Shown here in pieces: positions 1-64,000 of a DNA stretch of 64,000 bases. The position numbers and the translations under genes were made by a program. The DNA is from Amycolatopsis sacchari (GTDB taxonomy: Bacteria > Actinomycetota > Actinomycetes > Mycobacteriales > Pseudonocardiaceae), in NCBI RefSeq assembly GCF_900114035.1, contig NZ_FORP01000018.1, forward strand, positions 1 through 64,000, read 5' to 3'. Position 1 is the stretch's first letter. The number at the start of each line of letters is the position of its first letter. The notes below the pieces were generated by a model. The model worked only from the letters and a program-made list of their open reading frames with translations, was not told where the DNA came from and did not search any database.

Positions 1-26
1 CTCCACTTCACAACCGGAGGCCTTCA

Positions 27-78
27 CCTGTCAGCACGACAGGCCACCAACGGTCACCTCAACCCGGGACAACGTCCC
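27..78. repeat. Two small inverted repeats before the first gene
   Basis: CCTGTC/GACAGG (27-43, 5-nt loop) and GGGAC/GTCCC (66-78, 3-nt loop) form two short perfect stems in the 118 bp between the window edge and the stop of the leftward TetR gene. They could be a weak terminator for that gene or for one beyond the window. No T-run follows, so the role is open. Confidence 0.25.
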
Positions 79-118
79 TGAACATCACACCTAGGGCTGG
101 TGCATCCGGTCGAGATGC

Positions 119-739
119 TCAGGCGCTGCGCTCGGAGTCGTTCTCCTCGAAGATCCGGTCGATTTGATGATCCAGTAGGGCTACCGCCTCGTCCGGTGTG
201 CGCTGACCGAGCAGCATCGACGCCTGCAGTCCCTCCGCTCCTGCGAGGAGGAAGGCGGCCTCGGCGCGTGCGTTGACGTCCGGTCGTGCCCGGCCGAGTT
301 TCTGGCCCTGCTCGATGAGATCGGTGACGAGGTCTTCGAGTGCTCGTGGGCCGTGGCGGACGGCTGCCGCGAGACTTTCGTCGGCCAGGAAGCGCACGAA
401 GAACGCCACGTGCACCAGGTGGCGACTGCGTCGTTCTGCGTCCAGTGGCAGCATTTCCAGCAGTACCCCGCGCACGATCGCGCGCATGTCACCGGTTCCG
501 TCGAGGTGCATCAGGCGCTCGCGGGCTCGCTGCTCGGCATCGGCGTTGAGGATCTCCAGTGCGCCGAGCAGCAGTTGATCCCGCGTGCCGAAGTAGTACT
601 GCAGCAGGCGGGCGGAGACCCCAGCCTCGGCGGCGACCTGCCGCAGGCTGACGTTCTCCAAGCCGCCTCGCGTGGCCAGGCGCCACACCGCTTCCGCGAT
701 CTGACGGCGGCGCGCTTCATGGTCCACCTGCCGAGGCAT
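119..739 (-). CDS. TetR/AcrR family transcriptional regulator
   Basis: A 206-aa one-component repressor. The N-terminal helix-turn-helix lies at about residues 28-50 (QVAAEAGVSARLLQYYF), which is the canonical TetR DNA-binding segment; the rest is the all-helical ligand/dimer domain. The reading frame continues upstream, but the family N-terminus fits the ATG at 739 (MPRQVDHEARRRQ), directly followed by the domain. It is transcribed divergently from a two-helix membrane protein, and two near-identical palindromes sit between them, so it very likely represses itself and that neighbour. The ligand cannot be inferred. Confidence 0.9.
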   Translation of the reverse strand: MPRQVDHEARRRQIAEAVWRLATRGGLENVSLRQVAAEAGVSARLLQYYFGTRDQLLLGALEILNADAEQRARERLMHLDGTGDMRAIVRGVLLEMLPLDAERRSRHLVHVAFFVRFLADESLAAAVRHGPRALEDLVTDLIEQGQKLGRARPDVNARAEAAFLLAGAEGLQASMLLGQRTPDEAVALLDHQIDRIFEENDSERSA

Positions 740-763
740 CGCCCCTCCGCGTCCGGTTCTTTG

Positions 764-805
764 TGGTTCGATCGTACCAAGACGTGTTATGGTTCGATCG
801 AACCA
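764..805. promoter_or_regulatory. Pair of palindromic TetR operators
   Basis: TGGTTCGATCGTACCA (764-779) and TGGTTCGATCGAACCA (790-805) are two near-perfect palindromes whose centres lie 26 bp apart, in the gap between the divergent TetR gene and the membrane-protein gene. The second is fully symmetric; the first has one mismatch. Their position and symmetry fit cooperative TetR binding that covers both promoters. Binding itself is inferred. Confidence 0.75.
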
Positions 806-826
806 CAAAAACCGGAGGGGATCGTT

Positions 827-1045
827 GTGAAGTACGTGTGGCTGGTCGCCGGGATGATCCTGCTGGCCTTCGGGGCGCAGGGGGTGATCCGCTTGGTGCT
901 CGATCACGGATGGACTGGTGTCCTCGGCTGGCTGCCGGGCGGATTTGCCGGGCAGCTCGCCGGGCACCTCGTCCTCACTGCCGCCGGGCTGGCGCTGGCA
1001 GGCTGGTCGCAGCGGCTGCCGGAGCCGGCGAAACGTCAGCGGTAA
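827..1045 (+). CDS. Small two-helix membrane protein
   Basis: A 72-aa protein starting at GTG (VKYVWLVAGMILLAFG), with a GGAGGGG ribosome site about 7 nt upstream. It has two hydrophobic segments at about residues 4-20 and 42-60, separated by a short Gly-rich loop, and a basic C-terminus (LPEPAKRQR). It diverges from the TetR gene across two operators, so it is probably the gene that regulator controls. Small TetR-linked membrane proteins of this kind are common in actinomycetes and mostly have no assigned function. I do not recognise a specific family. Confidence 0.72.
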   Translation: MKYVWLVAGMILLAFGAQGVIRLVLDHGWTGVLGWLPGGFAGQLAGHLVLTAAGLALAGWSQRLPEPAKRQR

Positions 1046-1303
1046 GGCGGACGATGCTCGTTGAAGTGGGAGTCGCCGTGCCTGCGCCGGTCGGTCGATC
1101 TTCGCTGTGGACGGCCACGGCGTTTCGCCGAAGCGGTGGCGAGTACGGGATGCGTTCTGAGGGGGTAACGGTGACAAGGCACTCGGGCCGGCTCCTGCGG
1201 GCGATCACTGCGCCTGCCGAACACGGTTGCGTCATCCTGCGCGACCTTGCGAGCAGAGGTGACCACACCAAGTGGGACCCGGGAGCATCGCCCTGGCATC
1301 AAG

Positions 1304-1588
1304 ATGATCTTTTGCGCTCTTCAGGCCGTGGACGGGCTCGTGAACATCGAGATCTGGGATGGTCGTCCTCGCGACGTGCAGCCGCACGTCCTGTTCGCGG
1401 GGGCGTTTGAGGTGGTCTCGGGCTCCCTTGCTCTGCATGATCCGAACGAGGATTTCGTCGTCATCGTCCGGCCGCACGCCAGGACTTGCGCGGTCGAAAT
1501 CATGGTCGACGAGCCGACGTTTCCGGGGTTGATTCAGATAGTGATATCGCCCTCGGCAGGGTCTGAACCGGCGGTTGAGAACCGGTGA
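1304..1588 (+). CDS. Hypothetical protein
   Basis: A 94-aa open frame (MIFCALQAVDGLVNIEIWDG) with alternating hydrophobic residues that suggest a beta-rich fold, ending in a Pro/Glu tail. No family is recognised. The start is uncertain: a GTG at 1259 and a TTG at 1247 are in frame, and none has a strong ribosome site. It sits at the head of a run of small immunity-like genes and lies in the lower-G+C part of the window, so an immunity or remnant role is possible. The 1046-1303 stretch before it holds nothing I can identify. Confidence 0.4.
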   Translation: MIFCALQAVDGLVNIEIWDGRPRDVQPHVLFAGAFEVVSGSLALHDPNEDFVVIVRPHARTCAVEIMVDEPTFPGLIQIVISPSAGSEPAVENR

Positions 1589-1704
1589 CGAATGAACAGC
1601 TTGGCGGTCGTACTCTCGTCTGGCTTGCCAACACCGGCGCGCTGGGGTGACGTGTGACGAAAGAGGTCGAATAATCTGGCCAGCGTCGCCGAGTCGATGG
1701 AGGA

Positions 1705-2013
1705 GTGGTGAACGATTTTGTCGAGATCTCGCTGGGAACTTTGAGGGCTGCCTTCGAGAAGGTGATGACTCATTTTCAGGAGAGCGAAGGAGATGTGGTC
1801 CGGCTCAAAGCCGACTACTTCTGGAGCATTCCGGACGATGACATCTACGATGTGACTCGTGATCCGGGGAAGTTGACGATAGGCCAGATCACCGAGTCAT
1901 ATGAGCAGCTGGTCAGCTTGGTTGGCGACTCCGATCGTCGGGTGACATGGGAGGGCGTCTGGCTTTCGGAGGTGCTTCGGGCAGTGGGCACCCCTCGCAC
2001 TCGGAAGTCGTGA
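1705..2013 (+). CDS. Conserved hypothetical, probable immunity protein
   Basis: A 102-aa acidic protein (VNDFVEISLGTLRAAFEKV) with the segment RLKADYFWSIPDDDIYDV and a conserved-looking C-terminal WLSEVLRAVG. This pattern matches a small actinobacterial family of unknown function that I recall from polymorphic-toxin neighbourhoods; the recall is from memory and not checked. Two adjacent GTG codons (1705, 1708) can start it, after a GGAGGAG purine stretch that overlaps the first. Size, acidity and the neighbouring toxin debris support an immunity role, but no specific toxin partner is visible beside it. Confidence 0.62.
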   Translation: MVNDFVEISLGTLRAAFEKVMTHFQESEGDVVRLKADYFWSIPDDDIYDVTRDPGKLTIGQITESYEQLVSLVGDSDRRVTWEGVWLSEVLRAVGTPRTRKS

Positions 2014-2130
2014 CCCGAGCCTCGCTGTGGAGGGGAACACTCCTCCACAGCCTGGCGGCCGGCGCTGGGCGCCGCGGACGTCCACGCAAAAAAATCGATC
2101 GAGTGTGAACGCAGGTCCCGTTATCATGAC

Positions 2131-2571
2131 ATGATGATGAGAATTGACCTTCCCAGGCAGAGCCGATCAGGCCGGTTTATCGGCCTTGCCGACGTTCTGC
2201 GAGAGATCCCGGACAACAGCCTGTTCTGGTCGATGCAATACCTCGCCGATGCGATAGGTGCTGCTCCGGAAGGGGTGGATTGGGTCGATCTCGAGAACCT
2301 TGTGAACACTAGTGCTCGTGGATATGAATTCAGCTGGGCCGAGCTCGTGGGGTTTAGCGAGGGCTTGTCGGATGTCGTCGACGTCTTTCTGGTGGCAGAT
2401 GTCGGCCGAGTGGAAACACGGTATGACTTCGATGAACCCGACGTAGTGGATCGCCCGCCGACGTTGATCGTGCAGATGGAGGACAGCTCGAGTTGGTCGA
2501 TCTGGGTCGACGAACAGTGGGACGGCTCCGCTCAAGCCGCTTCCGGTCTGCGGAAACTGGCCGAACGTTAA
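2131..2571 (+). CDS. Immunity-like protein, paralogue of the gene at 6170
   Basis: A 146-aa acidic protein. It shares a clear linear pattern with the product of the gene at 6170: D-V-L-x-x-I-P-D-N, G-A-A-P-E-G, Y-x-F-S-W-x-E-L, G-L-x-x-x-x-D-x-x-L-V-A and Y-x-F-D-E in the same order and at similar spacing. The two are therefore paralogues. The 6170 copy lies 5 bp behind a decayed toxin tail, so both are best read as immunity proteins of one family. Three tandem ATG codons start the gene and the ribosome site is weak. The domain family is not identified. Confidence 0.72.
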   Translation: MMMRIDLPRQSRSGRFIGLADVLREIPDNSLFWSMQYLADAIGAAPEGVDWVDLENLVNTSARGYEFSWAELVGFSEGLSDVVDVFLVADVGRVETRYDFDEPDVVDRPPTLIVQMEDSSSWSIWVDEQWDGSAQAASGLRKLAER

Positions 2572-2676
2572 CCGCCCGGCAGCAACGATGCCCTGGGCAG
2601 GCTCGGTCAGGCCTGGAGTGCGACAGATCCCTGGCGGCACCGGCGGTGAAATCAAACTGGCGGAAGGGGCATCACA

Positions 2677-3033
2677 GTGAGCGACGACAGCATCATCGAT
2701 AAGCTACTTGAGACCGGTCTGGACGATTGGGTCGCGGTGCACGACGTGGTCTGGAATTCCACGCGCGGAACAATAAATGACGAATCAAAAGACAGGACAA
2801 TTCGGATACTGGGTCGATTGTACTCCGAAGGGCTCATGGTCCCGGGTGATCTCGGGGCCTCTGGATTCGAGGATTGGCCGTCTGCGCCTCAGGACTGGAT
2901 CTCCCGTTCCCGGTCGGAGCTGGATCGATTCGATTGGTGCCCCATGGGCGCCGGCTTCTGGCTCCGTTTGACGAGTTATGGAAAGACGAAGGCAACCCGA
3001 GGGCATATAGATGCGGATGAAACGGAGTTGTAG
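2677..3033 (+). CDS. Conserved hypothetical, probable immunity protein
   Basis: A 118-aa protein starting at GTG with GGAAGGGG 7 nt upstream. It contains LLETGLDDWVAVHDVVW near the N-terminus, a central LYSEGLMVPGDL and a C-terminal GFWLRLTSYG. I recall this architecture as a recurrent small actinobacterial protein found beside toxin genes, though no function is established. It is a single domain with no signal peptide and is predicted cytoplasmic, as expected for an immunity protein. It follows the 2131 gene by about 100 bp on the same strand, and the toxin it would neutralise is missing. Confidence 0.7.
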   Translation: MSDDSIIDKLLETGLDDWVAVHDVVWNSTRGTINDESKDRTIRILGRLYSEGLMVPGDLGASGFEDWPSAPQDWISRSRSELDRFDWCPMGAGFWLRLTSYGKTKATRGHIDADETEL

Positions 3034-3168
3034 GAACTCCGCTTCGTCGTTGGGGGATCGAGCCGTATGCTGTGCTGCTCGCTTGTGCGACTTCGCCGTG
3101 GTGGCGGAATTAAAAGGGGATCTGGGTCGCTCTGTCATCAAGGTCTCAAGATTGATAGCGTGCCCCGC

Positions 3169-3345
3169 ATGGCGGAGTTGATCAGGTACGAGCTGAACTC
3201 GGGGACGGTGCTCGTCGAGGTTGGGGACGGTGACGGGATCTCCCGCGCGTCGCGGATTGGGGAGCTTGCCGAGAACGCCGAATAGGTAGGGCGACGGTCG
3301 GTGAGCTTTCCCCGAAATCTGTACGTGAACGTGCTCTTCCCGACA
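3169..3345 (+). pseudogene. Trypco1-like (CU044_2847 family) fragment, frameshifted
   Basis: Thirty-eight codons (MAELIRYELNSGTVLVEVG) resemble the N-terminus of the trypsin-co-occurring domain 1 family. They end at a TAG at 3283-3285. Just beyond, another frame reads TVGELSPKSVRERA, which resembles the next part of the same family, so a frameshift has probably broken the gene. Nothing matching the C-terminal half is visible. The family is linked to small conflict and sensing modules in actinomycetes. The assignment rests on remembered motif similarity only. Confidence 0.45.
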
Positions 3346-3536
3346 AACCTGACACATGTGTCTACCGTCACACGGTCACAGGTCGAACGCAGATCGATCA
3401 TGCCTTCCGAGATCGCGCGGTGGTGACGCAACCATCGGTAATGCGCAGACAGTATGCGGGGTGCTGGAGACCACCGGCGAACCCACCGCCTCGCTTCGAG
3501 GTGGGTGGTCCTGGAGTGGTGGTAGAAGTTGGAGCC

Positions 3537-3970
3537 ATGGCCGAACCTAGCGGGTACGTGCAGCATCTGCGACCTGCCTGGAGTGATCGTGCAAATTTCG
3601 TGATACACGCGAGACTCCCGGATGAAGGCTCCCCGAAGAAGTTTGAGCAGTTGCGGGTTCGACGCGTTGCGCAAACGCGATTTGAAATCTGCTGCATCCC
3701 CTTCTTTCTCTATGACCTGTCTTTAGGGGATGTGGTCGAAACGTCGTCTAGATATGGCATGCGATTCGTGTCTGGTTTGGGAACTCGCCGGATGTGTGGG
3801 GTGTGGTAAGTGAGGAACTCCATCGCCTCAATGCGACTCTCGAGCGGTATTCTCGTAACTTGCTCGCTGTCGACGCTGCCAATTATCGACAGGCGCAATT
3901 GGTGGCCGATTATCTGCTTGAGGCCGAACAGGCGACAGGCCTGATGTATGAGACTGGTCGGACCAAGTAA
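3537..3970 (+). pseudogene. DUF4265 family gene broken by an internal deletion/frameshift
   Basis: The first frame (ATG at 3537) encodes FEQLRVRRVAQTRFEICC, IPFFLYDLSLGDVVET and YGMRFV, the typical DUF4265 core, then runs into TAA near 3809. The overlapping +1 frame picks up RVWFGNSPDVWGVVSEE and continues through YSRNLLAVDAANYRQAQ to a natural stop at 3968-3970. Compared with the family layout, about a dozen residues between RFV and RVW are missing, so a small deletion removed coding sequence and shifted the frame. DUF4265 proteins are small, cytoplasmic and often found in toxin/immunity loci. This copy cannot make the complete domain. Confidence 0.68.
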
Positions 3971-4551
3971 GAAATGCCGGGGGCGCCGCGAGGCAAACGT
4001 AGTCATGCCCTCGTGCGACAGTGGGACCGCGGACGTGGTGTCCGGTTCTGATCGGTGATGACGTGGGTGTGCCGTATTGGGTCACCGCTTTTGCCTCAGA
4101 CGTGTCGAACCTCCTCGCTGGTGAGGTGATTCTCGACATGACGGCGCCGTGTGGCCCGATCGGGCAATAGGTCTGTTCACATCGAATCACGCTGGTTGGC
4201 TGAGTAATGAGTGCCGTCGCTCCTTCCCAGCAGCCAGCAGGGGCAGTACCGCGAATGCCCGCACAATCTGAGGGTTGGTGGGCGTCCCGGCGCGGGCTCG
4301 AACGCTGCGCGAGGCCCCTGCCGCTCTGCCCCAGAAACCAAGGGGTGTGGGGGAGGAGGTCCGCCGGTCTGGTGCGTGCCGCAGCCGCCTGCGATCTGCC
4401 CGGCGGGCGGGAGCTCGGGTAACTGCGAAAGGCGTCGAGGTCGCACAACGGGCAGAGCTCGGGCGGGTCAACGGTTCGTTGCGGGCGGGCCATCTGTGCT
4501 CGGTCGGTCCTGTATCCATCACTGGACGGTGTCCGTGCGCAGTGTCTGGGA
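3971..4551. other. Gene-free stretch with short unassignable frames
   Basis: No convincing gene is seen here. A 49-codon frame from GTG 4021 to TAG 4170 (LIGDDVGVPYWVTAFASDV) looks protein-like and may be the end of a lost gene. From about 4200 to 4550 several overlapping frames on both strands are open only because of G+C bias. The segment lies between the DUF4265 pseudogene and the first Hint remnant, and is probably degraded toxin-gene sequence. Confidence 0.4.
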
Positions 4552-5220
4552 TTGAGGATGCGGAGGCTGTCGACGGCCTGGTCGGCGGAGCGCCGGCTCA
4601 TGCGGCGGCGAGTTGCATGGTCAACAGCTTCACCCGCTGACGAGCAGGCGACGGACCCGGAGACGGGGCGAACGGAGCCCCACTCGGTTCCGGCGCTGAT
4701 CCCTCACGGCGGCCCGCACACGATGGTGGATGTCACGACTAGCGACGGGCACACGCTGAGTGCGACGGACCACTATCCGATCTGGGACGCCACCACGCAC
4801 ACCTTCACCGATGCGATCGATCTGCGGGTGCTCAGTGATGACGGTCAGTTGCTGGTCATCACTGGGCTGCGGTTGTATCAGCAGGACCTGCAGATCGACG
4901 GCATCCACACCTACTACGCCGGTGTCACGCCGATCCTGGTGTACAACATGTGTGCGGAGCCGCTTCCGCCAGAAGAGCGGTCGGACTCAACGGCTGACCG
5001 GTCCGCAAGCCAAAATCTGGCGAACTACCTCGGTTGCCGGCCTAAGGGGGCAGATCTTGCACGGTCAGCGAGTCTTCACCGACGGTAAGCAGTATATTGT
5101 CCAATACGTCGATTCCCATATCGGAGGAACTTGGAAGATCGCGGGGTCGGCGTCTGGTCTTGCGACAAGAGTACCCGAACGACCACTACCGACGCGCTGC
5201 TGAACGAGATTGGCGGTTGA
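4552..5220 (+). pseudogene. Polymorphic toxin C-terminal remnant: deleted Hint domain plus Ntox21-like toxin
   Basis: The stretch reads through a pre-Hint linker (EDAEAVDGLV) to NSFT, the start of a Hint domain. The region that should follow is deleted and the frame closes at TGA. It resumes as ATDPETGRTEPHSVPALI, then TLSATDHYPIW and GIHTYYAGV, ending VLVYN. Behind it, split over several frames, come LTGPQAK, LANYLGCRPKG, HGQRVFTDGKQYIVQ, DSHIGGTWKIA and STRTTTTDALLNEIGG. That order matches the Ntox21 toxin module (HGQ..F.., D.H.GG.WK.A, STR.GT.D..LN.IG). At least three frameshifts separate the pieces, so the toxin is dead. The stop at 5218-5220 is 6 bp before an intact immunity gene. Confidence 0.7.
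4648..4790 (+). repeat. Direct repeat copy A (Hint-coding DNA)
   Basis: From GCGACGGACCCGGAG onward this DNA matches the segment at 5573-5710 almost base for base, apart from scattered substitutions. Both copies encode ATDPE-GRTEPH-VPALI-HGG. The units lie about 925 bp apart in direct orientation and enclose the Ntox21-like remnant with its immunity gene. They are potential crossover points for swapping or losing toxin tips. Confidence 0.7.
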
Positions 5221-5226
5221 CTGAAA

Positions 5227-5499
5227 GTGTCCGGAGGTGTGGGGGGATTTGCTGACATCCCTTACTGGAATGTTGACCTGCCAGGGCTCACCAGAGAGCA
5301 GGCCGAGTGGATCGCAGAAACTGCGTGCGTCAAGTACGGGTTGCCGTCTTCTGTTGTCGATCCGTCGGTCTTTCTGACCTTGCACATGGACCGAGAAACC
5401 GCTCTGCGTATCGCTCAAGGATTATCAAATTTTGATGACGATATATCCGTGGGTGTCCGTGAGATAATAGATGAGTGGATCCGTTCGACGATTCGATAG
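5227..5499 (+). CDS. Probable immunity protein for the Ntox21-like toxin
   Basis: A 90-aa acidic single-domain protein (IPYWNVDLPGLTREQAEW, then LTLHMDRETALRIAQ and VREIIDEWIRST), predicted helical and cytoplasmic. It starts 6 bp after the stop of the decayed Ntox21-like toxin, the usual toxin-immunity spacing, so cognate immunity is the natural reading. GTG at 5227 is used; an in-frame GTG at 5239 is also possible. The frame is intact although its toxin is destroyed, as expected if immunity is kept against sister cells that still carry the toxin. No named immunity family is recognised. Confidence 0.72.
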   Translation: MSGGVGGFADIPYWNVDLPGLTREQAEWIAETACVKYGLPSSVVDPSVFLTLHMDRETALRIAQGLSNFDDDISVGVREIIDEWIRSTIR

Positions 5500-5519
5500 T
5501 GTGATACCTGTGAGGATAG

Positions 5520-6164
5520 TGCCGTCGAGGGCCTGGTCGAAGGGGAGCGCGGGCTCATGTGACAGCGTGTTGGCGACGGACCCGGAGGCTGGGCGAACGG
5601 AGCCGCACCCGGTTCCGGCGCTGATCCATCACGGCGGCCAGCACGCGATGGCGGATGTCACGACCGGCGATGGACAGACGCTGAGTGCGACGGATCACCA
5701 CCCCATTCTGAGATGCCACTACGCGCATCTTCACGGATGCGATCGACCTACACCCGGGGGACCGGGTTCTCAATGATGATGGGCAGTTTCTGGTCATCAC
5801 AGAGCTGCGGGCGTATCAGGAGGACCTGCAGATCGACGGTATCCACACCGACTACGCCGGTGTGACGCCGATCCTGGTGCGCAACAGCTGCGCCTTCCCT
5901 GATCGGCCGTTGCCGCGGGCCAAAGACGGAGTGCCGGTCCCCGACGTCGATGCGCCTCACGCGCAATTGGACGCGGAACCTGGAAGAAATGGAAGCTACC
6001 CGCAGACGCGCGAATTCGACGCCGACGGTAACCCGGTGCGAAACATCGATTTTACCGATCATGGGCGGATGCGGAACCATCCCAACCCGCATCAGCGCAC
6101 TTGGCAGTCGAACCCGACCGTCGGTAAACCGCAGCGCGCGCTTGTTGCGCTGCCGCTAGAGTAG
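5520..6164 (+). pseudogene. Second toxin C-terminal remnant: frameshifted Hint plus a different toxin tail
   Basis: A second Hint remnant begins near VLATDPEAGRTEPHPVPALI, runs to TLSATDHHPI, shifts frame near 5710, and continues as DATTRIFTDAIDLHPGDRV, ITELRAYQEDLQIDGIHT and PILVRN. The tail is then intact to the stop at 6162-6164: SYPQTREFDADGNPVRNIDF, TDHGRMRNHPNPHQRTW, SNPTVGKPQRA. The IDFTDHGR..HPNPHQ..W pattern resembles C-terminal toxin domains annotated as polymorphic toxin type 24; I hold that name loosely. The N-terminal nucleophile block of the Hint is lost. The toxin stop is 5 bp before the immunity gene at 6170. Confidence 0.65.
5573..5710 (+). repeat. Direct repeat copy B (Hint-coding DNA)
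   Basis: This is the partner of the repeat at 4648-4790. The shared core runs from GCGACGGACCCGGAG through the codons for TLSATDH. Pre-Hint sequence is also similar (GTCGA..GCCTGGTCG before both copies), so the duplication extends some way upstream. Confidence 0.7.
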
Positions 6165-6169
6165 GCGAC

Positions 6170-6598
6170 ATGAGATGGATCACGTTATCGACGCGTAAGA
6201 AGTCCGGCGAGCTTTTGGATCTTTACGACGTTCTGGATGCCATCCCGGATAATGATTACGTCTGGCATTTGATCGAGTTCTACGGCTTCGGGGCCGCTCC
6301 GGAGGGGATGAACATTTCCGACTTCGAGCAGCTGGTTCTGTGGAGTGAGATAAGTTACACTTTTTCATGGTTGGAGTTGAGGCAATTCGCACGAGGTTTG
6401 CATCAGACTATAGATTGTCTCCTTGTGGCAAATCGGGGAATGATTCGGAAGAAGTACTTCTTCGATGAACTGCGAGGTAATCTTGAAGAGTTTGTCGCAT
6501 ACGTCATATACGTAAACGATGGTGAGCAGTGGGAAGTAGCTGTCGAAGAAGGCGAGGCGAATACCGAGTCTGTGGTCGCTACGCTGGTGAGCTTGTGA
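6170..6598 (+). CDS. Immunity protein, paralogue of the gene at 2131
   Basis: A 142-aa acidic protein starting with ATG 5 bp after the stop of the toxin-24-like tail, the tight spacing of a toxin-immunity pair. It shares with the 2131 product D-V-L-D-A-I-P-D-N, G-A-A-P-E-G, Y-T-F-S-W-L-E-L, G-L-H-Q-T-I-D and Y-F-F-D-E. No signal peptide or membrane segment is present, so it would act in the cytoplasm. The codon mix (many A- and T-ending codons) is unlike the flanking housekeeping genes and suggests transfer. The named immunity family is unknown to me. Confidence 0.78.
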   Translation: MRWITLSTRKKSGELLDLYDVLDAIPDNDYVWHLIEFYGFGAAPEGMNISDFEQLVLWSEISYTFSWLELRQFARGLHQTIDCLLVANRGMIRKKYFFDELRGNLEEFVAYVIYVNDGEQWEVAVEEGEANTESVVATLVSL

Positions 6599-6803
6599 GC
6601 GAAGGTGGCTGTCGGCTTCCATTACTCTTGGATGCCGGGAACGGCAGCTCGTCAATCAGGTGAAGCAGATAGCGTGTTGGCCGGGAGCATGGCCGAGGAT
6701 GGACAAGCCAACGCAACTCTCGAAGACCCGGACGAGTGAGCCGGCGCGCCGGTGGTCGTGGCAGGGTGCTCAGTGATGGTTCCTCGGCGATGGCTACCGC
6801 GAT

Positions 6804-6998
6804 ATGGGTGGCGGGCGATTCGTCCGCGATGACGGTCTCAGACGGGTACGGATGACCGACGCCGAGCTCGCCCATCCGCGCCAAAATCCTCAGATGAACT
6901 TCGAGACTTACGACAAGCCAACCGGGCCAGGAATCAAAACGGGCCGACCCCAGACGAACGATCACATCTACCTTCCTGAGGAGCCAGGATGGCCTTAG
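6804..6998 (+). pseudogene. Third toxin-tail remnant
   Basis: A 64-codon frame, GGGRFVRDDGLRRVRMTD, AHPRQNPQMNFETYDKP, NDHIYLPEEPGWP, ends naturally at TAG. The layout (short basic strand, MNFE, then a terminal D-H-I-Y-L-P) looks like the last part of a small secreted nuclease-type toxin. Neither a Hint domain nor a start with context precedes it. The 200 bp before it (6599-6800) hold only broken frames. It is read as the surviving tip of a third cassette because it precedes another single-copy small gene. The fold is not identified. Confidence 0.5.
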
Positions 6999-7115
6999 GA
7001 CGCCACGAATGACAGACAGAGTCCAGGGGTTTGTGAACACCATCGGTAGGATGGTGTGGGAGTTCTGGCTCAGTACGGTGTCCGGCTGATCGGGCGCGAC
7101 GGAAAGAATGAGGTC

Positions 7116-7922
7116 ATGAGGTCGGAAGATCTGCATGCATTCGCTCGCCGGTATCTTATGGACAGATATGGGGATCTGTCTGATAGGTACACGCACGTAC
7201 GTGGCGAAAGTGATGTCTCCAGTGAAGGAGAAGAACCTTCGGATCGTCGAAACCTTCCGCTTCGTTATAATTTCGCGGCGGCCGCGTTAGAGGAGATCGA
7301 ACGGTTCGACCCAGATCATCTCCCTGTCCTGGACGAGTTGGCGCCGGCGTTGATGAGAGCCGGTGAGCGCGCGCAGTCGACAATTGGCGAACAGTTGCGA
7401 AGCCAAGAGGGGTACGAGACGCTCGCAGAGGAGCGTGAGCTTTTCGATGCTGCGGTGGCCTCTTGGTCGGCAGGTCGCGTTCCTGTCATCGAAGTGCCGG
7501 CTTATAGGCGAGTGCTGGGTGCGGACGAGTCGGTCGCCTGGCGTCACGGGGTTGAACAGCGGTGGGGTGTTCAGGGGCTGAACTGGCACCCCATGATCAC
7601 GACGCAAGTGCCCGATGCCGTGCTGGTGCTTCGCGATGAATGCATGTGGACCGCCGACGGCGTGAACGCGACTCGTCGAGTGCTGCGCGACATGGGCGTG
7701 CGCCGCGTGATGGAGTTGCGAGAGTACGGGGCGGATTACGAGATCGATGTGGAGTTGGTAGCCTTGCGATTCGCGGGCACCGAGAGCATCTGGACGGGCG
7801 AGACTCCAGACTGGATCGCCTTCGCGTCCCACGAACAGACGATCGCACTTGGCGGCGAGATCGCAACGCTACTTCCTCAGGTTTGGCCAGAATCGCTGAG
7901 GTGGCGTTGGCGAGGATGGTGA
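7116..7922 (+). CDS. Hypothetical protein of the third cassette
   Basis: A 268-aa protein of unknown family. ATG 7116 is chosen because GGAAAG lies about 9 nt upstream; a GTG at 7056 would add 20 residues. The N-terminal third is charged (SEDLHAFARRYLMDRYG). The middle is helical (ALMRAGERAQSTIGEQL) and the C-terminal part is rich in Trp and hydrophobic strands (DWIAFASHEQTIALGG, WPESLRWRWRGW). No signal peptide is present. Position behind a toxin-tail remnant makes it an immunity candidate, though it is longer than most. No catalytic motif is visible. The next 194 bp up to the PaaX stop hold nothing assignable. Confidence 0.6.
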   Translation: MRSEDLHAFARRYLMDRYGDLSDRYTHVRGESDVSSEGEEPSDRRNLPLRYNFAAAALEEIERFDPDHLPVLDELAPALMRAGERAQSTIGEQLRSQEGYETLAEERELFDAAVASWSAGRVPVIEVPAYRRVLGADESVAWRHGVEQRWGVQGLNWHPMITTQVPDAVLVLRDECMWTADGVNATRRVLRDMGVRRVMELREYGADYEIDVELVALRFAGTESIWTGETPDWIAFASHEQTIALGGEIATLLPQVWPESLRWRWRGW

Positions 7923-8116
7923 GCGGAACCGGCGACCCGTGCTCCAAAGAGAATGTGGTGAACGAAGAGGCCTTCGGCGCGGTCTTGTTCGCGTGTTGCT
8001 CACTCGAAATAATGGCAGAATTACCTTTTACGAGGTGGACGGGCCCGCGCGGCGCAGAACCTGGACACCCCGTCATTCGCCGGACGAACGTGCCCTGCTG
8101 CCACAGGGGCGCAGCC

Positions 8117-8980
8117 TCACCGTGCGGCTAGCCGGTCCGCCTCCGCGTCTGTGATCGTGTCCAGCACCTCCGCCGCGATGGCGTTCGCGGCGGGCTTCAG
8201 TTCCGCGCTGAGGTTGTGGAACAGTTCCTGCGCCGGTTCGGCGGGCCAGTCGGCCGGGAGGTGTTCCCTCGGCAGGCGCGGGTCCTGCCGGATGGTTTGC
8301 AGCCAGTCCGACTCCAGCAGCAGGTCGCGCGCCAGGCTGTCCGGGGCCTGCGCCTCCGGGTCCCGCCACCGCGACAGGAACGCCCGGTAGTGCCCCGCCA
8401 GCCGCTCGATGTCCCACGCCTCCGCGACCACCTCGGCGACGTGCGTGGGCGGCAGCGCCCTGGCCTGGAACACCTTCACGTGCCCGTCGGTGCCCAGCCC
8501 GTCCAGCAACCCGGCCGCGTCGACCGTGCCGGGGGCGATCCACAGTCCACTTTGGAGGCTGCCGAACCCGGCCCACAGCAACCGCGACCGCAGCGCGTGC
8601 CGTTGCCGCTGCCACGACTCGGGCATCGAGAACCCGAGCAGCGTCCACGTGCCGTCCCAGTGCCGGTTGACCGCGCCCGCCTCCCAGATGCGCCGCCTGC
8701 CGTCGTGCAGGATCGCGCGCGAATGGGGCGTCAGTCCGATGTAGACGTTCCGGCCCTGGCGCACCCGGCGCAGCAGGCCCCGGCGGGCCATCCGGCTCAG
8801 CGTGGACCGAGTGGCGTGCTCGGAGACGCCGGCGCGGTCGAGCACGTCGAGCACGCTCGCCGTGGCCACGTGGATCCCCTGGTCGAGGACGTGGCCGCCG
8901 AAGAACGTGAGCAGCAGCGCCTGGGGCCGCGGTGTCTCGGCAGCGACGCCCTCGGTGACGGGAGCGGCCAGATCGGTCAC
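8117..8980 (-). CDS. PaaX family transcriptional repressor
   Basis: A 287-aa regulator starting at GTG. The N-terminal winged helix (QALLLTFFGGHVLDQG, VSEHATRSTLSRMARRGLL, residues about 20-85) and the C-terminal PaaX-type domain (DGTWTLLGFSMPES, LWAGFGSLQSGLWIAPG) are both present at full length. PaaX proteins repress phenylacetate catabolism and other aromatic or acid catabolic genes by sensing acyl-CoA ligands. No paa genes are in the window. The divergent neighbour is an MHS-type transporter, so the likely target here is uptake of a carboxylate. The effector is unknown. Confidence 0.92.
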   Translation of the reverse strand: MTDLAAPVTEGVAAETPRPQALLLTFFGGHVLDQGIHVATASVLDVLDRAGVSEHATRSTLSRMARRGLLRRVRQGRNVYIGLTPHSRAILHDGRRRIWEAGAVNRHWDGTWTLLGFSMPESWQRQRHALRSRLLWAGFGSLQSGLWIAPGTVDAAGLLDGLGTDGHVKVFQARALPPTHVAEVVAEAWDIERLAGHYRAFLSRWRDPEAQAPDSLARDLLLESDWLQTIRQDPRLPREHLPADWPAEPAQELFHNLSAELKPAANAIAAEVLDTITDAEADRLAAR

Positions 8981-9018
8981 GGAACGAGCATAAGCCCGTC
9001 CTGATGTTGGGCAATCTC

Positions 9019-9071
9019 TTGACGACGATCACCAATCTGCTTAACGTTCGACGCGACGTGACGCGGGTCAC
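9019..9071 (+). promoter_or_regulatory. Promoter and palindrome upstream of the MFS gene
   Basis: TTGACG (9019-9024) and TAACGT (9042-9047) with a 17-bp spacer form a plausible sigma-70-type promoter reading towards the transporter. Eleven bases downstream lies GTGACGCGGGTCAC (9058-9071), a perfect 5-bp inverted repeat around GCGG, well placed to block this promoter. PaaX is the obvious candidate binder; this is inference. Confidence 0.45.
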
Positions 9072-9100
9072 GCGAGGTCGGCGACGAGGCAGGACACGCG

Positions 9101-10399
9101 ATGGCAGACAACCTCCGGTCGCGCGCGCAGCTGCGCCGCGCGGTGCTCTCCAGCTATCTCGGCAGCGTGATCGAGTACTACGACTTCCTGCTCTACGCGA
9201 CCGCGTCGGCGGTCGTGTTCACCAAGGTCTTCTTCTCGAGCCTGGACCCGGTGGTCGGCACGATCGCCAGTCTCGGCACGTTCACGACCGGCTACCTGGC
9301 CCGCCCGCTCGGCGGGATCATCTTCGGGCACTTCGGCGACCTGCTGGGCCGCAAGCGGATGCTCGTGATCACCATGACGATGATGGGCCTCGCGAGCACC
9401 CTGATCGGCGTGCTGCCCACCTACGCGCAGATCGGCGTGTGGGCACCGATCCTGCTCATCGTGCTCCGCGTGCTGCAGGGCATCGCCGTCGGCGGCGAGT
9501 GGGGCGGCGCGGTGCTGATGTCCGCCGAGCACGCGACGACCCGCCGCGGGCTGTGGGCGAGCTTCACCAACGCCGGCGCGCCGAGCGGCATGGTGGTCTC
9601 GACGCTGATGCTCACGCTCATGGGCGCGGTGACGACCGACGCGCAGTTCCTCTCCTGGGGCTGGCGCGTACCGTTCCTGCTCAGCGTGGTGCTGCTGGCG
9701 ATCGGCTTGTTCGTCCGGCTGAAGGTCGACGAGACCCCGGTCTTCGCCGCCACGCGCCGCCCGTCCCGCGCACCGTTGCTGGAGGTGCTGCGCAGGCACC
9801 CGAAGAACCTGCTGCTGGCGATCGGTGTCGGCTTCGGTGCGTTCGTCGCACAGGGCACGCTGACCACGTACATCCTGTCCTACGCAGTGCACGCGGGTTT
9901 CCCGCGCCAGACCGTGCTCAACGCGATCACGGTGTCCTCGGTCGGTGCGGTGCTCGGCATCGTCGGCTACTCCGCGCTGTCCGACCGCGTCGGTCGCCGT
10001 CCCGTCGTGATCGCCGGGGCGCTGGCCACCGGTGTGGTCGGGTTCCTGCTGTTCCCGTTGATCGACACCGGTTCGGCGGCGTTGCTCACCCTCGCCGTGG
10101 TGCTGGGGCAGTCGGTCGCGCACCCGGCGATGTACGGGCCGCTGGCCGCCTTGTGCACCGAGCTGTTCGGCACCCGCACCCGCTACACCGGCGCGTCGCT
10201 GGGGTACCAGATCGCCGGGCTGGGCGCGGGCATCGCGCCCGTCGTGTTCGCGGCGCTCGCCGGGGTGGGCACGGGCCTGATCTCCGCCGTGATCGCCGCC
10301 TGCTGCCTCGTCACGGTCGGGTGCGTGCTCGCGCTCCGCGAGAGCAGCCGCGTGGACCTGGCCGAGCCGCGGGCCGTGGCGGAAGAGGCGCGCCGGTGA
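9101..10399 (+). CDS. MFS transporter, metabolite:H+ symporter (MHS) type
   Basis: A 432-aa inner-membrane symporter with about 12 hydrophobic segments. MHS hallmarks are SSYLGSVIEYYDFLLYATAS at the N-terminus, PLGGIIFGHFGDLLGRKRML in the first cytoplasmic loop, GIAVGGEWGGAVLM in helix 4-5, and ALSDRVGRRPV in the second half. Characterised members (ShiA, ProP, KgtP types) move shikimate, osmolytes or dicarboxylates with protons. The substrate here is not predictable beyond small organic acids. It diverges from PaaX and overlaps the following hydrolase gene by 4 bp, so the two are probably co-transcribed. Confidence 0.93.
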   Translation: MADNLRSRAQLRRAVLSSYLGSVIEYYDFLLYATASAVVFTKVFFSSLDPVVGTIASLGTFTTGYLARPLGGIIFGHFGDLLGRKRMLVITMTMMGLASTLIGVLPTYAQIGVWAPILLIVLRVLQGIAVGGEWGGAVLMSAEHATTRRGLWASFTNAGAPSGMVVSTLMLTLMGAVTTDAQFLSWGWRVPFLLSVVLLAIGLFVRLKVDETPVFAATRRPSRAPLLEVLRRHPKNLLLAIGVGFGAFVAQGTLTTYILSYAVHAGFPRQTVLNAITVSSVGAVLGIVGYSALSDRVGRRPVVIAGALATGVVGFLLFPLIDTGSAALLTLAVVLGQSVAHPAMYGPLAALCTELFGTRTRYTGASLGYQIAGLGAGIAPVVFAALAGVGTGLISAVIAACCLVTVGCVLALRESSRVDLAEPRAVAEEARR

Positions 10400-11706
10400 G
10401 GCGGGTCGCCGCACTGCTGGCCGCGCTGCTCCTGGCGGTCGTGCTCACGCCGGCCGCGGCGGCCGAGGAAACGGGGCACCTCACCGGAACCCTGCCGAGC
10501 GGTGCGCGGTGGGTGGCGGACGTGCCGGAGTCGTGGAACGGCACGATCATCCTGTACAGCCACGGTTTCGGGCCGCTGGAGCCGCAGAACGCACCGGACG
10601 CGGACACCGCGAGGGCGCTGCTCGCCGACGGCTACGCCCTCGTCGGCTCGTCCTACTCGGGACCTTCGCTGTGGGCACTGGAATCCGCGGTGCGCGACCA
10701 GTTCGGCGCGCTGGCCGCGCTCGAAGCGAGGATCGGCCCGGCCCACCGCACGCTCGCGTGGGGCACGTCCATGGGCGGCCTGGTGAGCGCGCTCGAAGCC
10801 GAGGACGCGCGGCACCGCATCGACGGCGCGCTCACCACGTGCGGCCTCGTCGGCGGCGCGCTGAACCTGAACAACTACCAGCTCGACGGCGAGTACGCGC
10901 TGTCCCGGTTGCTCGCGCCGGGGCAGGACGTGAAGCTCGTCCGCTACGGCAGCCAGGACGAGGCGAACGCGGCGGCGGCCACCCTGGCCGGGATCACGAA
11001 CGCTGCGCAGGCCACCCCGGCCGGGCGGGCGCGCATCGCGCTCGCCGCCGCGCTCATGAACGTCCCCACGTGGTACACCGGCGACGCCGCGCCACGGGAC
11101 TACGAAACCCAGGAACAGCAGCAGGAACAGGCGCTCACGCAGTTCGTGCTCGGCTTCGTGCTGTCCGGGCGGTACCAGGTCGAACTCGCCGCCGGCGGCA
11201 ACAGCGCGGCCAACGCCGGGGTCGACTACCGGGCACTGCTGGAGCGCAGCAGCCACGCTCCGCAGGTGAAGGCGCTCTACCGCCGCGCTGGTCTGGACCT
11301 CCAGGCGGACCTGGCGGCACTGACCCGTGACGCCGACGTCAAGGCCGATCCGCGTGCGGTTGCGACGCTGGCCCGCACGTCCGTGCCGACCGGCCGGATC
11401 CGCGTGCCGGAGCTGACGATCCACACCGTCGCGGACCAGCTCGTGCCTGTCGAGCAGGAGAACTGGTACGGGAGGCTGGTGACCGGCGCCGGTCGCGGGC
11501 AGCTGCTGCGGCAGGCGTACGTCGAGGGCACCGGGCACTGCGCGTTCCGGCCCGCGGAGACGATCGCCGCACTGCACGCGCTCGAATTCCGTGTCAGCAC
11601 GGGGATCTGGGCCGACCGGGCGGAACCCGAACGGCTCAACGCGGCGGCGGGCACCGGCCGGTACGTGCGGTTCGCCGTGCCGCCGTTGACCGGTGCGCGG
11701 CGCTGA
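10396..11706 (+). CDS. Secreted alpha/beta-hydrolase
   Basis: A 436-aa protein starting at a GTG that overlaps the MFS stop (GTGA). The signal peptide RRVAALLAALLLAVVLTP AAAA is followed by a mature alpha/beta-hydrolase. A strand and loop with the oxyanion HGF (IILYSHGFGPLE) come first, then the nucleophile elbow GTSMGG. Later come the acid-bearing strand (HTVADQLVPVEQ) and a candidate catalytic His (GTGHCAF). The middle carries a helical lid region of about 150 residues. The substrate is likely an ester or peptide-like bond outside the cell. Coupling to an MHS importer suggests extracellular release of an acid that is then imported; that is inference. Confidence 0.8.
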   Translation: MRRVAALLAALLLAVVLTPAAAAEETGHLTGTLPSGARWVADVPESWNGTIILYSHGFGPLEPQNAPDADTARALLADGYALVGSSYSGPSLWALESAVRDQFGALAALEARIGPAHRTLAWGTSMGGLVSALEAEDARHRIDGALTTCGLVGGALNLNNYQLDGEYALSRLLAPGQDVKLVRYGSQDEANAAAATLAGITNAAQATPAGRARIALAAALMNVPTWYTGDAAPRDYETQEQQQEQALTQFVLGFVLSGRYQVELAAGGNSAANAGVDYRALLERSSHAPQVKALYRRAGLDLQADLAALTRDADVKADPRAVATLARTSVPTGRIRVPELTIHTVADQLVPVEQENWYGRLVTGAGRGQLLRQAYVEGTGHCAFRPAETIAALHALEFRVSTGIWADRAEPERLNAAAGTGRYVRFAVPPLTGARR

Positions 11707-11730
11707 ACGTCAGGTTGCGCCATCCGGTTC

Positions 11731-11759
11731 TTGTCAAAAGCTGGCACACCCCTTACGTT
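11731..11759 (+). promoter_or_regulatory. Promoter of the first ALF-repeat gene
   Basis: TTGTCA (11731-11736) and TACGTT (11754-11759) are separated by 17 bp, about 45 bp before the ATG at 11806. This is the best promoter candidate for the ALF-protein locus and is independent of the hydrolase gene ending at 11706. Confidence 0.5.
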
Positions 11760-11805
11760 CGCTTTACCGCGGAACCTCGTCCGCGGGACTGGGGCAGGGG
11801 GTTTC

Positions 11806-12858
11806 ATGCGCAAGCGCGCGCTTTTCGGTGCGGCGTGCCTGGGGGTCGCCGCTGTGCTCGGGCCGCTGGTCGCGGCCGGGCCGGCACTCGCGGCGGAAGT
11901 CCGGGTGCAGTCGGGTCCGGCGGACGAGCTGTGGGTGCGCTACCTCGCGCAGTACGACCCGCGGTCGACGGTGCGGATCGCGGCGTGGCAGGCGTTGTTG
12001 TCCAGCGCGCCGGACGCCGCGATCGACCGGTTCCTCGAGTCCGGATACGACTACGCCGTCCAACTCGCGGCCCAGCGAAAGGCGCGTAACGCGGACTTCG
12101 CCAAGCGCGTGCTGGCCGCGTTCACCGCCGAGTTCTCGCCCGAGGTGCACGCCGCCGCGCAGTTCGCGGTCAACAGCCGCGACGACGCCGACCGGGAACG
12201 GTTCGCCAACGGCGGTTTCGAGGCCGCGAAGCAGCGGGACAGCGCGGCCCGCGCCGCACGGGGCGAGCAGGCCGCCGCGCTCGCTGAGGCCGACCGCGCC
12301 TTCGTGCGCGGGCTCGCCGTGCAGGACCCGGGCGCGCAGGTACGGGGGAGCGCCGCCTACGCCGTGCGTCCCGGCGCGACGGACGCCGACCTCGTCGATT
12401 TCTTCGCCAACGGCTGGGCTTTCGGGGCCAGGCTCGACTTGGAGAGCTTCCGGCAGCAGGGCGCGGACAACGAAATTCGGTGGCGCGCCACGCTCACCGC
12501 GTTGCTCGCGGACGCGGCGGCAGCCGAGCAGGCCGCGCGCGAAGCCTCTGGTGAACTCGCCGAGCAGGCGAAGGCGGCAGCCGTTCGTGCGTGGCAGGCC
12601 GTCGGCGACCACACGGCTCCGGCGCGGTCGTACTGGGCCGAGGCGCAGCAACTGGCGCAGAGCCAGGCCGAAAACTGGGCCGCGGTGTACGCGGCCGCGA
12701 GTACGGCGACCGGGCCGAACTGGGTCGCCATCACCGGGCCCGCGCAGTCCGCGCAGTCCGATTGGGACGCCGAACGCACGCAGGCCGCGCAGCAGGCCCA
12801 GTACTGGGCCGCATTGCTGCAGCAGGCCCTCGACGGCGAGGCCCGAGTCCTCGCCTGA
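11806..12858 (+). CDS. Secreted ALF-repeat protein
   Basis: A 350-aa exported protein. Signal peptide: MRKRALFGAACLGVAAVLG to about residue 32 (ALAAE). Three to four ALF-type repeats follow, each with a helix, an x-x-x-F-x-x-x-G-x-x-x-A core and a spacer: IDRFLESGYDYAVQLA, RERFANGGFEAAKQR and LVDFFANGWAFGARLD. The C-terminal 120 residues are an Ala/Gln-rich helix (AEAQQLAQSQAENWA). ALF repeats are known as short repeats of unknown function in actinobacterial secreted proteins and at the N-termini of polymorphic toxins. The next gene is such a toxin with the same repeats, so this protein may assist its export or anchoring. No catalytic motif is seen. Confidence 0.85.
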   Translation: MRKRALFGAACLGVAAVLGPLVAAGPALAAEVRVQSGPADELWVRYLAQYDPRSTVRIAAWQALLSSAPDAAIDRFLESGYDYAVQLAAQRKARNADFAKRVLAAFTAEFSPEVHAAAQFAVNSRDDADRERFANGGFEAAKQRDSAARAARGEQAAALAEADRAFVRGLAVQDPGAQVRGSAAYAVRPGATDADLVDFFANGWAFGARLDLESFRQQGADNEIRWRATLTALLADAAAAEQAAREASGELAEQAKAAAVRAWQAVGDHTAPARSYWAEAQQLAQSQAENWAAVYAAASTATGPNWVAITGPAQSAQSDWDAERTQAAQQAQYWAALLQQALDGEARVLA

Positions 12859-12866
12859 GCACTTCC

Positions 12867-12889
12867 CGCGCCCGTGGTGGGCGCGTTTT
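12867..12889 (+). terminator. Rho-independent terminator after the first ALF gene
   Basis: CGCGCCC (12867-12873) and GGGCGCG (12879-12885) form a perfect 7-bp stem with a 5-nt loop, followed by TTTT. It lies 8 bp after the stop codon and separates this gene from the toxin gene, which starts 26 bp further on. Confidence 0.8.
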
Positions 12890-12914
12890 CGCCGTCCACA
12901 CTGGGGAGTTCGAG

Positions 12915-15900
12915 TTGACGCACGTCCGAAGATGCCTGTCGGCCCTGTTGGCCTTCGTCCTGCTGGCGGGGCTGATCCAGCCGCCGCCGGTGCTGGCCGC
13001 GACCCCGCTGCCCGCGACGGCGGCGGACGAGCCGACGTCGCCGCGGCCCATGCCGCCCGACCCGTACCAGGAGTGGGACGGTTCGGCGGGGGTGCCGGAC
13101 TGGGGTGATCCGCGGTTCCGGCAGCTCGTGGTGGACAACGCCGAGCTGGCGGAGGATCCCGAGGTCCGCGAGGCCGCCGCGGCCGCGCTGGCCGCCGGGA
13201 CCAACGCCGCGCTCATGGAGTTCCTCAACCAGGGACTGCGGGAGGCCAAGGCCAGGGCGACGGCGCGGAAGCAGGAGCAGGCGCGCCAGGACCGGGCGGC
13301 GATCGAGCCGCTGCGGGGCACGGGCGGACCGTACTTCAACGCCGAGGTCGAGCGCGTGCTGTCCGGTTCGGACTCCGACCGCATGCTGTTCCTGGCTTAC
13401 GGCAAGGAGATCGCGCAGCAGCGAGATGCCGACGCGACCCGTGGCGAGCAGGAACGGTTGGCGCAGCTGCGATCCCGGGTGCAGATGCTCGTCGGAGCGG
13501 GTGGTCCCGAGGTGAAGCGTGCGGCACAGGCCGCGTTGGACGGCGGCGACGCGGCGATCGCGGAGTTCCTCGCACGCGGTTACCTCCTGGCCGCGAAGGC
13601 GGACGCCGACGCGCGTGAGCAGTACCTGAAGGACCAGGAAGCCCGTGACGCCGCGGCCGAGCAGCTGTCCGACCTCGCCAAGCGCGCGGCCAGGGCGGCG
13701 CAGGCGCGCAAGGACCTGCTGGTGGCACACGGAAACGGCGTCCGCGCGCTGGAGCAGGCGGCGAACGCGCTGGTCTCGGCGAGCAACGAGGCACGCAGGG
13801 CGGCACAGATCCTGGCCGCCAACAAGGCGGGCGGGCAGCACCCGGCGGACGCGTTCACCGGCGTGAAGGAGGAGGTCGCGCGTCAGCTGGGGTACGCGAG
13901 GCAGGCGGCGACGGACGCGCAGCAGGCGTCGGCGGCGGCGCAGGTGCAGGCGAACGTCCTCGTCGAAACCGGGCTGACGTACGGCACGCAGTGGGCGGAC
14001 ATGGCGCGCGGCATGGCGAGCGCGGCGCAGGCGGCGGTCACCGCTTCGGAGACCGCGCAGCACGCGATCGACGCGACGGCGTTCACCGACCAGGCGCGCA
14101 ACGCGCAGGAAGAGGCCGAGCGGCACGCCGAGGAGGCGCACCAGTGGCGGCTGCACGCGGAGGAACACGCGCGTGCGGCGGCGCAGCTCGCGGACGCGGC
14201 GCGGGTGCAGGCGGATGCCGCCAAGGACGCGGCCGTGCGGACGAAGGCGGCGCGCCAGGCGGCGGAGGCCGCGGAAGCACAGGCGTGGGCGGCAGCAGAG
14301 CGCACGCGTACCGCGCGCCTGACGGCGGAGCGGGAGGCGGCGACGGCCGCGGCGGCACGGGCGACGGCCGAGCGTGAACGGTCCGCGGCTGCCGCGGCCC
14401 GGGCGCGGGCGGACCAGCAGGCGTCGGTCGCGCGATCGGCGCGGGCGGAGGCGGACCGGCAGGCCGGGATCGCGTCCGTGGCACGGCAGGGCGCGGACGA
14501 CGCCAACGGCCGCGCGGCGCAGGCGGAAACCAACGCGCGCAACGAAGAGCGGAACGCGGCGCAGGCCCGTAACCGGGCGTACGCGGCGGAGCGTGAACAG
14601 CGCGCGGCCGACGCGCGGTCGGCGGCGATGGACGCGATGGCCGCGGCGAGCCGCGGTGGGACGTATGAGAAACCGGCGCAGGACGCGGCGAACGAGGCAC
14701 GCGGGTATGCGACTGCCGCCCGTGCGGCTGCCGGTGCGGCACGCGGTGCGGCGAACACGGCGACGGGAGCCGCGGCGGGTGCGCGTGCGGCGGCGACGGA
14801 AGCGGGGGCGCACGCCGCACGGGCTCGGGCCGCCGCCCAGCAGGCCGCGGCCGCGGCGGCCCGCGCGAACGCCGCCGCGAACCAGGCCGAAGCCGAAGCA
14901 CGCGCCGCGCACGCCGCACGGTTGCGTGCGGACTCGGCGGCGTCGGACGCGACTTTCGAAGAGGCGCGTGCGGCGGAAGCGGCACGCAACGCGGTGTCGC
15001 TGGCGGAACAGGCGGCTTCGGAGGCGGTGCAGGCGGTTCGCTCCGCCGAGCGGACGCGTGCGGAGGCTGACGCGGCCGCAGCGGAGTCGGTGTCGGCGGC
15101 GACGCAGGCGGGGCTCGCGGTACAGGCGTCGGTGGCGGCGCGGGCTTCGTCCCAGGCGATCACGGACCCCGCGAACACCGCGATCACGGTCGTGGCGCCC
15201 TTCAGCGGCAGCGATCTCGGTGCGGATTTCGTGCTGCTGGTGGCGAACCAGGCGAAGGCCGTCGGTGCGGAGCAGGCGGCTGCCGCGGCGCGTGCCGCCG
15301 ACGAGGCGACGGAAGCTGCCCGGCTCGCGCAGGAAGCCGCGGACCGCGCGGCGGGTGAGGTCAAACCGGCGTACGACGCGGCCGCGGCGGCGTCGCGTTC
15401 GTCGGCGGCAGCGGCACGCTCGGCGGCGGAGGCACAGCAGGCGGCGGCCGACGCGGCGGTCGACGGAGCGGCGGCCCGCGCCGCGGCTTCCCGTGCGGCG
15501 CAAGCGGATGCGCAGGCCCACGACGACGCGGTGAAGGCCCGCGCGGCGGCGAACGCGGCGAGCAACGACGCGGCGATCGCGGGCCGGGCGGCGTCAGCGG
15601 CGGAACGCGACGCGGCGGCGGCTCGTGCGGCGGCGTCGGCAGCGGAGTCGGACGCGGCCGCGGCGCGCGACGCGGCAGGCCGGGCGGAAGCGGACGCCAC
15701 AGCGGCGGAAACGGCCGCGACGGAAGCCCAAACCCACGCCGACGCGACGGCGGAAGCGGCGCGGAACGCCATGCAGGCGGCCATCGACGCCGGACACGCC
15801 GCGGACCGGGCGGAACAGGCGGAGCGGGACCGGCAGGCGGCGGAGCGGGCGGCGCAGGCCGCGCAGGCGGGGGACGACGTCCCGGACATGACGGCGGAGG

Positions 15901-17033
15901 AGGAACAACTCCTCTACCAGATGGGCGGACCCGACCTCGTCGAGCAGAACCGCGAAGCGCTGGAGCAGGCCAAGAAGGGGATCATCGACTACCTCATCGA
16001 GAACGGTGGCCAGGTGCTCCTGGACATCATCGGTGTCACCGACGCGAAGAAGTGCTTCAGTGAAGGCGATGTCGCGGCTTGCCTGTGGACCGTCGTCAAC
16101 GTCGGCTCGCTCCTCCTGTTGCTCGCGAAGCTGCCTGCGGTGGCGTCCGCCATCACGAAGGTCGTGGCGGGGCTGACGAAATTCCTGGAAGCCAGCGCGG
16201 CCGGCCGGGAGATCCTCGAACTCGGCCGCAGGATCATGGGCGAGGCGAAGGTCGTCTGCGGGGTCGGCAACAGCTTCACCGGCGACACCCCGGTGCTGCT
16301 GGCCGATGGCACGCACCGAGCCATAGCCGAGGTCGAGGCGGGCGACGAGGTCCTCGCCACCGATCCCGAGACCGGCCGCACCGAGCGGCACCAGGTGCTC
16401 CAGCAGATCGTGGGGGAGGGGCAGAAGACCCTCGTCGACGTCACCGTGGACCTGGACGGACCGGACGGTGACCGCGAGGGCACGGTCACCGCCACCGACG
16501 GCCACCCGTTCTGGGTGGACGACCAGGGCCGCTGGCTGCCCGCGATCATGCTGGCCCCCGGCGACCACCTGCGTGCGTCCGACGGGCACCCGGTCGAGGT
16601 GCTGGGCACTCAGGTGCACGGTGAGCCCCGGCGGGTCTACAACCTGTCGGTCGAGGGTATTCACACCTACTACGTGACCGCGGGAACGGCCGACGTTCTC
16701 GTCCACAACACCGCGCCCTGTCCCCGGTTCTCGGTCGACTCCAACGGCGAGATCGTCGATTTCATGTCGCCGTCCGGAAAGCTCAGCCTGCCTGCGAACC
16801 TCGAAGGCGGGACCGCGCAGGAAATCGGTGCGAAGATCTGGGGGCACGGCACGAAGATGGCGCAGGAACTCGTCGGAACGCGTACGCCGGAACAGCTGCG
16901 TGCGCTGTGCTCCAAACGGGACGCCGAAAGGCTGATGGATTTCTACGAGAACGCGCACATCAACATTCCTTCGAATCCGACTGCTCCGATCCGCGTACAG
17001 TTGGCCAAGGAGATCATCGACGCGTGGAGCTAG
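12915..17033 (+). CDS. Polymorphic toxin: ALF repeats, Ala-rich stalk, Hint domain, C-terminal toxin
   Basis: A 1372-aa secreted toxin. TTG 12915 is taken as start, with GGGGAG 6 nt upstream and the signal peptide RRCLSALLAFVLLAGLIQ directly after it. ALF repeats occupy about residues 70-250 (ALMEFLNQGLREAKARA, AIAEFLARGYLLAAKA). An extremely Ala-rich helical stalk follows to about residue 1000, broken near 745-780 by TAITVVAPFSGSDLGADFV. A hydrophobic pre-toxin helix region comes next (LLLLLAKLPAVASAITK). The Hint domain runs from NSFTGDTPVLLADGT (N1119) through TATDGHPFWV to GIHTYYV and VLVHN (N1265). The C-terminal 107 residues form the presumed toxin (KIWGHGTKMAQELVG, TRTPEQLRAL, TAPIRVQLAKEIIDAWS), which I cannot assign. 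A serine replaces cysteine at the Hint nucleophile position. Autocleavage after N1265 would release the tip. Confidence 0.9.
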   Translation: MTHVRRCLSALLAFVLLAGLIQPPPVLAATPLPATAADEPTSPRPMPPDPYQEWDGSAGVPDWGDPRFRQLVVDNAELAEDPEVREAAAAALAAGTNAALMEFLNQGLREAKARATARKQEQARQDRAAIEPLRGTGGPYFNAEVERVLSGSDSDRMLFLAYGKEIAQQRDADATRGEQERLAQLRSRVQMLVGAGGPEVKRAAQAALDGGDAAIAEFLARGYLLAAKADADAREQYLKDQEARDAAAEQLSDLAKRAARAAQARKDLLVAHGNGVRALEQAANALVSASNEARRAAQILAANKAGGQHPADAFTGVKEEVARQLGYARQAATDAQQASAAAQVQANVLVETGLTYGTQWADMARGMASAAQAAVTASETAQHAIDATAFTDQARNAQEEAERHAEEAHQWRLHAEEHARAAAQLADAARVQADAAKDAAVRTKAARQAAEAAEAQAWAAAERTRTARLTAEREAATAAAARATAERERSAAAAARARADQQASVARSARAEADRQAGIASVARQGADDANGRAAQAETNARNEERNAAQARNRAYAAEREQRAADARSAAMDAMAAASRGGTYEKPAQDAANEARGYATAARAAAGAARGAANTATGAAAGARAAATEAGAHAARARAAAQQAAAAAARANAAANQAEAEARAAHAARLRADSAASDATFEEARAAEAARNAVSLAEQAASEAVQAVRSAERTRAEADAAAAESVSAATQAGLAVQASVAARASSQAITDPANTAITVVAPFSGSDLGADFVLLVANQAKAVGAEQAAAAARAADEATEAARLAQEAADRAAGEVKPAYDAAAAASRSSAAAARSAAEAQQAAADAAVDGAAARAAASRAAQADAQAHDDAVKARAAANAASNDAAIAGRAASAAERDAAAARAAASAAESDAAAARDAAGRAEADATAAETAATEAQTHADATAEAARNAMQAAIDAGHAADRAEQAERDRQAAERAAQAAQAGDDVPDMTAEEEQLLYQMGGPDLVEQNREALEQAKKGIIDYLIENGGQVLLDIIGVTDAKKCFSEGDVAACLWTVVNVGSLLLLLAKLPAVASAITKVVAGLTKFLEASAAGREILELGRRIMGEAKVVCGVGNSFTGDTPVLLADGTHRAIAEVEAGDEVLATDPETGRTERHQVLQQIVGEGQKTLVDVTVDLDGPDGDREGTVTATDGHPFWVDDQGRWLPAIMLAPGDHLRASDGHPVEVLGTQVHGEPRRVYNLSVEGIHTYYVTAGTADVLVHNTAPCPRFSVDSNGEIVDFMSPSGKLSLPANLEGGTAQEIGAKIWGHGTKMAQELVGTRTPEQLRALCSKRDAERLMDFYENAHINIPSNPTAPIRVQLAKEIIDAWS

Positions 17034-17046
17034 GAGAAATTCCGAG

Positions 17047-17295
17047 ATGGTGCAAGACGGGATCAGGGTTCGTTTCCGGGTGGCGGGTGACGCCGGCGGG
17101 CAGGTGTGCTTCGAGCCCACGGGAATGTGCTACGACCTGGCCGACGGTGAACACGTATCAGCGCTGCTCGACGAAGCGCAGGTGCGGGCGCTCGAAGTCA
17201 CGTACTGGGCCGGGGGGATTTCGGTGTGGGTGCGCGGGAACTTCACGACCTTCGACCAGAACGGGAACGAGCTGCACCAGTTGTGGGGCGGCTGA
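17047..17295 (+). CDS. Probable cognate immunity protein
   Basis: An 82-aa protein (MVQDGIRVRFRVAGDAGG, LLDEAQVRALEVTYW, GNFTTFDQNGNELHQLW), beta-rich in appearance and without signal peptide. It starts 13 bp after the toxin stop with AGGAGA 9 nt upstream, the standard position for the immunity gene of a polymorphic toxin. It should bind and block the C-terminal domain of the toxin in the cytoplasm. No known immunity family is recognised, which matches the novelty of the toxin tip. Function is inferred from position only. Confidence 0.75.
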   Translation: MVQDGIRVRFRVAGDAGGQVCFEPTGMCYDLADGEHVSALLDEAQVRALEVTYWAGGISVWVRGNFTTFDQNGNELHQLWGG

Positions 17296-17416
17296 ACAGT
17301 GGGAGGGGGCGGTGGACGGTGGGCACTTCACACGGCACGCACCCGCGAGCGCTGACCGAGGTGTACCGGGAAGACCTGTCTCACCTCCCGGCCACGGCCG
17401 CTCCGGGAAGGTCTAC

Positions 17417-18220
17417 ATGAGACTGGAGTATTCCGCGCTGGGTGCGCCGGATCTGCGGGGCCGGACAGAGGCGGAGGTGTTCGTGCACGTCGAGGCCGAT
17501 CTTGTCGTCTCGGACGGGGGTGAGGAGATCTGCACCGAGGGCGCGTTTCCGGTGGTCGAACTCGCCGCTGCCTTGCGGGAGTGGCAGGCGCAGGACGAGC
17601 GGCGGGACTTCGAATTCCCGTCGCTGTCGCTCGACGGCCGGTGGGAGGTGCGGATCGTCCGGGTGAGCGGCGGTTGGCAGGTGGTCGCCGAGGCGGTGCG
17701 AGGTGCGGTGCGTCCGCTGGCCGAGATCGACGCGGCGGTCGACGAATTCGTCGAAACCCTGCGGGCGGACTGCACACGGCAGTTCGGGTCCTGGATCGAC
17801 CAGTACTTCCCGCCCGGCGCGACCCCGATGCGGGTCAGCGGGATCGTCGAGCCCAGGGATCCCGTGGTGAGCGGAGACCCCACGACACCGTTTTCGGTCG
17901 CGTGGCCACGCGTCGGAGCCGCGGGGATGGGACTGGATGTATATCGGGAAAACCAGGTACACGATCGGGTGCACGCGGGAAGGGAAGCCAATCTCTCGTT
18001 GACCCGGGTCCTCGCCGAAGCGCAGCCGGCAGACTTGCTTCACGGCGTCGACTACCACGGCGACACGATGTTCAACGTCGGGCAACTGAGGAAGATCGAC
18101 CAGGAGTTCGATGCGATTCTCGCGCGGCGTCCGGAACTTGCGTCCGACGTTGCCGCGCTGCGGACGCTTTTCGAACTGGTGGTGCGAGATCGGGGATACC
18201 TGTGGATCGCCGGTGATTGA
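17417..18220 (+). CDS. Two-module immunity-like protein
   Basis: A 267-aa protein from ATG 17417 that looks like two small proteins joined. Residues 1 to about 140 (VFVHVEADLVVSDGGEEI, FPSLSLDGRWEVRIV, FGSWIDQYFPPG) form one module. From about residue 170 the second module reads MGLDVYRENQVHDRVHAG, LLHGVDYHGDTMFNVGQL, RRPELASDVAALRTLF and RDRGYLWIAGD. It matches a free-standing actinobacterial family that I recall beside toxins, with HGVD..GDTMFN and RGYLW..GD conserved. The internal Met at the junction would start the stand-alone form. Together with the gene before it this is probably an immunity island behind the toxin. The role of the first module is unknown. Confidence 0.73.
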   Translation: MRLEYSALGAPDLRGRTEAEVFVHVEADLVVSDGGEEICTEGAFPVVELAAALREWQAQDERRDFEFPSLSLDGRWEVRIVRVSGGWQVVAEAVRGAVRPLAEIDAAVDEFVETLRADCTRQFGSWIDQYFPPGATPMRVSGIVEPRDPVVSGDPTTPFSVAWPRVGAAGMGLDVYRENQVHDRVHAGREANLSLTRVLAEAQPADLLHGVDYHGDTMFNVGQLRKIDQEFDAILARRPELASDVAALRTLFELVVRDRGYLWIAGD

Positions 18221-18253
18221 TCGACGTTCGACCGAAAAACGAAAAGAGGAGAA

Positions 18254-20278
18254 ATGAGAAGAAGACCTGGGGTGCTCCTCGTCACCGCGACGTGTGTCGC
18301 CCTGATGGGTGGCCTCGCCGCCGTGCCGGCGCAAGCAGCGCCGGTCAGCACGGACACAGCCGTCTCCGCGCAGGCCACCGCACCTGAGTCCACTTTGGAG
18401 GACAAGGTGCGGGCCGCCGCGGCGCTCGGCATCCTCGCCGGGGACGACCTCCTCGTCCTCAGCGACCGCAACTTCGTCATCGCGCTGTGGCGGCAGGCCA
18501 CGGGTGCCGAAGTGCGCGCCTCGGCGGAACTCGCGTTCGCCGGGAGCGACTTCGAGTGCACGCAGTGGATCAAGACCGGCATCCACGAGGCCAAAAAACG
18601 GGACGACATCAACGAAATCCGGGACGCCGAGATCGCCAGGCAGGCGCGTGAGCTGAAGCAGCACGCCGCCGCCACCATCGGCATCGTCGCCGAGCCCGAG
18701 CTGCTCGTGCAGAGCTACCGCGACTTCATCTACGCGCTCTGGCAGCGCGCCACCGGCCCCAAGGTCAAGGCCGCCGCCCTCACCGCGTTCGGGCAGGACG
18801 AGGCCGCGCAGAAGGAGTTCCTCCTCAACGGCATCGTCACCGCCAACGCGCAGGACCAGCAGGACCGCATCGACGCCGACCAGCAGGCCACCGAGGCGGA
18901 GAAGGCCCGCCTCGCCGCCCGCAACGCCAAGGCCAACGCCGCCGCCGTGCTCGGCATCGTCGCAACCGAGAACCTCCTCGTGCTCTCCGACGACAACTTC
19001 GTGCGCGAGATCTGGAACCGCGCCACGCCCGGCACCGAGGTGGCCGTCGCCGCCGAGCGCGCCATCCGCAGTAGCAACCCGGCCGACTGGAAGGCGTTCA
19101 TCGACACCGGCATCTACGACGCCAACCGCCGAGACATCGCCATCGCGCTCGAAAAGAAGGCCGCCGCCGACCGCAAACGCCTGCAGGAGCTGCGCACGAA
19201 GGCCGCCAACAGCAAGGTCCACCCCACGCTCGTCGCCGCCGCGGACATCGCGCTGGCCGGTGACGTCGACGCCGTCGACCGCTTCCTGCGCATCGGCCAG
19301 TACGAGGACGCCGTGCTCCGCCAGTCGCTGCAGGCCGACACGCTCGGGTCGCGTGGTGGCTACGTCCGCAGCAACCCGGAACAGCAGAGCTACATCGACT
19401 TCGGCAGGCCCGACCCGCAGCCCGGTGACGGCGTCAACGCCACCTGGAAGGTCGTGCCGGGCCTGGCCGATCCCGACTGCCACTCCTTCGAGTCCGTGCT
19501 CACGCCTGGCTCCTACCTGCGGCAGCTGGACCTGAAGGTGTACACGGCGGCCAGTGACGGCAGCGACCGGTTCCGCACCGACGCGACGTGGTGCAGCCGG
19601 ACGGGCCTCGACGCGAACGGTGTCAAGCTCGAATCGAAGGGCGCGCCCGGCCGCTACCTGCGTCACTACAACGGTCTGCTCTGGGCCGCCGACAGCAGTG
19701 GCGCCCACAACTTCGACTCCCCGAACCAGTTCGAGGTCGACGCCTTCTGGCGGATCCACGGCGAGAACCCGGCCACGTCGGCCATCCAGCGCCGGTGGCT
19801 GAACGACGACGCGATCCGCGCGAGGGTGGGCAACCCGGTCGCCGAGGAGAAGATCGACGGCGCCCTGCGGTACCGCGACTACCCGAACGCCCGCCTGACC
19901 TGGTCCGCGCCCACCGGGGTGAAGGAGATGGAGGGCAACATCCTCGCGAAGTACGTGGCGATGGACTCCATGCACAGCCCGGTTTACGGGGCTCCCACCA
20001 CCGACGAGACCGGCACCCCGGACGGTGTCGGCCGCTACAACCACTTCGCCGGTGGCGGTTCGATCTACTGGACGGCGCAGACCGGCGCACACCTCATCTA
20101 CGGGGGGATCAAGAGCCGCTGGGCGGCGCTGGACTGGGAACGGTCCTACCTCGGCTACCCGACCTCGGACGAGATGCCGGCGCCGACCGGCCGGTGCAGC
20201 CAGTTCCAGCACGGTTCCATCACCTGGAACTCCACGACCGGCGCGGTGACCGACTCCCGCAACGCCTGCGCGAAGTAG
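18254..20278 (+). CDS. Secreted ALF-repeat protein with AbfB and LGFP repeats
   Basis: A 674-aa exported protein starting 9 nt after GAGGAG. The signal peptide ends near AVPAQAA. Three strongly similar ALF-type units follow (about residues 55-290), each carrying G-I-x-A-x-x-x-L-L-V, a central ALW or EIW, and a C-terminal TGI or NGI motif; a degenerate fourth reads AVDRFLRIGQYEDAVL. Residues about 370-500 form an AbfB-type beta-trefoil (SYIDFGRPD, CHSFESVLTPGSYLRQ, GRYLRHYNGLLWAA). The C-terminus carries LGFP repeats (YLGYPTSDEMPAPTGRC, GGSIYWTAQTGAHLIYG). AbfB binds arabinan-type sugars and LGFP repeats associate with the cell envelope, so the protein probably sits on the mycolic-acid or arabinogalactan wall. 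It may be the surface partner of the ALF toxin locus. Confidence 0.85.
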   Translation: MRRRPGVLLVTATCVALMGGLAAVPAQAAPVSTDTAVSAQATAPESTLEDKVRAAAALGILAGDDLLVLSDRNFVIALWRQATGAEVRASAELAFAGSDFECTQWIKTGIHEAKKRDDINEIRDAEIARQARELKQHAAATIGIVAEPELLVQSYRDFIYALWQRATGPKVKAAALTAFGQDEAAQKEFLLNGIVTANAQDQQDRIDADQQATEAEKARLAARNAKANAAAVLGIVATENLLVLSDDNFVREIWNRATPGTEVAVAAERAIRSSNPADWKAFIDTGIYDANRRDIAIALEKKAAADRKRLQELRTKAANSKVHPTLVAAADIALAGDVDAVDRFLRIGQYEDAVLRQSLQADTLGSRGGYVRSNPEQQSYIDFGRPDPQPGDGVNATWKVVPGLADPDCHSFESVLTPGSYLRQLDLKVYTAASDGSDRFRTDATWCSRTGLDANGVKLESKGAPGRYLRHYNGLLWAADSSGAHNFDSPNQFEVDAFWRIHGENPATSAIQRRWLNDDAIRARVGNPVAEEKIDGALRYRDYPNARLTWSAPTGVKEMEGNILAKYVAMDSMHSPVYGAPTTDETGTPDGVGRYNHFAGGGSIYWTAQTGAHLIYGGIKSRWAALDWERSYLGYPTSDEMPAPTGRCSQFQHGSITWNSTTGAVTDSRNACAK

Positions 20279-20301
20279 CAGACCGGACCCGGGCGGCGGA
20301 A

Positions 20302-21501
20302 CTACCCGCGGGCGGCCTCTTCGGCCCGCCGGCGCCGGTACTCCGCCGCCCGGGCTTCGTAGTTCCGGTGCTCCTCCTCGTGGTCCGGCGGTTCGCCGGG
20401 CGCGTCCGAGAAGAACTCCACCAGTGCCGCGTTCGCCGCGACCGCCAGTTCGCCGGAACGCTCGAACATGGCCTCCTCGTACGCGGGCACCGCCTCGTCC
20501 ACTGAGGACGATCGAGCGAGTGCGTGAGCCAGCTCCGCGCCGTCCAGCAACGCCAGGTTCGCGCCGTGGCCGCCGAACGGGGCCATCAAGTGGGCCGCGT
20601 CGCCGAGCAGCGTGACGCCGGGGACGTGCTCCCACGTCAGCGGGGCGGGCAGCGCCCAGAACGACCGCGGCACGTAGTCCCCGTCGTTTTCCGCGACGAA
20701 CTGCCGCATTTCGGGCACCCAGCCGCCGAACTCGCCCAGGAGGTAGGACCGCACGGCCTCGCGGTCGGACAGGTCCACGCCGGCCTTCTCGTGCCAGTCG
20801 AGCTCCGCGCGGAACGCCAGGTACCCCCGCACGACCCCGTTGCTGTTGCGCTGCAGGATCAACGCCCGCCCCGCGCTGTCGTTGGCGACCATGTGCCCGT
20901 CACCCACGATCGCGGCGATCTCGGGGTGGCGGGTGTCCACATCGTCGTACCGGGCGTCGAGGAAACACACGCCCAGGTACCCCGGCACGGCGTCGGTCAC
21001 CAGCGGCCGGACCTTCGACCAGGCGCCGTCCGCGCCCACGACCAGATCCGCCTCGGCGGTCGCACCGTTCGCGAACTCCAGCCGGTGCCGTCCGCTCCCG
21101 AGCGGCACGACCGACGTCAGCCGGTGCCCCCAGCGGACCGTTCCCGGGCGGACGTGCTCGTACAGCATCTTCCGCAGCTGGCCGCGGTCGATCTCGGGCG
21201 CTGCCGTGTCCCCCTCGGCGGGGGTGAACTCCTTCTGCACCCGGCCGTACTGGTCGCGGCCGGTCTTGGCCTGCCCCTCCGGCCGGGCCAGCGCCAGGAA
21301 GGCGTCCACCAGCCCGGCGTCCTCCAGCGCGATCTGGCCGGAGTCGGCGTGCAGGTCCAGCGTCCCGCCGGGATCCCGCGAGTCCACGGCGCTGTCCGCG
21401 TCGTAGACGACCGGGTCGAAGCCGTGCCCCTGCAGGACGCGGGCACACATCAGGCCGGCGGGGCCGCCGCCGACGATCGCGATCTCAGGTGTGTTCGTCA
21501 T
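20302..21501 (-). CDS. TetX-like FAD-dependent monooxygenase
   Basis: A 399-aa flavoprotein of the aromatic-hydroxylase/TetX class. The N-terminal Rossmann motif is IAIVGGGPAGLMCARVLQ, the middle DG motif is DLVVGADGAWSKVRPLV, and the C-terminal flavin motif is GVTLLGDAAHLMAPFGGHG. DPGGTLDLHADSGQIALE matches the RxGGxLDLH segment of TetX-type enzymes. Such enzymes hydroxylate tetracyclines or other phenolic rings using NADPH and O2. The charged Arg/Glu tail after residue 375 is not conserved. It diverges from a TetR gene across an inverted repeat, so inducible expression is likely. Tetracycline activity is possible but not shown. Confidence 0.9.
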   Translation of the reverse strand: MTNTPEIAIVGGGPAGLMCARVLQGHGFDPVVYDADSAVDSRDPGGTLDLHADSGQIALEDAGLVDAFLALARPEGQAKTGRDQYGRVQKEFTPAEGDTAAPEIDRGQLRKMLYEHVRPGTVRWGHRLTSVVPLGSGRHRLEFANGATAEADLVVGADGAWSKVRPLVTDAVPGYLGVCFLDARYDDVDTRHPEIAAIVGDGHMVANDSAGRALILQRNSNGVVRGYLAFRAELDWHEKAGVDLSDREAVRSYLLGEFGGWVPEMRQFVAENDGDYVPRSFWALPAPLTWEHVPGVTLLGDAAHLMAPFGGHGANLALLDGAELAHALARSSSVDEAVPAYEEAMFERSGELAVAANAALVEFFSDAPGEPPDHEEEHRNYEARAAEYRRRRAEEAARG

Positions 21502-21521
21502 GTCCCCAGAAAAGCAGACTC

Positions 21522-21545
21522 GTTGAAAAAGTGCAACCGTTCAAC
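21522..21545. promoter_or_regulatory. Candidate TetR operator
   Basis: GTTGAA (21522-21527) and TTCAAC (21540-21545) form a perfect 6-bp inverted repeat with a 12-bp spacer in the 80-bp divergent region, 21 bp upstream of the monooxygenase start. It is the only clear symmetry there and the natural site for the adjacent TetR. Confidence 0.5.
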
Positions 21546-21581
21546 TTAATGACTCGATCACCCTTCGGTTAGGATGACGGT

Positions 21582-22163
21582 ATGTCCGAACCGCCCGGCC
21601 GTCGCGAACGCAAGAAGGCCGCCACCCGCAAGGCCCTCGCCGACGCCGCGCTGCGGCTGTTCCTCGAGCGCGGCTACGACGACGTGGGCATCCGTGAGAT
21701 CGCCGACGCGGCCGACGTGTCCACCACGACGTTGTTCAAGCACTTCCCCGGCAAGGAGGCGCTCGTCTTCGACCGCGAGGACGAGGTGAAGGCCGGGCTC
21801 GTCGCGGCGGTGCGGGAGCGGCCCGCCGGGCAGTCCATCCCCGAGGCGCTGCGCGAGCACGTCCTGCGCGCCCGCCTGTCGCCGGGGGTGAAGGGCGACC
21901 CGCGGTTCAGCCGGTTCCAGGAACTCATCGAGCGCACCCCCGCCCTGCGCGAGTACGCCCGGCGCATGTGGATGCGGCAGGAGGCCGACCTCGCTGCGGT
22001 GATCGCGGAGGAGACCGGCGCGCCCGCGGACGACCCGAAGTGCCGCGCGCTGGCCCACTTCGCGCTGGCCACACGCGATCTCGGGTACGACACCGGCGAT
22101 CCCCGTGCCGCCGTCACCGAGGCTTTCGCACTGCTCGAACACGGCTGGCGGGGGGAGCGGTAA
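21582..22163 (+). CDS. TetR/AcrR family transcriptional regulator
   Basis: A 193-aa regulator with the N-terminal segment RRERKKAATRKALADAAL and helix-turn-helix IREIADAADVSTTTLFKHF (about residues 32-52). The C-terminal domain is of the actinobacterial type with LSPGVKGDPRFSRFQELI and ending LLEHGWRGER. It diverges from the TetX-like gene and probably represses it and itself through the inverted repeat between them. The effector is presumably a substrate of that monooxygenase. The 277 bp after this gene contain no recognisable feature. Confidence 0.92.
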   Translation: MSEPPGRRERKKAATRKALADAALRLFLERGYDDVGIREIADAADVSTTTLFKHFPGKEALVFDREDEVKAGLVAAVRERPAGQSIPEALREHVLRARLSPGVKGDPRFSRFQELIERTPALREYARRMWMRQEADLAAVIAEETGAPADDPKCRALAHFALATRDLGYDTGDPRAAVTEAFALLEHGWRGER

Positions 22164-22440
22164 GGTTCCCACCCGACTCCGGGAGGTAGTGAAAGTGGCA
22201 TTCGCCCGGCTGGACTGTGGTGAAGGCCACCGTCAGGCGGACCTGGCTGATCCGAATGGTGCGACGCCGCGACCTGCGGATTCCGGATCTCCGGTTACGC
22301 GGCGTGGAACGGGTGATCATTTCGGGTCACCAGGTAGGCGGTACCGGCGCGCAGGTGGGTGTGTCACGGTGGTGCATGGTCAACGAACCGTAGAGCGGCG
22401 TCCCGATGGGGGGCAGCGACAGGTCTTTTGGGAGTAACGC

Positions 22441-23724
22441 TTGGACTGCGCACCCCACACCGATCGGTACTTCACGTCCGCGGCTCACGAGGAGTTGCGT
22501 GAGCAGGTCCGGCAGTTCGCCGAAACCCAGGTGAGGCCCCGGATCCCCGAGCTCGAGGCGTCCCGCTCCGTCCACATCGGACTGTCCAGGCTGATTGCCC
22601 GGCAGGGCTGGATCGGGGTGACGATCGGGCCGGAGTACGGCGGCATGGGTCTGGGCCACCTCGCCAAGACCATCGTCATCGAGGAGCTGGCGCGCGTCAG
22701 CGGCGCGATGGGCGCGATGGTGCAGGCGTCCCAGCTGGGCGTGGCGAAGATCCTGCACTTCGGCGACGAGGCGCAGAAACGGCAGTGGCTGCCCGCCATC
22801 GCCGCCGGGCAGTGCCTGCCGACGATCGCGGTCACGGAACCGGAGTCGGGCGGCCACGTGCTCGGCATGTCGGCGAGCGCGCGGCGCGAAGGCGACGAGT
22901 ACGTGCTCAACGGGCGCAAGGTGTTCGTGGGCAACAGCCACGTCGGCGACCTGCACGGCGTCGTCGTCCGCACGGGAGAGGGCTCACACGGGCTTTCCGC
23001 GTTCCTCGTCGAGGCGACGCGGCCGGGGTTCTCGCTCGGCCCGCAGCAGGAAACCATGGGGCTGCACGGGTTCAGCTTCGGCGAGCTCATCTTCGAGGAC
23101 TGCCGGGTGCCGGTGGAGAACCGCCTCGGCGCCGAGGGCGACGGGCTGGCCGTGGCCTACTCCTCCAGCATCCTCTACGGCAGGCCGAACCTGACCGCGG
23201 TGTCGCTCGGCATCCACCAGGCGATCGTGGAAGCGACCGTGCGGTTCGCGCGGGAGCACCAGCGGTACGACAAACCGCTGTCCGCGCTGCCGACCGTGCA
23301 GCAGAAGCTGGGGCAGATGCAGTCGCAGCTGATGACGGCGCGGGTCGTGGCCTACCACGCGGCCGACATGCTCGACCGCGGGCTGCCGTGCGACACGGAG
23401 CTGATGAACGCCAAGCTGGTCAACGTCGAGTCCTCTTTGGACTCCGCGCGGCTGGCGATGGAGATCCACGCCGCGCACGGGTTGTCCGTCGACCGGCAGA
23501 TCGAGCGGTATGTGCGCGACGCGCACCACATCTACGCTCCCGCGGGCACGTCGGACGTGCAGCGGTTGCGGCTGGCCGAAGTGGCCCTCGGCACGAGCAA
23601 GGGACAGTGGTCCCAGCGGCTGGCGGCCGCGCTCGGCGAGGGCAACTCCGCCCGCGAGCGGCGGCTGTTCAGCGCTGCGGCCGCCGATTCAGCTGTTCCA
23701 CCAGTTCGTTCGCCAGCCCCTTGA
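22441..23724 (+). CDS. Acyl-CoA dehydrogenase family protein
   Basis: A 427-aa FAD flavoprotein with a TTG start and GGGAG 8 nt upstream. The order of domains is typical: N-terminal helices (REQVRQFAETQVRPRIPELE), YGGMGLGHLAKTIVIEELAR, the substrate/FAD middle domain (PTIAVTEPESGGHV, LNGRKVFVGNSHVGDLH), and the C-terminal helical FAD domain (HQRYDKPLSALPTVQQKL, IHAAHGLSVDRQIERYVRDA). It introduces a 2,3-double bond into acyl thioesters or a related substrate. No thiolase or ligase is near, so the pathway is unknown. Its 3' end overlaps the convergent GAF gene by 56 bp, unusual for two real genes, and its last residues (AVPPVRSPAP) are unlikely to be structural. Confidence 0.9.
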   Translation: MDCAPHTDRYFTSAAHEELREQVRQFAETQVRPRIPELEASRSVHIGLSRLIARQGWIGVTIGPEYGGMGLGHLAKTIVIEELARVSGAMGAMVQASQLGVAKILHFGDEAQKRQWLPAIAAGQCLPTIAVTEPESGGHVLGMSASARREGDEYVLNGRKVFVGNSHVGDLHGVVVRTGEGSHGLSAFLVEATRPGFSLGPQQETMGLHGFSFGELIFEDCRVPVENRLGAEGDGLAVAYSSSILYGRPNLTAVSLGIHQAIVEATVRFAREHQRYDKPLSALPTVQQKLGQMQSQLMTARVVAYHAADMLDRGLPCDTELMNAKLVNVESSLDSARLAMEIHAAHGLSVDRQIERYVRDAHHIYAPAGTSDVQRLRLAEVALGTSKGQWSQRLAAALGEGNSARERRLFSAAAADSAVPPVRSPAP

Positions 23725-24241
23725 TGGTGTTGAGGCCGGCGCGGCCCCACGACCGCGGCTGGGTGTCGATCACGCAGATCGTGCCCAGCGCGGTGCCGGT
23801 GCGGTCGATCAGCGGCGCGCCGAGGTAGGTGCGGATGCCCAGCTTGTCGATCACCGGGTTGCCGACGAAGCGCGGGTAGTCGCACACGTCGTCGAGCACG
23901 AGTGCCTTGCGGCGCACCACGACGTGCGGGCAGAACCCGTGGTCCAGTCCCATCGTGCGGCTCACGCCCGCGTGCTCGGACGCCTGCGCGGCCTGCAGCG
24001 CCGCACCGCGCTGGGTGCTCGACGGCGTGAACAGTCCGGCGAAGTACTGCTCGCGGTCGTTGATGAAGTTGACCATCGCGAACGGGGCGCCGGTGATCTG
24101 CGCGAGCTTCGCGGCGAAGGCGTCGAAGTCGGGGTCCGGCTCGGTGCCGATGCCCAGCGCGCGCAGCCGTTCCATCCGCGCCTGGACCTCCGGGTCGCGC
24201 GGGGCGGCGAGCAGGCGGTCCTCGATGTTGTCCAGGTTCAT
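23669..24241 (-). CDS. GAF domain protein, last gene of the conservon
   Basis: A 190-aa protein with a single GAF domain: FAAKLAQITGAPFAMVNFI, REQYFAGLFTP, MGLDHGFCPHVVVRRKALVL, GNPVIDKLGIRTYLGAPL, LGTICVIDTQPR. This subtype, with a DHGFCPHVV motif, often accompanies signalling modules. The Cys in that motif could ligate a chromophore or metal, but that is speculation. Its ATG overlaps the GTPase stop by 4 bp (ATGA), so it is translated with the conservon. Conservons often end in a cytochrome P450; here a GAF sensor takes that place. It may feed a small-molecule or redox signal into the GTPase system. Confidence 0.85.
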   Translation of the reverse strand: MNLDNIEDRLLAAPRDPEVQARMERLRALGIGTEPDPDFDAFAAKLAQITGAPFAMVNFINDREQYFAGLFTPSSTQRGAALQAAQASEHAGVSRTMGLDHGFCPHVVVRRKALVLDDVCDYPRFVGNPVIDKLGIRTYLGAPLIDRTGTALGTICVIDTQPRSWGRAGLNTIKGLANELVEQLNRRPQR

Positions 24242-24864
24242 GGGGTACTCCGGATCCAGTGGGCGTCGGTCGCGGGGGAAGCGGCGACCGGGGGTGGGGA
24301 GGTGAGGCCGGCGATGTGCTCGACGAGGTCGATCAGCACGTCGCTCGCCGACCGCCCGATCCGCGCGTCGCAGCGGACGAGCGGCACGTGCGGCTTGAGG
24401 TCGAGCGCGGTGCGCAGCTGCGCGTCCGGGTAGCGGTACGCGCCGTCGAACTCGTTGATGGCGACGAGGAACGGGATGCCGCGCCGCTCGAAGAACTCGA
24501 TCGGCGCGAAGCAGTCGTCCAGCCGCCGCGTGTCGGCGAGCACGACGGCCCCGAGCGCGCCGTGGGACAGCTCGTCCCACATGAACCAGAACCGGTCCTG
24601 GCCCGGGGTGCCGAACAGGTAGAGGACGATGTCGTGCTCGGGGAACGTGATGCGCCCGAAGTCGAGCGCGACGGTGGTGGTGGTCTTGTGCTCGACCCCG
24701 GCGAGGCTGTCGGTGCCGACGCTCGCGGCCGTCAGCGTCTCCTCGGTGGTGAGCGGCTCGATCTCGCTGACCGAGCCGACGAACGTCGTCTTGCCCACCC
24801 CGAACCCGCCGGCGACGAGGATCTTGAACTGGGCGGGATAGGACTCAGAGCTTCCGAAGTCCAT
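24238..24864 (-). CDS. cvnD: Conservon Rap-like GTPase (CvnD type)
   Basis: A 208-aa ATP/GTP-binding protein. The P-loop is GGFGVGKTT (residues 19-27), the switch/G3-like segment is LYLFGTPGQDRFWFMWDE, and the base-recognition segment is AINEFDGAY in place of NKxD, as in this bacterial family. SASDVLIDLVEHI is the C-terminal helix. ATG 24864 is preferred over TTG 24867. In Streptomyces, CvnD homologues switch between GTP states and interact with the other Cvn proteins at the membrane to control development and antibiotic production. It overlaps cvnC by 20 bp and the GAF gene by 4 bp, so all are one transcript. Confidence 0.93.
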   Translation of the reverse strand: MDFGSSESYPAQFKILVAGGFGVGKTTFVGSVSEIEPLTTEETLTAASVGTDSLAGVEHKTTTTVALDFGRITFPEHDIVLYLFGTPGQDRFWFMWDELSHGALGAVVLADTRRLDDCFAPIEFFERRGIPFLVAINEFDGAYRYPDAQLRTALDLKPHVPLVRCDARIGRSASDVLIDLVEHIAGLTSPPPVAASPATDAHWIRSTP

Positions 24865-25207
24865 CAAGTAGCTTCCTCAGCATCGCAGGGTTCGATGAGT
24901 CGACAAGGTGGGGTTCGCGGGCCACCGCGGCACCGGCCGCGATCAGGTCGGCCAGCAGGATCTTGGTGACCGCGATGGGCTGGCTCAGCAGCGCGGCGAT
25001 CTCGACCACCGAGGTGGGGCGGCGGCACAGCCGCAGCGCCTGCGCGTGCTCGCGCTGCAGCCCCTCGGGCGAGATCCCGCCCGTCGCGGAGACCCGGGAC
25101 ATCAGGTCCAGCTGGATGCTGGGCTTGGTCCGGCCTCCGGTGACCGTGTACGGGCGTTCCCAGAACCCCATGTCGGCGTCGTCGGGGAAGTCGTTGCCGT
25201 CCAGCAC
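24845..25207 (-). CDS. cvnC: DUF742 protein (CvnC type)
   Basis: A 120-aa cytoplasmic protein starting at GTG 25207. The DUF742 signature is present: ERPYTVTGGRTKP near the N-terminus, LQREHAQALRLCRRPTSVV, and IAVTKILLADLIAAGAAV with a winged-helix look. The family is always found between roadblock and GTPase genes in conservons. Its biochemical role is not established, though the winged-helix fold suggests a docking or DNA-binding function. It starts 3 bp after the roadblock stop and overlaps the GTPase gene. Confidence 0.92.
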   Translation of the reverse strand: MLDGNDFPDDADMGFWERPYTVTGGRTKPSIQLDLMSRVSATGGISPEGLQREHAQALRLCRRPTSVVEIAALLSQPIAVTKILLADLIAAGAAVAREPHLVDSSNPAMLRKLLDGLRKL

Positions 25208-25210
25208 GCG

Positions 25211-25618
25211 TTACCAGTTCCCTTGCTGTGCCACGGGCTGACGGGCGGGGGTCGAGAGGTGGCTGGGGATCTGGGTGCCGAGCCTGCCCATCTCGTAGCT
25301 GAGGCTGTTGGCGTTGACGTCCCGGCCCGCCAGCACGGCGAGCACGCTGCCGGCGCCCGCGGCGGTGACGAACAGGATCACCTCGCCCAGCTCCGTCACG
25401 ACCTGCCGCACGCCGTCGTCCCCGTCGCCGAAGCGCGTGCCCACCTGCTTGGCCAGCGAGCACATGCCGCTGGCGAGCGCGGCCAGCTGGTCCGCGTCGT
25501 CACGGGCGAGCCCGTGCCAGTTCTTCGCGATGCCGTCGGCGGACAGCAGTACCGCGCTGCGTGCACTCGGGACCTTCTCGACGAGCCGGCTGAGCAGCCA
25601 GTTCAGGTCGTCGGCCAT
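25211..25618 (-). CDS. cvnB: Roadblock/LC7 domain protein (CvnB type)
   Basis: A 135-aa single-domain protein: LNWLLSRLVEKVPSARSAVL, LLSADGIAKNWHGLARDDAD, LAALASGMCSLAKQVG, VILFVTAAGAGSVLAVLAG. Roadblock domains act as GTPase-activating or scaffolding partners for small GTPases. In conservons they bind both the kinase-like CvnA and the GTPase CvnD. The start overlaps the end of cvnA by 16 bp, so translation is coupled. The C-terminal PARQPVAQQGNW tail is low complexity. Confidence 0.93.
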   Translation of the reverse strand: MADDLNWLLSRLVEKVPSARSAVLLSADGIAKNWHGLARDDADQLAALASGMCSLAKQVGTRFGDGDDGVRQVVTELGEVILFVTAAGAGSVLAVLAGRDVNANSLSYEMGRLGTQIPSHLSTPARQPVAQQGNW

Positions 25619-27150
25619 GCGGTGGAGCCTCCTTGTTCGCTGTCTGACTGGGACGGGGCGGGATCGGGTTCCTGGCTGCGCTCGAGGCCCAGCCGGGCGG
25701 CACCGATGAGGTTCGGGTTGTGGCCGGGAACCACCGTGGGGCGGACCGGCGCTTCCCGCAGTTCGGGCCGCAGGTGGCTCGGCGTCGCGCGGCGCTGGGG
25801 CAGCGGCGGCAGGTGGTCCGGCGAGTCGGACTCGGCCGCGCCCTGGTAGCGCAGCGGCTCCGGCTCAGGGGCCTGCCACTGCGTCGCTTCGGGCTCCGGG
25901 GTCTGCCACTGCGTCGCTTCCGGTTCCGGCGTCTGCTGCTGCCACGGCGGGGGTTCCGGGGCGGACACGGGCTGCTGCCGGGGCGTGGGCGACGGGAGGA
26001 ACGAGGAACCGGGGTCGCGCACGGGGAGGTGGCCCTCGGCGGGCGCTTCGTGCCGTCCCGCGAGCACCGGCACGGGCGCGCCGATCCCGGGCCGGGACTG
26101 CTCGACGGCGGGCACGGGAGCGGGCAGGGCCGCGGTCTCCCAGTTCTCCTCGGCCTCTTCGGTGCGCTGTTCGCTGAGCAGCTCGTGCGGCAGCACCACG
26201 GCGGCGTCGATCCCGCCGAAGATGTTGTCCTCGAGCCGCACCCGGATGCCGTGCCGTCGTGCCAGCTCCTTCACCACGCCGAGGCCGATGCGGCCGTCCT
26301 GCAGCAGTTCGGCGAGGTCGAGGTCGGCGGACCCGTCCAGCAGCTGGTTGATGCGTTCCTGGTCCGCGCGGGGCATGCCCAGCCCGCGGTCCTGGACGAC
26401 GACCGCCAGCCCGGCGGTGACGCGGTGGGCGCGCAGCACGACCTTGGGCGCGTCGGGCGCGGTCCACGTGGTCGCGTTCTCCAGCAGCTCGGCGAGCAGG
26501 TGGATCACCTCGGCGACGACGTGCCCGTGCACCTGGACGTGCTCGATGGGCATGATCGTCACCTGCTTGTAGTGCTCGATCTCGGCTACTGCCGAGCGAA
26601 GCACAGCGTACGCGTCGACGGGCGTCTTGGAGCGGCGCTGCAGCGCGCCGCCGCCGAGGACGGCGAGGTTCTCCGCCTGGCGCCGCATGCGGGTGATCAG
26701 GTGGTCGATCTCGTAGAGGCCCTTGAGCTGCTCCGGGTCCTCGATCGAGCGTTCCTGGTCGTCGACCGCCGAGATGGCGCGGTTGATCAGGCCCTGCAGG
26801 CGCTGGGCGAGCTTGCCGAAGACGTCGCGGCGCTGACCGGGTTCGGTGCCGAAGACGGCCACCGGTTCCGGGGGCAGCGACTGCGGCGGGGGTTGCTGGT
26901 AGGCGGGTGGCGGGGGAGGGGCTGCCTTCACCCGGAGCGCCGTGACCAGTACGGCCAGCCCGGCCACGACGACGACGGCGACGCAGAGCGCGATCGCCCA
27001 GCCGGGCTGGACCGCGGCGATCGCGACGCCGGTGCCCCCGGCCAGCGCGAGCACGACGCTGACGGCCACCACGGGCCACAGCACGCCGCGGGCGGGCGCC
27101 GGGGCGCTTCGGGTGAGGTGAGGCCCGCCAGGTACAGGATGATCAGACAT
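25603..27150 (-). CDS. cvnA: Conservon sensor-kinase-like membrane ATPase (CvnA type)
   Basis: A 515-aa protein. ATG 27150 is chosen because the preceding in-frame residues are not conserved. Two transmembrane helices lie at about residues 22-43 and 48-70, followed by a Pro-rich linker (PPPPPAYQQPPPQ). A dimerisation helix region follows (VFGKLAQRLQGLINRAI), then a HATPase domain with N-box LLAELLENATTWTAPD (about 219-233) and G-boxes (QDRGLGMP, RIGLGVVKELARRHG). No phospho-acceptor His is recognisable in the helix, as in other CvnA proteins. The C-terminal 150 residues are a Pro/Glu-rich tail with tandem EPEATQWQ units. It heads the conservon and should be its membrane sensor. Confidence 0.92.
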   Translation of the reverse strand: MSDHPVPGGPHLTRSAPAPARGVLWPVVAVSVVLALAGGTGVAIAAVQPGWAIALCVAVVVVAGLAVLVTALRVKAAPPPPPAYQQPPPQSLPPEPVAVFGTEPGQRRDVFGKLAQRLQGLINRAISAVDDQERSIEDPEQLKGLYEIDHLITRMRRQAENLAVLGGGALQRRSKTPVDAYAVLRSAVAEIEHYKQVTIMPIEHVQVHGHVVAEVIHLLAELLENATTWTAPDAPKVVLRAHRVTAGLAVVVQDRGLGMPRADQERINQLLDGSADLDLAELLQDGRIGLGVVKELARRHGIRVRLEDNIFGGIDAAVVLPHELLSEQRTEEAEENWETAALPAPVPAVEQSRPGIGAPVPVLAGRHEAPAEGHLPVRDPGSSFLPSPTPRQQPVSAPEPPPWQQQTPEPEATQWQTPEPEATQWQAPEPEPLRYQGAAESDSPDHLPPLPQRRATPSHLRPELREAPVRPTVVPGHNPNLIGAARLGLERSQEPDPAPSQSDSEQGGSTAWPTT

Positions 27151-27556
27151 CAGGTCCTTCCCATACGTGGGGACGGCAAGGTGCAGACGACAAGATCGTG
27201 AAGATGGGCCACCCGGAGCCTTGACACCGGTTGGTGATCTTGGCGCAGGGATGCTACCGCAGACGTCATCCTTCATCGCCCCAAGAGGGGAGAACCTCAC
27301 CCTCGATAACGGCTACTGGCCAGTTGTCACCCGTTCTGCCTAACGGCTTGATCGCGACATGAGAGACGCCGGAAGTAAGCGCTTTCTCAGCGTTACCCCC
27401 GGCGTCGCGGCGCGTAGTGGGAAGCGCTACCCGGCGGGGAAGACCGCCAGTGCCTCGTCCACCTCCTCGGCCTCGACTCAGGTCACCTGGGCCGTGCGCG
27501 GGCGAACCACCTGCCGCCCGCGGCCACGCCCGGTGGCCCCGTCCCCAACCCCACCC
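27151..27556. other. Intergenic region with an inverted repeat
   Basis: No gene is seen in these 406 bp. GACGCCGG (27365-27372) and CCGGCGTC (27399-27406) are perfect inverted repeats separated by 26 nt. They may form a hairpin between the conservon promoter region and the end of the flavodoxin-like gene. The conservon promoter should lie in the right-hand part of its upstream region, but no strong -35/-10 pair stands out. Confidence 0.4.
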
Positions 27557-28156
27557 TCACCTCGTAGAACCAGCCAACACCCCACGCCCAGCCACGACCA
27601 CCCGAGCCTGCCCGGCAACCCGCCTCCCGAGATGCTCCGCGGTCGCCACATCCGAAGGGTGCACGTCCTCCGCAGGCGAATCGTTGTGGGTCTGGGCGGC
27701 CGCGCCGGTCCAGAAGCCGAGGCGGTTGAGGTCGTGCTCGCTGCTGGTGGTGAAGTTCCAGCCCGGCATGAGGCCGAGGCTGACCCAGATCATCTGGTGC
27801 TGGTAGGCGAACGCGGACAGGAACGCGAGCGTGTTGGACTTGTCGCCGCTCTTGGAACCGGAGTTGGTGAACCCGGCGGCGAGCTTGTCCCGCCAGCGGC
27901 CTTCGAGGTAGCGCTTGCTCGTCTGCTCGGCGAAGGTGTGGAAGCCCGCCGACGCGCCGCCCATGTACGTGGGCGCGCCGAAGATGATCGCGTCCGCGGC
28001 GTCCAAGGTGGACCAGTCCGCGTCGGTGAGCGAGTCGACGGCGAGCAGGTGCGCTTCCGCGCCACCACTCGTGATGCCCCGGACGACAGCCTCGGCCAGT
28101 ACCCGGGTGTGGCCGAAGCCGGAGTGGTAGGCGACGGCGATGCTGGTGGTGGTCAT
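27557..28156 (-). CDS. Flavodoxin-like NAD(P)H-dependent oxidoreductase
   Basis: A 199-aa FMN protein of the WrbA/flavodoxin class. SIAVAYHSGFGHTRVLAEAV gives the phosphate-binding loop (HSGFGHT). DAIIFGAPTYMGGASAGF is the second FMN loop, with LAAGFTNSGSKSGDKSNTL the third. Such proteins reduce quinones by two electrons and protect against redox cycling. It is the last gene of a three-gene leftward operon with a hydrolase, and its start lies 1 bp from the preceding stop. The whole operon sits behind a shared TetR operator, consistent with response to an electrophile or quinone. The C-terminal 25 residues are non-conserved. Confidence 0.88.
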   Translation of the reverse strand: MTTTSIAVAYHSGFGHTRVLAEAVVRGITSGGAEAHLLAVDSLTDADWSTLDAADAIIFGAPTYMGGASAGFHTFAEQTSKRYLEGRWRDKLAAGFTNSGSKSGDKSNTLAFLSAFAYQHQMIWVSLGLMPGWNFTTSSEHDLNRLGFWTGAAAQTHNDSPAEDVHPSDVATAEHLGRRVAGQARVVVAGRGVLAGSTR

Positions 28157-28157
28157 G

Positions 28158-28877
28158 TCAGTGGACCTCGATGTCTTCCAGGTGGACGGAGACGATCAGC
28201 GGCTCCGGCACCTTCGCGCCGTGCTCGTCGCGGCTGTAGATCAGCCGTTCCGAGGGGATCACGAGCCCGGACACCTCGCGGTGGCCGGAGATGTAGTGGG
28301 CGCTGGGCGCGCCGCCCGCCACGTCGACGTTGTAGTCGCGGCGGCGGAGCAGGCCGTCGGAGTCCACGTACAGCGTCTGTTCGGGGCTGTGCGTGGCGAG
28401 GTCCGCGGGGTAGCGGACCCGCAGGCGGCGGAACTTCTCGCCGTCCTCGGTCCACGGGTCGATCTCCTCGGTTTCCACCCCGGGGAAGGTCAGCGAAACC
28501 GGCTCGGTCAGGTAGGTCCACATGGCGTAGCCGGTGAAGTAGGCGAGCTGCAGCCGGTTCCACGGCGTGCTCAGCTCGTGCCCGGCGAACGACTCGCGCG
28601 GGTTCCGCAGCTCCTCCACCACCTCACCCCCCGTCGTTTCGATGGCGACGCGCTCCGGGGTGAAGGAAGTGCGGTGCCCCTCCTCGGAAAACGGTTCGTG
28701 CGAGGTGAACTCGCGGTGCAGGTCCACGGTCACCGTCACGTCGTTCGCGGCGCCGGGGTGGCCCTTCAGGCCCCACAGCACGCCTCCGGAGAACTGGCGG
28801 GCGGAGATGCGGCGCGCCTCCTGCCACCGGGCCAGGCCGCCGTGCGCTTCGAGGATCGTCGTCAACAGGCCGGTCAT
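28158..28877 (-). CDS. Conserved hypothetical protein
   Basis: A 239-aa protein starting at ATG 28877 (MTGLLTTILEAHGGLARW). It is beta-rich and cytoplasmic, with segments VDLHREFTSHEPFSEEGH, LAYFTGYAMWTYLTEP, EKFRRLRVRYPADLATH and AHYISGHREVSGLVIPSE. The repeated strand pattern with an H-G-G-L-x-x-W N-terminus resembles outer-membrane-lipoprotein-like beta-barrels (LolA/MucB-like folds) found in many actinomycetes and rhizobia without known function. It lies between a hydrolase and a flavodoxin in one operon, so it probably serves the same detoxification task. The fold suggestion is inference. Confidence 0.75.
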   Translation of the reverse strand: MTGLLTTILEAHGGLARWQEARRISARQFSGGVLWGLKGHPGAANDVTVTVDLHREFTSHEPFSEEGHRTSFTPERVAIETTGGEVVEELRNPRESFAGHELSTPWNRLQLAYFTGYAMWTYLTEPVSLTFPGVETEEIDPWTEDGEKFRRLRVRYPADLATHSPEQTLYVDSDGLLRRRDYNVDVAGGAPSAHYISGHREVSGLVIPSERLIYSRDEHGAKVPEPLIVSVHLEDIEVH

Positions 28878-28894
28878 CGGGGTCCTTCCGGGTC

Positions 28895-29731
28895 TCAGGC
28901 GAGGAAATCGGTCACGTCCGCGGCCACTTCGGCCGGGTACTGGAACAGGAACGCGTGCGCGGAGTCGGGGTAGACGCGGATGCGCGCGTCCGGGATGAGG
29001 CCCGCCATGAGGTGGCTGACCTTCGTCGGGATCATGAGGTCGTCGTCGCCCTGCAGGACCAGCGTCGGGCTCTTGATCCCGGTGAGCCGCTGGAGCGCGC
29101 CGTGGTCCGGCACGCCCCACTCCAGCACGGCGTCGTACTGCGCGTCGCGCACGGCCAGGCTGGTCGGCGCGTCACGGCCCTCCTGCCGCCGCAGGAAGCG
29201 GCCGAGGAACTCCACGCCCTTTTCCTGGCTGGTTTCCGTGTGGGCGAAGAAGATGTAGAGCAGGTCCTCGCCGCTGGACTCGTCGGTGCGGGCGTGGTCG
29301 GCGATGTCCTGGCGCCAGCCGTGCATCCCCGGCGCGCCCTTCGGCCCGGTGCCCGCGAGCACCAGCCGTCGCACCAGGTGCGGCCGGATGAGTGCGATGT
29401 CCTGCGCGACGAACCCGCCGAGCGAGAAGCCCAGTATGTCCACTTCGGACAGACCCAGCGCCTCGGTGAACGCGATGATCTGGCGTGCGGTCTCGGCGAC
29501 GGTGTGGGCGGGGCGCCCGGTCGAAGCGCCGACACCGGCGTAGTCGACCAGGATGACCTCCCGGTGCGCGGCGAGCGCGTCCGTCAGCGCGGGGTCCCAG
29601 TTGTCGAGGTTGCCGCGGAAGTGCTGCAGCATCAGCAGGGGCGTGCCGCCGGGGACGCCGAAGCGGCGGTAGGCGTAGGTGACGCCGTCGGCCTCGGCGA
29701 AGCGCGTCTCGGCGGTTTGGTGGGTGGTCAT
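28895..29731 (-). CDS. Alpha/beta-hydrolase
   Basis: A 278-aa cytoplasmic hydrolase. The oxyanion region is LLMLQHFRGNLDNWDP, followed by VDYAGVGASTGRP. The nucleophile elbow is GFSLGG (Ser of the triad), the acid strand is LVLQGDDDLMIP and the His is in YPDSAHAFLFQ. The QHFRGNLDNWD variant replaces the usual HG dipeptide and is typical of a subgroup often sold as haloperoxidase or esterase-like. ATG 29731 is set by the conserved N-terminus; it is the first gene of a leftward operon. An operator-like motif lies 13 bp upstream of the start. Confidence 0.88.
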   Translation of the reverse strand: MTTHQTAETRFAEADGVTYAYRRFGVPGGTPLLMLQHFRGNLDNWDPALTDALAAHREVILVDYAGVGASTGRPAHTVAETARQIIAFTEALGLSEVDILGFSLGGFVAQDIALIRPHLVRRLVLAGTGPKGAPGMHGWRQDIADHARTDESSGEDLLYIFFAHTETSQEKGVEFLGRFLRRQEGRDAPTSLAVRDAQYDAVLEWGVPDHGALQRLTGIKSPTLVLQGDDDLMIPTKVSHLMAGLIPDARIRVYPDSAHAFLFQYPAEVAADVTDFLA

Positions 29732-29743
29732 GGTGCTCCAATC

Positions 29744-29761
29744 AATGTGACCGGTCATCTT
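29744..29761 (-). promoter_or_regulatory. TetR operator copy 1 (hydrolase operon)
   Basis: AATGTGACCGGTCATCTT, with the symmetric core TGACCGGTCA, lies 13 bp upstream of the hydrolase start. The same motif occurs at 30378-30396 and 32208-32226, the other two transcription units around the TetR gene. The three-way match supports a local regulon. Confidence 0.72.
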
Positions 29762-29802
29762 GATACGGGTAAAAGAGTGCCCGATGGGGCGGGCGGGGGA
29801 GT

Positions 29803-30372
29803 TCAGGGGCGCAGCGCCTCGAAGGCGATGTCGAGCTGGTCGGCGACGACCGACTGGTCCGAAACGGTCTTCGCGCGCAAGGTGGCGCCCTCGAAGGAAT
29901 CGATCAGGAACGTCGCGAGCGTCTTCGCCGAGCGGGACTTGGTGATCTCGCCGGACTCCTGGCCCTCCGCGATGATCTCCGCGACCGCGTCCGTCCAGGC
30001 GTCCAGCGTCTCCCGGACCGCCTCCTGCACCTGGTCGCCCGCGGTGGTGCTGTCGTTGGCGAAGGTGCCGAGCAGGCAACCGAACTCCACGCCGGTGCCG
30101 CGCGTGCGGTCCGCCTGTGCGGCGAAGTGCCTGCGCAGGCGCTCGAGCGCCGGACCCTCCTCGCGCAGCATCGAGAAGTCCGTGCTCCGCGCGTACCGGC
30201 GGACGATCTCGGCCGCCAGCGCCTGCTTGCTCTCGAAGTGGTTGTAGAAGGAGCCCTTGGGCACCCCGGCGGCCTTCGTGATGTCCTGCACGCTCGCGCC
30301 GTTGAAACCCTGGCGGCGGAACACGTCCTCGGCGTGCTCGACCAGCTTGTTCTTCACGCTCACCTGCGGCAT
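29803..30372 (-). CDS. TetR/AcrR family transcriptional regulator
   Basis: A 189-aa repressor with HTH QDITKAAGVPKGSFYNHF (about residues 28-46) and the C-terminal domain FGCLLGTFANDST with EGATLRAKT. GCLLGTF.N is typical of the YcdC/AcuR-like TetR group, which often responds to electrophiles such as aldehydes or quinones. ATG 30372 is taken because preceding in-frame residues belong to the upstream gene's DNA. It lies 4 bp behind the aldo-keto reductase on the same strand. Three copies of one operator motif flank the surrounding genes, so it is the probable local master repressor. Confidence 0.9.
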   Translation of the reverse strand: MPQVSVKNKLVEHAEDVFRRQGFNGASVQDITKAAGVPKGSFYNHFESKQALAAEIVRRYARSTDFSMLREEGPALERLRRHFAAQADRTRGTGVEFGCLLGTFANDSTTAGDQVQEAVRETLDAWTDAVAEIIAEGQESGEITKSRSAKTLATFLIDSFEGATLRAKTVSDQSVVADQLDIAFEALRP

Positions 30373-30376
30373 GGGT

Positions 30377-31246
30377 TCAATATGACCGATCGTCTTGGAT
30401 GTTGTCAAGTAACGCGAACTCCGCCGCGTCCAAGCGCAGCCCGGCGGCGGCCACGTTCTCTTCGAGGTGCGCGACGCTCGACGTGCCGGGGATCGGCAGC
30501 ATCGTGGGGGAGCGCCGCAGCAGCCACGCCAGCGCGAGCTGCGAAGGGCTCGCACCGGTGCGGGCGGCCAGCGCGCCCAGCGGACCCGAAGGCGTCGTCA
30601 GCCCTCCCGTCGCGAGCGGGAACCACGGGATGAAGCCGATCCCGCGCTCGGCGGTGTAGCTGACCAGGTCGTCCGACCCGCGCTCGGCGAGGTTGTACAG
30701 GTTCTGCACGGTCGCGATCGGCACGATGCGCTCGGCCTCGCGCAGCTGCGCGACGCTGACCTCGCTCAGGCCGACGTACCGGATCTTGCCGGCGTCCCGC
30801 AGTTCCCGGAGCGTGCCGACCTGGTCCGCCAGCGGGACCCGCGGATCGACGCGGTGCAGCTGGTAGAGGTCGATGTGGTCAAGGCGGAGCCGCCGCAGGC
30901 TGCCGTCGAGGGCTTCACGCAGGTGCTCCGGCCGCCCGTCGGTGAGCCAGTCGCCACGCCGGTTGCGGACGAACCCGCCTTTCGTGGCGATGACCAGGTC
31001 TTCGCGGTAGGGGTGCAGGGCCTCGGCGATCAGGGTTTCGGCGACGCCGGGCCCGTAGGCGTCGGCGGTGTCGATCAGCGTGACGCCGAGCTCGACGGCC
31101 CGGCGCAGGACCGCGCGGGCGGTTGCGGCGTCGCGGGACGGGCCGTAGGCGCCGGGGCCGGTGAGCTGCATCGAACCGAACCCGAGCCGGGCGACGGGCA
31201 GGTCGCCGCCGATGCGGAAGGTGCCGGCCGCGGTCGCGGAATTCAT
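30377..31246 (-). CDS. Aldo/keto reductase
   Basis: A 289-aa NADPH-dependent oxidoreductase with the AKR barrel. FGSMQLTGPGAYG follows the first strand. The tetrad residues are in LIDTADAYGPG (Asp, Tyr), IATKGGFVRN (Lys) and YQLHRVDPRVP (His). The cofactor region is GFIPWFPLATGG and LPIPGTSSVAHLEENV. It reduces aldehydes or ketones to alcohols. The gene overlaps the upstream transporter by 4 bp (ATGA). The third operator copy in the locus lies inside its last codons, upstream of the TetR gene. Confidence 0.92.
   Translation of the reverse strand: MNSATAAGTFRIGGDLPVARLGFGSMQLTGPGAYGPSRDAATARAVLRRAVELGVTLIDTADAYGPGVAETLIAEALHPYREDLVIATKGGFVRNRRGDWLTDGRPEHLREALDGSLRRLRLDHIDLYQLHRVDPRVPLADQVGTLRELRDAGKIRYVGLSEVSVAQLREAERIVPIATVQNLYNLAERGSDDLVSYTAERGIGFIPWFPLATGGLTTPSGPLGALAARTGASPSQLALAWLLRRSPTMLPIPGTSSVAHLEENVAAAGLRLDAAEFALLDNIQDDRSY
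30378..30396 (-). promoter_or_regulatory. TetR operator copy 2 (autoregulation)
   Basis: CAATATGACCGATCGTCTT matches the other two copies but lies within the 3' end of the aldo-keto reductase gene, 6 bp before the TetR start. It could control a TetR-specific promoter inside the operon. Confidence 0.65.
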
Positions 31247-32199
31247 GAGAGCCTCCAGGAAACGGGCAGGTGGAAGTGGGGGTGGAGCAGGCCGAGCGAG
31301 CGGATCGCGATCGAGCCGACGAGGCCGGTGCCGGCCGCGAGCACGAGCCACGCGAGCGTGGTGTGCGGGGCCGACGGGGTGAGCGTCAGCAGCCGGATGC
31401 CGTAGGTGGCGCTGGCCGCCGCGGTGAACGTGAAGGCCCAGAAGCCGATCGCGAACGGCAGCCGCGCGTAGCGGCGGAGCAGGAACAGGTGCGGCAGCAG
31501 CAGGACCACCATCGTGCCGAGCAGGACGTCGTGCACGACGCCCGCGTGCGGCCCGTCGATCGCCCACCACGCGTTGCCCGCGACGGCCGGCGGGGCCGAG
31601 AAGATCGCGAGCGTCGGCAGCAGCGGGGCGGGCAGCTCGGGTCCGGTCGCGAACCGGGCCAGCAGGACGGCGCCGATGAGCAGCCAGAACAGGATGCCCG
31701 CGGCGAACACCACGAGCGCCACGTGCCGCTGCCCGATCGTCGCGAGCGACTGCGCGGACAACAGCGAGGCCGCGACCGTGGGGAGGAGGTAGCCGCCGTG
31801 GAGTGTTCCGAGTGGACGCTGCACGGTCAGCAGCCCGGCGACGAACCAGGCGCCGAACGCCGTGCTCACCGCGAACAGCAGCCAGACCAGCACGGCGCCG
31901 GTGGTGGGCAGGAACGTCGCGAGGTGCGCCGCGAGCAGTGAGCCGGTGGCCGGGGCGAGCGCGGCGAACGGCCCGAGCGCGGGGTGCCGGAGATCTTCGG
32001 CCACGTCGCGCGGGTGGGAGATCCCGGTCGCGTACCGGGCGAGGAGCGTGAACCACGCGACGGCCGCGACGAGCCAGAGGAGTTCGCCGATGGCGTGCGG
32101 AGCGCCGAGTGCGGCGGCCGCGGTCGTCCACGTGCCGGCGAGGCCGGAGAGCCCGAACGCGATCCCGAGTGTGTTGAGCGGAAGCCGGGACTGAGTCAT
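31243..32199 (-). CDS. TDT/SLAC1 family transporter
   Basis: A 318-aa integral membrane protein with about 10 helices, of the tellurite-resistance/dicarboxylate transporter (TehA, SLAC1) family. Typical features are the regularly spaced hydrophobic helices, HGGYLLPTVAASLLSAQSL in a central helix, FWLLIGAVLLARF, and IGFWAFTFTAAASATYG. Members export or channel anions, including malate, sulfite and tellurite-linked species. It is the first gene of a leftward unit with an aldo-keto reductase and TetR, and its start lies 9 bp behind an operator. Substrate is unknown. Confidence 0.85.
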   Translation of the reverse strand: MTQSRLPLNTLGIAFGLSGLAGTWTTAAAALGAPHAIGELLWLVAAVAWFTLLARYATGISHPRDVAEDLRHPALGPFAALAPATGSLLAAHLATFLPTTGAVLVWLLFAVSTAFGAWFVAGLLTVQRPLGTLHGGYLLPTVAASLLSAQSLATIGQRHVALVVFAAGILFWLLIGAVLLARFATGPELPAPLLPTLAIFSAPPAVAGNAWWAIDGPHAGVVHDVLLGTMVVLLLPHLFLLRRYARLPFAIGFWAFTFTAAASATYGIRLLTLTPSAPHTTLAWLVLAAGTGLVGSIAIRSLGLLHPHFHLPVSWRLS

Positions 32200-32207
32200 G
32201 AGAAGGA

Positions 32208-32226
32208 CAATATGACCGGTCGTCTT
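32208..32226 (-). promoter_or_regulatory. TetR operator copy 3 (transporter operon)
   Basis: CAATATGACCGGTCGTCTT lies 9 bp upstream of the TDT transporter start, between it and the divergent GNAT gene. It differs from copy 2 by a single base. Core symmetry is GACCGGTC. Confidence 0.72.
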
Positions 32227-32277
32227 AAGTCGTCAATCCCACCGGAGGTGACGCTGCCCACCGCTTACGCTCGGACC

Positions 32278-32757
32278 ATGGAGATCCGCCTGGTGCGCGA
32301 GGACGAGCTGGAGGTCCTGCGGGAGGTCGAGCGGGCGGCGGGGGAGAGCTTCCGGGCTTTCGGCATGCCCGAGATCGCCGACGACGAGCCGCTGTCCGTG
32401 GAGGTGCTCGACGGCTACCGGCGTGCGGGCCGCGCCTGGGTGGCCGGTGAACACCCGGCCGCCTACCTGCTCGCCGACCTCGTCGACGGCTGTGTCCACA
32501 TCGAACAGGTCTCGGTCCGGCCCGAGTACGCCCGGCGCGGCATCGGCCGGGCGCTGATCGACCACGCCGCCGCGGGAGCCGCTGTCACGCTGACGACCTT
32601 CGCCGACGTACCGTGGAACGCGCCGTACTACCGCCGCTGCGGTTTCCGCGTCCTCGACGACGGCGAGCTGACGCCGGGCCTGCGGGCGATCCGCGAGCGC
32701 GAGGCCGCGCACGGCCTGGACCGCTGGCCCCGGGTGGCGATGCGCCGCGACGTGTGA
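32278..32757 (+). CDS. GNAT family N-acetyltransferase
   Basis: A 159-aa acetyltransferase. The acetyl-CoA motif is VHIEQVSVRPEYARRGIGRAL (motif A, R-R-G-I-G-R-A), followed by LTTFADVPWNAPYYRRCGF (motif B), where the Tyr-Tyr and Cys-Gly-Phe are conserved. GESFRAFGMPEIADDEP is the N-terminal acceptor region typical of this subgroup. The acceptor is unknown. ATG 32278 is set by MEIRLVREDELE. It diverges from the TDT operon, and the operator there could affect both promoters. Confidence 0.87.
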   Translation: MEIRLVREDELEVLREVERAAGESFRAFGMPEIADDEPLSVEVLDGYRRAGRAWVAGEHPAAYLLADLVDGCVHIEQVSVRPEYARRGIGRALIDHAAAGAAVTLTTFADVPWNAPYYRRCGFRVLDDGELTPGLRAIREREAAHGLDRWPRVAMRRDV

Positions 32758-32792
32758 CCATGCTCATCTGGACGCCGCCTGCCCTGGTTGAA

Positions 32793-32811
32793 TTAGGTTA
32801 GGCAAAGCTTA
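32793..32811 (+). promoter_or_regulatory. Iron box (IdeR/DmdR type)
   Basis: TTAGGTTAGGCAAAGCTTA matches the DtxR/IdeR/DmdR consensus TTAGGTTAGGCTAACCTAA at 14 of 19 positions, and all of TTAGGTTAGGC is identical. It lies 20 bp before the start of the siderophore-binding protein. Iron-loaded repressor should shut the operon. Confidence 0.85.
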
Positions 32812-32831
32812 ATCAGCAGGGAGGATCCGTC

Positions 32832-33851
32832 ATGTTCGCTGGTCGGCCGCGGAAACGCGGTGCGTTGCTCGTCTGTCTGCTGGGGGCGCTGCTCGCGCTC
32901 GCCGGGTGCGGTTCGGGCGGCGGGAACCAGGACACCGTGACGACCTCCGGCCCGGCCGCCGCCGGAGCCGCGTTCCCCGTGACGATCCCGACCGCGTTCG
33001 GCGACGTGACCGTGCCCAGCCAGCCCAAGCGCGTCGTCGCGCTCGGCTGGGGCGACGCGGAGGTGGCGCTGACCCTCGGCGTGCAGCCGGTCGGCGCCTC
33101 GGACTGGCTCGCCATCGGTGGCGACGGCGTGCCGTCGTGGGTGCCGCAGGACAAGCGCTACACCACGCCGCCCACCCAGCTCGGCACGCTGGAGGTGGAC
33201 CTCGAGAAGATCGCCGCGCTCAACCCCGACCTGATCCTCGACACGCGTGCCAGCGGCGACAAGGACCGCTACAACAAGCTCTCCGGGCTCGGCGTGCCGG
33301 TTGTGAGCATCCCCAAGGGCGCCGAGTCGTACCAGACCTCGTGGCAGGACCAGCTCGACATCATCGGCAAGGCGCTCGGCAAGACCGCCGAGGCGGCCAA
33401 GGTGCGGAGTGACCTCGAAGCCAAGTTCCAGCAGGCGGCCGCGGCGCACCCCGAGTTCGCCGGGAAGACCGCGGTGGCCGGTGCCAAGTCCGGCGCCGGG
33501 TACGGCGCGTACGTCAACGGCGATGGCCGCGTGGAGTTCCTGAAGAAGCTGGGTTTCATGCAGTCGCCGAAGGTGCAGGCGCTGGCGGGCAACGGGTTCT
33601 CGGTCAGCGTGTCCGCGGAGCGCATGGACCTGCTCGACGCGGACGTGACGGTGATGGCGGCGATCGGCGTGGCGCCCGAGGACATCTCGAACGACCCGCT
33701 GTTCCAGGCGGTGCCCTCGGTGAAGGCCGGGCACGCGGTGGTGCTGTCGGACAAGACGATCTCGCTGGCCTTCGCCAGCGCGACCCCGCTCGGCCTGTCC
33801 TACGCGATCGACCAGGTCGTGCCGCAGCTGGCGCGGGCACTGGCACGCTGA
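32832..33851 (+). CDS. Iron-siderophore ABC transporter, substrate-binding lipoprotein
   Basis: A 339-aa lipoprotein. Signal peptide with lipobox LALAGC (Cys26), then the FecB/BtuF-type fold: RVVALGWGDAEVALTLGVQP, LGTLEVDLEKIAALNPDLIL, VPVVSIPKGAESYQTSWQDQ, and VVLSDKTISLAFASATPLGL near the end. It captures ferric siderophore outside the membrane and delivers it to the two following permeases. The iron box upstream and GGAGGA ribosome site 8 nt before the ATG fit strong iron-regulated expression. Confidence 0.92.
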   Translation: MFAGRPRKRGALLVCLLGALLALAGCGSGGGNQDTVTTSGPAAAGAAFPVTIPTAFGDVTVPSQPKRVVALGWGDAEVALTLGVQPVGASDWLAIGGDGVPSWVPQDKRYTTPPTQLGTLEVDLEKIAALNPDLILDTRASGDKDRYNKLSGLGVPVVSIPKGAESYQTSWQDQLDIIGKALGKTAEAAKVRSDLEAKFQQAAAAHPEFAGKTAVAGAKSGAGYGAYVNGDGRVEFLKKLGFMQSPKVQALAGNGFSVSVSAERMDLLDADVTVMAAIGVAPEDISNDPLFQAVPSVKAGHAVVLSDKTISLAFASATPLGLSYAIDQVVPQLARALAR

Positions 33852-33855
33852 GGGT

Positions 33856-34845
33856 GTGAAAGGGACAGGACTCGCCCTGCTCACGGTGGCGCTGGCGGTG
33901 GTGGCCGCCGCCGGCATCGCCGTGGGCACCAAGTGGATCCCGCCGTCGGTGGTGCTCGACGCGCTGCTGCACCACGACCCCGGCGACCCGGACCACCTCA
34001 TCGTGACGCAGGTGCGCGTACCCAGGACGCTCATCGGGCTGCTCGCCGGGATCGCGCTCGGCGCGGGCGGGGCGATCCTGCAGGGGCTCACCCGCAACCC
34101 GCTCGCGGACCCCGCGATCTTCGGGATCAGCCCGGGCGCGTCGCTGTTCGTCGTGCTGGGCATCAGCGTGTTCGGTGTGCAGTCGATGGCGGGGTACGTG
34201 TGGTTCGCGTTCCTCGGCGCGGCGGTGGCGGCGGTCATCGTGTACGGCATCGGCACGCTCGGGCGCGACGGCGCGACACCGCTGAAGATCGTGCTCGCCG
34301 GAGCGGCGTGCACCGCCGCGTTCGGTTCGGTGACGACCGGTCTGCTCGTCACCGACAACTCCACCTACGAGCAGTTCCGGTTCTGGCAGGTGGGTTCGCT
34401 CGCGGGGCGCGATCTGGACGTCGCGTGGCAGGGGCTGCCGTTCCTCGCCGCCGGGCTGGTGCTCGCGGTGGCGTGCGCGAGGCTCCTCAATGGACTGTCC
34501 ATGGGGGACGACGTCGCCAGCTCGCTCGGGCTCAACGTGCCGCTGAGCCGGGCGTTGTGCGTGCTCGCCGTCGTGGTGCTGTGCGGGACGGCGACCGCGA
34601 TGGCGGGGCCGATCGCGTTCGTGGGGCTCGTCGTCCCGCACTTCGCCCGGCTGATCACCGGGCCGGACCACCGCTGGCTGCTGCCGTACTCGGCGGTGCT
34701 CGCCGCTCTGCTCGTGCTCGTCGCCGACATCCTCGGCCGGGTCATCGCGCGGCCCGGCGAGGTCCAGGTCGGGATCATCACCGCGGTGCTCGGCGCCCCG
34801 GTGCTCGTGGTGCTGGTGCGGCGCCGGAAGTGGGTGTCGGTGTGA
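33856..34845 (+). CDS. FecCD-type siderophore ABC permease 1
   Basis: A 329-aa permease starting at GTG 4 bp after the binding-protein stop. It has about nine hydrophobic helices, VPRTLIGLLAGIALGAGGAI, LQGLTRNPLADPAIFGISPG (the FecCD signature), LGLNVPLSRALCVL, and GPIAFVGLVVPHFARLITGP near the C-terminus. It is one half of the transmembrane channel for ferric siderophores. It overlaps the next permease by 4 bp. Confidence 0.92.
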   Translation: MKGTGLALLTVALAVVAAAGIAVGTKWIPPSVVLDALLHHDPGDPDHLIVTQVRVPRTLIGLLAGIALGAGGAILQGLTRNPLADPAIFGISPGASLFVVLGISVFGVQSMAGYVWFAFLGAAVAAVIVYGIGTLGRDGATPLKIVLAGAACTAAFGSVTTGLLVTDNSTYEQFRFWQVGSLAGRDLDVAWQGLPFLAAGLVLAVACARLLNGLSMGDDVASSLGLNVPLSRALCVLAVVVLCGTATAMAGPIAFVGLVVPHFARLITGPDHRWLLPYSAVLAALLVLVADILGRVIARPGEVQVGIITAVLGAPVLVVLVRRRKWVSV

Positions 34846-35861
34846 GCGCGGTGCTCGCGGTGCGCCGCCGCCTGGCGCGGCGGACGGTGGTGATGTGCGC
34901 GGGGCTCGCGGTCGCGCTGGCCGCCGTGTTCGTGCTGTCACTGTCCATTGGGGACTACCCGCTCTCGCCGTCGCAGGTGGTGGGGGCGCTGACGGGCAAC
35001 GGCACCGTCGCCACGCACTACGTCGTGGTGCGCCTGCGGCTGCCGCGGGCGCTGCTCGCGGTGCTGGTGGGGATGGCGTTCGGCCTGTCCGGCGCGGTGT
35101 TCCAGCGGCTGCTGCGCAACTCGCTGGCCAGCCCGGACATCATCGGCGTCACCGCAGGGTCCAGCGCGGTCGCGGTGATGGGGATCGTCGTGTTCGGCGC
35201 GTCCGGGTTCGTCCTGTCGGGCGCTTCGCTGGTGGGCGGGCTGGTGACCGCGGTGCTGATCTACGTGCTGGCGTGGCGGCGCGGGTTCGCCGGGCAGCGG
35301 CTCGTGGTGGTCGGCATCGGGATCGCGGCGGTGCTGGCGAGCGTCATGTCGTACTTCCTGACGCGGGCGGACTACCGGCTGGCGTCGCTGGCGCTGGTCT
35401 GGCTGACGGGCAGCCTCAACGGCGCGGACTGGTGGGACGTCCGCGCGATCGCGGCGTTCCTCGTCGTGCTGGTGCCGCTCGTGCTGGTGGTGGGGCGGAA
35501 ACTGCCGGTGCTGCAGCTCGGCGACGAGGTCGCGACCGGGCTCGGCGCGCGCGTCGAACGGGACCGCCTCGCGTTGCTGGCGGTCGCGGTGGGGCTGGCC
35601 GCGGTGGCGACCGCCTCGGCGGGACCGGTGACGTTCGCGGCGTTCCTGTCGGGTGCGATCGCCTTCCAGCTGCTGCGCACCGGGCGGCCGAGCCTGGTCG
35701 CGGCGGCGCTGACCGGGGCGTTGTTGTTGCTGGTCGCGGACTTCGCGGCGCAGCACCTCGTCGGCGGCACGCAGCTGCCGGTCGGGGTGGTCACCGGCGC
35801 GGTCGGCGCGCCGTACCTGCTGTACCTGCTGGCGACGGCGAACCGGGGCACGCGGGGATGA
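34842..35861 (+). CDS. FecCD-type siderophore ABC permease 2
   Basis: A 339-aa permease whose GTG overlaps the stop of permease 1 (GTGA). Signature segments: LRLPRALLAVLVGMAFGLSG, LLRNSLASPDIIGVTAGSSA, LALVWLTGSLNGADWW, GPVTFAAFLSGAIAFQLL. It forms the heterodimeric channel with permease 1. The operon stops here: no ATP-binding subunit follows, and the next gene is convergent, so the ATPase must be supplied from elsewhere in the genome. Confidence 0.92.
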   Translation: MSAVLAVRRRLARRTVVMCAGLAVALAAVFVLSLSIGDYPLSPSQVVGALTGNGTVATHYVVVRLRLPRALLAVLVGMAFGLSGAVFQRLLRNSLASPDIIGVTAGSSAVAVMGIVVFGASGFVLSGASLVGGLVTAVLIYVLAWRRGFAGQRLVVVGIGIAAVLASVMSYFLTRADYRLASLALVWLTGSLNGADWWDVRAIAAFLVVLVPLVLVVGRKLPVLQLGDEVATGLGARVERDRLALLAVAVGLAAVATASAGPVTFAAFLSGAIAFQLLRTGRPSLVAAALTGALLLLVADFAAQHLVGGTQLPVGVVTGAVGAPYLLYLLATANRGTRG

Positions 35862-35881
35862 CCGGCTGACCGCCTCCGGGT

Positions 35882-36850
35882 TCAGTCCAGGAGCATCGCC
35901 CACGGGATGAGCGCGAGCAGCCCGGCGGCGGCGATGTTCGTGAGGCGGTAGTGCGCGACCAGGGCGGCGAACTCGCGGAGGAAGGCGCTGGGCAGGAAGT
36001 AGCGGGCGGTCGGCGCTCCGGCGACGTCGAGCCGCAACCCGAGGCGGCGGGCCGTGACGGCCGTGCGGAACACGTGGTAGTTGCTGGTGACGGCGACGAG
36101 GGGACGCCTGTTGGCGGGGAGCAGTGCGGTCGCGAGGCGCAGGTTCTCCTCCGTGGTGGTGGCCTGGTCCTCGGTGAGGATCTTGTCTGCCGGGATACCG
36201 CGGTCGACGAGGTACTCGCGCATCGCGTCGGCTTCGGTGCGTGTCTCGTCCGGGCCGCGCCCGCCGGAGACGACGATCAGCGGCCCGTGGCATTCCTTGC
36301 GGAAGATCCGGATGGCCCGGTCGAGCCGGGCGGCGAGCAGCGGTGGCACCTGGCCGTTCGCGAGCCCGGCGCCGAGCACGATGATCGCGGCGAACCCCCG
36401 GCGGCGGCGCAGCCTGCCGTAGACGAGCGAGTACAGCAGGAAGCAGCCGAACAGGAACGCGGCGTAGGCGACGACGAACACGACCGAGCCGACCGGGGCG
36501 TTGAGCCACGGGTTGGTGCTGGGCCCGGTGGCCAGGGAGAGGACGGCCGTGGCGGCGAGCCCGACCCCGGCGAGCAGCGACAGGAGGTTGCGCAGCCGGT
36601 GCCCCTCGCGCCGCCACATCACGACGCCGTTCGCGATGAGCGCGACGGGCAGGATCATGGCGACGACCACGAACGCGACTCCGAGGACGGTTTTCAGCCA
36701 GGGGGCCTCGTGCGCCCTGACGACGAGCTCCAGAAGGGCGAACAAGGCGGCCGTACCGAGCCACACGGCGTTGCTCACCCGCCGCGGCTCCTTCGCCACC
36801 CCGAGGACGAAGAGCACCAGCGCGACAGCGGCGAGGTACGCGTACAACAC
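35882..36850 (-). CDS. YdcF family (DUF218) membrane protein
   Basis: A 322-aa protein starting at GTG 36850. Four or five hydrophobic helices occupy the first 150 residues (AYLAAVALVLFVLGVA, VVVAMILPVALIANGVVMW). The DUF218/YdcF domain follows: FAAIIVLGAGLANGQVPPLL, IVVSGGRGPDETRTEADAM, TTEENLRLATALL and AVTSNYHVFRTAVTARRLGL. The last helix is near the C-terminus. YdcF-type proteins act on cell-envelope intermediates or bind S-adenosylmethionine; the exact role is not settled. It converges with the siderophore operon. Confidence 0.9.
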   Translation of the reverse strand: MLYAYLAAVALVLFVLGVAKEPRRVSNAVWLGTAALFALLELVVRAHEAPWLKTVLGVAFVVVAMILPVALIANGVVMWRREGHRLRNLLSLLAGVGLAATAVLSLATGPSTNPWLNAPVGSVVFVVAYAAFLFGCFLLYSLVYGRLRRRRGFAAIIVLGAGLANGQVPPLLAARLDRAIRIFRKECHGPLIVVSGGRGPDETRTEADAMREYLVDRGIPADKILTEDQATTTEENLRLATALLPANRRPLVAVTSNYHVFRTAVTARRLGLRLDVAGAPTARYFLPSAFLREFAALVAHYRLTNIAAAGLLALIPWAMLLD

Positions 36851-36939
36851 GGTTCTCCATACCCCGCACGGGGGCGGGTGAAACCGCTTTCAGGGCTGCA
36901 AACCGCAGCAGCGTGGTCGCTTCCGTGGTGGCGGCCGTC

Positions 36940-37360
36940 GTCAGCATTTGCTCACTGAGGACGAACGCCGCCGAGAAGCCCGGTCCGCGCCCCGTCGACG
37001 CCCGGTCGGGCAAGCAGATGAACTCCTTCGTGACCGAGGCGGGCAACGCCTCCGGACGGGCGTGGTCGGCCAGGTCCCGGTTGTCACGGAAGATCTGCCG
37101 GAACCGTTCGTACGCCTCGGTTTTCGTCTCCGTGTACACCTTCCGCGTCCGGTGGTCGGCGAGCACGGCCTCGGCGATGCCCGACGAGCGGGACGATCGT
37201 GGCCGGTCCCGGTGGCGCGGCCCGGGGTCTCGTCGCGCGGCCACAGCACCACCGCCACGAGCAGCAGGACAACCGCGACGAGCACGACCGGCAGGTGGGT
37301 TTCTGCGCGACCACCGTCGGGTCGTTGCCCGTGACCGTGACGGCGAGCGTTCTGCCCATC
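36940..37360 (-). pseudogene. FtsX extracellular-domain-like gene, frameshifted
   Basis: Read leftward, three successive frames give MGRTLAVTVTGNDPTVVAQK, then a membrane helix LPVVLVAVVLLLVAVVLW, then KVYTETKTEAYERFRQIFRD with ADHARPEALPASVTKEFI. The last part resembles the extracellular domain of FtsX-like permeases (KTEAYERF...F.D.....A.PEALP.S), which binds cell-wall hydrolase partners. A single-helix protein with this domain is plausible, but at least two frame changes break it and no stop follows in frame. It may be decayed or contain sequence errors. It occupies most of the gap between YdcF and the xylanase. Confidence 0.5.
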
Positions 37361-37376
37361 CGCGATTCCCGTTGAT

Positions 37377-37489
37377 CGAAAGTTTTCGAGAATGGGCACC
37401 GAGCGGTTTCCCGCTGTGCTGCCCTTGACGCGCCGTGTAAATCCGCCTTACCGTGCGACGGGCAATCCGCCCGTGTTCGAAATATTTCG
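37377..37489 (+). promoter_or_regulatory. Two CGAAA-N2-TTTCG palindromes upstream of the xylanase
   Basis: CGAAAGTTTTCG (37377-37388) and CGAAATATTTCG (37478-37489) are 12-bp palindromes, the second 20 bp before the xylanase ATG. A motif CGAAA-N-TTTCG has been described upstream of actinomycete xylanase genes. These two carry a 2-bp instead of 1-bp spacer. They probably bind a xylan-responsive repressor that is not encoded nearby. Confidence 0.55.
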
Positions 37490-37508
37490 ACAATTTTCCG
37501 GAGTTCCC

Positions 37509-38561
37509 ATGCGCAGATTCCTCGCCATCGTCGTCGGGGCGCTCGTACTCCTCGCCACCCCGCTCGCCGCTCCGTTCGCTTCGGCCTCCCCGCCGACCCT
37601 GCGCCAGCTGGCGGCCCGGCACGACCTCCGCATCGGCACCGCCGTGGACATGGCCGCACTCGACGCCGACCCGGTGTACCGCCAGCGCACCGGCAGCGAG
37701 TTCTCCACCGTGACCGCGGAAAACGTGATGAAGTGGGAGGTGCTGGAACCACAACGCGGGCAGTACGACTGGAGCGCGGCCGACGAGCTGATGACCTTCG
37801 CCCGCCGGCACGGCCAGGCGGTGCGCGGGCACGTGCTGGTGTGGCACAACCAGTTGCCCGCGTGGCTGAACGAGACCGACTTCTCGGCGGCCGAGCTGCG
37901 GAACATCCTGCGGCAGCACATCTTCGACACCGTCGGGCACTTCCGGGGCCGCATCTGGCAGTGGGACGTGGTGAACGAGGCCTTCAACGAGGACGGCACG
38001 CTGCGCGACACGATCTGGCTGCGGAAACTCGGCCCCGGCTACATCGCCGACGCGTTCCGCTGGGCGCACCAGGCCGACCCGAAGGCGAAACTCTTCTACA
38101 ACGACTACAACATCGAGGACGTCAACGCGAAGAGCGACGCGGTCTACGCGCTCGTGAAATCCCTGCGGGCGCAGGGCGTGCCGATCGACGGCGTGGGTGT
38201 GCAGGCGCACCTCACGGTCGACGCGCCGCCCACCACCTTCCGGGAGAACCTGAAGCGCTTCGACCGGCTCGGCCTCGACACGGCGATCACCGAGGCCGAC
38301 GTGCGCATGGTGCTGCCACCGGACGCGGCGAAACTGCGCGCACAGGCCGACGTCTACCGCGACATCCTCGGCGACTGCCTCGCCACCCGGCACTGCATCT
38401 CGTTCACCGTCTGGGGCTTCACGGACAAGTACTCGTGGGTGCCGGGCTGGTTCGAGGGTGAGGGCGCGGCGAACCTGCTCGACGAGAACTACCAGCCGAA
38501 ACCGGCCTACGACGCGGTGCGCGCGGAGCTGGCGGCACGGTCGGTGGCGCACGCCGCCTGA
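37509..38561 (+). CDS. Secreted GH10 endo-1,4-beta-xylanase
   Basis: A 350-aa enzyme with signal peptide MRRFLAIVVGALVLLATP (cut near ASA-SP). The GH10 barrel shows RIGTAVDMAALDADP, FSTVTAENVMKWEVLEPQ, RGHVLVWHNQLPAWL, the acid/base in WDVVNEAFNEDG (E157), LFYNDYNIEDVNAKSD and the nucleophile in DTAITEADVRM (E262). It cleaves internal bonds of xylan outside the cell. There is no carbohydrate-binding domain. Two xylanase-type palindromes lie upstream and a double hairpin terminator lies after the gene. It fits the plant-polymer lifestyle also shown by the ceb cluster. Confidence 0.95.
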   Translation: MRRFLAIVVGALVLLATPLAAPFASASPPTLRQLAARHDLRIGTAVDMAALDADPVYRQRTGSEFSTVTAENVMKWEVLEPQRGQYDWSAADELMTFARRHGQAVRGHVLVWHNQLPAWLNETDFSAAELRNILRQHIFDTVGHFRGRIWQWDVVNEAFNEDGTLRDTIWLRKLGPGYIADAFRWAHQADPKAKLFYNDYNIEDVNAKSDAVYALVKSLRAQGVPIDGVGVQAHLTVDAPPTTFRENLKRFDRLGLDTAITEADVRMVLPPDAAKLRAQADVYRDILGDCLATRHCISFTVWGFTDKYSWVPGWFEGEGAANLLDENYQPKPAYDAVRAELAARSVAHAA

Positions 38562-38575
38562 CCCGCCCGCGCCGT

Positions 38576-38610
38576 CCCGGTTCCCCCGCGCCCAGTGGGG
38601 GGAAACCGGG
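38576..38610 (+). terminator. Hairpin after the xylanase gene
   Basis: CCCGGTTCCCCC and GGGGGGAAACCGGG pair almost perfectly around a 9-nt loop, beginning 14 bp after the stop codon. It is a strong stem-loop without a T-run, as is common for actinomycete terminators. Confidence 0.65.
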
Positions 38611-38620
38611 TGTCAGGAGA

Positions 38621-38660
38621 GCCCGGCGTGCTCCAGTCCTTTTCGGACCGCACGCCGGGC
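38621..38660. terminator. Bidirectional terminator between xylanase and DUF2630
   Basis: GCCCGGCGTG (38621-38630) and CACGCCGGGC (38651-38660) form a perfect 10-bp stem. The loop itself holds a second short stem (GTCC/GGAC). TTT follows on the right side. It sits between two convergent genes and can serve both. Confidence 0.75.
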
Positions 38661-38688
38661 TTTCCGGTACTGCGATCCCGTCCGGCGC

Positions 38689-38931
38689 TCACTGCTGGTA
38701 GTGCTCGACCTCGTTGACGGGCCGGACCTCGGCGGCGTTCTCGTCCTCGCCGAACTCCCGGCGGGCTCGGCGCTGGCGCAGCAGGTCCCAGCACTGGTCG
38801 AGCTGCTCCTCGAGCTGCCGCATGCGGGCGCGGTCCGACTCCTCGAGACCGGACCCGGTCGCCTTCTCGCGCAGCTTGTGCTCCTCGGCGATGAGCTCGT
38901 CGATGTTGCCGATGATGTCCTTCTCCGTCAC
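38689..38931 (-). CDS. DUF2630 family protein
   Basis: An 80-aa charged helical protein (DIIGNIDELIAEEHKLREKA, RMRQLEEQLDQCWDLLRQRR, EVRPVNEVEHYQQ). This is the full DUF2630 length, with the terminal V-x-x-Y conserved. The family is widespread in actinomycetes and its function is not established. It is monocistronic and convergent with the xylanase gene. Confidence 0.88.
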   Translation of the reverse strand: MTEKDIIGNIDELIAEEHKLREKATGSGLEESDRARMRQLEEQLDQCWDLLRQRRARREFGEDENAAEVRPVNEVEHYQQ

Positions 38932-39005
38932 GGGCCCACCGTACCCCGGCCGACCGGGGGTTGCCCGCGACCTCGGCGGGTAGTCCTCCCGCGGAAGGAG
39001 GGCGC

Positions 39006-39521
39006 ATGTCTGCTCTGCACGAGCTGAAGGACCAGGCCAGGGCGTACCGGGACGGCGAGGACCGGCCGCTCGGCGGCTACCTGGCGGTGATGACCGTCTA
39101 CGGCGTGCTCGTCGCGATCACGTCGGCGGTCGCGGTGCTGACCGGCCGGAAGCTGCCGCCACGGGTGCCGAAGGAGGACCTGGTGGTGGTCGCGCTGGGC
39201 ACGCACAAGCTGTCCAGGACCCTGACCAAGGACGCGGTGACCAGCCCGCTGCGGGCGCCGTTCACCCGGTACTCGGGCACCGGCGGCCCCGCGGAGGTGA
39301 TGGAGGAGGTCCGCAAGCCCAGCGGGCTGCGGCACAGCCTCGGTGAGCTGCTGTCGTGCCCGTTCTGCCTCGACATGTGGGTCGTGACGGCGTTCACGTT
39401 CGGCCTGGTGTTCGCGCCCCGGCTGACCCGGCTCGTCGCCGGTGCGTTCGCCGCGCTGGCCGGGGCGGACTTCCTGCAGTTGGCGTACGCGAAGGCACAG
39501 CAGCTCGCGGAGAAGGGGTAA
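39006..39521 (+). CDS. DUF1360 family membrane protein
   Basis: A 171-aa protein with GGAAGG 9 nt upstream of its ATG. The DUF1360 pattern is clear: LVVVALGTHKLSRTLTKDAV, RAPFTRYSGTGGPAEVME, ELLSCPFCLDMWVVTAF with the C-P-F-C pair, and a C-terminal hydrophobic helix. Two or three helices anchor it in the membrane. The function is unknown; in Bacillus a homologue is linked to spore coats. It is 6 bp from the aldehyde dehydrogenase and probably co-transcribed. Confidence 0.88.
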   Translation: MSALHELKDQARAYRDGEDRPLGGYLAVMTVYGVLVAITSAVAVLTGRKLPPRVPKEDLVVVALGTHKLSRTLTKDAVTSPLRAPFTRYSGTGGPAEVMEEVRKPSGLRHSLGELLSCPFCLDMWVVTAFTFGLVFAPRLTRLVAGAFAALAGADFLQLAYAKAQQLAEKG

Positions 39522-39527
39522 GAAGCG

Positions 39528-40853
39528 ATGACGGACCTGATCGAGCACGAAACCACGGCGACCTTCCGCGAGGCCGGTGACGCGATCGTGGCCGCGCGGG
39601 TCGCGTTCGCCGAGTGGGCGCGGACCCCGGCGGCGGAGCGCGCGGCGGCGTTGAAGGCGGCCGCGGCCCGGTTGCGGGAGCGGATCGACGAGCTGGCGGA
39701 ACTCAACCACCGCGAGACCGGGAAGCTGCTGGACGAGGCCAAGGGCGGCATCGAGGCCGGCGCCGGCACGCTGGAGCAGTACGCGGAGCTGGGGCCGGCG
39801 CACCGCGGGCGGAGCCTGCAGGGCAGCTGGGGTGCGACGGACCTGATGGTGCCCGAGCCGCGCGGTGTCGTGGTCGCGCTGACGCCGTGGAACGACCCCG
39901 TCGCGGTGGCGTGCGGGCTGCTCGGTGCGGCGCTGGCGACCGGGAACACCGTGGTGCACAAGCCGAGTGAGCGTTGTCCCGGTGTGGGGGCGCTGCTGAC
40001 GGAGATCGTCGCCGAGCAGCTGCCGGAGGGGGTGCTGCGGTGCGTGTCCGGTGACGGGCGGGTCGGCGCGCAGCTGGCCGCGCACCCGGACGTGGACGTC
40101 GTCGCGCACGTCGGCAGCACCGCGACGGGCCGCTCGATCGCGGCGGCCGCGGCGACGACCGGGGCGAAGGTGCTGCTGGAGAACGGCGGGAACGACGCGC
40201 TGATCGTGGACTCCGATGTGGACCCGCGGTGGGCCGCGGAGCAGGCGGCGCTGGGGGCCTTCGCGAACGCGGGGCAGATCTGCGTGTCGGTGGAACGGAT
40301 CTACGTCCCGCGCGCGATCGCCGACGAGTTCCTCGACGCCCTGGTGGAGCAGGCCGGCAAGCGCCCGCACGAGATCCCGATGCCGCGGCTGGTGGACGAG
40401 CGGATGCGCGACGAGGTGCACGCGCAGGTCACCGAGGCGGTCGACGACGGGGCGCGGCTGCTTGCCGGCGGCGAGCCGGGGGAGGGCTCGTTCTACCCGG
40501 CGACCGTCCTGGCGGACTGCGCGCCGACGATGCGGATCCTGCGTGAGGAGACCTTCGGGCCGGTCGCGCCGGTGCGCGTGGTCGAGGACTTCGACCAGGC
40601 GCTGCGCGAAGCGTGCGATGACAGGTACGGCCTCGCGGCGACGGTGCTCACCAACTCGATGGAACACGCCCAGCGCGCGTGGCGGGAGCTGCCCGTGGGG
40701 ACGGTGAAGGTGAACGCCGTCTTCGGCGGCGCGCCCGGCGGGGCGGCGCAACCGCACGGTGCCAGCGGCGAGGGCTTCGGCTACGGCCCGGAACTCCTGG
40801 ACGAACTGACGCGGATGAAGGTCGTGCACATGGAGCCGGCGCCGCGACGGTGA
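39528..40853 (+). CDS. Aldehyde dehydrogenase family protein
   Basis: A 441-aa NAD(P)-dependent dehydrogenase. Rossmann region TPWNDPVAVACGLLGAALAT with NTVVHKPSERCP, NAD loop HVGSTATGRSI, general base in LLENGGNDALI (E218) and nucleophile in AGQICVSVERIYV (C252). The C-terminal EETFGPVAPVRVVEDFD is conserved. It oxidises an aldehyde to the acid. It follows DUF1360 closely; the substrate is not predictable. It is shorter than most ALDHs because the N-terminal oligomerisation arm is reduced. Confidence 0.93.
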   Translation: MTDLIEHETTATFREAGDAIVAARVAFAEWARTPAAERAAALKAAAARLRERIDELAELNHRETGKLLDEAKGGIEAGAGTLEQYAELGPAHRGRSLQGSWGATDLMVPEPRGVVVALTPWNDPVAVACGLLGAALATGNTVVHKPSERCPGVGALLTEIVAEQLPEGVLRCVSGDGRVGAQLAAHPDVDVVAHVGSTATGRSIAAAAATTGAKVLLENGGNDALIVDSDVDPRWAAEQAALGAFANAGQICVSVERIYVPRAIADEFLDALVEQAGKRPHEIPMPRLVDERMRDEVHAQVTEAVDDGARLLAGGEPGEGSFYPATVLADCAPTMRILREETFGPVAPVRVVEDFDQALREACDDRYGLAATVLTNSMEHAQRAWRELPVGTVKVNAVFGGAPGGAAQPHGASGEGFGYGPELLDELTRMKVVHMEPAPRR

Positions 40854-40902
40854 GTGGGGAGGGGTGGCCCGGGCCGGGGCTCGGGCCACCCCACGCCGGG
40901 CG

Positions 40903-41532
40903 CTACGCATCAGCTCCTGCGGCGTACCGGGCGGCGAAGGTGCGAACGGCCTCGTCGACCACCTCGGCGACGCGGTCGGCGCTCACCTCCCAGCCCGGCA
41001 CCAGGAGCGCCGGCCAGAAGACGTAGTTGGAGATCATGCCCAGGAACTGGGTGGCTGCGAGGTCCACGTCCTCGACGCGCACCGTGCCTGCCTTGTGCTC
41101 AGCCAGGAGGTAGCTGCGCACGGACTCGAAGTACGGCATCTTCCCCTGCGAGAACTGGGCATGCGCCAGCTCGGGGAACCGCGGCAGCTCGGCGATGACG
41201 ATCCTGAACAGGTCGGCCATCTGGGCACGGCCCAGCAGCTCGGCGTAGCGGCGGCCGATGATGCCGAGTCCCTCGACGAGGTTGCCTGCCGGTGGGGGCT
41301 CCTCCTCGTCAGCGGTCGACCACGACTCGGTCACGATGGCGTCGAACAGGGCGGCCTTGCTCGGGAACTGCTTGAACAAGGTGGCCCGCGAGACGCCCGA
41401 GCGCTCCGCGATCCGCGCCAGTGACGTCCGGTCGTAGCCCAGCTCGAGGAACAGCGCGGTCGCGGCCGTCACGATCTGCGCGCGCTTCTCCTGGGCGACG
41501 CGCTGGTGATACGTCGTCACGACCTTGCTCAT
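40903..41532 (-). CDS. TetR/AcrR family transcriptional regulator
   Basis: A 209-aa regulator with HTH LARIAERSGVSRATLFKQF (about residues 38-57) and C-terminal domain YAELLGRAQMADLFRIVIAE and VDLAATQFLGMISNYVF, of the TetR_C group seen with short-chain dehydrogenases. It diverges from an SDR gene, with two matching palindromes in the 96-bp gap. It should repress both genes in the absence of a small-molecule signal. Confidence 0.92.
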   Translation of the reverse strand: MSKVVTTYHQRVAQEKRAQIVTAATALFLELGYDRTSLARIAERSGVSRATLFKQFPSKAALFDAIVTESWSTADEEEPPPAGNLVEGLGIIGRRYAELLGRAQMADLFRIVIAELPRFPELAHAQFSQGKMPYFESVRSYLLAEHKAGTVRVEDVDLAATQFLGMISNYVFWPALLVPGWEVSADRVAEVVDEAVRTFAARYAAGADA

Positions 41533-41547
41533 GCGCCGAGCATACGA

Positions 41548-41608
41548 GGTGAGTGGCTTGACTCACCACTGTCGTCGACCTAGTGTGTGGCGAGTCGCCC
41601 GACTCACC
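41548..41608. promoter_or_regulatory. Tandem TetR operators in the SDR/TetR gap
   Basis: GGTGAGTGGCTTGACTCACC (41548-41567) and GGCGAGTCGCCCGACTCACC (41589-41608) both have the form GGYGAGT-N6-ACTCACC. Their centres are 41 bp apart. They flank the region where both divergent promoters must lie. Confidence 0.75.
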
Positions 41609-41628
41609 TCGTACCGAAGGAACCTCCC

Positions 41629-42447
41629 ATGCCCCGCTTCGACAACCAGACCGTGCTCGTGACCGGTGGGACCGGCGGCCAGGGCTCGAGCCACGTGCGC
41701 GCCTTCCACGCGGAGGGGGCGAACGTCGTGATCGGCGGCATCGACGCGCAACGCGGCGCCGCTCTCGCCGACGAGCTCGGGACGCGCGCTCGCTTCGTCC
41801 GCCTCGACGTCACCGACGAGAGCTCGTGGTCTGCCGCTGTGCGAACCGCCGAGAACGCCTTCGGCGCGCTGAACGCGCTCGTCAACAACGCGGGCGTACA
41901 GAACCCGCCTGCCACGATCGAGTACACGGACCAGGCCACGTGGTCGCGCATCCTCGACGTCAACCTCACGGGGACGTTCCTCGGCATCAAGGTCGCAGCC
42001 CCCGCTCTGCGCCGGGCGGGAGGGGGAGCCATCGTCAACATCGCCTCGACCATGGGCCTGGGCGGCACGGCGCACTACGCGCCGTACGTCGCCAGCAAGT
42101 GGGCCGTGCGAGGCCTCACCCGAACCGCGGCACTCGAGCTCGGCCGCGACCACATCCGCGTGAACACCATCCACCCCGGCGTGATCGCGACCCCCTTCAT
42201 CCACGAACCAGCAGCCGGCGCCACCACGGCGATCGCCGAGTTCTACTCACCCGAGCCGTTCGCCATCCCCCGGCTCGGGGAGCCGGGTGACGTCACCCGG
42301 CTTCTCCTGTTCCTCACGTCGTCCGGACGCGTCGTTCATCACGGGATCGGAGTACGTCATCGACGGTGGGCTCCTCCTCGGCCCCGCCCTTCAGGCCGAG
42401 GCCGCATGAGCACTCCGGATCCGGCTCGAAGACGCCCTCGGTCGTGA
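41629..42447 (+). CDS. Short-chain dehydrogenase/reductase with a C-terminal frameshift
   Basis: An NAD(P)-dependent SDR: cofactor loop VTGGTGGQGSSHVRAF, NNAG (LNALVNNAGVQNPP), catalytic Tyr and Lys in YAPYVASKWAVRGL, and IRVNTIHPGVIATPF. The body is normal up to LLLFLTSS near 42330. The open frame then reads GRVVHHGIGVRHRR and ends at 42447, which is not SDR-like. One base over, the expected end appears (SFITGSEYVIDGGLLLGPAL, stop 42407-42409). One extra G in GTCCGGACG explains the shift: a real mutation or a sequencing error. The intact gene would be about 260 aa. Confidence 0.85.
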   Translation: MPRFDNQTVLVTGGTGGQGSSHVRAFHAEGANVVIGGIDAQRGAALADELGTRARFVRLDVTDESSWSAAVRTAENAFGALNALVNNAGVQNPPATIEYTDQATWSRILDVNLTGTFLGIKVAAPALRRAGGGAIVNIASTMGLGGTAHYAPYVASKWAVRGLTRTAALELGRDHIRVNTIHPGVIATPFIHEPAAGATTAIAEFYSPEPFAIPRLGEPGDVTRLLLFLTSSGRVVHHGIGVRHRRWAPPRPRPSGRGRMSTPDPARRRPRS

Positions 42448-42540
42448 CGGTCCATTTTGGACTGTCACGGTGCCGGGCCCGTCGTCAGGTGTGGGGAGAC
42501 GTCCGCGAACGGGAGGGGCACCGCCCCGGCACCCCGCGCC

Positions 42541-43695
42541 CTACCGGCGCGAAACGCACCGCCCCCTGGCGAAGACCGCCCGGACCCTGTGCACGGCCGT
42601 GAGATCGGCGAGCGGATCGCCTTCTACCGCTACGACGTCCGCGTCGAAACCGGGCGCCAGCCTGCCTTTCCGCCCGCCCAGGCCGCACACCCACGCCGGG
42701 ACCTCCGTCACCAGGCGCAGCACCTCCGCCGGCGCCAGACCCAGCTCGCCCGCCATCACGATGGTGTGGCGCAGCACGTCATGCGGCTTCCGGTCCGTGA
42801 TCCCGGCGTCGCTGCTGAGCACCATCAGCGCGCCCGCCCGGTGCAGTTCCAGCAGGTTCCCGACGATCTTCGGCATCCGCCGCACGATCCCCTCGGCGTC
42901 CGCCCGCCCCGGCCCCGGCACGAGACCGAACGTCGCACCCACCGCGATCCGGCGTTCCACGATCCGGCGCACGAGGTCCGGCGAGGGGGTGTCCACATCG
43001 TCCTCGGTCCAGAACGACACGTGCTCCACACCGTCCACATGCGCCTCGACGGCGTTCACGATCCCTTGCGGCGCATGGGCGTGTGCCGTGACGGGCAGTC
43101 CGAGCCGGTGCGCCTCCTCGACCGCCGCACGCAGCTCGTCCTCACCGAACTGGGGCAGGTCCTGCCTCGTACCGGGGGTGAGCCTGCCGCCGCTGGCCAT
43201 GATCTTGACGACGTCCACCCCGCGCTCGGCCCGCTCCCGCACCGCCGCGCGCATCGCCTCCGGCGTGGGCTCGACCGCGCCGCCGAGGTAGTGGCAGTGC
43301 CCGGCAGGCGTCGTGATCGGCGGGCCGGCGGCGACGATCGTGGGCAGCGGACCGGGTTCCTCACGCAGCCGCAGGGCGAGGTAGTTCCGGTCGCCGAGGT
43401 CGCGCACCGTCGTGATGCCGCCCAGCAGCGCGGTCCGCGCCGCCACGCGCATCGCGTCGAGCGCCTGTTCGTCATCCCGGGCGGCGAGCGCCGCGACCGG
43501 GTCCGCGCTCGCGTCGAAGGCCAGGTGCACGTGGGCGTCGACGAAGCCGGGCAGCAGGGTCGTGTCGCCGAGGTCGAGCGCGTCGGGAGCGGCCACCCCG
43601 AACGCCACGTCGGAGATCCGCTCGCCGGTCACCGTCAGCACGGGGTCGGCGCGCGGTTCAGTCCCGTCGAACAGCCTGGCTGCCCGCAGCCGCAT
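42541..43695 (-). CDS. Metal-dependent amidohydrolase
   Basis: A 384-aa member of the imidazolonepropionase-like amidohydrolases. Metal ligands are in FVDAHVHLAF (HxH), VDVVKIMASGG (Lys), LPVTAHAHAP and GVEHVSFW (His), and VLSSDAGITD (Asp). The small beta-sandwich is formed by the two ends (LRAARLFDGTEPRADP and GFDADVVAVEGDPLADL). It hydrolyses C-N bonds in small cyclic or amide substrates; related enzymes act on prolidase-like or triazine substrates. It overlaps the 5'-neighbour by 38 bp. Confidence 0.9.
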   Translation of the reverse strand: MRLRAARLFDGTEPRADPVLTVTGERISDVAFGVAAPDALDLGDTTLLPGFVDAHVHLAFDASADPVAALAARDDEQALDAMRVAARTALLGGITTVRDLGDRNYLALRLREEPGPLPTIVAAGPPITTPAGHCHYLGGAVEPTPEAMRAAVRERAERGVDVVKIMASGGRLTPGTRQDLPQFGEDELRAAVEEAHRLGLPVTAHAHAPQGIVNAVEAHVDGVEHVSFWTEDDVDTPSPDLVRRIVERRIAVGATFGLVPGPGRADAEGIVRRMPKIVGNLLELHRAGALMVLSSDAGITDRKPHDVLRHTIVMAGELGLAPAEVLRLVTEVPAWVCGLGGRKGRLAPGFDADVVAVEGDPLADLTAVHRVRAVFARGRCVSRR

Positions 43696-44125
43696 CGGAA
43701 AAGCCTACGTCCCGCGTCAACCGTTCGACAGCGCCCCGGATGGTGGCGCCGTACGCGTCGTCGGGCAGCACGTCCAGCCGGGCGCGGGCTTCCGCGAGGT
43801 GCCGCCGCGCGGCGTCGAGTGCCCCGAGCTTGTGGTAGTTGTCGGCGAGGTTCAGGTGCAGCGACGGGTAGAAGCCGCTCACGCGCAGACCCGCGTGGTG
43901 GGCCTGCGCGCGCTCGTCGGTGAGGGTGTCGGCCGCGTCGAGGGCCCGCACGTCCCACGTCAGCGCCTCGGCGGGGTGCTCGCACAGGTCGGCGAGGTAG
44001 TGCGCGAGCGTGCAGCGGTGCAGCGGATCGCCGCCGGGCCCGGTGGTGGACCACAGCGCGAGCAGCCGCTCGCGGTCCTGGGCCTGCACGGCTTCGGTGA
44101 TGGCGAGCATGGTCGGATCGGTCAC
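43658..44125 (-). CDS. Small TPR-like helical protein
   Basis: A 155-aa protein starting at a GTG that overlaps the MerR stop (GTGA). LAITEAVQAQDRERLLALW and LHRCTLAHYLADLCEHPAEA begin a helical array with the tetratricopeptide-like pattern LHLNLADNYHKLGALDAARR. Such proteins occur next to MerR regulators in several actinomycetes, but no function is established. Translational coupling with the regulator suggests that the two work together. Confidence 0.78.
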   Translation of the reverse strand: MTDPTMLAITEAVQAQDRERLLALWSTTGPGGDPLHRCTLAHYLADLCEHPAEALTWDVRALDAADTLTDERAQAHHAGLRVSGFYPSLHLNLADNYHKLGALDAARRHLAEARARLDVLPDDAYGATIRGAVERLTRDVGFSDAAAGSQAVRRD

Positions 44126-45024
44126 CAGGGCCTCACAGGCATCGCGAGAGTGGTGGAGTCGCCGTCGGTGGCGGAGCGGATGACGACGGGCTGGTCGGGT
44201 TCGGAGACGTCGAACAGCAGGTCGGGGCCGACGGCCGTGGCGACAGCGGCCCGCAGGGTGGCCGCGTCGAAGGTCACGCCGAGCACCTCCACCCGGTCTC
44301 CGGCCGGCAGCTCGTCCCGGCGCAGCACGGCACGCCGGCGCACGGGCGGCAACGCGGCCAGCACCTGCCGATAGTCGGGGAACTCCGCCGCGACCACCGG
44401 AGCCTGCCGCCGCTCGGCGTCCGCCGACAGGGTGAGCGCGTCCCCCTCGAACGACACGACCACCGAAGGCTGCTCGGCCAGCCACGGCAGGAGCGCGGAC
44501 AGCCCGTCGCGCGCGACCACCGCCGACCCCCGTTCCTCCTGGCGCACGGCCAGGCCCCGCGTCGCCAGCCGGTAGCGGTCGGTGGCCGTCAGCGTGAGCA
44601 CCTCCGGCTCCAGCTCGACGAAAACCCCTGCCAGCGCGGGGAAATCCGGGTCGTCCCCGGCGGCGGGCAGCACCTGGGCGAACGCGGCGGACAGCAGCCG
44701 CCCGTCGACCGCGGGGGTGAGCCGCCGCTTGATCACCGCCGCGGCCGCGGCCGCCTTGCGCGCCCGTTCCCGCAGGTCACGCACGTGCTCGTCGAGTAGA
44801 CCGTGCTCACCGTCGAGGATCCGGGACACCGCGTCCAGCGGTACGTCGATCTCCCGCAGTTCCCGGATGAGCTGCGCGCGCTCGCACTGCTCCTGCCGGT
44901 AGTAGCGGTAGCCGGTGGCGGGATCGACCTCGGCGGGCACCAGCAGACCGCAGTCGGCGTAGAACCGCAGCGCGCTCGGCGTGAGGCCGCTGGCGCGGGC
45001 GAACGCGCCGATCGGGATGAGCAT
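44122..45024 (-). CDS. MerR family regulator fused to a DNA sliding-clamp-like domain
   Basis: A 300-aa protein. Residues 1-75 are a MerR HTH (IGAFARASGLTPSALRFY, CGLLVPAEVDPATGYRYY) with a dimer helix to about 105. Residues from 108 follow the DNA polymerase III beta-clamp pattern: LTLTATDRYRLATRGLAV, LSADAERRQAPVVAAEFPDY, VEVLGVTFDAATLRAAVA, VVIRSATDGDSTTLAMPVR. The last motif mirrors the clamp's ..VLI....D.DF..L.MPVR end. About two of the three clamp domains are covered. No ring-forming clamp function is likely; it may sense DNA or a ligand. Such fusions occur in some actinomycetes. Confidence 0.85.
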   Translation of the reverse strand: MLIPIGAFARASGLTPSALRFYADCGLLVPAEVDPATGYRYYRQEQCERAQLIRELREIDVPLDAVSRILDGEHGLLDEHVRDLRERARKAAAAAAVIKRRLTPAVDGRLLSAAFAQVLPAAGDDPDFPALAGVFVELEPEVLTLTATDRYRLATRGLAVRQEERGSAVVARDGLSALLPWLAEQPSVVVSFEGDALTLSADAERRQAPVVAAEFPDYRQVLAALPPVRRRAVLRRDELPAGDRVEVLGVTFDAATLRAAVATAVGPDLLFDVSEPDQPVVIRSATDGDSTTLAMPVRPW

Positions 45025-45057
45025 GAGCCCATCCTGAAGTCTCGACCTGCTTGAAGG

Positions 45058-46083
45058 TCAAGCCGATTCGCGCAGCCGCAGCGAGACCGGCAGTACGTGC
45101 CGCCGCGGCGGGACCGGCTCCCCGGCGAGCAGGGCCAGCAACGTGGCGACCATCTGCTGCACCTGCGCGGCCGGGTCCTGGTGCACGGTCGTCAGCGGCG
45201 GGTGCATGGCCGTGGCCAGCGACGGGTTGTCGTCGAACCCGATCACCGCCACGTCCTCCGGGACCCGCCTGCCCGCCTCGTGCAGCGCCCGCACCGCGCC
45301 CGCCGCCATCAGGTCGCTCGCGACGAACACCGCGTCCAGCTCCGGTTCCCGTGCCAGCAGGCGGTCCATCGCGGCGCGCCCACCGTCCAAAGTGAAGTCG
45401 GCCTCTTCGGACAGTCCCGTCGGGTCCAGCCCGGCCTCGGTCAGCGTCTCCCGCCAGCCCGAGAGCCGGTGCACGGCGGCGGTCTGGTCCTGTGGCCCGG
45501 CGACCGTCGCGATGCGCCGCCTGCCGCGGCCGAGCAGGTGGGTCACGGCCTGCCGGGCGCCGTCGGCGTTGTCGAAGTCGACCACGTGCACCCCGCGCGA
45601 GACGTTGCCCGCGGGTCCGCCGAACACGATCGGCAGCCGCAGCAGCCGGAGCGCCCTCGGCAGCGGGTCGGCCCGGTGCGGGGCGAACACGAGCGCCCCG
45701 TCCACGTGCCCGCCTTCGAGGAAGCGGAGCGTGCGCGCGTGGTCCTCCTTGCCGTCGTTGAACATCAACACCATCTGGCTGCCCGAAGAGGCCAGTTCGC
45801 GGTAACCGGCGCGCATGACCGCGGTACGGTACGGGTCGCCCAGCAGGACCTCCTCCGGCTCGGAGAGCACGACGGCGACCGCGCCGGTGCGCCGCGTGAC
45901 GAGCGAGCGGGCCGCCTGGTTGGGGGAGTAGCCGAGATCGCGGGCGGCCGCGAGCACCGCGTCCTTCGCGCGGGCGCTGACGTTCGCGTCGCCGTTCAGC
46001 GCGCGCGAAGCGGTGGAGCGGGAGACCCCGGCGAAAGCGGCGACGTCCTCGAGAGTCGGCCTGTCGTCCTGGCTGCGCGTCAC
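45058..46083 (-). CDS. cebR: LacI family repressor of cellobiose use
   Basis: A 341-aa repressor starting at GTG 46083. HTH TLEDVAAFAGVSRSTASRAL with the hinge SPNQAARSLVTRRTGAVAVV, then the periplasmic-binding-type ligand domain (VFASDLMAAGAVRALHEAGR, VIGFDDNPSLATAMHPPLTT). It diverges from a sugar ABC operon ending in a beta-glucosidase. A perfect TGGGAGCGCTCCCA site, the CebR box of Streptomyces, lies in the gap. It should release DNA when cellobiose or cello-oligosaccharides bind. Confidence 0.92.
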   Translation of the reverse strand: MTRSQDDRPTLEDVAAFAGVSRSTASRALNGDANVSARAKDAVLAAARDLGYSPNQAARSLVTRRTGAVAVVLSEPEEVLLGDPYRTAVMRAGYRELASSGSQMVLMFNDGKEDHARTLRFLEGGHVDGALVFAPHRADPLPRALRLLRLPIVFGGPAGNVSRGVHVVDFDNADGARQAVTHLLGRGRRRIATVAGPQDQTAAVHRLSGWRETLTEAGLDPTGLSEEADFTLDGGRAAMDRLLAREPELDAVFVASDLMAAGAVRALHEAGRRVPEDVAVIGFDDNPSLATAMHPPLTTVHQDPAAQVQQMVATLLALLAGEPVPPRRHVLPVSLRLRESA

Positions 46084-46100
46084 GGGCGGCGTCCTTTCGC

Positions 46101-46114
46101 TGAGAGCGCTTCCA
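46101..46114 (-). promoter_or_regulatory. Secondary CebR-like site before cebR
   Basis: TGAGAGCGCTTCCA is a degenerate copy of the CebR box with AGCGCT at the centre, 17 bp upstream of the cebR start. It probably mediates autoregulation. Confidence 0.65.
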
Positions 46115-46166
46115 ACAATATCGCATCTTGACACCAGCAGTGGCAGGGAACACACTCGTCCGTGTT

Positions 46167-46182
46167 CTGGGAGCGCTCCCAG
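46167..46182 (+). promoter_or_regulatory. Perfect CebR box before cebE
   Basis: CTGGGAGCGCTCCCAG is a 16-bp perfect palindrome containing TGGGAGCGCTCCCA, identical to the CebR operator known from Streptomyces. It lies 30 bp before the cebE start, in the promoter region. Confidence 0.9.
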
Positions 46183-46212
46183 TTTTCCCACACTCCAGAG
46201 CAAGGGGTTGAC

Positions 46213-47505
46213 GTGCGACACCTTCACAAGGGCGTGAGCTTCGCGATCGGACTGGCGGTGGTGGGCGCGAGCCTCGCCGCCTGCGGCGGTGGCGGCGACT
46301 CGGCCGGATCGGGCGGCGGTGGGCAGGTCGAGCTGACCATCGGCACGTTCACCGAGTTCGGCTACGAGAGCCTGCTCCCCGAGTACGAGCGGCTGCACCC
46401 CAACATCAAGATCACCCACCACAAGACCGGCGAGGGCGGGCCCTACCACCAGAACCTCATCACCAAGCTGGCGGCGGGCTCCGGGCTGGAGGACGTCGTC
46501 GCCGTGGAGGAGGGCCACTTCTCCGACATCGTCGACAAGTCGAGCAAGTTCAACGACCTCACCGAGATCGGTCCCAAGGACGTCACCCCGGACCGGTGGC
46601 TCAAGTGGAAGTACGACGCCGGCAAGGACAAGGACGGCAGGCTGATCGGCTACGGCACCGACATCGGCCCGCTCGCCCTGTGCTACCGCAAGGACCTGCT
46701 CGCCGCGGCGAACCTGCCGTCGGACCCGGAGGGCGTGAAAGCGCTTTTCGCGAGCTGGGACAGCTACTTCGCGGCCGGGCAGACGTACGTGAACAGGACC
46801 GGCAAGGCGTGGTTCGACGCGTCGTCGCAGCTGTACAACTCGATGGTCAACCAGCTCGACGTCGGCTACCTCGACCGCAGCGACAAGCTGACCATCGAGA
46901 GCAACCCGGGCATCAAGCAGGCCTTCGACCGCGTGAGCACCGCGATCCAGCAGGGCCAGTCGGCGAAGCTCACCGCGTTCGGCAACGAGTGGAAGACCGG
47001 CTTCGCGCAGGGTTCCTTCGCCACCACCGTGTGCCCGTCCTGGATGCTCGGCGTGGTCAAGGAGAACGCCGGCCCGGCGAACGCGGGCAAGTGGGCGGTC
47101 ACCGACGCGTTCCCCAACGGCGGCGGCAACTGGGGCGGCTCGTACCTGACCGTGCCCAAGCAGAGCAAGCACCCGAAGGAGGCCGCGGAGCTGGCGGCGT
47201 GGCTCACCGCGCCCGAGCAGCAGCTGAAGGCGTTCCAGGCCAAGGGCAACTTCCCCAGCCAGACCCAGGCGCTGACCTCGCCCGAGCTGCTGAACTCCAC
47301 CGACGAGTACTTCGGCGGCGTGAAGGTCGGCGAGCTGTACGCCGAGCAGGCCCGCAAGGTCAGCAAGGCCCAGTACAAGGGGCCCGGTGACGGCCAGATC
47401 CAGGAGAACGTGACCTCGCCCGCGCTGCGGTCGGTCGAGCAGGGCACCTCGCCCGCGGACGCGTGGCAGCAGGTGGTCGAGGGCGCGAAGAAGGTCACGA
47501 AGTGA
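46213..47505 (+). CDS. cebE: Cellobiose/cello-oligosaccharide-binding lipoprotein
   Basis: A 430-aa lipoprotein starting at GTG 46213 (AAGGGG 5 nt before). The lipobox SLAAC gives Cys24. It is a family-1 solute-binding protein: VELTIGTFTEFGYESLLPEY, ITHHKTGEGGPYHQNLITKL, GTDIGPLALCYRKDLL, FATTVCPSWMLGVVKENAG. It captures cello-oligosaccharides for the CebFG permease. It overlaps cebF by 4 bp, so the operon is tightly coupled. Confidence 0.92.
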   Translation: MRHLHKGVSFAIGLAVVGASLAACGGGGDSAGSGGGGQVELTIGTFTEFGYESLLPEYERLHPNIKITHHKTGEGGPYHQNLITKLAAGSGLEDVVAVEEGHFSDIVDKSSKFNDLTEIGPKDVTPDRWLKWKYDAGKDKDGRLIGYGTDIGPLALCYRKDLLAAANLPSDPEGVKALFASWDSYFAAGQTYVNRTGKAWFDASSQLYNSMVNQLDVGYLDRSDKLTIESNPGIKQAFDRVSTAIQQGQSAKLTAFGNEWKTGFAQGSFATTVCPSWMLGVVKENAGPANAGKWAVTDAFPNGGGNWGGSYLTVPKQSKHPKEAAELAAWLTAPEQQLKAFQAKGNFPSQTQALTSPELLNSTDEYFGGVKVGELYAEQARKVSKAQYKGPGDGQIQENVTSPALRSVEQGTSPADAWQQVVEGAKKVTK

Positions 47506-48479
47506 ACGCAGCGGGGGGAACGGTGCTCGAGTCGCGGCCGAGGGCACCGCACCCGGAACCGGTGAAACCGACACTGCGGGAACGGCTCGCGCGGTGGGAC
47601 GTGAAGGTCTCGCCGTACCTCTACATCGCGCCGTTCTTCGTGGTGTTCGGCATCGCCGGCCTGTTCCCCCTGCTCTACACGGCCTACGTGTCCCTGTTCG
47701 ACTGGGAGGTCGGCGACGACCACCCGAAGTTCCTCGGGCTGGGCAACTACGTCGAGCTGATGGGCGACGGCCAGTTCTGGCACGCCCTGGTCAACACCCT
47801 GTCGATCTTCGTGCTCTCCAGCGGGCCGCAGATCGTGATCGCCGTGCTGCTCGCCGCGCTGCTCAACACGCGGCTGCGGTGGGCGGCCGGCTGGCGCGTG
47901 GGGGTGCTGCTGCCCTACGCGGCGAGCCTGGTGGCGCTGGGGATCATCTTCGCCAACCTGTTCGGCCCGAACTACGGGCTGGTGAACTCGATCTTCGAAG
48001 CGCTCGGGCTGGACCGGGTGGACTGGCAGGCCAACCGGTTCGCCAGCCACGTCGCCATCGCCACGATGGTGAACTGGCGGTGGACCGGGTACAACGCGCT
48101 GATCGTGCTCGCCGCGATGCAGGCGCTGCCGAAGGACGTGATGGAGGCGGCGATCGTCGACGGGGCGGGCGCGGTCCGCCGCTTCGTCAGCGTCACGCTG
48201 CCGATGCTGCGGCCCACGCTGATCTTCGTGATCATCACCTCGACGATCGGCGGGCTGCAGATCTTCACCGAGCCGAAGCTGTTCGACGCGATGCCGGGCT
48301 CGAACAACGGGGGCTCGCAGCACCAGTTCCAGACCGTGACGCTGTACCTGTACCAGTCCGGGTTCGAGGGCTTCGACCTCGGCTACGCGTCGGCGATCGC
48401 GTGGGTGCTGTTCGTGCTGATCATCGTGATCGCACTGCTCAACTTCCTGCTCACCCGGCGGATGGGACGGGTCCGATGA
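47502..48479 (+). CDS. cebF: Sugar ABC permease (CebF)
   Basis: A 325-aa permease with six helices (YLYIAPFFVVFGIAGLFPLL first) and the EAA cytoplasmic loop DVMEAAIVDGAGAVRRFVSV followed by LPMLRPTLIF. GTG 47502 overlaps the cebE stop. It forms the channel with CebG. As usual for this class there is no ATPase in the operon; in Streptomyces the shared ATPase MsiK energises it. Confidence 0.93.
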   Translation: MNAAGGTVLESRPRAPHPEPVKPTLRERLARWDVKVSPYLYIAPFFVVFGIAGLFPLLYTAYVSLFDWEVGDDHPKFLGLGNYVELMGDGQFWHALVNTLSIFVLSSGPQIVIAVLLAALLNTRLRWAAGWRVGVLLPYAASLVALGIIFANLFGPNYGLVNSIFEALGLDRVDWQANRFASHVAIATMVNWRWTGYNALIVLAAMQALPKDVMEAAIVDGAGAVRRFVSVTLPMLRPTLIFVIITSTIGGLQIFTEPKLFDAMPGSNNGGSQHQFQTVTLYLYQSGFEGFDLGYASAIAWVLFVLIIVIALLNFLLTRRMGRVR

Positions 48480-49303
48480 TCGCCAGGATCGGCCGCGCGA
48501 ACTTCCTCGTCTACGCGGCGCTGGTCGTGTTCGTGCCGGTGTCGTTCTTCCCGTTCTACTGGCAGTTCCTGGTGGCCAGCAGGGACGCGTCGATGCTGAC
48601 CGACCGGATCCCGTCGCTGCTGCCCGGCGGGAACTTCCTCGCCAACGCGGCCCGCGTGTTCGACGTGGTCGCGTTCTGGAAGGCGCTGGGCAACAGCCTC
48701 ATCGTGTCCGGCACGGTCACGCTGACCACGGTGCTGTTCTCGTCGCTGGCCGGGTTCGCCTTCGCCAAGCTGCGCTTCCGCGGCAGCAACCCGCTGTTCG
48801 TGTTCATCGTGGTGACGCTGGCGGTGCCCACGCAGCTGGGCATCATCCCGCTGTTCATCGCGATGTCGGAGTTCGGCTGGGCCGGCCACCTGCAGGCGGT
48901 GATCGTGCCGAACCTGGTCACGGCGTTCGGCGTGTTCTGGATGCGCCAGTACACAGTGGACGCCGTGCCGTACGAGCTGATCGAGGCGGCCCGCGTGGAC
49001 GGCTGCAGCGTCTTCCGGATCTTCGTGAACGTGTGCCTGCCCGCGGTGCGCCCGGCCGCCGCGGTGCTGGCGATGTTCACGTTCATGATGTCCTGGAACG
49101 ACTTCCTGTGGCCGCTGATCGTGCTGAACGCGGAGAACCCGACCGTGCAGCTCGCGCTGGAGCGGCTGCAGAGCGGGTACTACGTCGACTACTCACTGGT
49201 GCTGGCGGGCACGACGCTGGCCACCATCCCGATCCTGATCGTCTTCCTGCTGCTCGGCCGCCAGATCGTGGCCGGGATCATGCAGGGCGCTGTGAAAGGT
49301 TGA
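48476..49303 (+). CDS. cebG: Sugar ABC permease (CebG)
   Basis: A 275-aa permease, ATG overlapping the cebF stop. VPVSFFPFYWQFLVASRDAS begins the fold; the EAA loop is YELIEAARVDGCSVFRIFVN, with LPAVRPAAAVLAMFTFMMSW next. Together with CebF it imports cello-oligosaccharides. The bglC gene starts 2 bp after its stop. Confidence 0.93.
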   Translation: MIARIGRANFLVYAALVVFVPVSFFPFYWQFLVASRDASMLTDRIPSLLPGGNFLANAARVFDVVAFWKALGNSLIVSGTVTLTTVLFSSLAGFAFAKLRFRGSNPLFVFIVVTLAVPTQLGIIPLFIAMSEFGWAGHLQAVIVPNLVTAFGVFWMRQYTVDAVPYELIEAARVDGCSVFRIFVNVCLPAVRPAAAVLAMFTFMMSWNDFLWPLIVLNAENPTVQLALERLQSGYYVDYSLVLAGTTLATIPILIVFLLLGRQIVAGIMQGAVKG

Positions 49304-49305
49304 GC

Positions 49306-50679
49306 ATGTCCGTACTCGGTGAACAGGTGGCCGCGGCGCTGGAGTTCCCCCCGGGGTTCCTGTGGGGCGCCAGCACCGCCGCTTTCCAGATCGAAGGCGC
49401 GACCAGGCAGGACGGCCGCACCGACTCGATCTGGGACGCGTTCTCCCGCCGCCCCGGCGCGGTGGCGGGCGGGGACACCGGCGAACCCGCGGCCGACCAC
49501 TACCACCGCTACCGCGACGACGTCGCGCTGATGCGGGCGCTCGGTTTCGGCGCCTACCGGTTCTCGATCGCGTGGTCCCGCGTCCGCCCGGACGGCGGCG
49601 AGGTCAACCCGAAGGGGCTGGACTTCTACGACCGGCTGACCGACGAGCTGCTGGCCAACGGGATCACCCCGTGGGCGACGCTGTACCACTTCGATCTGCC
49701 GCAGGCGCTGGAGGAGGCGGGTGGCTGGGCGAACCGCGACACGGCGTTCCGGTTCGCAGAGTTCGCGGAGACCTCCGTGGCACGGCTGGGGGACCGCATC
49801 CCGTTCTGGTCCACCCTCAACGAACCGTGGTGCTCGGCGTTCCTGGGCTACGCGGCGGGCATCCACGCGCCGGGGCGCCGGGAACCGGAAGCGGCCGCCG
49901 CGGCGGCACACCACCTGCTGCTCGCACACGGGCTCGCGATGCCCGAGCTGCGGCGGCACGCGCCTGCCGCGCGGCTGGGCATCACGCTCAACCTGTACCC
50001 GGTGCAGGGCGAGGACCAGGAGGCCGTGCGCAAGATCGACGGGCTGCAGAACCGGCTGTTCCTCGACCCCGTGCTGCTGGGCCGCTACCCCGAGGACCTG
50101 CTGGCGGACCTGGAGCCATTCGGTTTCCCCGTGCGCGACGGGGATCTCGCGGCCATCGGCACGCCGATCGACCAGCTGGGCATCAACTACTACCGGGGTT
50201 ACGAGGTGACCCGCGACCCGGCGCTGGGTGAGGCCGCGGGCCCGGAGTGGATCGGGGCGCGGGAGGTGCGGTTCATCCCCGACCCGCACGCGCCGCTCAC
50301 CGAATCCGGCTGGCAGGTGGAGCCGGACAAGCTGACCGACACCCTGTTGCGCGTGCACCGCGAGTACCCGCACATCCCGTTGTACGTTACGGAAAACGGC
50401 GCCGCGTACCCCGATGACGTCGGGCCGGACGGGGAAATCGCCGACGACGACCGGATCGGCTTCCTGGACTCCCACCTGCGGGCCGCGCACGCGGCCGTCG
50501 CGCAGGGGGTGGACCTGCGCGGGTTCTTCTACTGGTCGCTGCTGGACAACTTCGAGTGGGCCGAGGGGTACGCGAAGCGGTTCGGGCTCGTCCACGTCGA
50601 CTACGCGACCCAGGAGCGGACGCCGAAGCGTTCCGCCGCCTGGTACGCGAACGTGATCGCGGCGAACGGGCTGCGCTGA
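49306..50679 (+). CDS. bglC: GH1 beta-glucosidase
   Basis: A 457-aa intracellular enzyme. FPPGFLWGASTAAFQIEGAT is the N-terminal GH1 signature. The acid/base Glu is E173 in STLNEPWCS and the nucleophile is E363 in YVTENGAAY; FFYWSLLDNFEWAEGY is the conserved C-terminal aglycone-site segment. There is no signal peptide. It splits imported cellobiose into glucose, completing the operon's task, and likely also removes the CebR inducer. Confidence 0.95.
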   Translation: MSVLGEQVAAALEFPPGFLWGASTAAFQIEGATRQDGRTDSIWDAFSRRPGAVAGGDTGEPAADHYHRYRDDVALMRALGFGAYRFSIAWSRVRPDGGEVNPKGLDFYDRLTDELLANGITPWATLYHFDLPQALEEAGGWANRDTAFRFAEFAETSVARLGDRIPFWSTLNEPWCSAFLGYAAGIHAPGRREPEAAAAAAHHLLLAHGLAMPELRRHAPAARLGITLNLYPVQGEDQEAVRKIDGLQNRLFLDPVLLGRYPEDLLADLEPFGFPVRDGDLAAIGTPIDQLGINYYRGYEVTRDPALGEAAGPEWIGAREVRFIPDPHAPLTESGWQVEPDKLTDTLLRVHREYPHIPLYVTENGAAYPDDVGPDGEIADDDRIGFLDSHLRAAHAAVAQGVDLRGFFYWSLLDNFEWAEGYAKRFGLVHVDYATQERTPKRSAAWYANVIAANGLR

Positions 50680-50681
50680 GG

Positions 50682-51401
50682 TCAGGCGGCGACGTGGAAC
50701 GGGACGGTGCTGACGGTGCTGACATCGGTCGCGGCGGCCGGGTACTCGACGAACAACGCGGTCGCGTTGTCGGTGCCGCCCGCGGCCAGTGCGGCGGCGG
50801 TCAGCGCGGGCGCCGAGTTCGCGGGCTGCCGCAGCAACTCGGCCATCGTCGCCAGGTCGAGCGTCTTGTGCACGCCGTCGCTGGTCAGCAGCAGCCCGGC
50901 CGGACCGGTCAGCTCGGCGTGGCCGTACTCGGCCTCGCCCGCGGTGCGCACGCTCGTGGTGACCAGGTGCTCCATGCGCGGGGTGGGCACCTGGCCCCGG
51001 TCGCGGAAGTACTGGGCGAGCGTGTGGTCGTGGGTGAGCTGGCGCAGCCGCGTGCCGTCCCACGCGTACGCCCGCACGTCCCCGACCCACGCGATGCGGT
51101 ACCCCCGCTCGCCGGCCTGTGCGACGACGAGCACGCAGTCGCCCGCGTCGCGAGCGCGGACGGCGTCCCGCGCGGCGAGCAGGGCCGCCGCGGGGCCACT
51201 GGAAAGGGGGGACCGGGTCGCCGCCGCGACGGCGATCCGGGCGGCGTGGGCGGCGTCTTCGGCGTCGCCCACGCCGTCGGCGAGCGCGAACACGGCGAAA
51301 CCCGTGGCGGGGTCGGTGCCCGCGGCCACCGCGTCGGCGTTGACCGTGCGGGGTCCCCGCACGCTGGCGGTGTGCCACACCGGGGCGGAAGTGCTGGTCA
51401 T
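50682..51401 (-). CDS. PP2C family Ser/Thr protein phosphatase
   Basis: A 239-aa phosphatase. Metal-ligand motifs are present: GPRTVNADAVA, VFALADGVGDAEDAAHAAR (DG), LLTSDGVHKTLDLATM (DGV) and GGTDNATALFVEY (DN). The NADA replaces the usual NEDA or NQDA at the first motif. It lacks a membrane helix, so it is cytoplasmic. It is monocistronic and tail-to-tail with bglC (2 bp apart). No kinase is nearby. Confidence 0.88.
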   Translation of the reverse strand: MTSTSAPVWHTASVRGPRTVNADAVAAGTDPATGFAVFALADGVGDAEDAAHAARIAVAAATRSPLSSGPAAALLAARDAVRARDAGDCVLVVAQAGERGYRIAWVGDVRAYAWDGTRLRQLTHDHTLAQYFRDRGQVPTPRMEHLVTTSVRTAGEAEYGHAELTGPAGLLLTSDGVHKTLDLATMAELLRQPANSAPALTAAALAAGGTDNATALFVEYPAAATDVSTVSTVPFHVAA

Positions 51402-51503
51402 GGTCCCCTCCTTCGACCGTTGTCCCCAGTGTCACCCCGCGGGCTGAGCGGCGCCTGAGGAATGCGTGAAACGCTCCTGTGATCGGCTCGTCGGGGCACG
51501 CGG

Positions 51504-53354
51504 TCAGGACGTGAGGTCGTAGACCGTGGTTCCGTCCACTGTGGTCGCCGTGAAGTGCTGCGCGACCCACTCGGCGATCTCCTGGGCGTCGTCGCTGCCG
51601 GAGGTGGCGCCCATCGACGAACCGGTGCCGACGAAGTAGTGGATCTGCTTGTGCGCGACGTACTCCTGGAACTGCGCGAGCGTCGGTGCCGGGTCGGTGC
51701 CGTTGAAGCCGCCGACCGCCATGACGGGCACGTCCGCGGCGAGCTGGTAGCTGGCCGCCGGGTTGGAGCCGACGGTCGCCGCCGCCCACTTGTACGCCCC
51801 GCTGTCCTGCCGGAGCCGGGAAACCAGCGCCTGACCTGGGGTGGAGGTGGTGAGCAGGCTGCCGATGCCGCCGCGACCGCCGCCCGGCGTTCCGCCGCCG
51901 AAACCCCTGCTGGCGGGACCTGCTGACGGGATCGCACCGGAATGCGCGGTCGCCGCGGTGGCGACCGTGTAACCCGCCGGACCGGCGAGCGTGGCGACGA
52001 GGGCGAGCACCGCGACCCCGCGCGCGGCGGCACGCGGCAACCGGTCCGCGACCAGCAGCAGCGCGGCCGCGGCGAGGCCCAGCAGGAGCACGAAGTACTT
52101 CAGCCACGGCTGCCAGTCCGGCTCGCGCAACAGGACCAGGTACGCGGTCAACGCCGACAAAACGACTCCGCTGGAAAGGATGCCCGCGGCGACCGGGTTC
52201 GCGCGTTGCCGCCACAACCGTTCCGCGCCGAGGCCCACGAGCGCCGCCACCGCCGGGGCGAGCGCAATCGTGTAGTACGGGTGGATGATCCCGCTCATGT
52301 AGCTGAACACCAGGCCGGTCACCAGGAGCCAGCCGCCCCACACGATCGCGGAGGCACGGGTGCGGTCGGTCCGGGGCGCGGACCACGTCAGCCACAGCAG
52401 CGCCCCGAACGCGAGCACCGCCGCGGGCAGCAGCCACGCGATCCCGCCCGCCATCTCGCTGCCGAGCAACCGCGCCCAGCTGCCACTGCTCTGCGCCCCA
52501 CCGAGACTGCCCACCTCGTTCCCGGTGATGCGGCCGAAACCGTTGTAGCCGAAGGCGAGTTCGAGGATGCTGTTCGTCTGCGAGCCGCCGATGTAGGGCC
52601 TGCCGCTCGCGGGCCACAGCTCGACGACGGCGATGTACCAGCCGGCCGAGACCAGCACCGCGGCCAGCGCGCTCAGCAGGTGCAGCAAGCGCTTTCCCAG
52701 TGACACCGGCGCGGCGACGAGGTAGGCGAGACCGAACGCGGGCAGCACCAGGAACGCCTGCAGCATCTTCGCCAGGAACGCGAACCCGACGGCCACCCCG
52801 GCGAGCACGAGCCACTTCGCGCTCCCGCGCTCCACCGCGCGCAGCGTCGCGTACGCGGCCGCGACCAGCAGCAGCACCATGAGCGCGTCCGGGTTGTTGA
52901 ACCGGAACATCAACGCCGCCACCGGGGTCAGCGCGAGCACGCCGCCCGCGAGCAGCCCGGCCGCCGGGCCGCCCACGCGCCGCACGGCCGCGTACAACAG
53001 CGCCACGGACGCCACGCCCATCAGCGCCTGCGGCACGAGCACGCTCCACGAGCTGAGCCCGAAGATCCGCACCGACAGGCCCATGACCCACAACGCGGCC
53101 GGGGTCTTGTCGACGGTGATCGCGTTCGACGGGTCGCTGGAGCCGAAGAACAACGCTTCCCAGCTCTCGCCGCCCGCCTGCGCGGCGGCCGAGTAGAACG
53201 CGTTGGCCCAGCCGGAGGAGCCCAGCCCGACGAGGTAGAGCAGCGCGGTCGCCACCAGCAGCCCGGCCAGGGCCGGGCGCACGCGGGGTCGGCGCAGCCG
53301 GGCACCGCGGGACGTCGGCGGGCTTTCGGGGACGGGGTGGGCCAGTGCTGTCAT
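51504..53354 (-). CDS. GT39/PMT-type glycosyltransferase, membrane protein
   Basis: A 616-aa protein with about 11-13 helices, of the dolichyl-phosphate-mannose or ArnT-like (PMT_2) family. ANAFYSAAAQAGGESWEALF and DPSNAITVDKTPAALWVMGL place the conserved acidic catalytic loop 1 after the first helix. RFNNPDALMVLLLVAAAYAT is the second typical element. A C-terminal extracytoplasmic domain (AVGGFNGTDPAPTLAQFQEY) contains a Gly-rich stretch. It transfers a sugar from a polyprenyl carrier to an envelope acceptor. It overlaps the sensor-kinase gene by 4 bp. Confidence 0.9.
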   Translation of the reverse strand: MTALAHPVPESPPTSRGARLRRPRVRPALAGLLVATALLYLVGLGSSGWANAFYSAAAQAGGESWEALFFGSSDPSNAITVDKTPAALWVMGLSVRIFGLSSWSVLVPQALMGVASVALLYAAVRRVGGPAAGLLAGGVLALTPVAALMFRFNNPDALMVLLLVAAAYATLRAVERGSAKWLVLAGVAVGFAFLAKMLQAFLVLPAFGLAYLVAAPVSLGKRLLHLLSALAAVLVSAGWYIAVVELWPASGRPYIGGSQTNSILELAFGYNGFGRITGNEVGSLGGAQSSGSWARLLGSEMAGGIAWLLPAAVLAFGALLWLTWSAPRTDRTRASAIVWGGWLLVTGLVFSYMSGIIHPYYTIALAPAVAALVGLGAERLWRQRANPVAAGILSSGVVLSALTAYLVLLREPDWQPWLKYFVLLLGLAAAALLLVADRLPRAAARGVAVLALVATLAGPAGYTVATAATAHSGAIPSAGPASRGFGGGTPGGGRGGIGSLLTTSTPGQALVSRLRQDSGAYKWAAATVGSNPAASYQLAADVPVMAVGGFNGTDPAPTLAQFQEYVAHKQIHYFVGTGSSMGATSGSDDAQEIAEWVAQHFTATTVDGTTVYDLTS

Positions 53355-54847
53355 GAGCCCACTTTTTCGACCCGACCTTGGCCGTCCTTGTGCCGTTCCT
53401 GTGTGCTTCCTGTGCGTGGCAGGCGTACCTCGAACTCCGTGCGGCCCGGCGTGCTCCGCACGTGCACGCGCCCGTGGTGCGCGGCGACGACGGCGGCCAC
53501 GATCGCCATGCCCAGCCCGGTGCTCCCTGCGGCGCGCGAGCGCGAGGAGTCCCCGCGGGCGAAGCGTTCGAACACGTGCGGGAGCAGTTCGGGGGAGATG
53601 CCGGGGCCGTCGTCGATCACGGTGAGCACGGCGTCGCCGCCGGACGCCGCCAGCCGCGTGGTGACGGTCGTACCGGACGGCGTATGCGTGCGCCCGTTCG
53701 CGAGCAGGTTCGCCAGGACCTGGTGCAGCCGCTGGGCGTCACCGCGCACGAAGACCGGTTCGCCGGGCAGTTCGAGGCGCCAGCGGTGCCGCGGCCCGGC
53801 GATGTGGGCGTCGCCCACGGCGTCCGCGACGAGCCTGGAGAAGTCCACATCGGACTGTTCGAGCGGGCGCCCGGCGTCGAGGCGCGCCAGCAGCAGGAGG
53901 TCGTCGACGAGGGTGGTCATCCGCGCCGCCTCCGACTCGACGCGGTTCATCGCGTGGGCGATGTCCGGTGGCACCCCGTGGTGCGAGCGGCGGGTCAGCT
54001 CCGCGTACCCGCGGATCGCGGCGAGCGGCGTCCGCAGCTCGTGGCTGGCGTCGGCGACGAACTGCCGCACGCGCGTTTCGCTGGCCTGCCGGGCGTCCAG
54101 CGCGCGGTCGATGTGGACGAGCATGCGGTTGAGCGCGTGCCCGACCTGGCCGACCTCGGTCGCCGGATCGGTGTCGGTCACCGGGACGCGCACGGACAAC
54201 GCGACGTCACCGCGCTCCAGCGGCAGTTCGGTCACCCGCGAGGCCGCGGCCGCCACCCGGTCGAGCGGGCGGAGCGTCCGCCGGACGACGAACACGCCCA
54301 CGACGGCCGCGCCCAGCACCGCCACGAGCGCCACCCCGCCGAGGATGAACCCCACGGTGAGCAGCGTGTCGTTCGCCTGCGCCAGCGGCAGCCCGAACAC
54401 CTCGACGCCATCCCCGGCGGCGATCGCGAGCACGCGGTACTCGCCCTCGGTGAGGGAAACGGTTTCCGGCTGCCCCGCCACGGCCACGTCGCTGAGCGTG
54501 GCCAGGTCCTCGTCCCCGAGCGGCTGCCGGACCGGCACGTGGGAACCCGGCTGGGCGGCGAGGATCTCGGCGTGCGGGTCCGCCCCGGTGATCCACGCGT
54601 GCACGGTGCCGGTCGTCGTGCCCGAGGCGTCGAGCGCGTCGCCGTGGCCGGGCCCGCCCTTGACGAAGAACTGGGAGCGGTTCACGGTGTCGCGCAGCTG
54701 GTCGTCGACCTGCCGGGTCAGGAACGCGCCGAGCGCGAACTCGCTGATCACGCCGATGAGCAGGCACACCACCGTGAGCAGCGCGACCAGTGCGGCGATG
54801 AGCTTCGTCCGCAGCGGCCGTGCCCGGGCAGCCTTCGGCGGTTTCAC
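53351..54847 (-). CDS. Sensor histidine kinase without adjacent response regulator
   Basis: A 498-aa kinase; GTG 54847 is preferred because the 41 in-frame residues before it are not conserved. Two membrane helices (TKLIAALVALLTVVCLLIG and VGFILGGVALVAVLGAAVV) flank a 130-residue sensor loop. HAMP, then the phospho-acceptor in VADASHELRTPLAAIRGY, and a HATPase with ANLLANGRTHTPSGTTV and DDGPGISPELLPHVFERFAR. GT39 next to this kinase suggests an envelope-stress role. No response regulator gene is beside it, although the reading direction would predict one upstream. Confidence 0.9.
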   Translation of the reverse strand: MKPPKAARARPLRTKLIAALVALLTVVCLLIGVISEFALGAFLTRQVDDQLRDTVNRSQFFVKGGPGHGDALDASGTTTGTVHAWITGADPHAEILAAQPGSHVPVRQPLGDEDLATLSDVAVAGQPETVSLTEGEYRVLAIAAGDGVEVFGLPLAQANDTLLTVGFILGGVALVAVLGAAVVGVFVVRRTLRPLDRVAAAASRVTELPLERGDVALSVRVPVTDTDPATEVGQVGHALNRMLVHIDRALDARQASETRVRQFVADASHELRTPLAAIRGYAELTRRSHHGVPPDIAHAMNRVESEAARMTTLVDDLLLLARLDAGRPLEQSDVDFSRLVADAVGDAHIAGPRHRWRLELPGEPVFVRGDAQRLHQVLANLLANGRTHTPSGTTVTTRLAASGGDAVLTVIDDGPGISPELLPHVFERFARGDSSRSRAAGSTGLGMAIVAAVVAAHHGRVHVRSTPGRTEFEVRLPRTGSTQERHKDGQGRVEKVGS

Positions 54848-54970
54848 ACCTTCGACGATCGCCGCCGTTCGTGTGGGGTGCTTGTGTGCTCCCTGTGTGG
54901 CGGCTGTGCGATCGGAGCAGCGTCCTGATGGACAGGAAATCACGGGAACGACCGAGCGCGTGATCCCCAT

Positions 54971-54990
54971 TTCACTAGTTAACTAGTGAA
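54971..54990. promoter_or_regulatory. Perfect 20-bp palindrome: GntR (YtrA-type) operator
   Basis: TTCACTAGTTAACTAGTGAA is fully symmetric and lies 39 bp before the first ABC gene. YtrA-type regulators in actinomycetes and bacilli bind such long palindromes in the promoter of their own ABC operon, and the GntR gene of this operon is at 56794. Confidence 0.85.
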
Positions 54991-55029
54991 AGGTGCTACA
55001 GTGGTCGCCGCCGACGAAAGGAGACGGCC

Positions 55030-55776
55030 ATGAGCTCGGGAAGGCAGCCTGACCAGGCACTTCCGGTCATCGCCAACGGCTTGGGCAAGAAGTACCGCAG
55101 GGGATGGGCCCTGCGGGAGACCTCCCTGGTGATTCCGAGAAACCGGATCGTGGCCCTCGTCGGCCCGAACGGCGCGGGCAAGAGCACGCTGATGGGACTG
55201 ATCACCGGGTTGCTGCGCCCGACGACCGGTGGGATCACCGTGTTCGGCGCCCACCCGACGGGCAAGGGGCTGCACCCCGCGGTGTCCTACCTGGCCCAGC
55301 AGAAGCCGCTGTACCAGCAGTTCACCGTCACCGAGACGTTGAAGTTCGGGGCGCGGACCAACCAGACCTGGGACCAGGGCTACGCCGAGTACCTGGTCGG
55401 GCAGGCGGGATTGCCGGCAAAGGCGACGGTCGGCACCCTCTCCGGCGGACAGCGCACCCGCGTCGCACTGGCACTGGCACTGGGCAAACGACCGAAGCTG
55501 CTGGTGCTCGACGAGCCCTTGGCCGATCTGGATCCGCTGGCCCGCGAGAGCGTGCTCCGCACGCTGATCACCGAGGCGAGGACTCAGGGCATCACCGTGC
55601 TGCTGTCCTCGCACGTGCTGGCAGAGCTGGAAGGCGTGTGCGACCACCTGGTCCTGCTCCACAAAGGACGGGTACTGCTGGCAGGGGACGTCGATCACCT
55701 CAGTGCCGGCGGCACCTCGCTCGGCGAGCTGGCCCTCCACCACATGCGCCGGGCAGTACAGGAGGAAGCGGCGTGA
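55030..55776 (+). CDS. ABC transporter ATP-binding protein 1
   Basis: A 248-aa ATPase starting at ATG with GGAG upstream. Walker A VGPNGAGKSTLMGL, signature LSGGQRTRVALALALG, Walker B LLVLDEPLADLDPLA, H-loop SSHVLAELEGVCDH. It pairs with the permease that follows (4-bp overlap) to form a YtrBC-type exporter. Such systems, under YtrA-type control, are involved in cell-envelope antibiotic response or osmolyte-like uptake. The substrate is open. Confidence 0.92.
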   Translation: MSSGRQPDQALPVIANGLGKKYRRGWALRETSLVIPRNRIVALVGPNGAGKSTLMGLITGLLRPTTGGITVFGAHPTGKGLHPAVSYLAQQKPLYQQFTVTETLKFGARTNQTWDQGYAEYLVGQAGLPAKATVGTLSGGQRTRVALALALGKRPKLLVLDEPLADLDPLARESVLRTLITEARTQGITVLLSSHVLAELEGVCDHLVLLHKGRVLLAGDVDHLSAGGTSLGELALHHMRRAVQEEAA

Positions 55777-56759
55777 TCTGGGTTTCCTGGCGGCGGCAAC
55801 GCGTGCAACTGCTCACCCTGCTCGGACTGCTGGTCGTCGGCGCCGGCATCATCGCCCTGCTGCGGTCGAGCATGATCCACGACATCAACTCGCTGGGGCT
55901 CGGCCGGTGCGTGACGCAGGCGGCCCCGGAGTGCTCGACCGATCGGCCCGGCACCTTCCGCGAGGCGTGGACCGACCGGCTCAACCTGGGGCAAGCCGCG
56001 ATACTCTGCCTGCCCGTCCTGATCGGCGTCTTCATCGGCGCTCCCCTGTTCGCCAGGGAACTGGAACAGGGCACCCACGTGCTGGCCTTCACCCAGTCCG
56101 TGAGCCGCACCCGGTGGATGTTCAGCAAGCTGGCCGTCGCGCTGGCACCGGCGTTGATCGTGCTGATCGCGCTGCAGTACCTGGTCTCGTGGTTGCTGTC
56201 CGCGGCCGGGTTGCTCGGCCCGCGAGCCAGCGGGGCGTTCCACTTCCTCAACTTCGGGATCGAGCAGGCCTCGCCTGTTGCCTACACGCTGTTCGCCTTC
56301 GCGTTCGGCGCCTTCCTCGGCGTGGTGTCCCGCCGCACCCTGGTGGCGATGACCGGGACGCTCGGCGCGTTCGTCGTCGCGCGCTTCGCCCTGTCCGGCC
56401 TGGCGGCCCACCTGGTCACCCCGGAGCACCTCGAGGCCGGGCCCGGCGGGAACGTGGCCGAGCTCCAGGGCGGCGGCATGACGATCGCACGGGGCTGGCT
56501 CGACACCGCGGGACGACCGGTCGCCGCCGACACCGCCCGCGCCCTGCTCCAGGCGTGCAAGTCGGCCCCGGACGGGTCCCCGAGAACGCAGGAGGAATTC
56601 CTGGCGTGCCTGCCGCAGTCCGGTCTCGGAAAGCAGTACCTGTCCTTCATACCGGAGAGCCAGGCGTGGCAGCTGCACCTGATCGACGCGTCGATCTTCG
56701 GCGGCCTCGCGGTTGCGTTGCTGGCCGGTACCGCGTGGGTGCTGCGACGTCAGACGTGA
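55773..56759 (+). CDS. ABC transporter permease
   Basis: A 328-aa membrane protein starting at a GTG that overlaps the ATPase stop, with GGAGGA upstream. About six helices: LLTLLGLLVVGAGIIALL at the N-terminus, AAILCLPVLIGVFIGAPLFA, ALAPALIVLIALQYLVSWLL and LFAFAFGAFLGVVSRRTLVA. A large extracytoplasmic loop with two Cys residues lies between helices 1 and 2 (CVTQAAPECS). ELEQGTHVLAFTQSVSRTRW is the ABC-2-type segment before the third helix. It is the only permease in the locus. Confidence 0.85.
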   Translation: MIWVSWRRQRVQLLTLLGLLVVGAGIIALLRSSMIHDINSLGLGRCVTQAAPECSTDRPGTFREAWTDRLNLGQAAILCLPVLIGVFIGAPLFARELEQGTHVLAFTQSVSRTRWMFSKLAVALAPALIVLIALQYLVSWLLSAAGLLGPRASGAFHFLNFGIEQASPVAYTLFAFAFGAFLGVVSRRTLVAMTGTLGAFVVARFALSGLAAHLVTPEHLEAGPGGNVAELQGGGMTIARGWLDTAGRPVAADTARALLQACKSAPDGSPRTQEEFLACLPQSGLGKQYLSFIPESQAWQLHLIDASIFGGLAVALLAGTAWVLRRQT

Positions 56760-56793
56760 GCCCGGCGGAGGCCCCTGAGCTGCGGGAGCACCT

Positions 56794-57204
56794 ATGCTGA
56801 CCGATGTGATCGAGTTCCGGATCGACCGGCGCTCGGGGGTCTCCACCTACATGCAGATCGTCCAGCAGGTCAAACAAGCCATGCGGCTGGGACTGCTCAA
56901 CCCCGGCGACCGGCTGCCCACGGCGCGGGAGGTGGTGGAGGCGACCGCCGTCAACCCCAACACGGTGCTCAAGTCGTACCGCGAACTCGAACGGGAAGGA
57001 CTGGTGGAGGGCCGTCGCGGCCTCGGCACCTTCGTGACCAAGGCGCTGTCCTCCGACGCCACCGCCGGCGACGACGCGCCGCTCCGCCGGGAACTGGCCG
57101 GCTGGATGGGCCGCGCCCGGGAGGACGGCCTCGTCGTCGAGGACGTCGACGCCCTGTACTTCGCGGTCCGCGACGAGCACTACCCCACCGAGGAACGATC
57201 ATGA
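56794..57204 (+). CDS. GntR family regulator, YtrA subfamily
   Basis: A 136-aa regulator with winged helix (YMQIVQQVKQAMRLGLLNPG, PTAREVVEATAVNPNTVLKS, LEREGLVEGRRGLGTFV) and only a short C-terminal tail, which marks the YtrA subfamily. It sits between the two ABC modules and overlaps the second ATPase gene by 4 bp (ATGA). It should bind the palindrome at 54971-54990 and repress the whole unit until an envelope signal arrives. Confidence 0.92.
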   Translation: MLTDVIEFRIDRRSGVSTYMQIVQQVKQAMRLGLLNPGDRLPTAREVVEATAVNPNTVLKSYRELEREGLVEGRRGLGTFVTKALSSDATAGDDAPLRRELAGWMGRAREDGLVVEDVDALYFAVRDEHYPTEERS

Positions 57205-58058
57205 GCCCGTTGACGATGACCGCGGTGGGCAAGCGGTACCGCACCGGCTGGGCGGTCCGCGACTGCAGTTTCACCATCCCCGAGGGCGGGGTCGTCGCAC
57301 TGGTCGGCCCGAACGGCGCAGGCAAGAGCACCCTGCTGCGCATGGCGGCGGGGCTCGCCCGCCCCACGACCGGTGAGGTGAGCACCTTCGGCACCCCGGT
57401 GCGGGGCCGCATCCACCCGCACGTCTCGTTCCTGCCGCAGCGCCGTTCGCTCTACCGCGAGCTCACGGTGCGCGAACAGGTGCGCGCCTGCGCGGCCATG
57501 AACGACCGCTGGTCCACCGACCGGGTCCACGAGGTGCTCGGGCTGCTGGCGGGCGTGGACCACGACGCGAAGGTCGGCACCCTGTCCGCGGGCGCCCTGA
57601 CCCAGGTGGCCATCGCGATGGCACTGCGGCGGCTCCCCCGGCTGCTGCTGCTGGACGAACCGCTGTCCGACCTGGATCCGCTGGCCCGCGACGAAATGCT
57701 GCGGATCATCATGACCGAGGTCGCCGACCGCGGCACGACGGTGGTGATGTCCTCGCACGTGCTCAGCGACGTGCGCGAGGTGTGCGACCACATCCTGCTG
57801 ATCGACGAGGGCCGGGTCCAGGTCAACGGGGAGATCGAGGAAATACTGGCGCGGCACCGGATCCTCATCGGCCCGGCCACGGGCAGGTCCGATGTGGACG
57901 GAACCGTGATCAGCGCCAGCCGCACCGAGCGCCAGTCCACGCTGCTGCTGCGGGAGCCCGGGCCGACACCCGAGGGCTGGGCGAGCACGGAACCCGACCT
58001 GGAATCCCTGGTCATGGGCTACCTGCGTGCCGCCCGTGAACGGCGGTCATCGCCGTAG
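57201..58058 (+). CDS. ABC transporter ATP-binding protein 2
   Basis: A 285-aa ATPase with Walker A VGPNGAGKSTLLRM, Walker B LLLLDEPLSDLDPLA and H-loop SSHVLSDVREVCDH. The signature is degenerate: LSAGALTQVAIAMAL in place of LSGGQ. The extra 40 residues at the C-terminus (RSDVDGTVISASRTERQSTL) are a small regulatory-type domain. It is closely related to ATPase 1 (same order, same DEP-L-DLDPLA). No permease follows; it may share the permease at 55773 or use one elsewhere. Confidence 0.88.
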   Translation: MSPLTMTAVGKRYRTGWAVRDCSFTIPEGGVVALVGPNGAGKSTLLRMAAGLARPTTGEVSTFGTPVRGRIHPHVSFLPQRRSLYRELTVREQVRACAAMNDRWSTDRVHEVLGLLAGVDHDAKVGTLSAGALTQVAIAMALRRLPRLLLLDEPLSDLDPLARDEMLRIIMTEVADRGTTVVMSSHVLSDVREVCDHILLIDEGRVQVNGEIEEILARHRILIGPATGRSDVDGTVISASRTERQSTLLLREPGPTPEGWASTEPDLESLVMGYLRAARERRSSP

Positions 58059-58148
58059 CGCGATAGCCGGGGCTGCCGTAGGGGGTGTCCCACTCCTCGA
58101 GCCCGGCCCGCGAGCTGTGAGCCAGCCCGTCGACCGCGGCACCGGCCG

Positions 58149-59735
58149 TCAAGCCGCTTCCGCGGACCAGAACAGCTCGCTGTGGATGGCGGACTCCGGG
58201 ACGTGGTGCTCCGCCAGCAGCGCGTGGACCACCCCGGCCAGCTCACGCGGCGCGCACACCAGCCACTCGTCCACCTTCGCCGGGTGCAGGCGGCACGCCA
58301 GCAGCGCCCGCAAGCGCTTCGCGTCGAGGCCGCCGGCGTGGTAGCGCTCGTAGCAGATCGCCAGCGCCGAACCGATGCTGTCGAACGGACGGGGCGGCCG
58401 CGGCGGGCGCAGGTCGGGGTCGCGCTCGTCGGTGCGGAAGTGCTCGATCCGCAGGCGTCCCTCGAACCGGCGGGCGAGCGCGGTCAGCTCGTCGGCGAAC
58501 AGCGTGTCGGCCCCGCTGCGGTTGACGTAGAGCAGCGTCGCCCGGTGCTTGGGCGACGTCCGCAGCGCGTGCGCGAGCATCGGCAGCAGCGGGGCGATCC
58601 CGACCCCCGCCGCGATCGCCACCAGGTGCTCACCCTGTGGCGACGGGTGCACCGAGAACTGCCCGTCCGGCGGCCGCACCTCGACCCGGTCGCCCGGCCG
58701 CAGCTCGGTCGTCGCGTACGTGGACAGCCGCCCGCCCGGCAACCGCTTGATCGCCACCCGCAGCTCCGGCTCCTCCGGGCACGACGTGATGGCGTACGGG
58801 TGGGCCACCTGCTCCCCGCCGATGTCCGCCCGCAGCACGACGTGCTGCCCCGGGGTGAACCGGAACTCCTCCGCCAGGTGCGGCGGCACGGCGAAGGCCA
58901 CCTCGACCGCGCACCCCGTCAGCGGCCGGACGGCCGTCACGACGAGCGCGTGGAACACCTCCGGGGCCGCGGGCCGCGGCGCGGGAGCGGGAGCCAGGTC
59001 CCGCTCGGCGAGCCAAGCCTGCGGGTACCGGTAGAACGGCAGGTTCGGGTACCGGTTGTGCACGGTGTGGTAGCTGCGGGCACCGGCGGGCAGCCGCCGG
59101 GGGAACCAGTCGAACCACCACGCCGACAGGGCGAGCGCGATCCGCTGCGGCAGCAGGTAGACGAGCACCAGCTCCCAGCCGTGCCCGGTCGCGACGACCG
59201 CCACGATCGTGCCCGGCACGAGCGCGAGCATGCTCAGCGACTCGGCGACCTCCCACTGCGGCCGTTCCGCGGTGCGGCGCAGGTAGGCCGCCACGTGCCA
59301 GAGGTCGGTCAGCATCCAGCGCAGCGGCAGCTGCCACGCCGGGCCGCGCACGTTCCACGGCGTCAGGTGCCCCTCCACGCCGTCCCGGTGCTGCGCGAGG
59401 TGGAGGAACCGCGCGGGCGCGAACGCCCCGAACGCCGACACGAACGGCATGGCCAGCCGCCCCACGACGTCGTTGACCCAGGTCAGCCTGCCCGCGGCGT
59501 GGTGGACGCACTCGTGCAGCACCACGAACATCCCCACCATCGCGGCGACGTGCAGCGGCACCGTCACCCACCCGGAGGCGACGTGCAGGAGCGACAGCCA
59601 CGCCGCGAACCCGCCGAGGGCGAGCGAGCAGCCGAACAGCAACAGGGTGGGCGTCACGACGGCGGGAACCCGCACGCGGAGCCGGGGCAGTGCCGCCGCG
59701 GCCCGTGAGACCTGCACCGCCTGTACTCCAGCCAC
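58149..59735 (-). CDS. Fatty acid desaturase fused to a ferredoxin-reductase-type domain
   Basis: A 528-aa fusion. Residues 1 to about 250 are a membrane desaturase: helices TLLLFGCSLALGGFAAWLS and VPLHVAAMVGMFVVLHECVH, with histidine boxes HECVHH, HLAQHRD and YHTVHNRYPNLPF. After a Pro-rich linker (PAPAPRPAAPE) comes an FNR-type module with the FAD motif HPYAITSCPEEP, the GGRLSTY loop and the NAD(P) motif IAAGVGIAPLLPML, ending in FWSAEAA. There is no 2Fe-2S domain. The layout would couple reductant directly to a di-iron desaturase or hydroxylase. The gap 58059-58148 holds nothing. Confidence 0.87.
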   Translation of the reverse strand: MAGVQAVQVSRAAAALPRLRVRVPAVVTPTLLLFGCSLALGGFAAWLSLLHVASGWVTVPLHVAAMVGMFVVLHECVHHAAGRLTWVNDVVGRLAMPFVSAFGAFAPARFLHLAQHRDGVEGHLTPWNVRGPAWQLPLRWMLTDLWHVAAYLRRTAERPQWEVAESLSMLALVPGTIVAVVATGHGWELVLVYLLPQRIALALSAWWFDWFPRRLPAGARSYHTVHNRYPNLPFYRYPQAWLAERDLAPAPAPRPAAPEVFHALVVTAVRPLTGCAVEVAFAVPPHLAEEFRFTPGQHVVLRADIGGEQVAHPYAITSCPEEPELRVAIKRLPGGRLSTYATTELRPGDRVEVRPPDGQFSVHPSPQGEHLVAIAAGVGIAPLLPMLAHALRTSPKHRATLLYVNRSGADTLFADELTALARRFEGRLRIEHFRTDERDPDLRPPRPPRPFDSIGSALAICYERYHAGGLDAKRLRALLACRLHPAKVDEWLVCAPRELAGVVHALLAEHHVPESAIHSELFWSAEAA

Positions 59736-59926
59736 GACCGGCTCCTCGCCGATAGGGGACCTGCTGGTCGAAGAAGGTAGACAAAACAGGGCTGGATGTA
59801 AACTTCCCGCCGCGTCCTGACGCTGCTTGCAGGGCCGGACCCGGCGTGACGGGCCGCTGGCCTAGACTCGGACGTCGGGTACCCGCGTGCCCGCCACCAA
59901 TCCCTGTACGGCTCGAGGAGAACACG

Positions 59927-61324
59927 TTGAAGAGCACCGTCGAGCAGCTCAGCCCGACGCGAGTCAAGATCAATGTCGAGGTGCCGTTCGACGAACTCAA
60001 ACCGAACTTCGACCGCGCCTACCGCAAGATCGCCCAGCAGGTGCGCATCCCGGGCTTCCGTCCCGGCAAGGCGCCCGCTCGCGTCCTGGAAAGCCGGATC
60101 GGCCGCGCGCCGGTGCTCGATGAGGTCGTCAACGAGGCCATCCCGGCCAAGTACCTCGAGGCGGTGCGCGCCGGCGAGGTGCGCACGCTCGGCCAGCCCG
60201 ACTTCGAGGTCACCAAGCTCGAGGACCGCGAGGTGCTGGAGTTCACCGCCGAGGTGGACATCCGCCCCGAGATCGCGCTGCCCGAGCTGGACGGCCTCGC
60301 GGTGACCGTCGACGACGTCGAGGTCTCCGACGAGGAGGTCCAGGCCGAGCTGGACAACCTGCGCGCCCGGTTCGGCACCCTGACCGGCGTCGACCGCCCC
60401 GCCGAGAACGGCGACTTCGTCTCCATCGACCTGTCGGCCACGGTCGACGGCGAGGAGGTCGAGGAGGCCGCCACCCAGGGCCTGTCCTACGAGATCGGCT
60501 CCGGCCAGCTCGTCGACGGCATCGACGACGCGATCATCGGCGCGAACGCCGGCGAGACCAAGACCTTCACCACGAAGCTCGTCGCCGGGCAGTACGCCGG
60601 CCGTGACGCCGAGGTCTCGGTGACCGTGCAGAGCATCAAGCAGCGCGAGCTGCCCGAGCCGGACGACGAGTTCGCCCAGCTGGCCAGCGAGTTCGACACC
60701 ATCGACGAGCTCAAGGCCGACCTGCGTGAGCGCCTGGCCCGGATGAAGAAGGTCCAGCAGGGCGTCCAGGCCCGCGACAAGATCCTCGACCAGCTGCTCG
60801 AGAGCGTCGAGGTGCCGCTGCCGGAGAAGGTCGTCGAGGCCGAGGTCGAGAGCCGCAAGCACGACGCCGTCCACGACCTCGACCACAGCGAGGAGGCGCT
60901 GGCCCAGCTGCTGGAGTCCCAGGGCCGCACGCTGGAGGAGTTCAACGAGGAGGTGCGCACCGAGTCGGAGAAGGCCGTGCGCACGCAGCTGCTGCTGGAC
61001 ACGATCGCCGACGCCGAGCAGACCAGCGTCAACGACGCCGAGCTGACCGAGCGGATCATCTACCAGGCGCAGCGCTTCGGCATCAGCCCGGACGAGTACG
61101 TGCAGCGGGCCCAGCAGTCCGGCCAGCTGTCGGCCATCTACGCGGACGTGCGCCGCGGCAAGGCGCTGGCCTCGGTCGTGCGCCGCGCGAAGGTGACCGA
61201 CGCCTCGGGTGCCGAGGTCGACCTGGAGGACCTGTTCGGCAAGGACGAGGACGAGGCCGCCGTCGAGACCCCGGCGAATGAGACCGAGGTCACCGAGGGT
61301 GCGGAGTCCGCGACCGAAAAGTAA
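59927..61324 (+). CDS. tig: Trigger factor (ribosome-associated chaperone)
   Basis: A 465-aa chaperone starting at TTG 59927, after GAGGAG. The N-terminal ribosome-binding domain with the signature GFRPGKAPARVLE (residues about 42-54), the PPIase FKBP-like domain (about 150-240, GDFVSIDLSATVDGEEVEE), and the C-terminal helical chaperone domain are all there; the end is acidic (ETEVTEGAESATEK). It binds nascent chains at the exit tunnel. It heads the conserved tig-clpP1-clpP2-clpX order of actinomycetes. Confidence 0.96.
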   Translation: MKSTVEQLSPTRVKINVEVPFDELKPNFDRAYRKIAQQVRIPGFRPGKAPARVLESRIGRAPVLDEVVNEAIPAKYLEAVRAGEVRTLGQPDFEVTKLEDREVLEFTAEVDIRPEIALPELDGLAVTVDDVEVSDEEVQAELDNLRARFGTLTGVDRPAENGDFVSIDLSATVDGEEVEEAATQGLSYEIGSGQLVDGIDDAIIGANAGETKTFTTKLVAGQYAGRDAEVSVTVQSIKQRELPEPDDEFAQLASEFDTIDELKADLRERLARMKKVQQGVQARDKILDQLLESVEVPLPEKVVEAEVESRKHDAVHDLDHSEEALAQLLESQGRTLEEFNEEVRTESEKAVRTQLLLDTIADAEQTSVNDAELTERIIYQAQRFGISPDEYVQRAQQSGQLSAIYADVRRGKALASVVRRAKVTDASGAEVDLEDLFGKDEDEAAVETPANETEVTEGAESATEK

Positions 61325-61333
61325 AGCTCTGAG

Positions 61334-61375
61334 CGAACTCGGGCGGTGTCAGGACTTCTGCGCCGCCCGAGTTCG
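61334..61375 (+). terminator. Terminator after tig
   Basis: CGAACTCGGGCGG (61334-61346) and CCGCCCGAGTTCG (61363-61375) form a perfect 13-bp stem with a 16-nt loop, 9 bp after the stop codon, followed by TTAG. It separates tig from the clpP operon. Confidence 0.85.
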
Positions 61376-61463
61376 TTAGGGTCGAATGCAAGATCTCAAA
61401 CTTCGAAGGACGTCCACAGTGGATCTCCTCGCGAGGTCCACGGCGGCGAAAAGGCAGGCAGAC

Positions 61464-62078
61464 GTGACGCAGCACAAGCCCGAGGCGCGGACCAGCACCG
61501 CGGGGCTCAACCTGACCGACTCGGTGTTCGAGCGGCTGCTCGCCGAGCGCATCGTCGTGCTCGGTTCCGAGGTCAACGACGAGGTGGCGAACCGGATCAC
61601 CGCGCAGCTGTTGCTGCTGGCCGCGGAGGACTCCGAGTCCGACATCCGCTTCTACATCAACTCGCCCGGCGGCTCGGTCACCGCCGGCTTCGCCATCTAC
61701 GACACGATGCAGCTCATCGAGCCGGACGTGGCGACGTACGCGATGGGGCTGGCGGCGTCGATGGGGCAGTTCCTGCTGTCCTCGGGCACCCCGGGCAAGC
61801 GGTACGCGCTGCCGCACGCGCGCATCCTGATGCACCAGCCGTCCGCGGGCGTCGGCGGCACCGCCTCCGACATCGCGATCCAGGCCGAGGTCTTCGGCAA
61901 GTGGAAGCAGGAGCTGGCGCGCATCACCGCCGAGCAGACCGGTCAGACGGTCGAGCAGATCATCCGCGACGGCGACCGCGACCGCTGGTTCACCGCCGAG
62001 GAGGCCCGTGACTACGGCTTCGTCGACCACGTGCTGAGCCGGGAGAACCAGCTTCCCTCGCCCAACGGCAGCCACTGA
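61464..62078 (+). CDS. clpP1: ATP-dependent Clp protease proteolytic subunit 1
   Basis: A 204-aa serine protease subunit. Catalytic Ser99 in [12 protein letters not shown], His in [12 protein letters not shown] and Asp in the [12 protein letters not shown] region. The Gly-rich [18 protein letters not shown] is the oxyanion loop. GTG 61464 is preferred: it gives the usual start ([10 protein letters not shown]) with AAGGCAGG upstream, while an ATG at 61386 would add 26 non-conserved residues. It forms hetero-tetradecamers with ClpP2. Confidence 0.93.
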
Positions 62079-62104
62079 CCGGGCGTGGACAAGGAGACAA
62101 GAAA

Positions 62105-62728
62105 ATGAGCAACTTCCAGCTTCCGCAATCCCGGTACATCCTGCCGTCCTACGTCGAGCGCACCAGCTACGGCGTCAAGGAGTCGAACCCGTACAACAAG
62201 CTGTACGAGGAGCGGCAGATCATGCTCGGCGTGCAGGTGGACGACGCGTCGGCCAACGACGTGATGGCCCAGCTGCTGCACCTCGAGCACGAGGACCCGG
62301 ACCGCGACATCACGATCTACATCAACTCGCCCGGTGGCTCGTTCACCGCGCTGATGGCGATCTACGACACGATGCAGTTCGTGCGCCCGGAGATCCAGAC
62401 CGTCGTGCTGGGCCAGGCGGCCTCCGCGGCGGCCGTGCTGCTGGCCGCGGGCACCAAGGGCAAGCGGCTCGCGCTGCCCAACGCCCGCGTGCTGATCCAC
62501 CAGCCCGCCACCGAGGGCACGTACGGCCAGGTGTCGGACCTGGAGATCCAGGCCAACGAGATCCAGCGCGTGCGCCGCCTCATGGAGAGCACGCTGGCCA
62601 AGCACACCGGCAAGAGCGAGGAAGAGGTCCGCCGCGACGTCGAGCGCGACAAGATCCTCACCGCCGAGCAGGCCAAGGAGTACGGGATCATCGACGAGGT
62701 GCTGTCGTACCGCAAGCTCGCCAACTGA
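62105..62728 (+). CDS. clpP2: ATP-dependent Clp protease proteolytic subunit 2
   Basis: A 207-aa subunit. Catalytic Ser107 in [12 protein letters not shown], His in [13 protein letters not shown] and Asp near the [10 protein letters not shown] segment. [19 protein letters not shown] is the typical ClpP2 N-terminus. It follows clpP1 by 26 bp and would be co-translated. ClpP2 carries the docking site for the ATPase ring in actinomycetes. Confidence 0.95.
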
Positions 62729-62734
62729 ACCACC

Positions 62735-62778
62735 GGGGGACCGGGCGCGTGTCGGGACGGACGCGTGCCCGGTCCCCC
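62735..62778 (+). terminator. Hairpin between clpP2 and clpX
   Basis: GGGGGACCGGGC (62735-62746) and GCCCGGTCCCCC (62767-62778) form a perfect 12-bp stem with a 20-nt loop, starting 6 bp after the clpP2 stop. It suggests that clpX has its own promoter in the 197 bp that follow, or is attenuated. Confidence 0.82.
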
Positions 62779-62975
62779 GATTAGGCTGCGACCGCCGCGG
62801 TCGGGAGCGGTGGTCGGGCCTTCCGGGCATTCCCCGGGGACTGATGGTCCTCCCGCACCGGGCTCCGGGCGGGTACCGTCAGAGGCGAGGTTCGCATCCG
62901 CTGTCTCGGCGGCGAGGGCAGGTAGACGATCAGGTGCGCCGATCCGGCGCTCCGGAGGGGAACAGGTCAACGGTC

Positions 62976-64000
62976 ATGGCACGGATCGGCGACGGCGGAG
63001 ACCTGCTGAAGTGTTCTTTCTGCGGGAAGAGCCAGAAACAGGTGAAGAAGCTCATCGCCGGCCCCGGCGTGTACATCTGCGATGAGTGCATCGATCTGTG
63101 CAACGAGATCATCGAGGAAGAGCTGGCCGAAGCCGGCGACGTGAAGCTCGACGAGCTGCCGAAGCCGCTGGACATCCACGAGTTCCTCGACCAGTACGTG
63201 ATCGGCCAGTCGGACGCGAAGCGGACGCTCGCGGTGGCGGTGTACAACCACTACAAGCGCATCCAGTCCGACGACAAGACCGGCCCCAAGGACTCGAAGG
63301 ACGAGCCGGTCGAGCTCGCCAAGTCCAACATCCTGCTGCTGGGCCCCACCGGCTGCGGCAAGACCTACCTCGCGCAGACGCTGGCGAAGATGCTGAACGT
63401 GCCGTTCGCCATCGCCGACGCCACCGCGCTGACCGAGGCCGGGTACGTCGGCGAGGACGTCGAGAACATCCTCCTCAAGCTCATCCAGGCCGCCGACTAC
63501 GACGTGAAGCGCGCCGAGACCGGCATCATCTACATCGACGAGGTCGACAAGATCGCCCGCAAGTCGGAGAACCCGTCGATCACGCGGGACGTCTCGGGCG
63601 AGGGCGTGCAGCAGGCGCTGCTGAAGATCCTGGAGGGCACCACCGCCTCGGTGCCGCCGCAGGGCGGGCGCAAGCACCCGCACCAGGAGTTCATCCAGAT
63701 CGACACGACGAACGTGCTGTTCATCGTGGCCGGTGCCTTCGCGGGCCTGGAGAAGATCATCAACGACCGCATCGGCAAGCGCGGCATCGGGTTCGGCGCG
63801 GACATCCGCACCAGGACCGAGATCGAGGAGAGCGACATCTTCTCCGAGACGATGCCCGAGGACCTGATCAAGTTCGGGCTGATCCCCGAGTTCATCGGCC
63901 GCCTGCCGATCGTGGCGAACGTGACCCACCTCGACAAGGACTCGCTCGTGCGGATCCTGACCGAGCCGCGGAACGCGCTGGTCAAGCAGTACAAGAAGCT
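62976..64000 (+). CDS. clpX: Clp protease ATP-binding subunit ClpX (3' end outside window)
   Basis: The first 341 codons of ClpX. The zinc-binding domain is [19 protein letters not shown] with CDECIDLC (four Cys). The AAA+ core shows Walker [18 protein letters not shown], Walker [19 protein letters not shown], a pore [11 protein letters not shown] and the sensor-1 region [17 protein letters not shown]. It unfolds substrates and feeds them to ClpP1P2. The gene continues past the right edge of the window. Confidence 0.97.

Follow-up and report, generated by a model that had tools for sequence, protein, structure and literature searches.

What kind of toxin is encoded near the start of this Amycolatopsis sacchari contig, and what is the small protein encoded directly behind it? 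The window, that is, the whole stretch of 64,000 nucleotides that was analysed, contains a long gene whose product begins with ALF repeats. ALF-repeat toxins are known as the UmbC proteins of the Streptomyces umbrella particles; as described there, a canonical UmbC carries two sets of ALF repeats, eight in all, and UmbB binds the repeats and holds UmbA, a trypsin-like lectin (PMC11062931, PMC13274773). From comparative sequence analysis, it is very probable that the locus encodes an umbrella-type (UmbC-like) polymorphic toxin, secreted and antibacterial, together with its cognate immunity protein. The features on which the argument depends are as follows.

11806-12858, plus strand: small ALF-like protein of 350 aa, directly upstream of the toxin (tblastn relatives, PF03752 scan)
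12915-17033, plus strand: predicted UmbC-like polymorphic toxin of 1372 aa with a TTG start (ORF, Pfam scan, PF03752 scan)
12915-12998, plus strand: signal-like N-terminus of the toxin, residues 1-28 (by eye from the sequence)
13158-13583, plus strand: three ALF repeats forming one set (PF03752 genome scan, home-built ALF profile)
13620-15884, plus strand: Ala-rich stalk, residues 236-990 (composition)
15891-16250, plus strand: pre-Hint module of about 120 residues, common to carriers with different tips (present in 57 of the 297 family genomes sampled)
16269-16709, plus strand: PT-HINT domain, residues 1119-1265, with NSF, TATDGHPF and VHN motifs (PF07591, motif positions)
16710-17033, plus strand: putative toxin tip, residues 1266-1372, 107 aa, a remote DUF4951 relative (profile searches)
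17047-17295, plus strand: partner of 82 aa, a predicted immunity protein for which an all-beta fold is predicted (pairing, model, profiles)
17417-18220, plus strand: 267-aa gene product with a DUF7878 domain followed by a C-terminal domain (Pfam, sequence comparison)
18254-20278, plus strand: lectin-like protein of 674 aa with ALF, AbfB and LGFP domains and a signal-like N-terminus (Pfam)

The reading frame and the domain scans confirmed the layout given in the earlier note: a 1372-aa protein with a signal-like N-terminus, ALF repeats, an Ala-rich stalk of roughly 750 residues (755 aa, 41% Ala, 0.8% Pro), a Hint domain and a 107-aa tip. The frame looks coding, with a G+C content of 0.57/0.86 at codon positions 2/3 (measured on the longer frame 12591-17033), and GGGGAG stands 6 nt 5' of the TTG start. 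Of the Tat signal peptide that belongs to the features of UmbC, the twin arginine is present in the N-terminus; by eye, the rest of the motif is not clear. In the PF03752 genome scan, the three repeats scored 35.4 bits (13158-13247), 18.9 bits (13317-13415) and 49.2 bits (13470-13583) against a cut-off of 25.4, so that two of the three exceed it. The whole-protein Pfam scan at E<=1 listed no ALF repeat, and the home-built ALF profile took in repeats of this toxin and of a second ALF locus in the same genome (on contig C42). PT-HINT matched residues 1130-1265 with 76.7 bits against a cut-off of 27.7. As VHN closes the Hint domain at residues 1263-1265, cutting there, given the presumed roles of the Hint motif residues, would release residues 1266-1372, which is exactly the tip delimited previously. 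The protein had also been said to possess every module needed. The modules themselves are present, but canonical UmbC has two ALF sets and this carrier one, and that description left out the two adjoining ALF proteins.

The three motifs quoted for the tip are all in the sequence; the accompanying view that it matches no family has to be given up. The profile search proposed at that time found no Pfam toxin family and did find a relative: residues 44-106 of the 107 match DUF4951 (PF16309) with E 5.5e-5 and 23.7 bits, below the curated cut-off of 27.3. Four of seven tips match DUF4951 at E<=1, the best with E 8e-7, and the tip relative of genome G505 reached 28.8 bits in the genome search and 25.0 by hmmscan of the protein. 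Searched with a profile of the seven tips, the PDB returned 2mmb (E 2.2e-4). The tip is thus a known domain of unknown function rather than an unmatched sequence, and its relationship to DUF4951 appears to be a remote one. The shared positions are DFY, NPTA, R and I..D.W, in the C-terminal two thirds of the tip. There are also differences: the tip scores below the family cut-off, and the solved relative has neither a carrier nor a member of the partner family nearby. Over the matched stretch, 2mmb has the same sequence as part of an Acinetobacter baumannii protein of 125 aa whose N-terminus is signal-like. This protein (L010:5851-6228) is stand-alone, is apparently exported, judging by eye from its signal peptide, and is encoded near gigB; the partner family was not found in the 12-kb stretch around it. 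For this reason, not every DUF4951 protein need be toxic. The literature searched held nothing on this domain (PF16309, 2MMB) and no reported activity. The structure model of the tip was poor (pLDDT 63, pTM 0.44) and gave no informative structural match. The tips share no conserved His and, to our knowledge, the few polar residues that are conserved point to no known active site.

The 82-aa gene does follow the toxin by 13 bp (17033 to 17047), as had been noted, and its G+C content of 0.44/0.85 at codon positions 2/3 is coding-like. The claim that its product matches no known family holds as well, since the best Pfam match of any of seven members had E 0.041; a PDB search with the partner gave nothing better than E 0.066. 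The partner was modelled as an all-beta protein (pLDDT 78.5), for which no structural match was informative. By eye, no signal peptide or transmembrane stretch was seen in the partners. Their pI of 4.1-4.6 overlaps that of seven other immunity candidates (4.2-5.3), so acidity is not diagnostic.

The relationship between the tip and the partner is best seen across loci. A member of the partner family lies directly downstream, on the same strand, of confident tips in 10 of 10 loci. These comprise the window, four further loci from the window's taxonomic family (Streptoalloteichus, L002; G505, L003; G456, L018; G477, L060), three Streptomyces plasmids (L005, L006, L007), a Nocardia plasmid (L008) and a genome of another family (L049), where the partner frame is broken. 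Loci with more similar tips tend to have more similar partners (correlation of pairwise identities, r 0.72, Mantel p 2e-4, nine pairs with L049 omitted), a result that shared descent alone could also yield. The tip is found on carriers of several kinds: ALF with Hint in the window, ALF without Hint (L012), RHS with Hint (L013, L014) and RHS with PA14 (L015). Three tip relatives (L018, L019, L021) stand without Hint, and release by Hint is therefore not general for this tip. The plasmid-borne RHS-type toxins of Streptomyces and Nocardia (L013, L014, L015) resemble the window in having relatives of the same tip and partner and differ in their carrier, which is RHS-based with PT-HINT or PA14. Two further arrangements were observed. 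In Streptoalloteichus (L002:5395-6321), the tip lies on a 308-aa ORF with no ALF or Hint match at E 0.01, with the partner and the lectin-like protein kept, and in G477 (L060:1691-2551), it ends a 286-aa ORF of another kind, with no pre-Hint module in the fetched stretch.

The reverse exchange, of tips on one carrier, was followed through the pre-Hint module. Thirty carrier tails, mostly the best match per genome out of a longer list, were examined, and PT-HINT was found in 13 of the 30. At E 1e-3, four tails matched an XOO_2897-like deaminase, four DUF4951, three Endonuclea_NS_2, two Tox-REase-7, two EndoU and one Colicin_D; the remaining tails matched no toxin family at this threshold. The tip and partner profiles match the same 4 of the 30 carriers and neither matches any of the other 26, with the limitation that the profiles were built partly from these four carriers or identical copies, except L018. 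An exchangeable C-terminal tip on a conserved carrier and a tip-specific candidate immunity gene directly downstream are two of the features that define polymorphic toxin systems, and both are found here by sequence comparison.

It might be asked whether the tip is a toxin at all. A harmless binding or structural domain would agree with the lack of a DUF4951 activity in the literature and of a catalytic signature in the tips. However, other carriers of this kind have deaminase, endonuclease, REase, EndoU or colicin D domains in the slot that the tip fills, and close relatives differ from one another in the C-terminal part, as is seen when the window is compared with genome G600 of the same genus, so this explanation is given only a very slight chance. 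The toxin of G600 is 83-100% identical to that of the window in 60-residue blocks over residues 61-960, 45-80% identical over 961-1260 and only 19-25% identical from 1261 to the end, where it carries a different tip. Identity to the window is 85% for its lectin-like protein and 88% for its small ALF protein. Because the divergence starts at about residue 961, ahead of the Hint domain and the tip, the exchange covers the whole C-terminal part and not the tip alone.

Partner genes are also kept where there is no tip. The partner was found in 10 of 294 family genomes. A confident tip adjoins it in the window, G394, G456, G477 and G505, and a tip fragment in G516; in G419, G537, G522 and G570, no tip was found in the fetched locus, nor did a search with the tip alignment find one in the genome (0/4), the positive control being the window's own genome (E 8e-50). 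The match in G522 contains a stop codon. G419 and G537, which belong to the window's genus, have the partner at 78-81% identity, and the carrier (pre-Hint) module was not found in either of them. Simple NG86 counts over 74 codons gave a dN/dS of about 0.16 for each of the two against the window and 0.07 between them, values that indicate purifying selection on both genes. The G537 partner is flanked by relatives of two immunity candidates that belong to other tips of such carriers (51% identity over 103 residues and 60% identity over 43), of which G419 showed only the second. Polymorphic toxin loci with several immunity genes have been described (PMC3482391). The window shows the same habit as the G537 neighbourhood by keeping a second candidate at 17417-18220, a probable extra immunity gene; the C-terminal domain of its product shares 73% identity with the protein encoded behind the G600 tip, itself different from that of the window. 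A partner relative with no tip upstream also occurs on a Tsukamurella plasmid (L011:5971-6228).

These orphan genes bear on the role of the partner. If the 82-aa protein were a secretion chaperone or another accessory factor of the tip, the strict adjacency of the two genes would be explained equally well. Such a factor would hardly be expected to persist without the tip in four genomes and the Tsukamurella plasmid, or to adjoin relatives of two other immunity candidates in G537, and we consider this role highly improbable. The reading as a toxin-immunity pair, which was put forward in the earlier note, is upheld by the tip exchange, the strict pairing and the partner genes kept without a tip; all of this is comparative genomics, and as such, it is strong evidence.

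The second question is whether the carrier belongs to an ordinary umbrella particle. The two ALF proteins encoded around it have to be considered here. The small upstream protein has a signal-like N-terminus, degenerate ALF-like repeats and an Ala/Gln-rich C-terminus (partly by eye); its two ALF matches, of 14.7 and 14.4 bits, are both below the cut-off, and no Pfam family matches it at E<=0.01. The window was compared with 26 loci, chosen from the list of genomes with the pre-Hint module plus the ALF locus on C42, and two incomplete loci (L062 and L084) were excluded from the counts. Five loci are canonical, with 7-8 ALF repeats in two sets, UmbB in 5/5 and UmbA in 4/5. Twenty loci, the window included, are of the window type and have a single ALF set of three repeats (16 loci) or two (4 loci). 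An ALF+AbfB+LGFP relative is encoded in 20/20 of them and a small ALF protein in 18/20 (tblastn), and Pfam confirmed ALF, AbfB and LGFP in all six lectin-like relatives scanned besides that of the window. The UmbB profile matches none of the 20 window-type loci and the UmbA profile gives one weak match among them (L086, E 2.7e-4); neither matches within the 64-kb window. The profiles were built from three (UmbB) and four (UmbA) of the canonical loci, so that the canonical matches are partly obtained by construction; for UmbB, L074 and L077 are independent. In one genome, G527 (L070:3748-13266), the toxin N-terminus of the window type and the lectin-like protein each occur twice, in tandem.

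The window's own genome has both types of loci. The canonical one (G000:C42 ~59700-66060; L082:5697-12063) encodes an eight-ALF UmbC, UmbB and an UmbA in which a trypsin-like domain is combined with six LGFP stretches. The window carrier might therefore be an UmbC of the ordinary sort that works with the UmbB and UmbA of C42, with no separate type of particle. In addition to the canonical set in the same genome, such sharing is suggested by the third ALF repeat of the window, which by eye resembles the C42 repeats, and by the orphan UmbA proteins that serve several particles in S. coelicolor, according to Zhao et al. (PMC11062931). The distribution across genomes points the other way. The UmbB profile matches all five canonical loci and no window-type locus, every one of the latter has an ALF lectin-like protein of its own, and with a four-row UmbB alignment at E 1e-3, 9 of the 20 searched genomes with a window-type locus gave a match and 11 did not. 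One of these 11, G394, has only the incomplete locus L084, so the figure becomes 10 of 19 among genomes with a counted window-type locus, and a divergent UmbB could escape the four-row profile. The window type, then, needs no UmbB that is visible to that profile, and dependence on the C42 proteins is regarded as unlikely.

How far the carrier resembles UmbC can be stated feature by feature. According to the description of Streptomyces UmbC by Zhao et al. (2024, PMC11062931), the common points are the ALF repeats, the long stalk, the Hint domain in some proteins, the variable C-terminal toxin, the immunity gene directly downstream and the lectin-bearing partner proteins. The differences are that UmbC has two sets of four ALF repeats, whereas one set with three repeats was found in the window carrier, and that the lectin-like domains of the window lie on a separate ALF-repeat protein, with a small ALF-like protein upstream. 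Measured against the features used to recognise UmbC, N-terminal ALF repeats are present (three, two of them above the cut-off), the three repeats of the single set stand against eight in C42 and against two sets of four in the definition, no UmbB gene was found within ten genes and no UmbA (trypsin-like plus lectin) at the locus. By its sequence, the carrier is UmbC-like but not canonical. The 2024 survey required UmbB within ten genes of UmbC (PMC11062931), and in the 2025 survey of Streptomyces, UmbC proteins with fewer than eight repeats were discarded (PMC13274773), as their search rules are described; from these rules alone, the window type would be missing from their lists. In the literature searched, no two of LGFP, ALF repeat and AbfB were mentioned together. 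The comparison adds a class of carrier that lacks UmbA and UmbB at its locus, as far as the profiles show. The systems of PT-HINT polymorphic toxins described by Zhang et al. (2012, PMC3482391) are similar in their secreted carrier, Hint domain, exchangeable tip, and adjacent and unlinked immunity genes; the window differs from them in that its tip matches no Pfam toxin family and its partner no Pfam family. The first 8000 positions of the window have a G+C content of about 56-66%, compared with mostly 67-79% downstream to 20 kb.

Taken as a secreted umbrella-like toxin with its immunity protein, the locus would work in the following way. The N-terminal ALF repeats and the stalk would bring the toxin to the cell exterior along with the two co-encoded ALF proteins, of which the one bearing AbfB and LGFP presumably picks the target and binds the competitor. 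Cleavage by the Hint domain behind Asn1265 would release the 107-aa tip, which would enter the competitor and act in its cytosol. The 82-aa protein would stay in the cytosol of the producer, bind the tip and so protect the producer. The cytosol is favoured as the site of action because the partners have, by eye, no signal peptide or membrane stretch. A toxin that acts instead on the envelope, membrane or wall, might be suspected, given that the solved DUF4951 relative looks exported. Immunity would then be on the wrong side, and some immunity proteins of a surface-acting toxin are described as secreted or membrane proteins (PMC3482391); an envelope target is therefore rather improbable. Within the reading as a toxin, the activity judged likeliest is an enzymatic attack on nucleic acid or translation, because nucleases and deaminases are among the tips of such carriers; this guess is held tentatively, at somewhat less than an even chance.

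A broader possibility, which is speculative and on balance doubtful, is that there is a second umbrella-like architecture that is independent of UmbA and UmbB. The small ALF subunit, the ALF-AbfB-LGFP lectin and the toxin would all be secreted and would stack into a composite ring, with the lectin built in and no adaptor, and the DUF4951-like tips would form a new antibacterial toxin family with a new immunity family. A single particle made of the three ALF proteins, should it exist, would show how umbrella particles can be built without an adaptor. The locus provides a testable function for DUF4951, a domain with a relative of solved structure, and supplies a candidate inhibitor at the same time; it also points to a class of umbrella-like systems that published search criteria would leave out.
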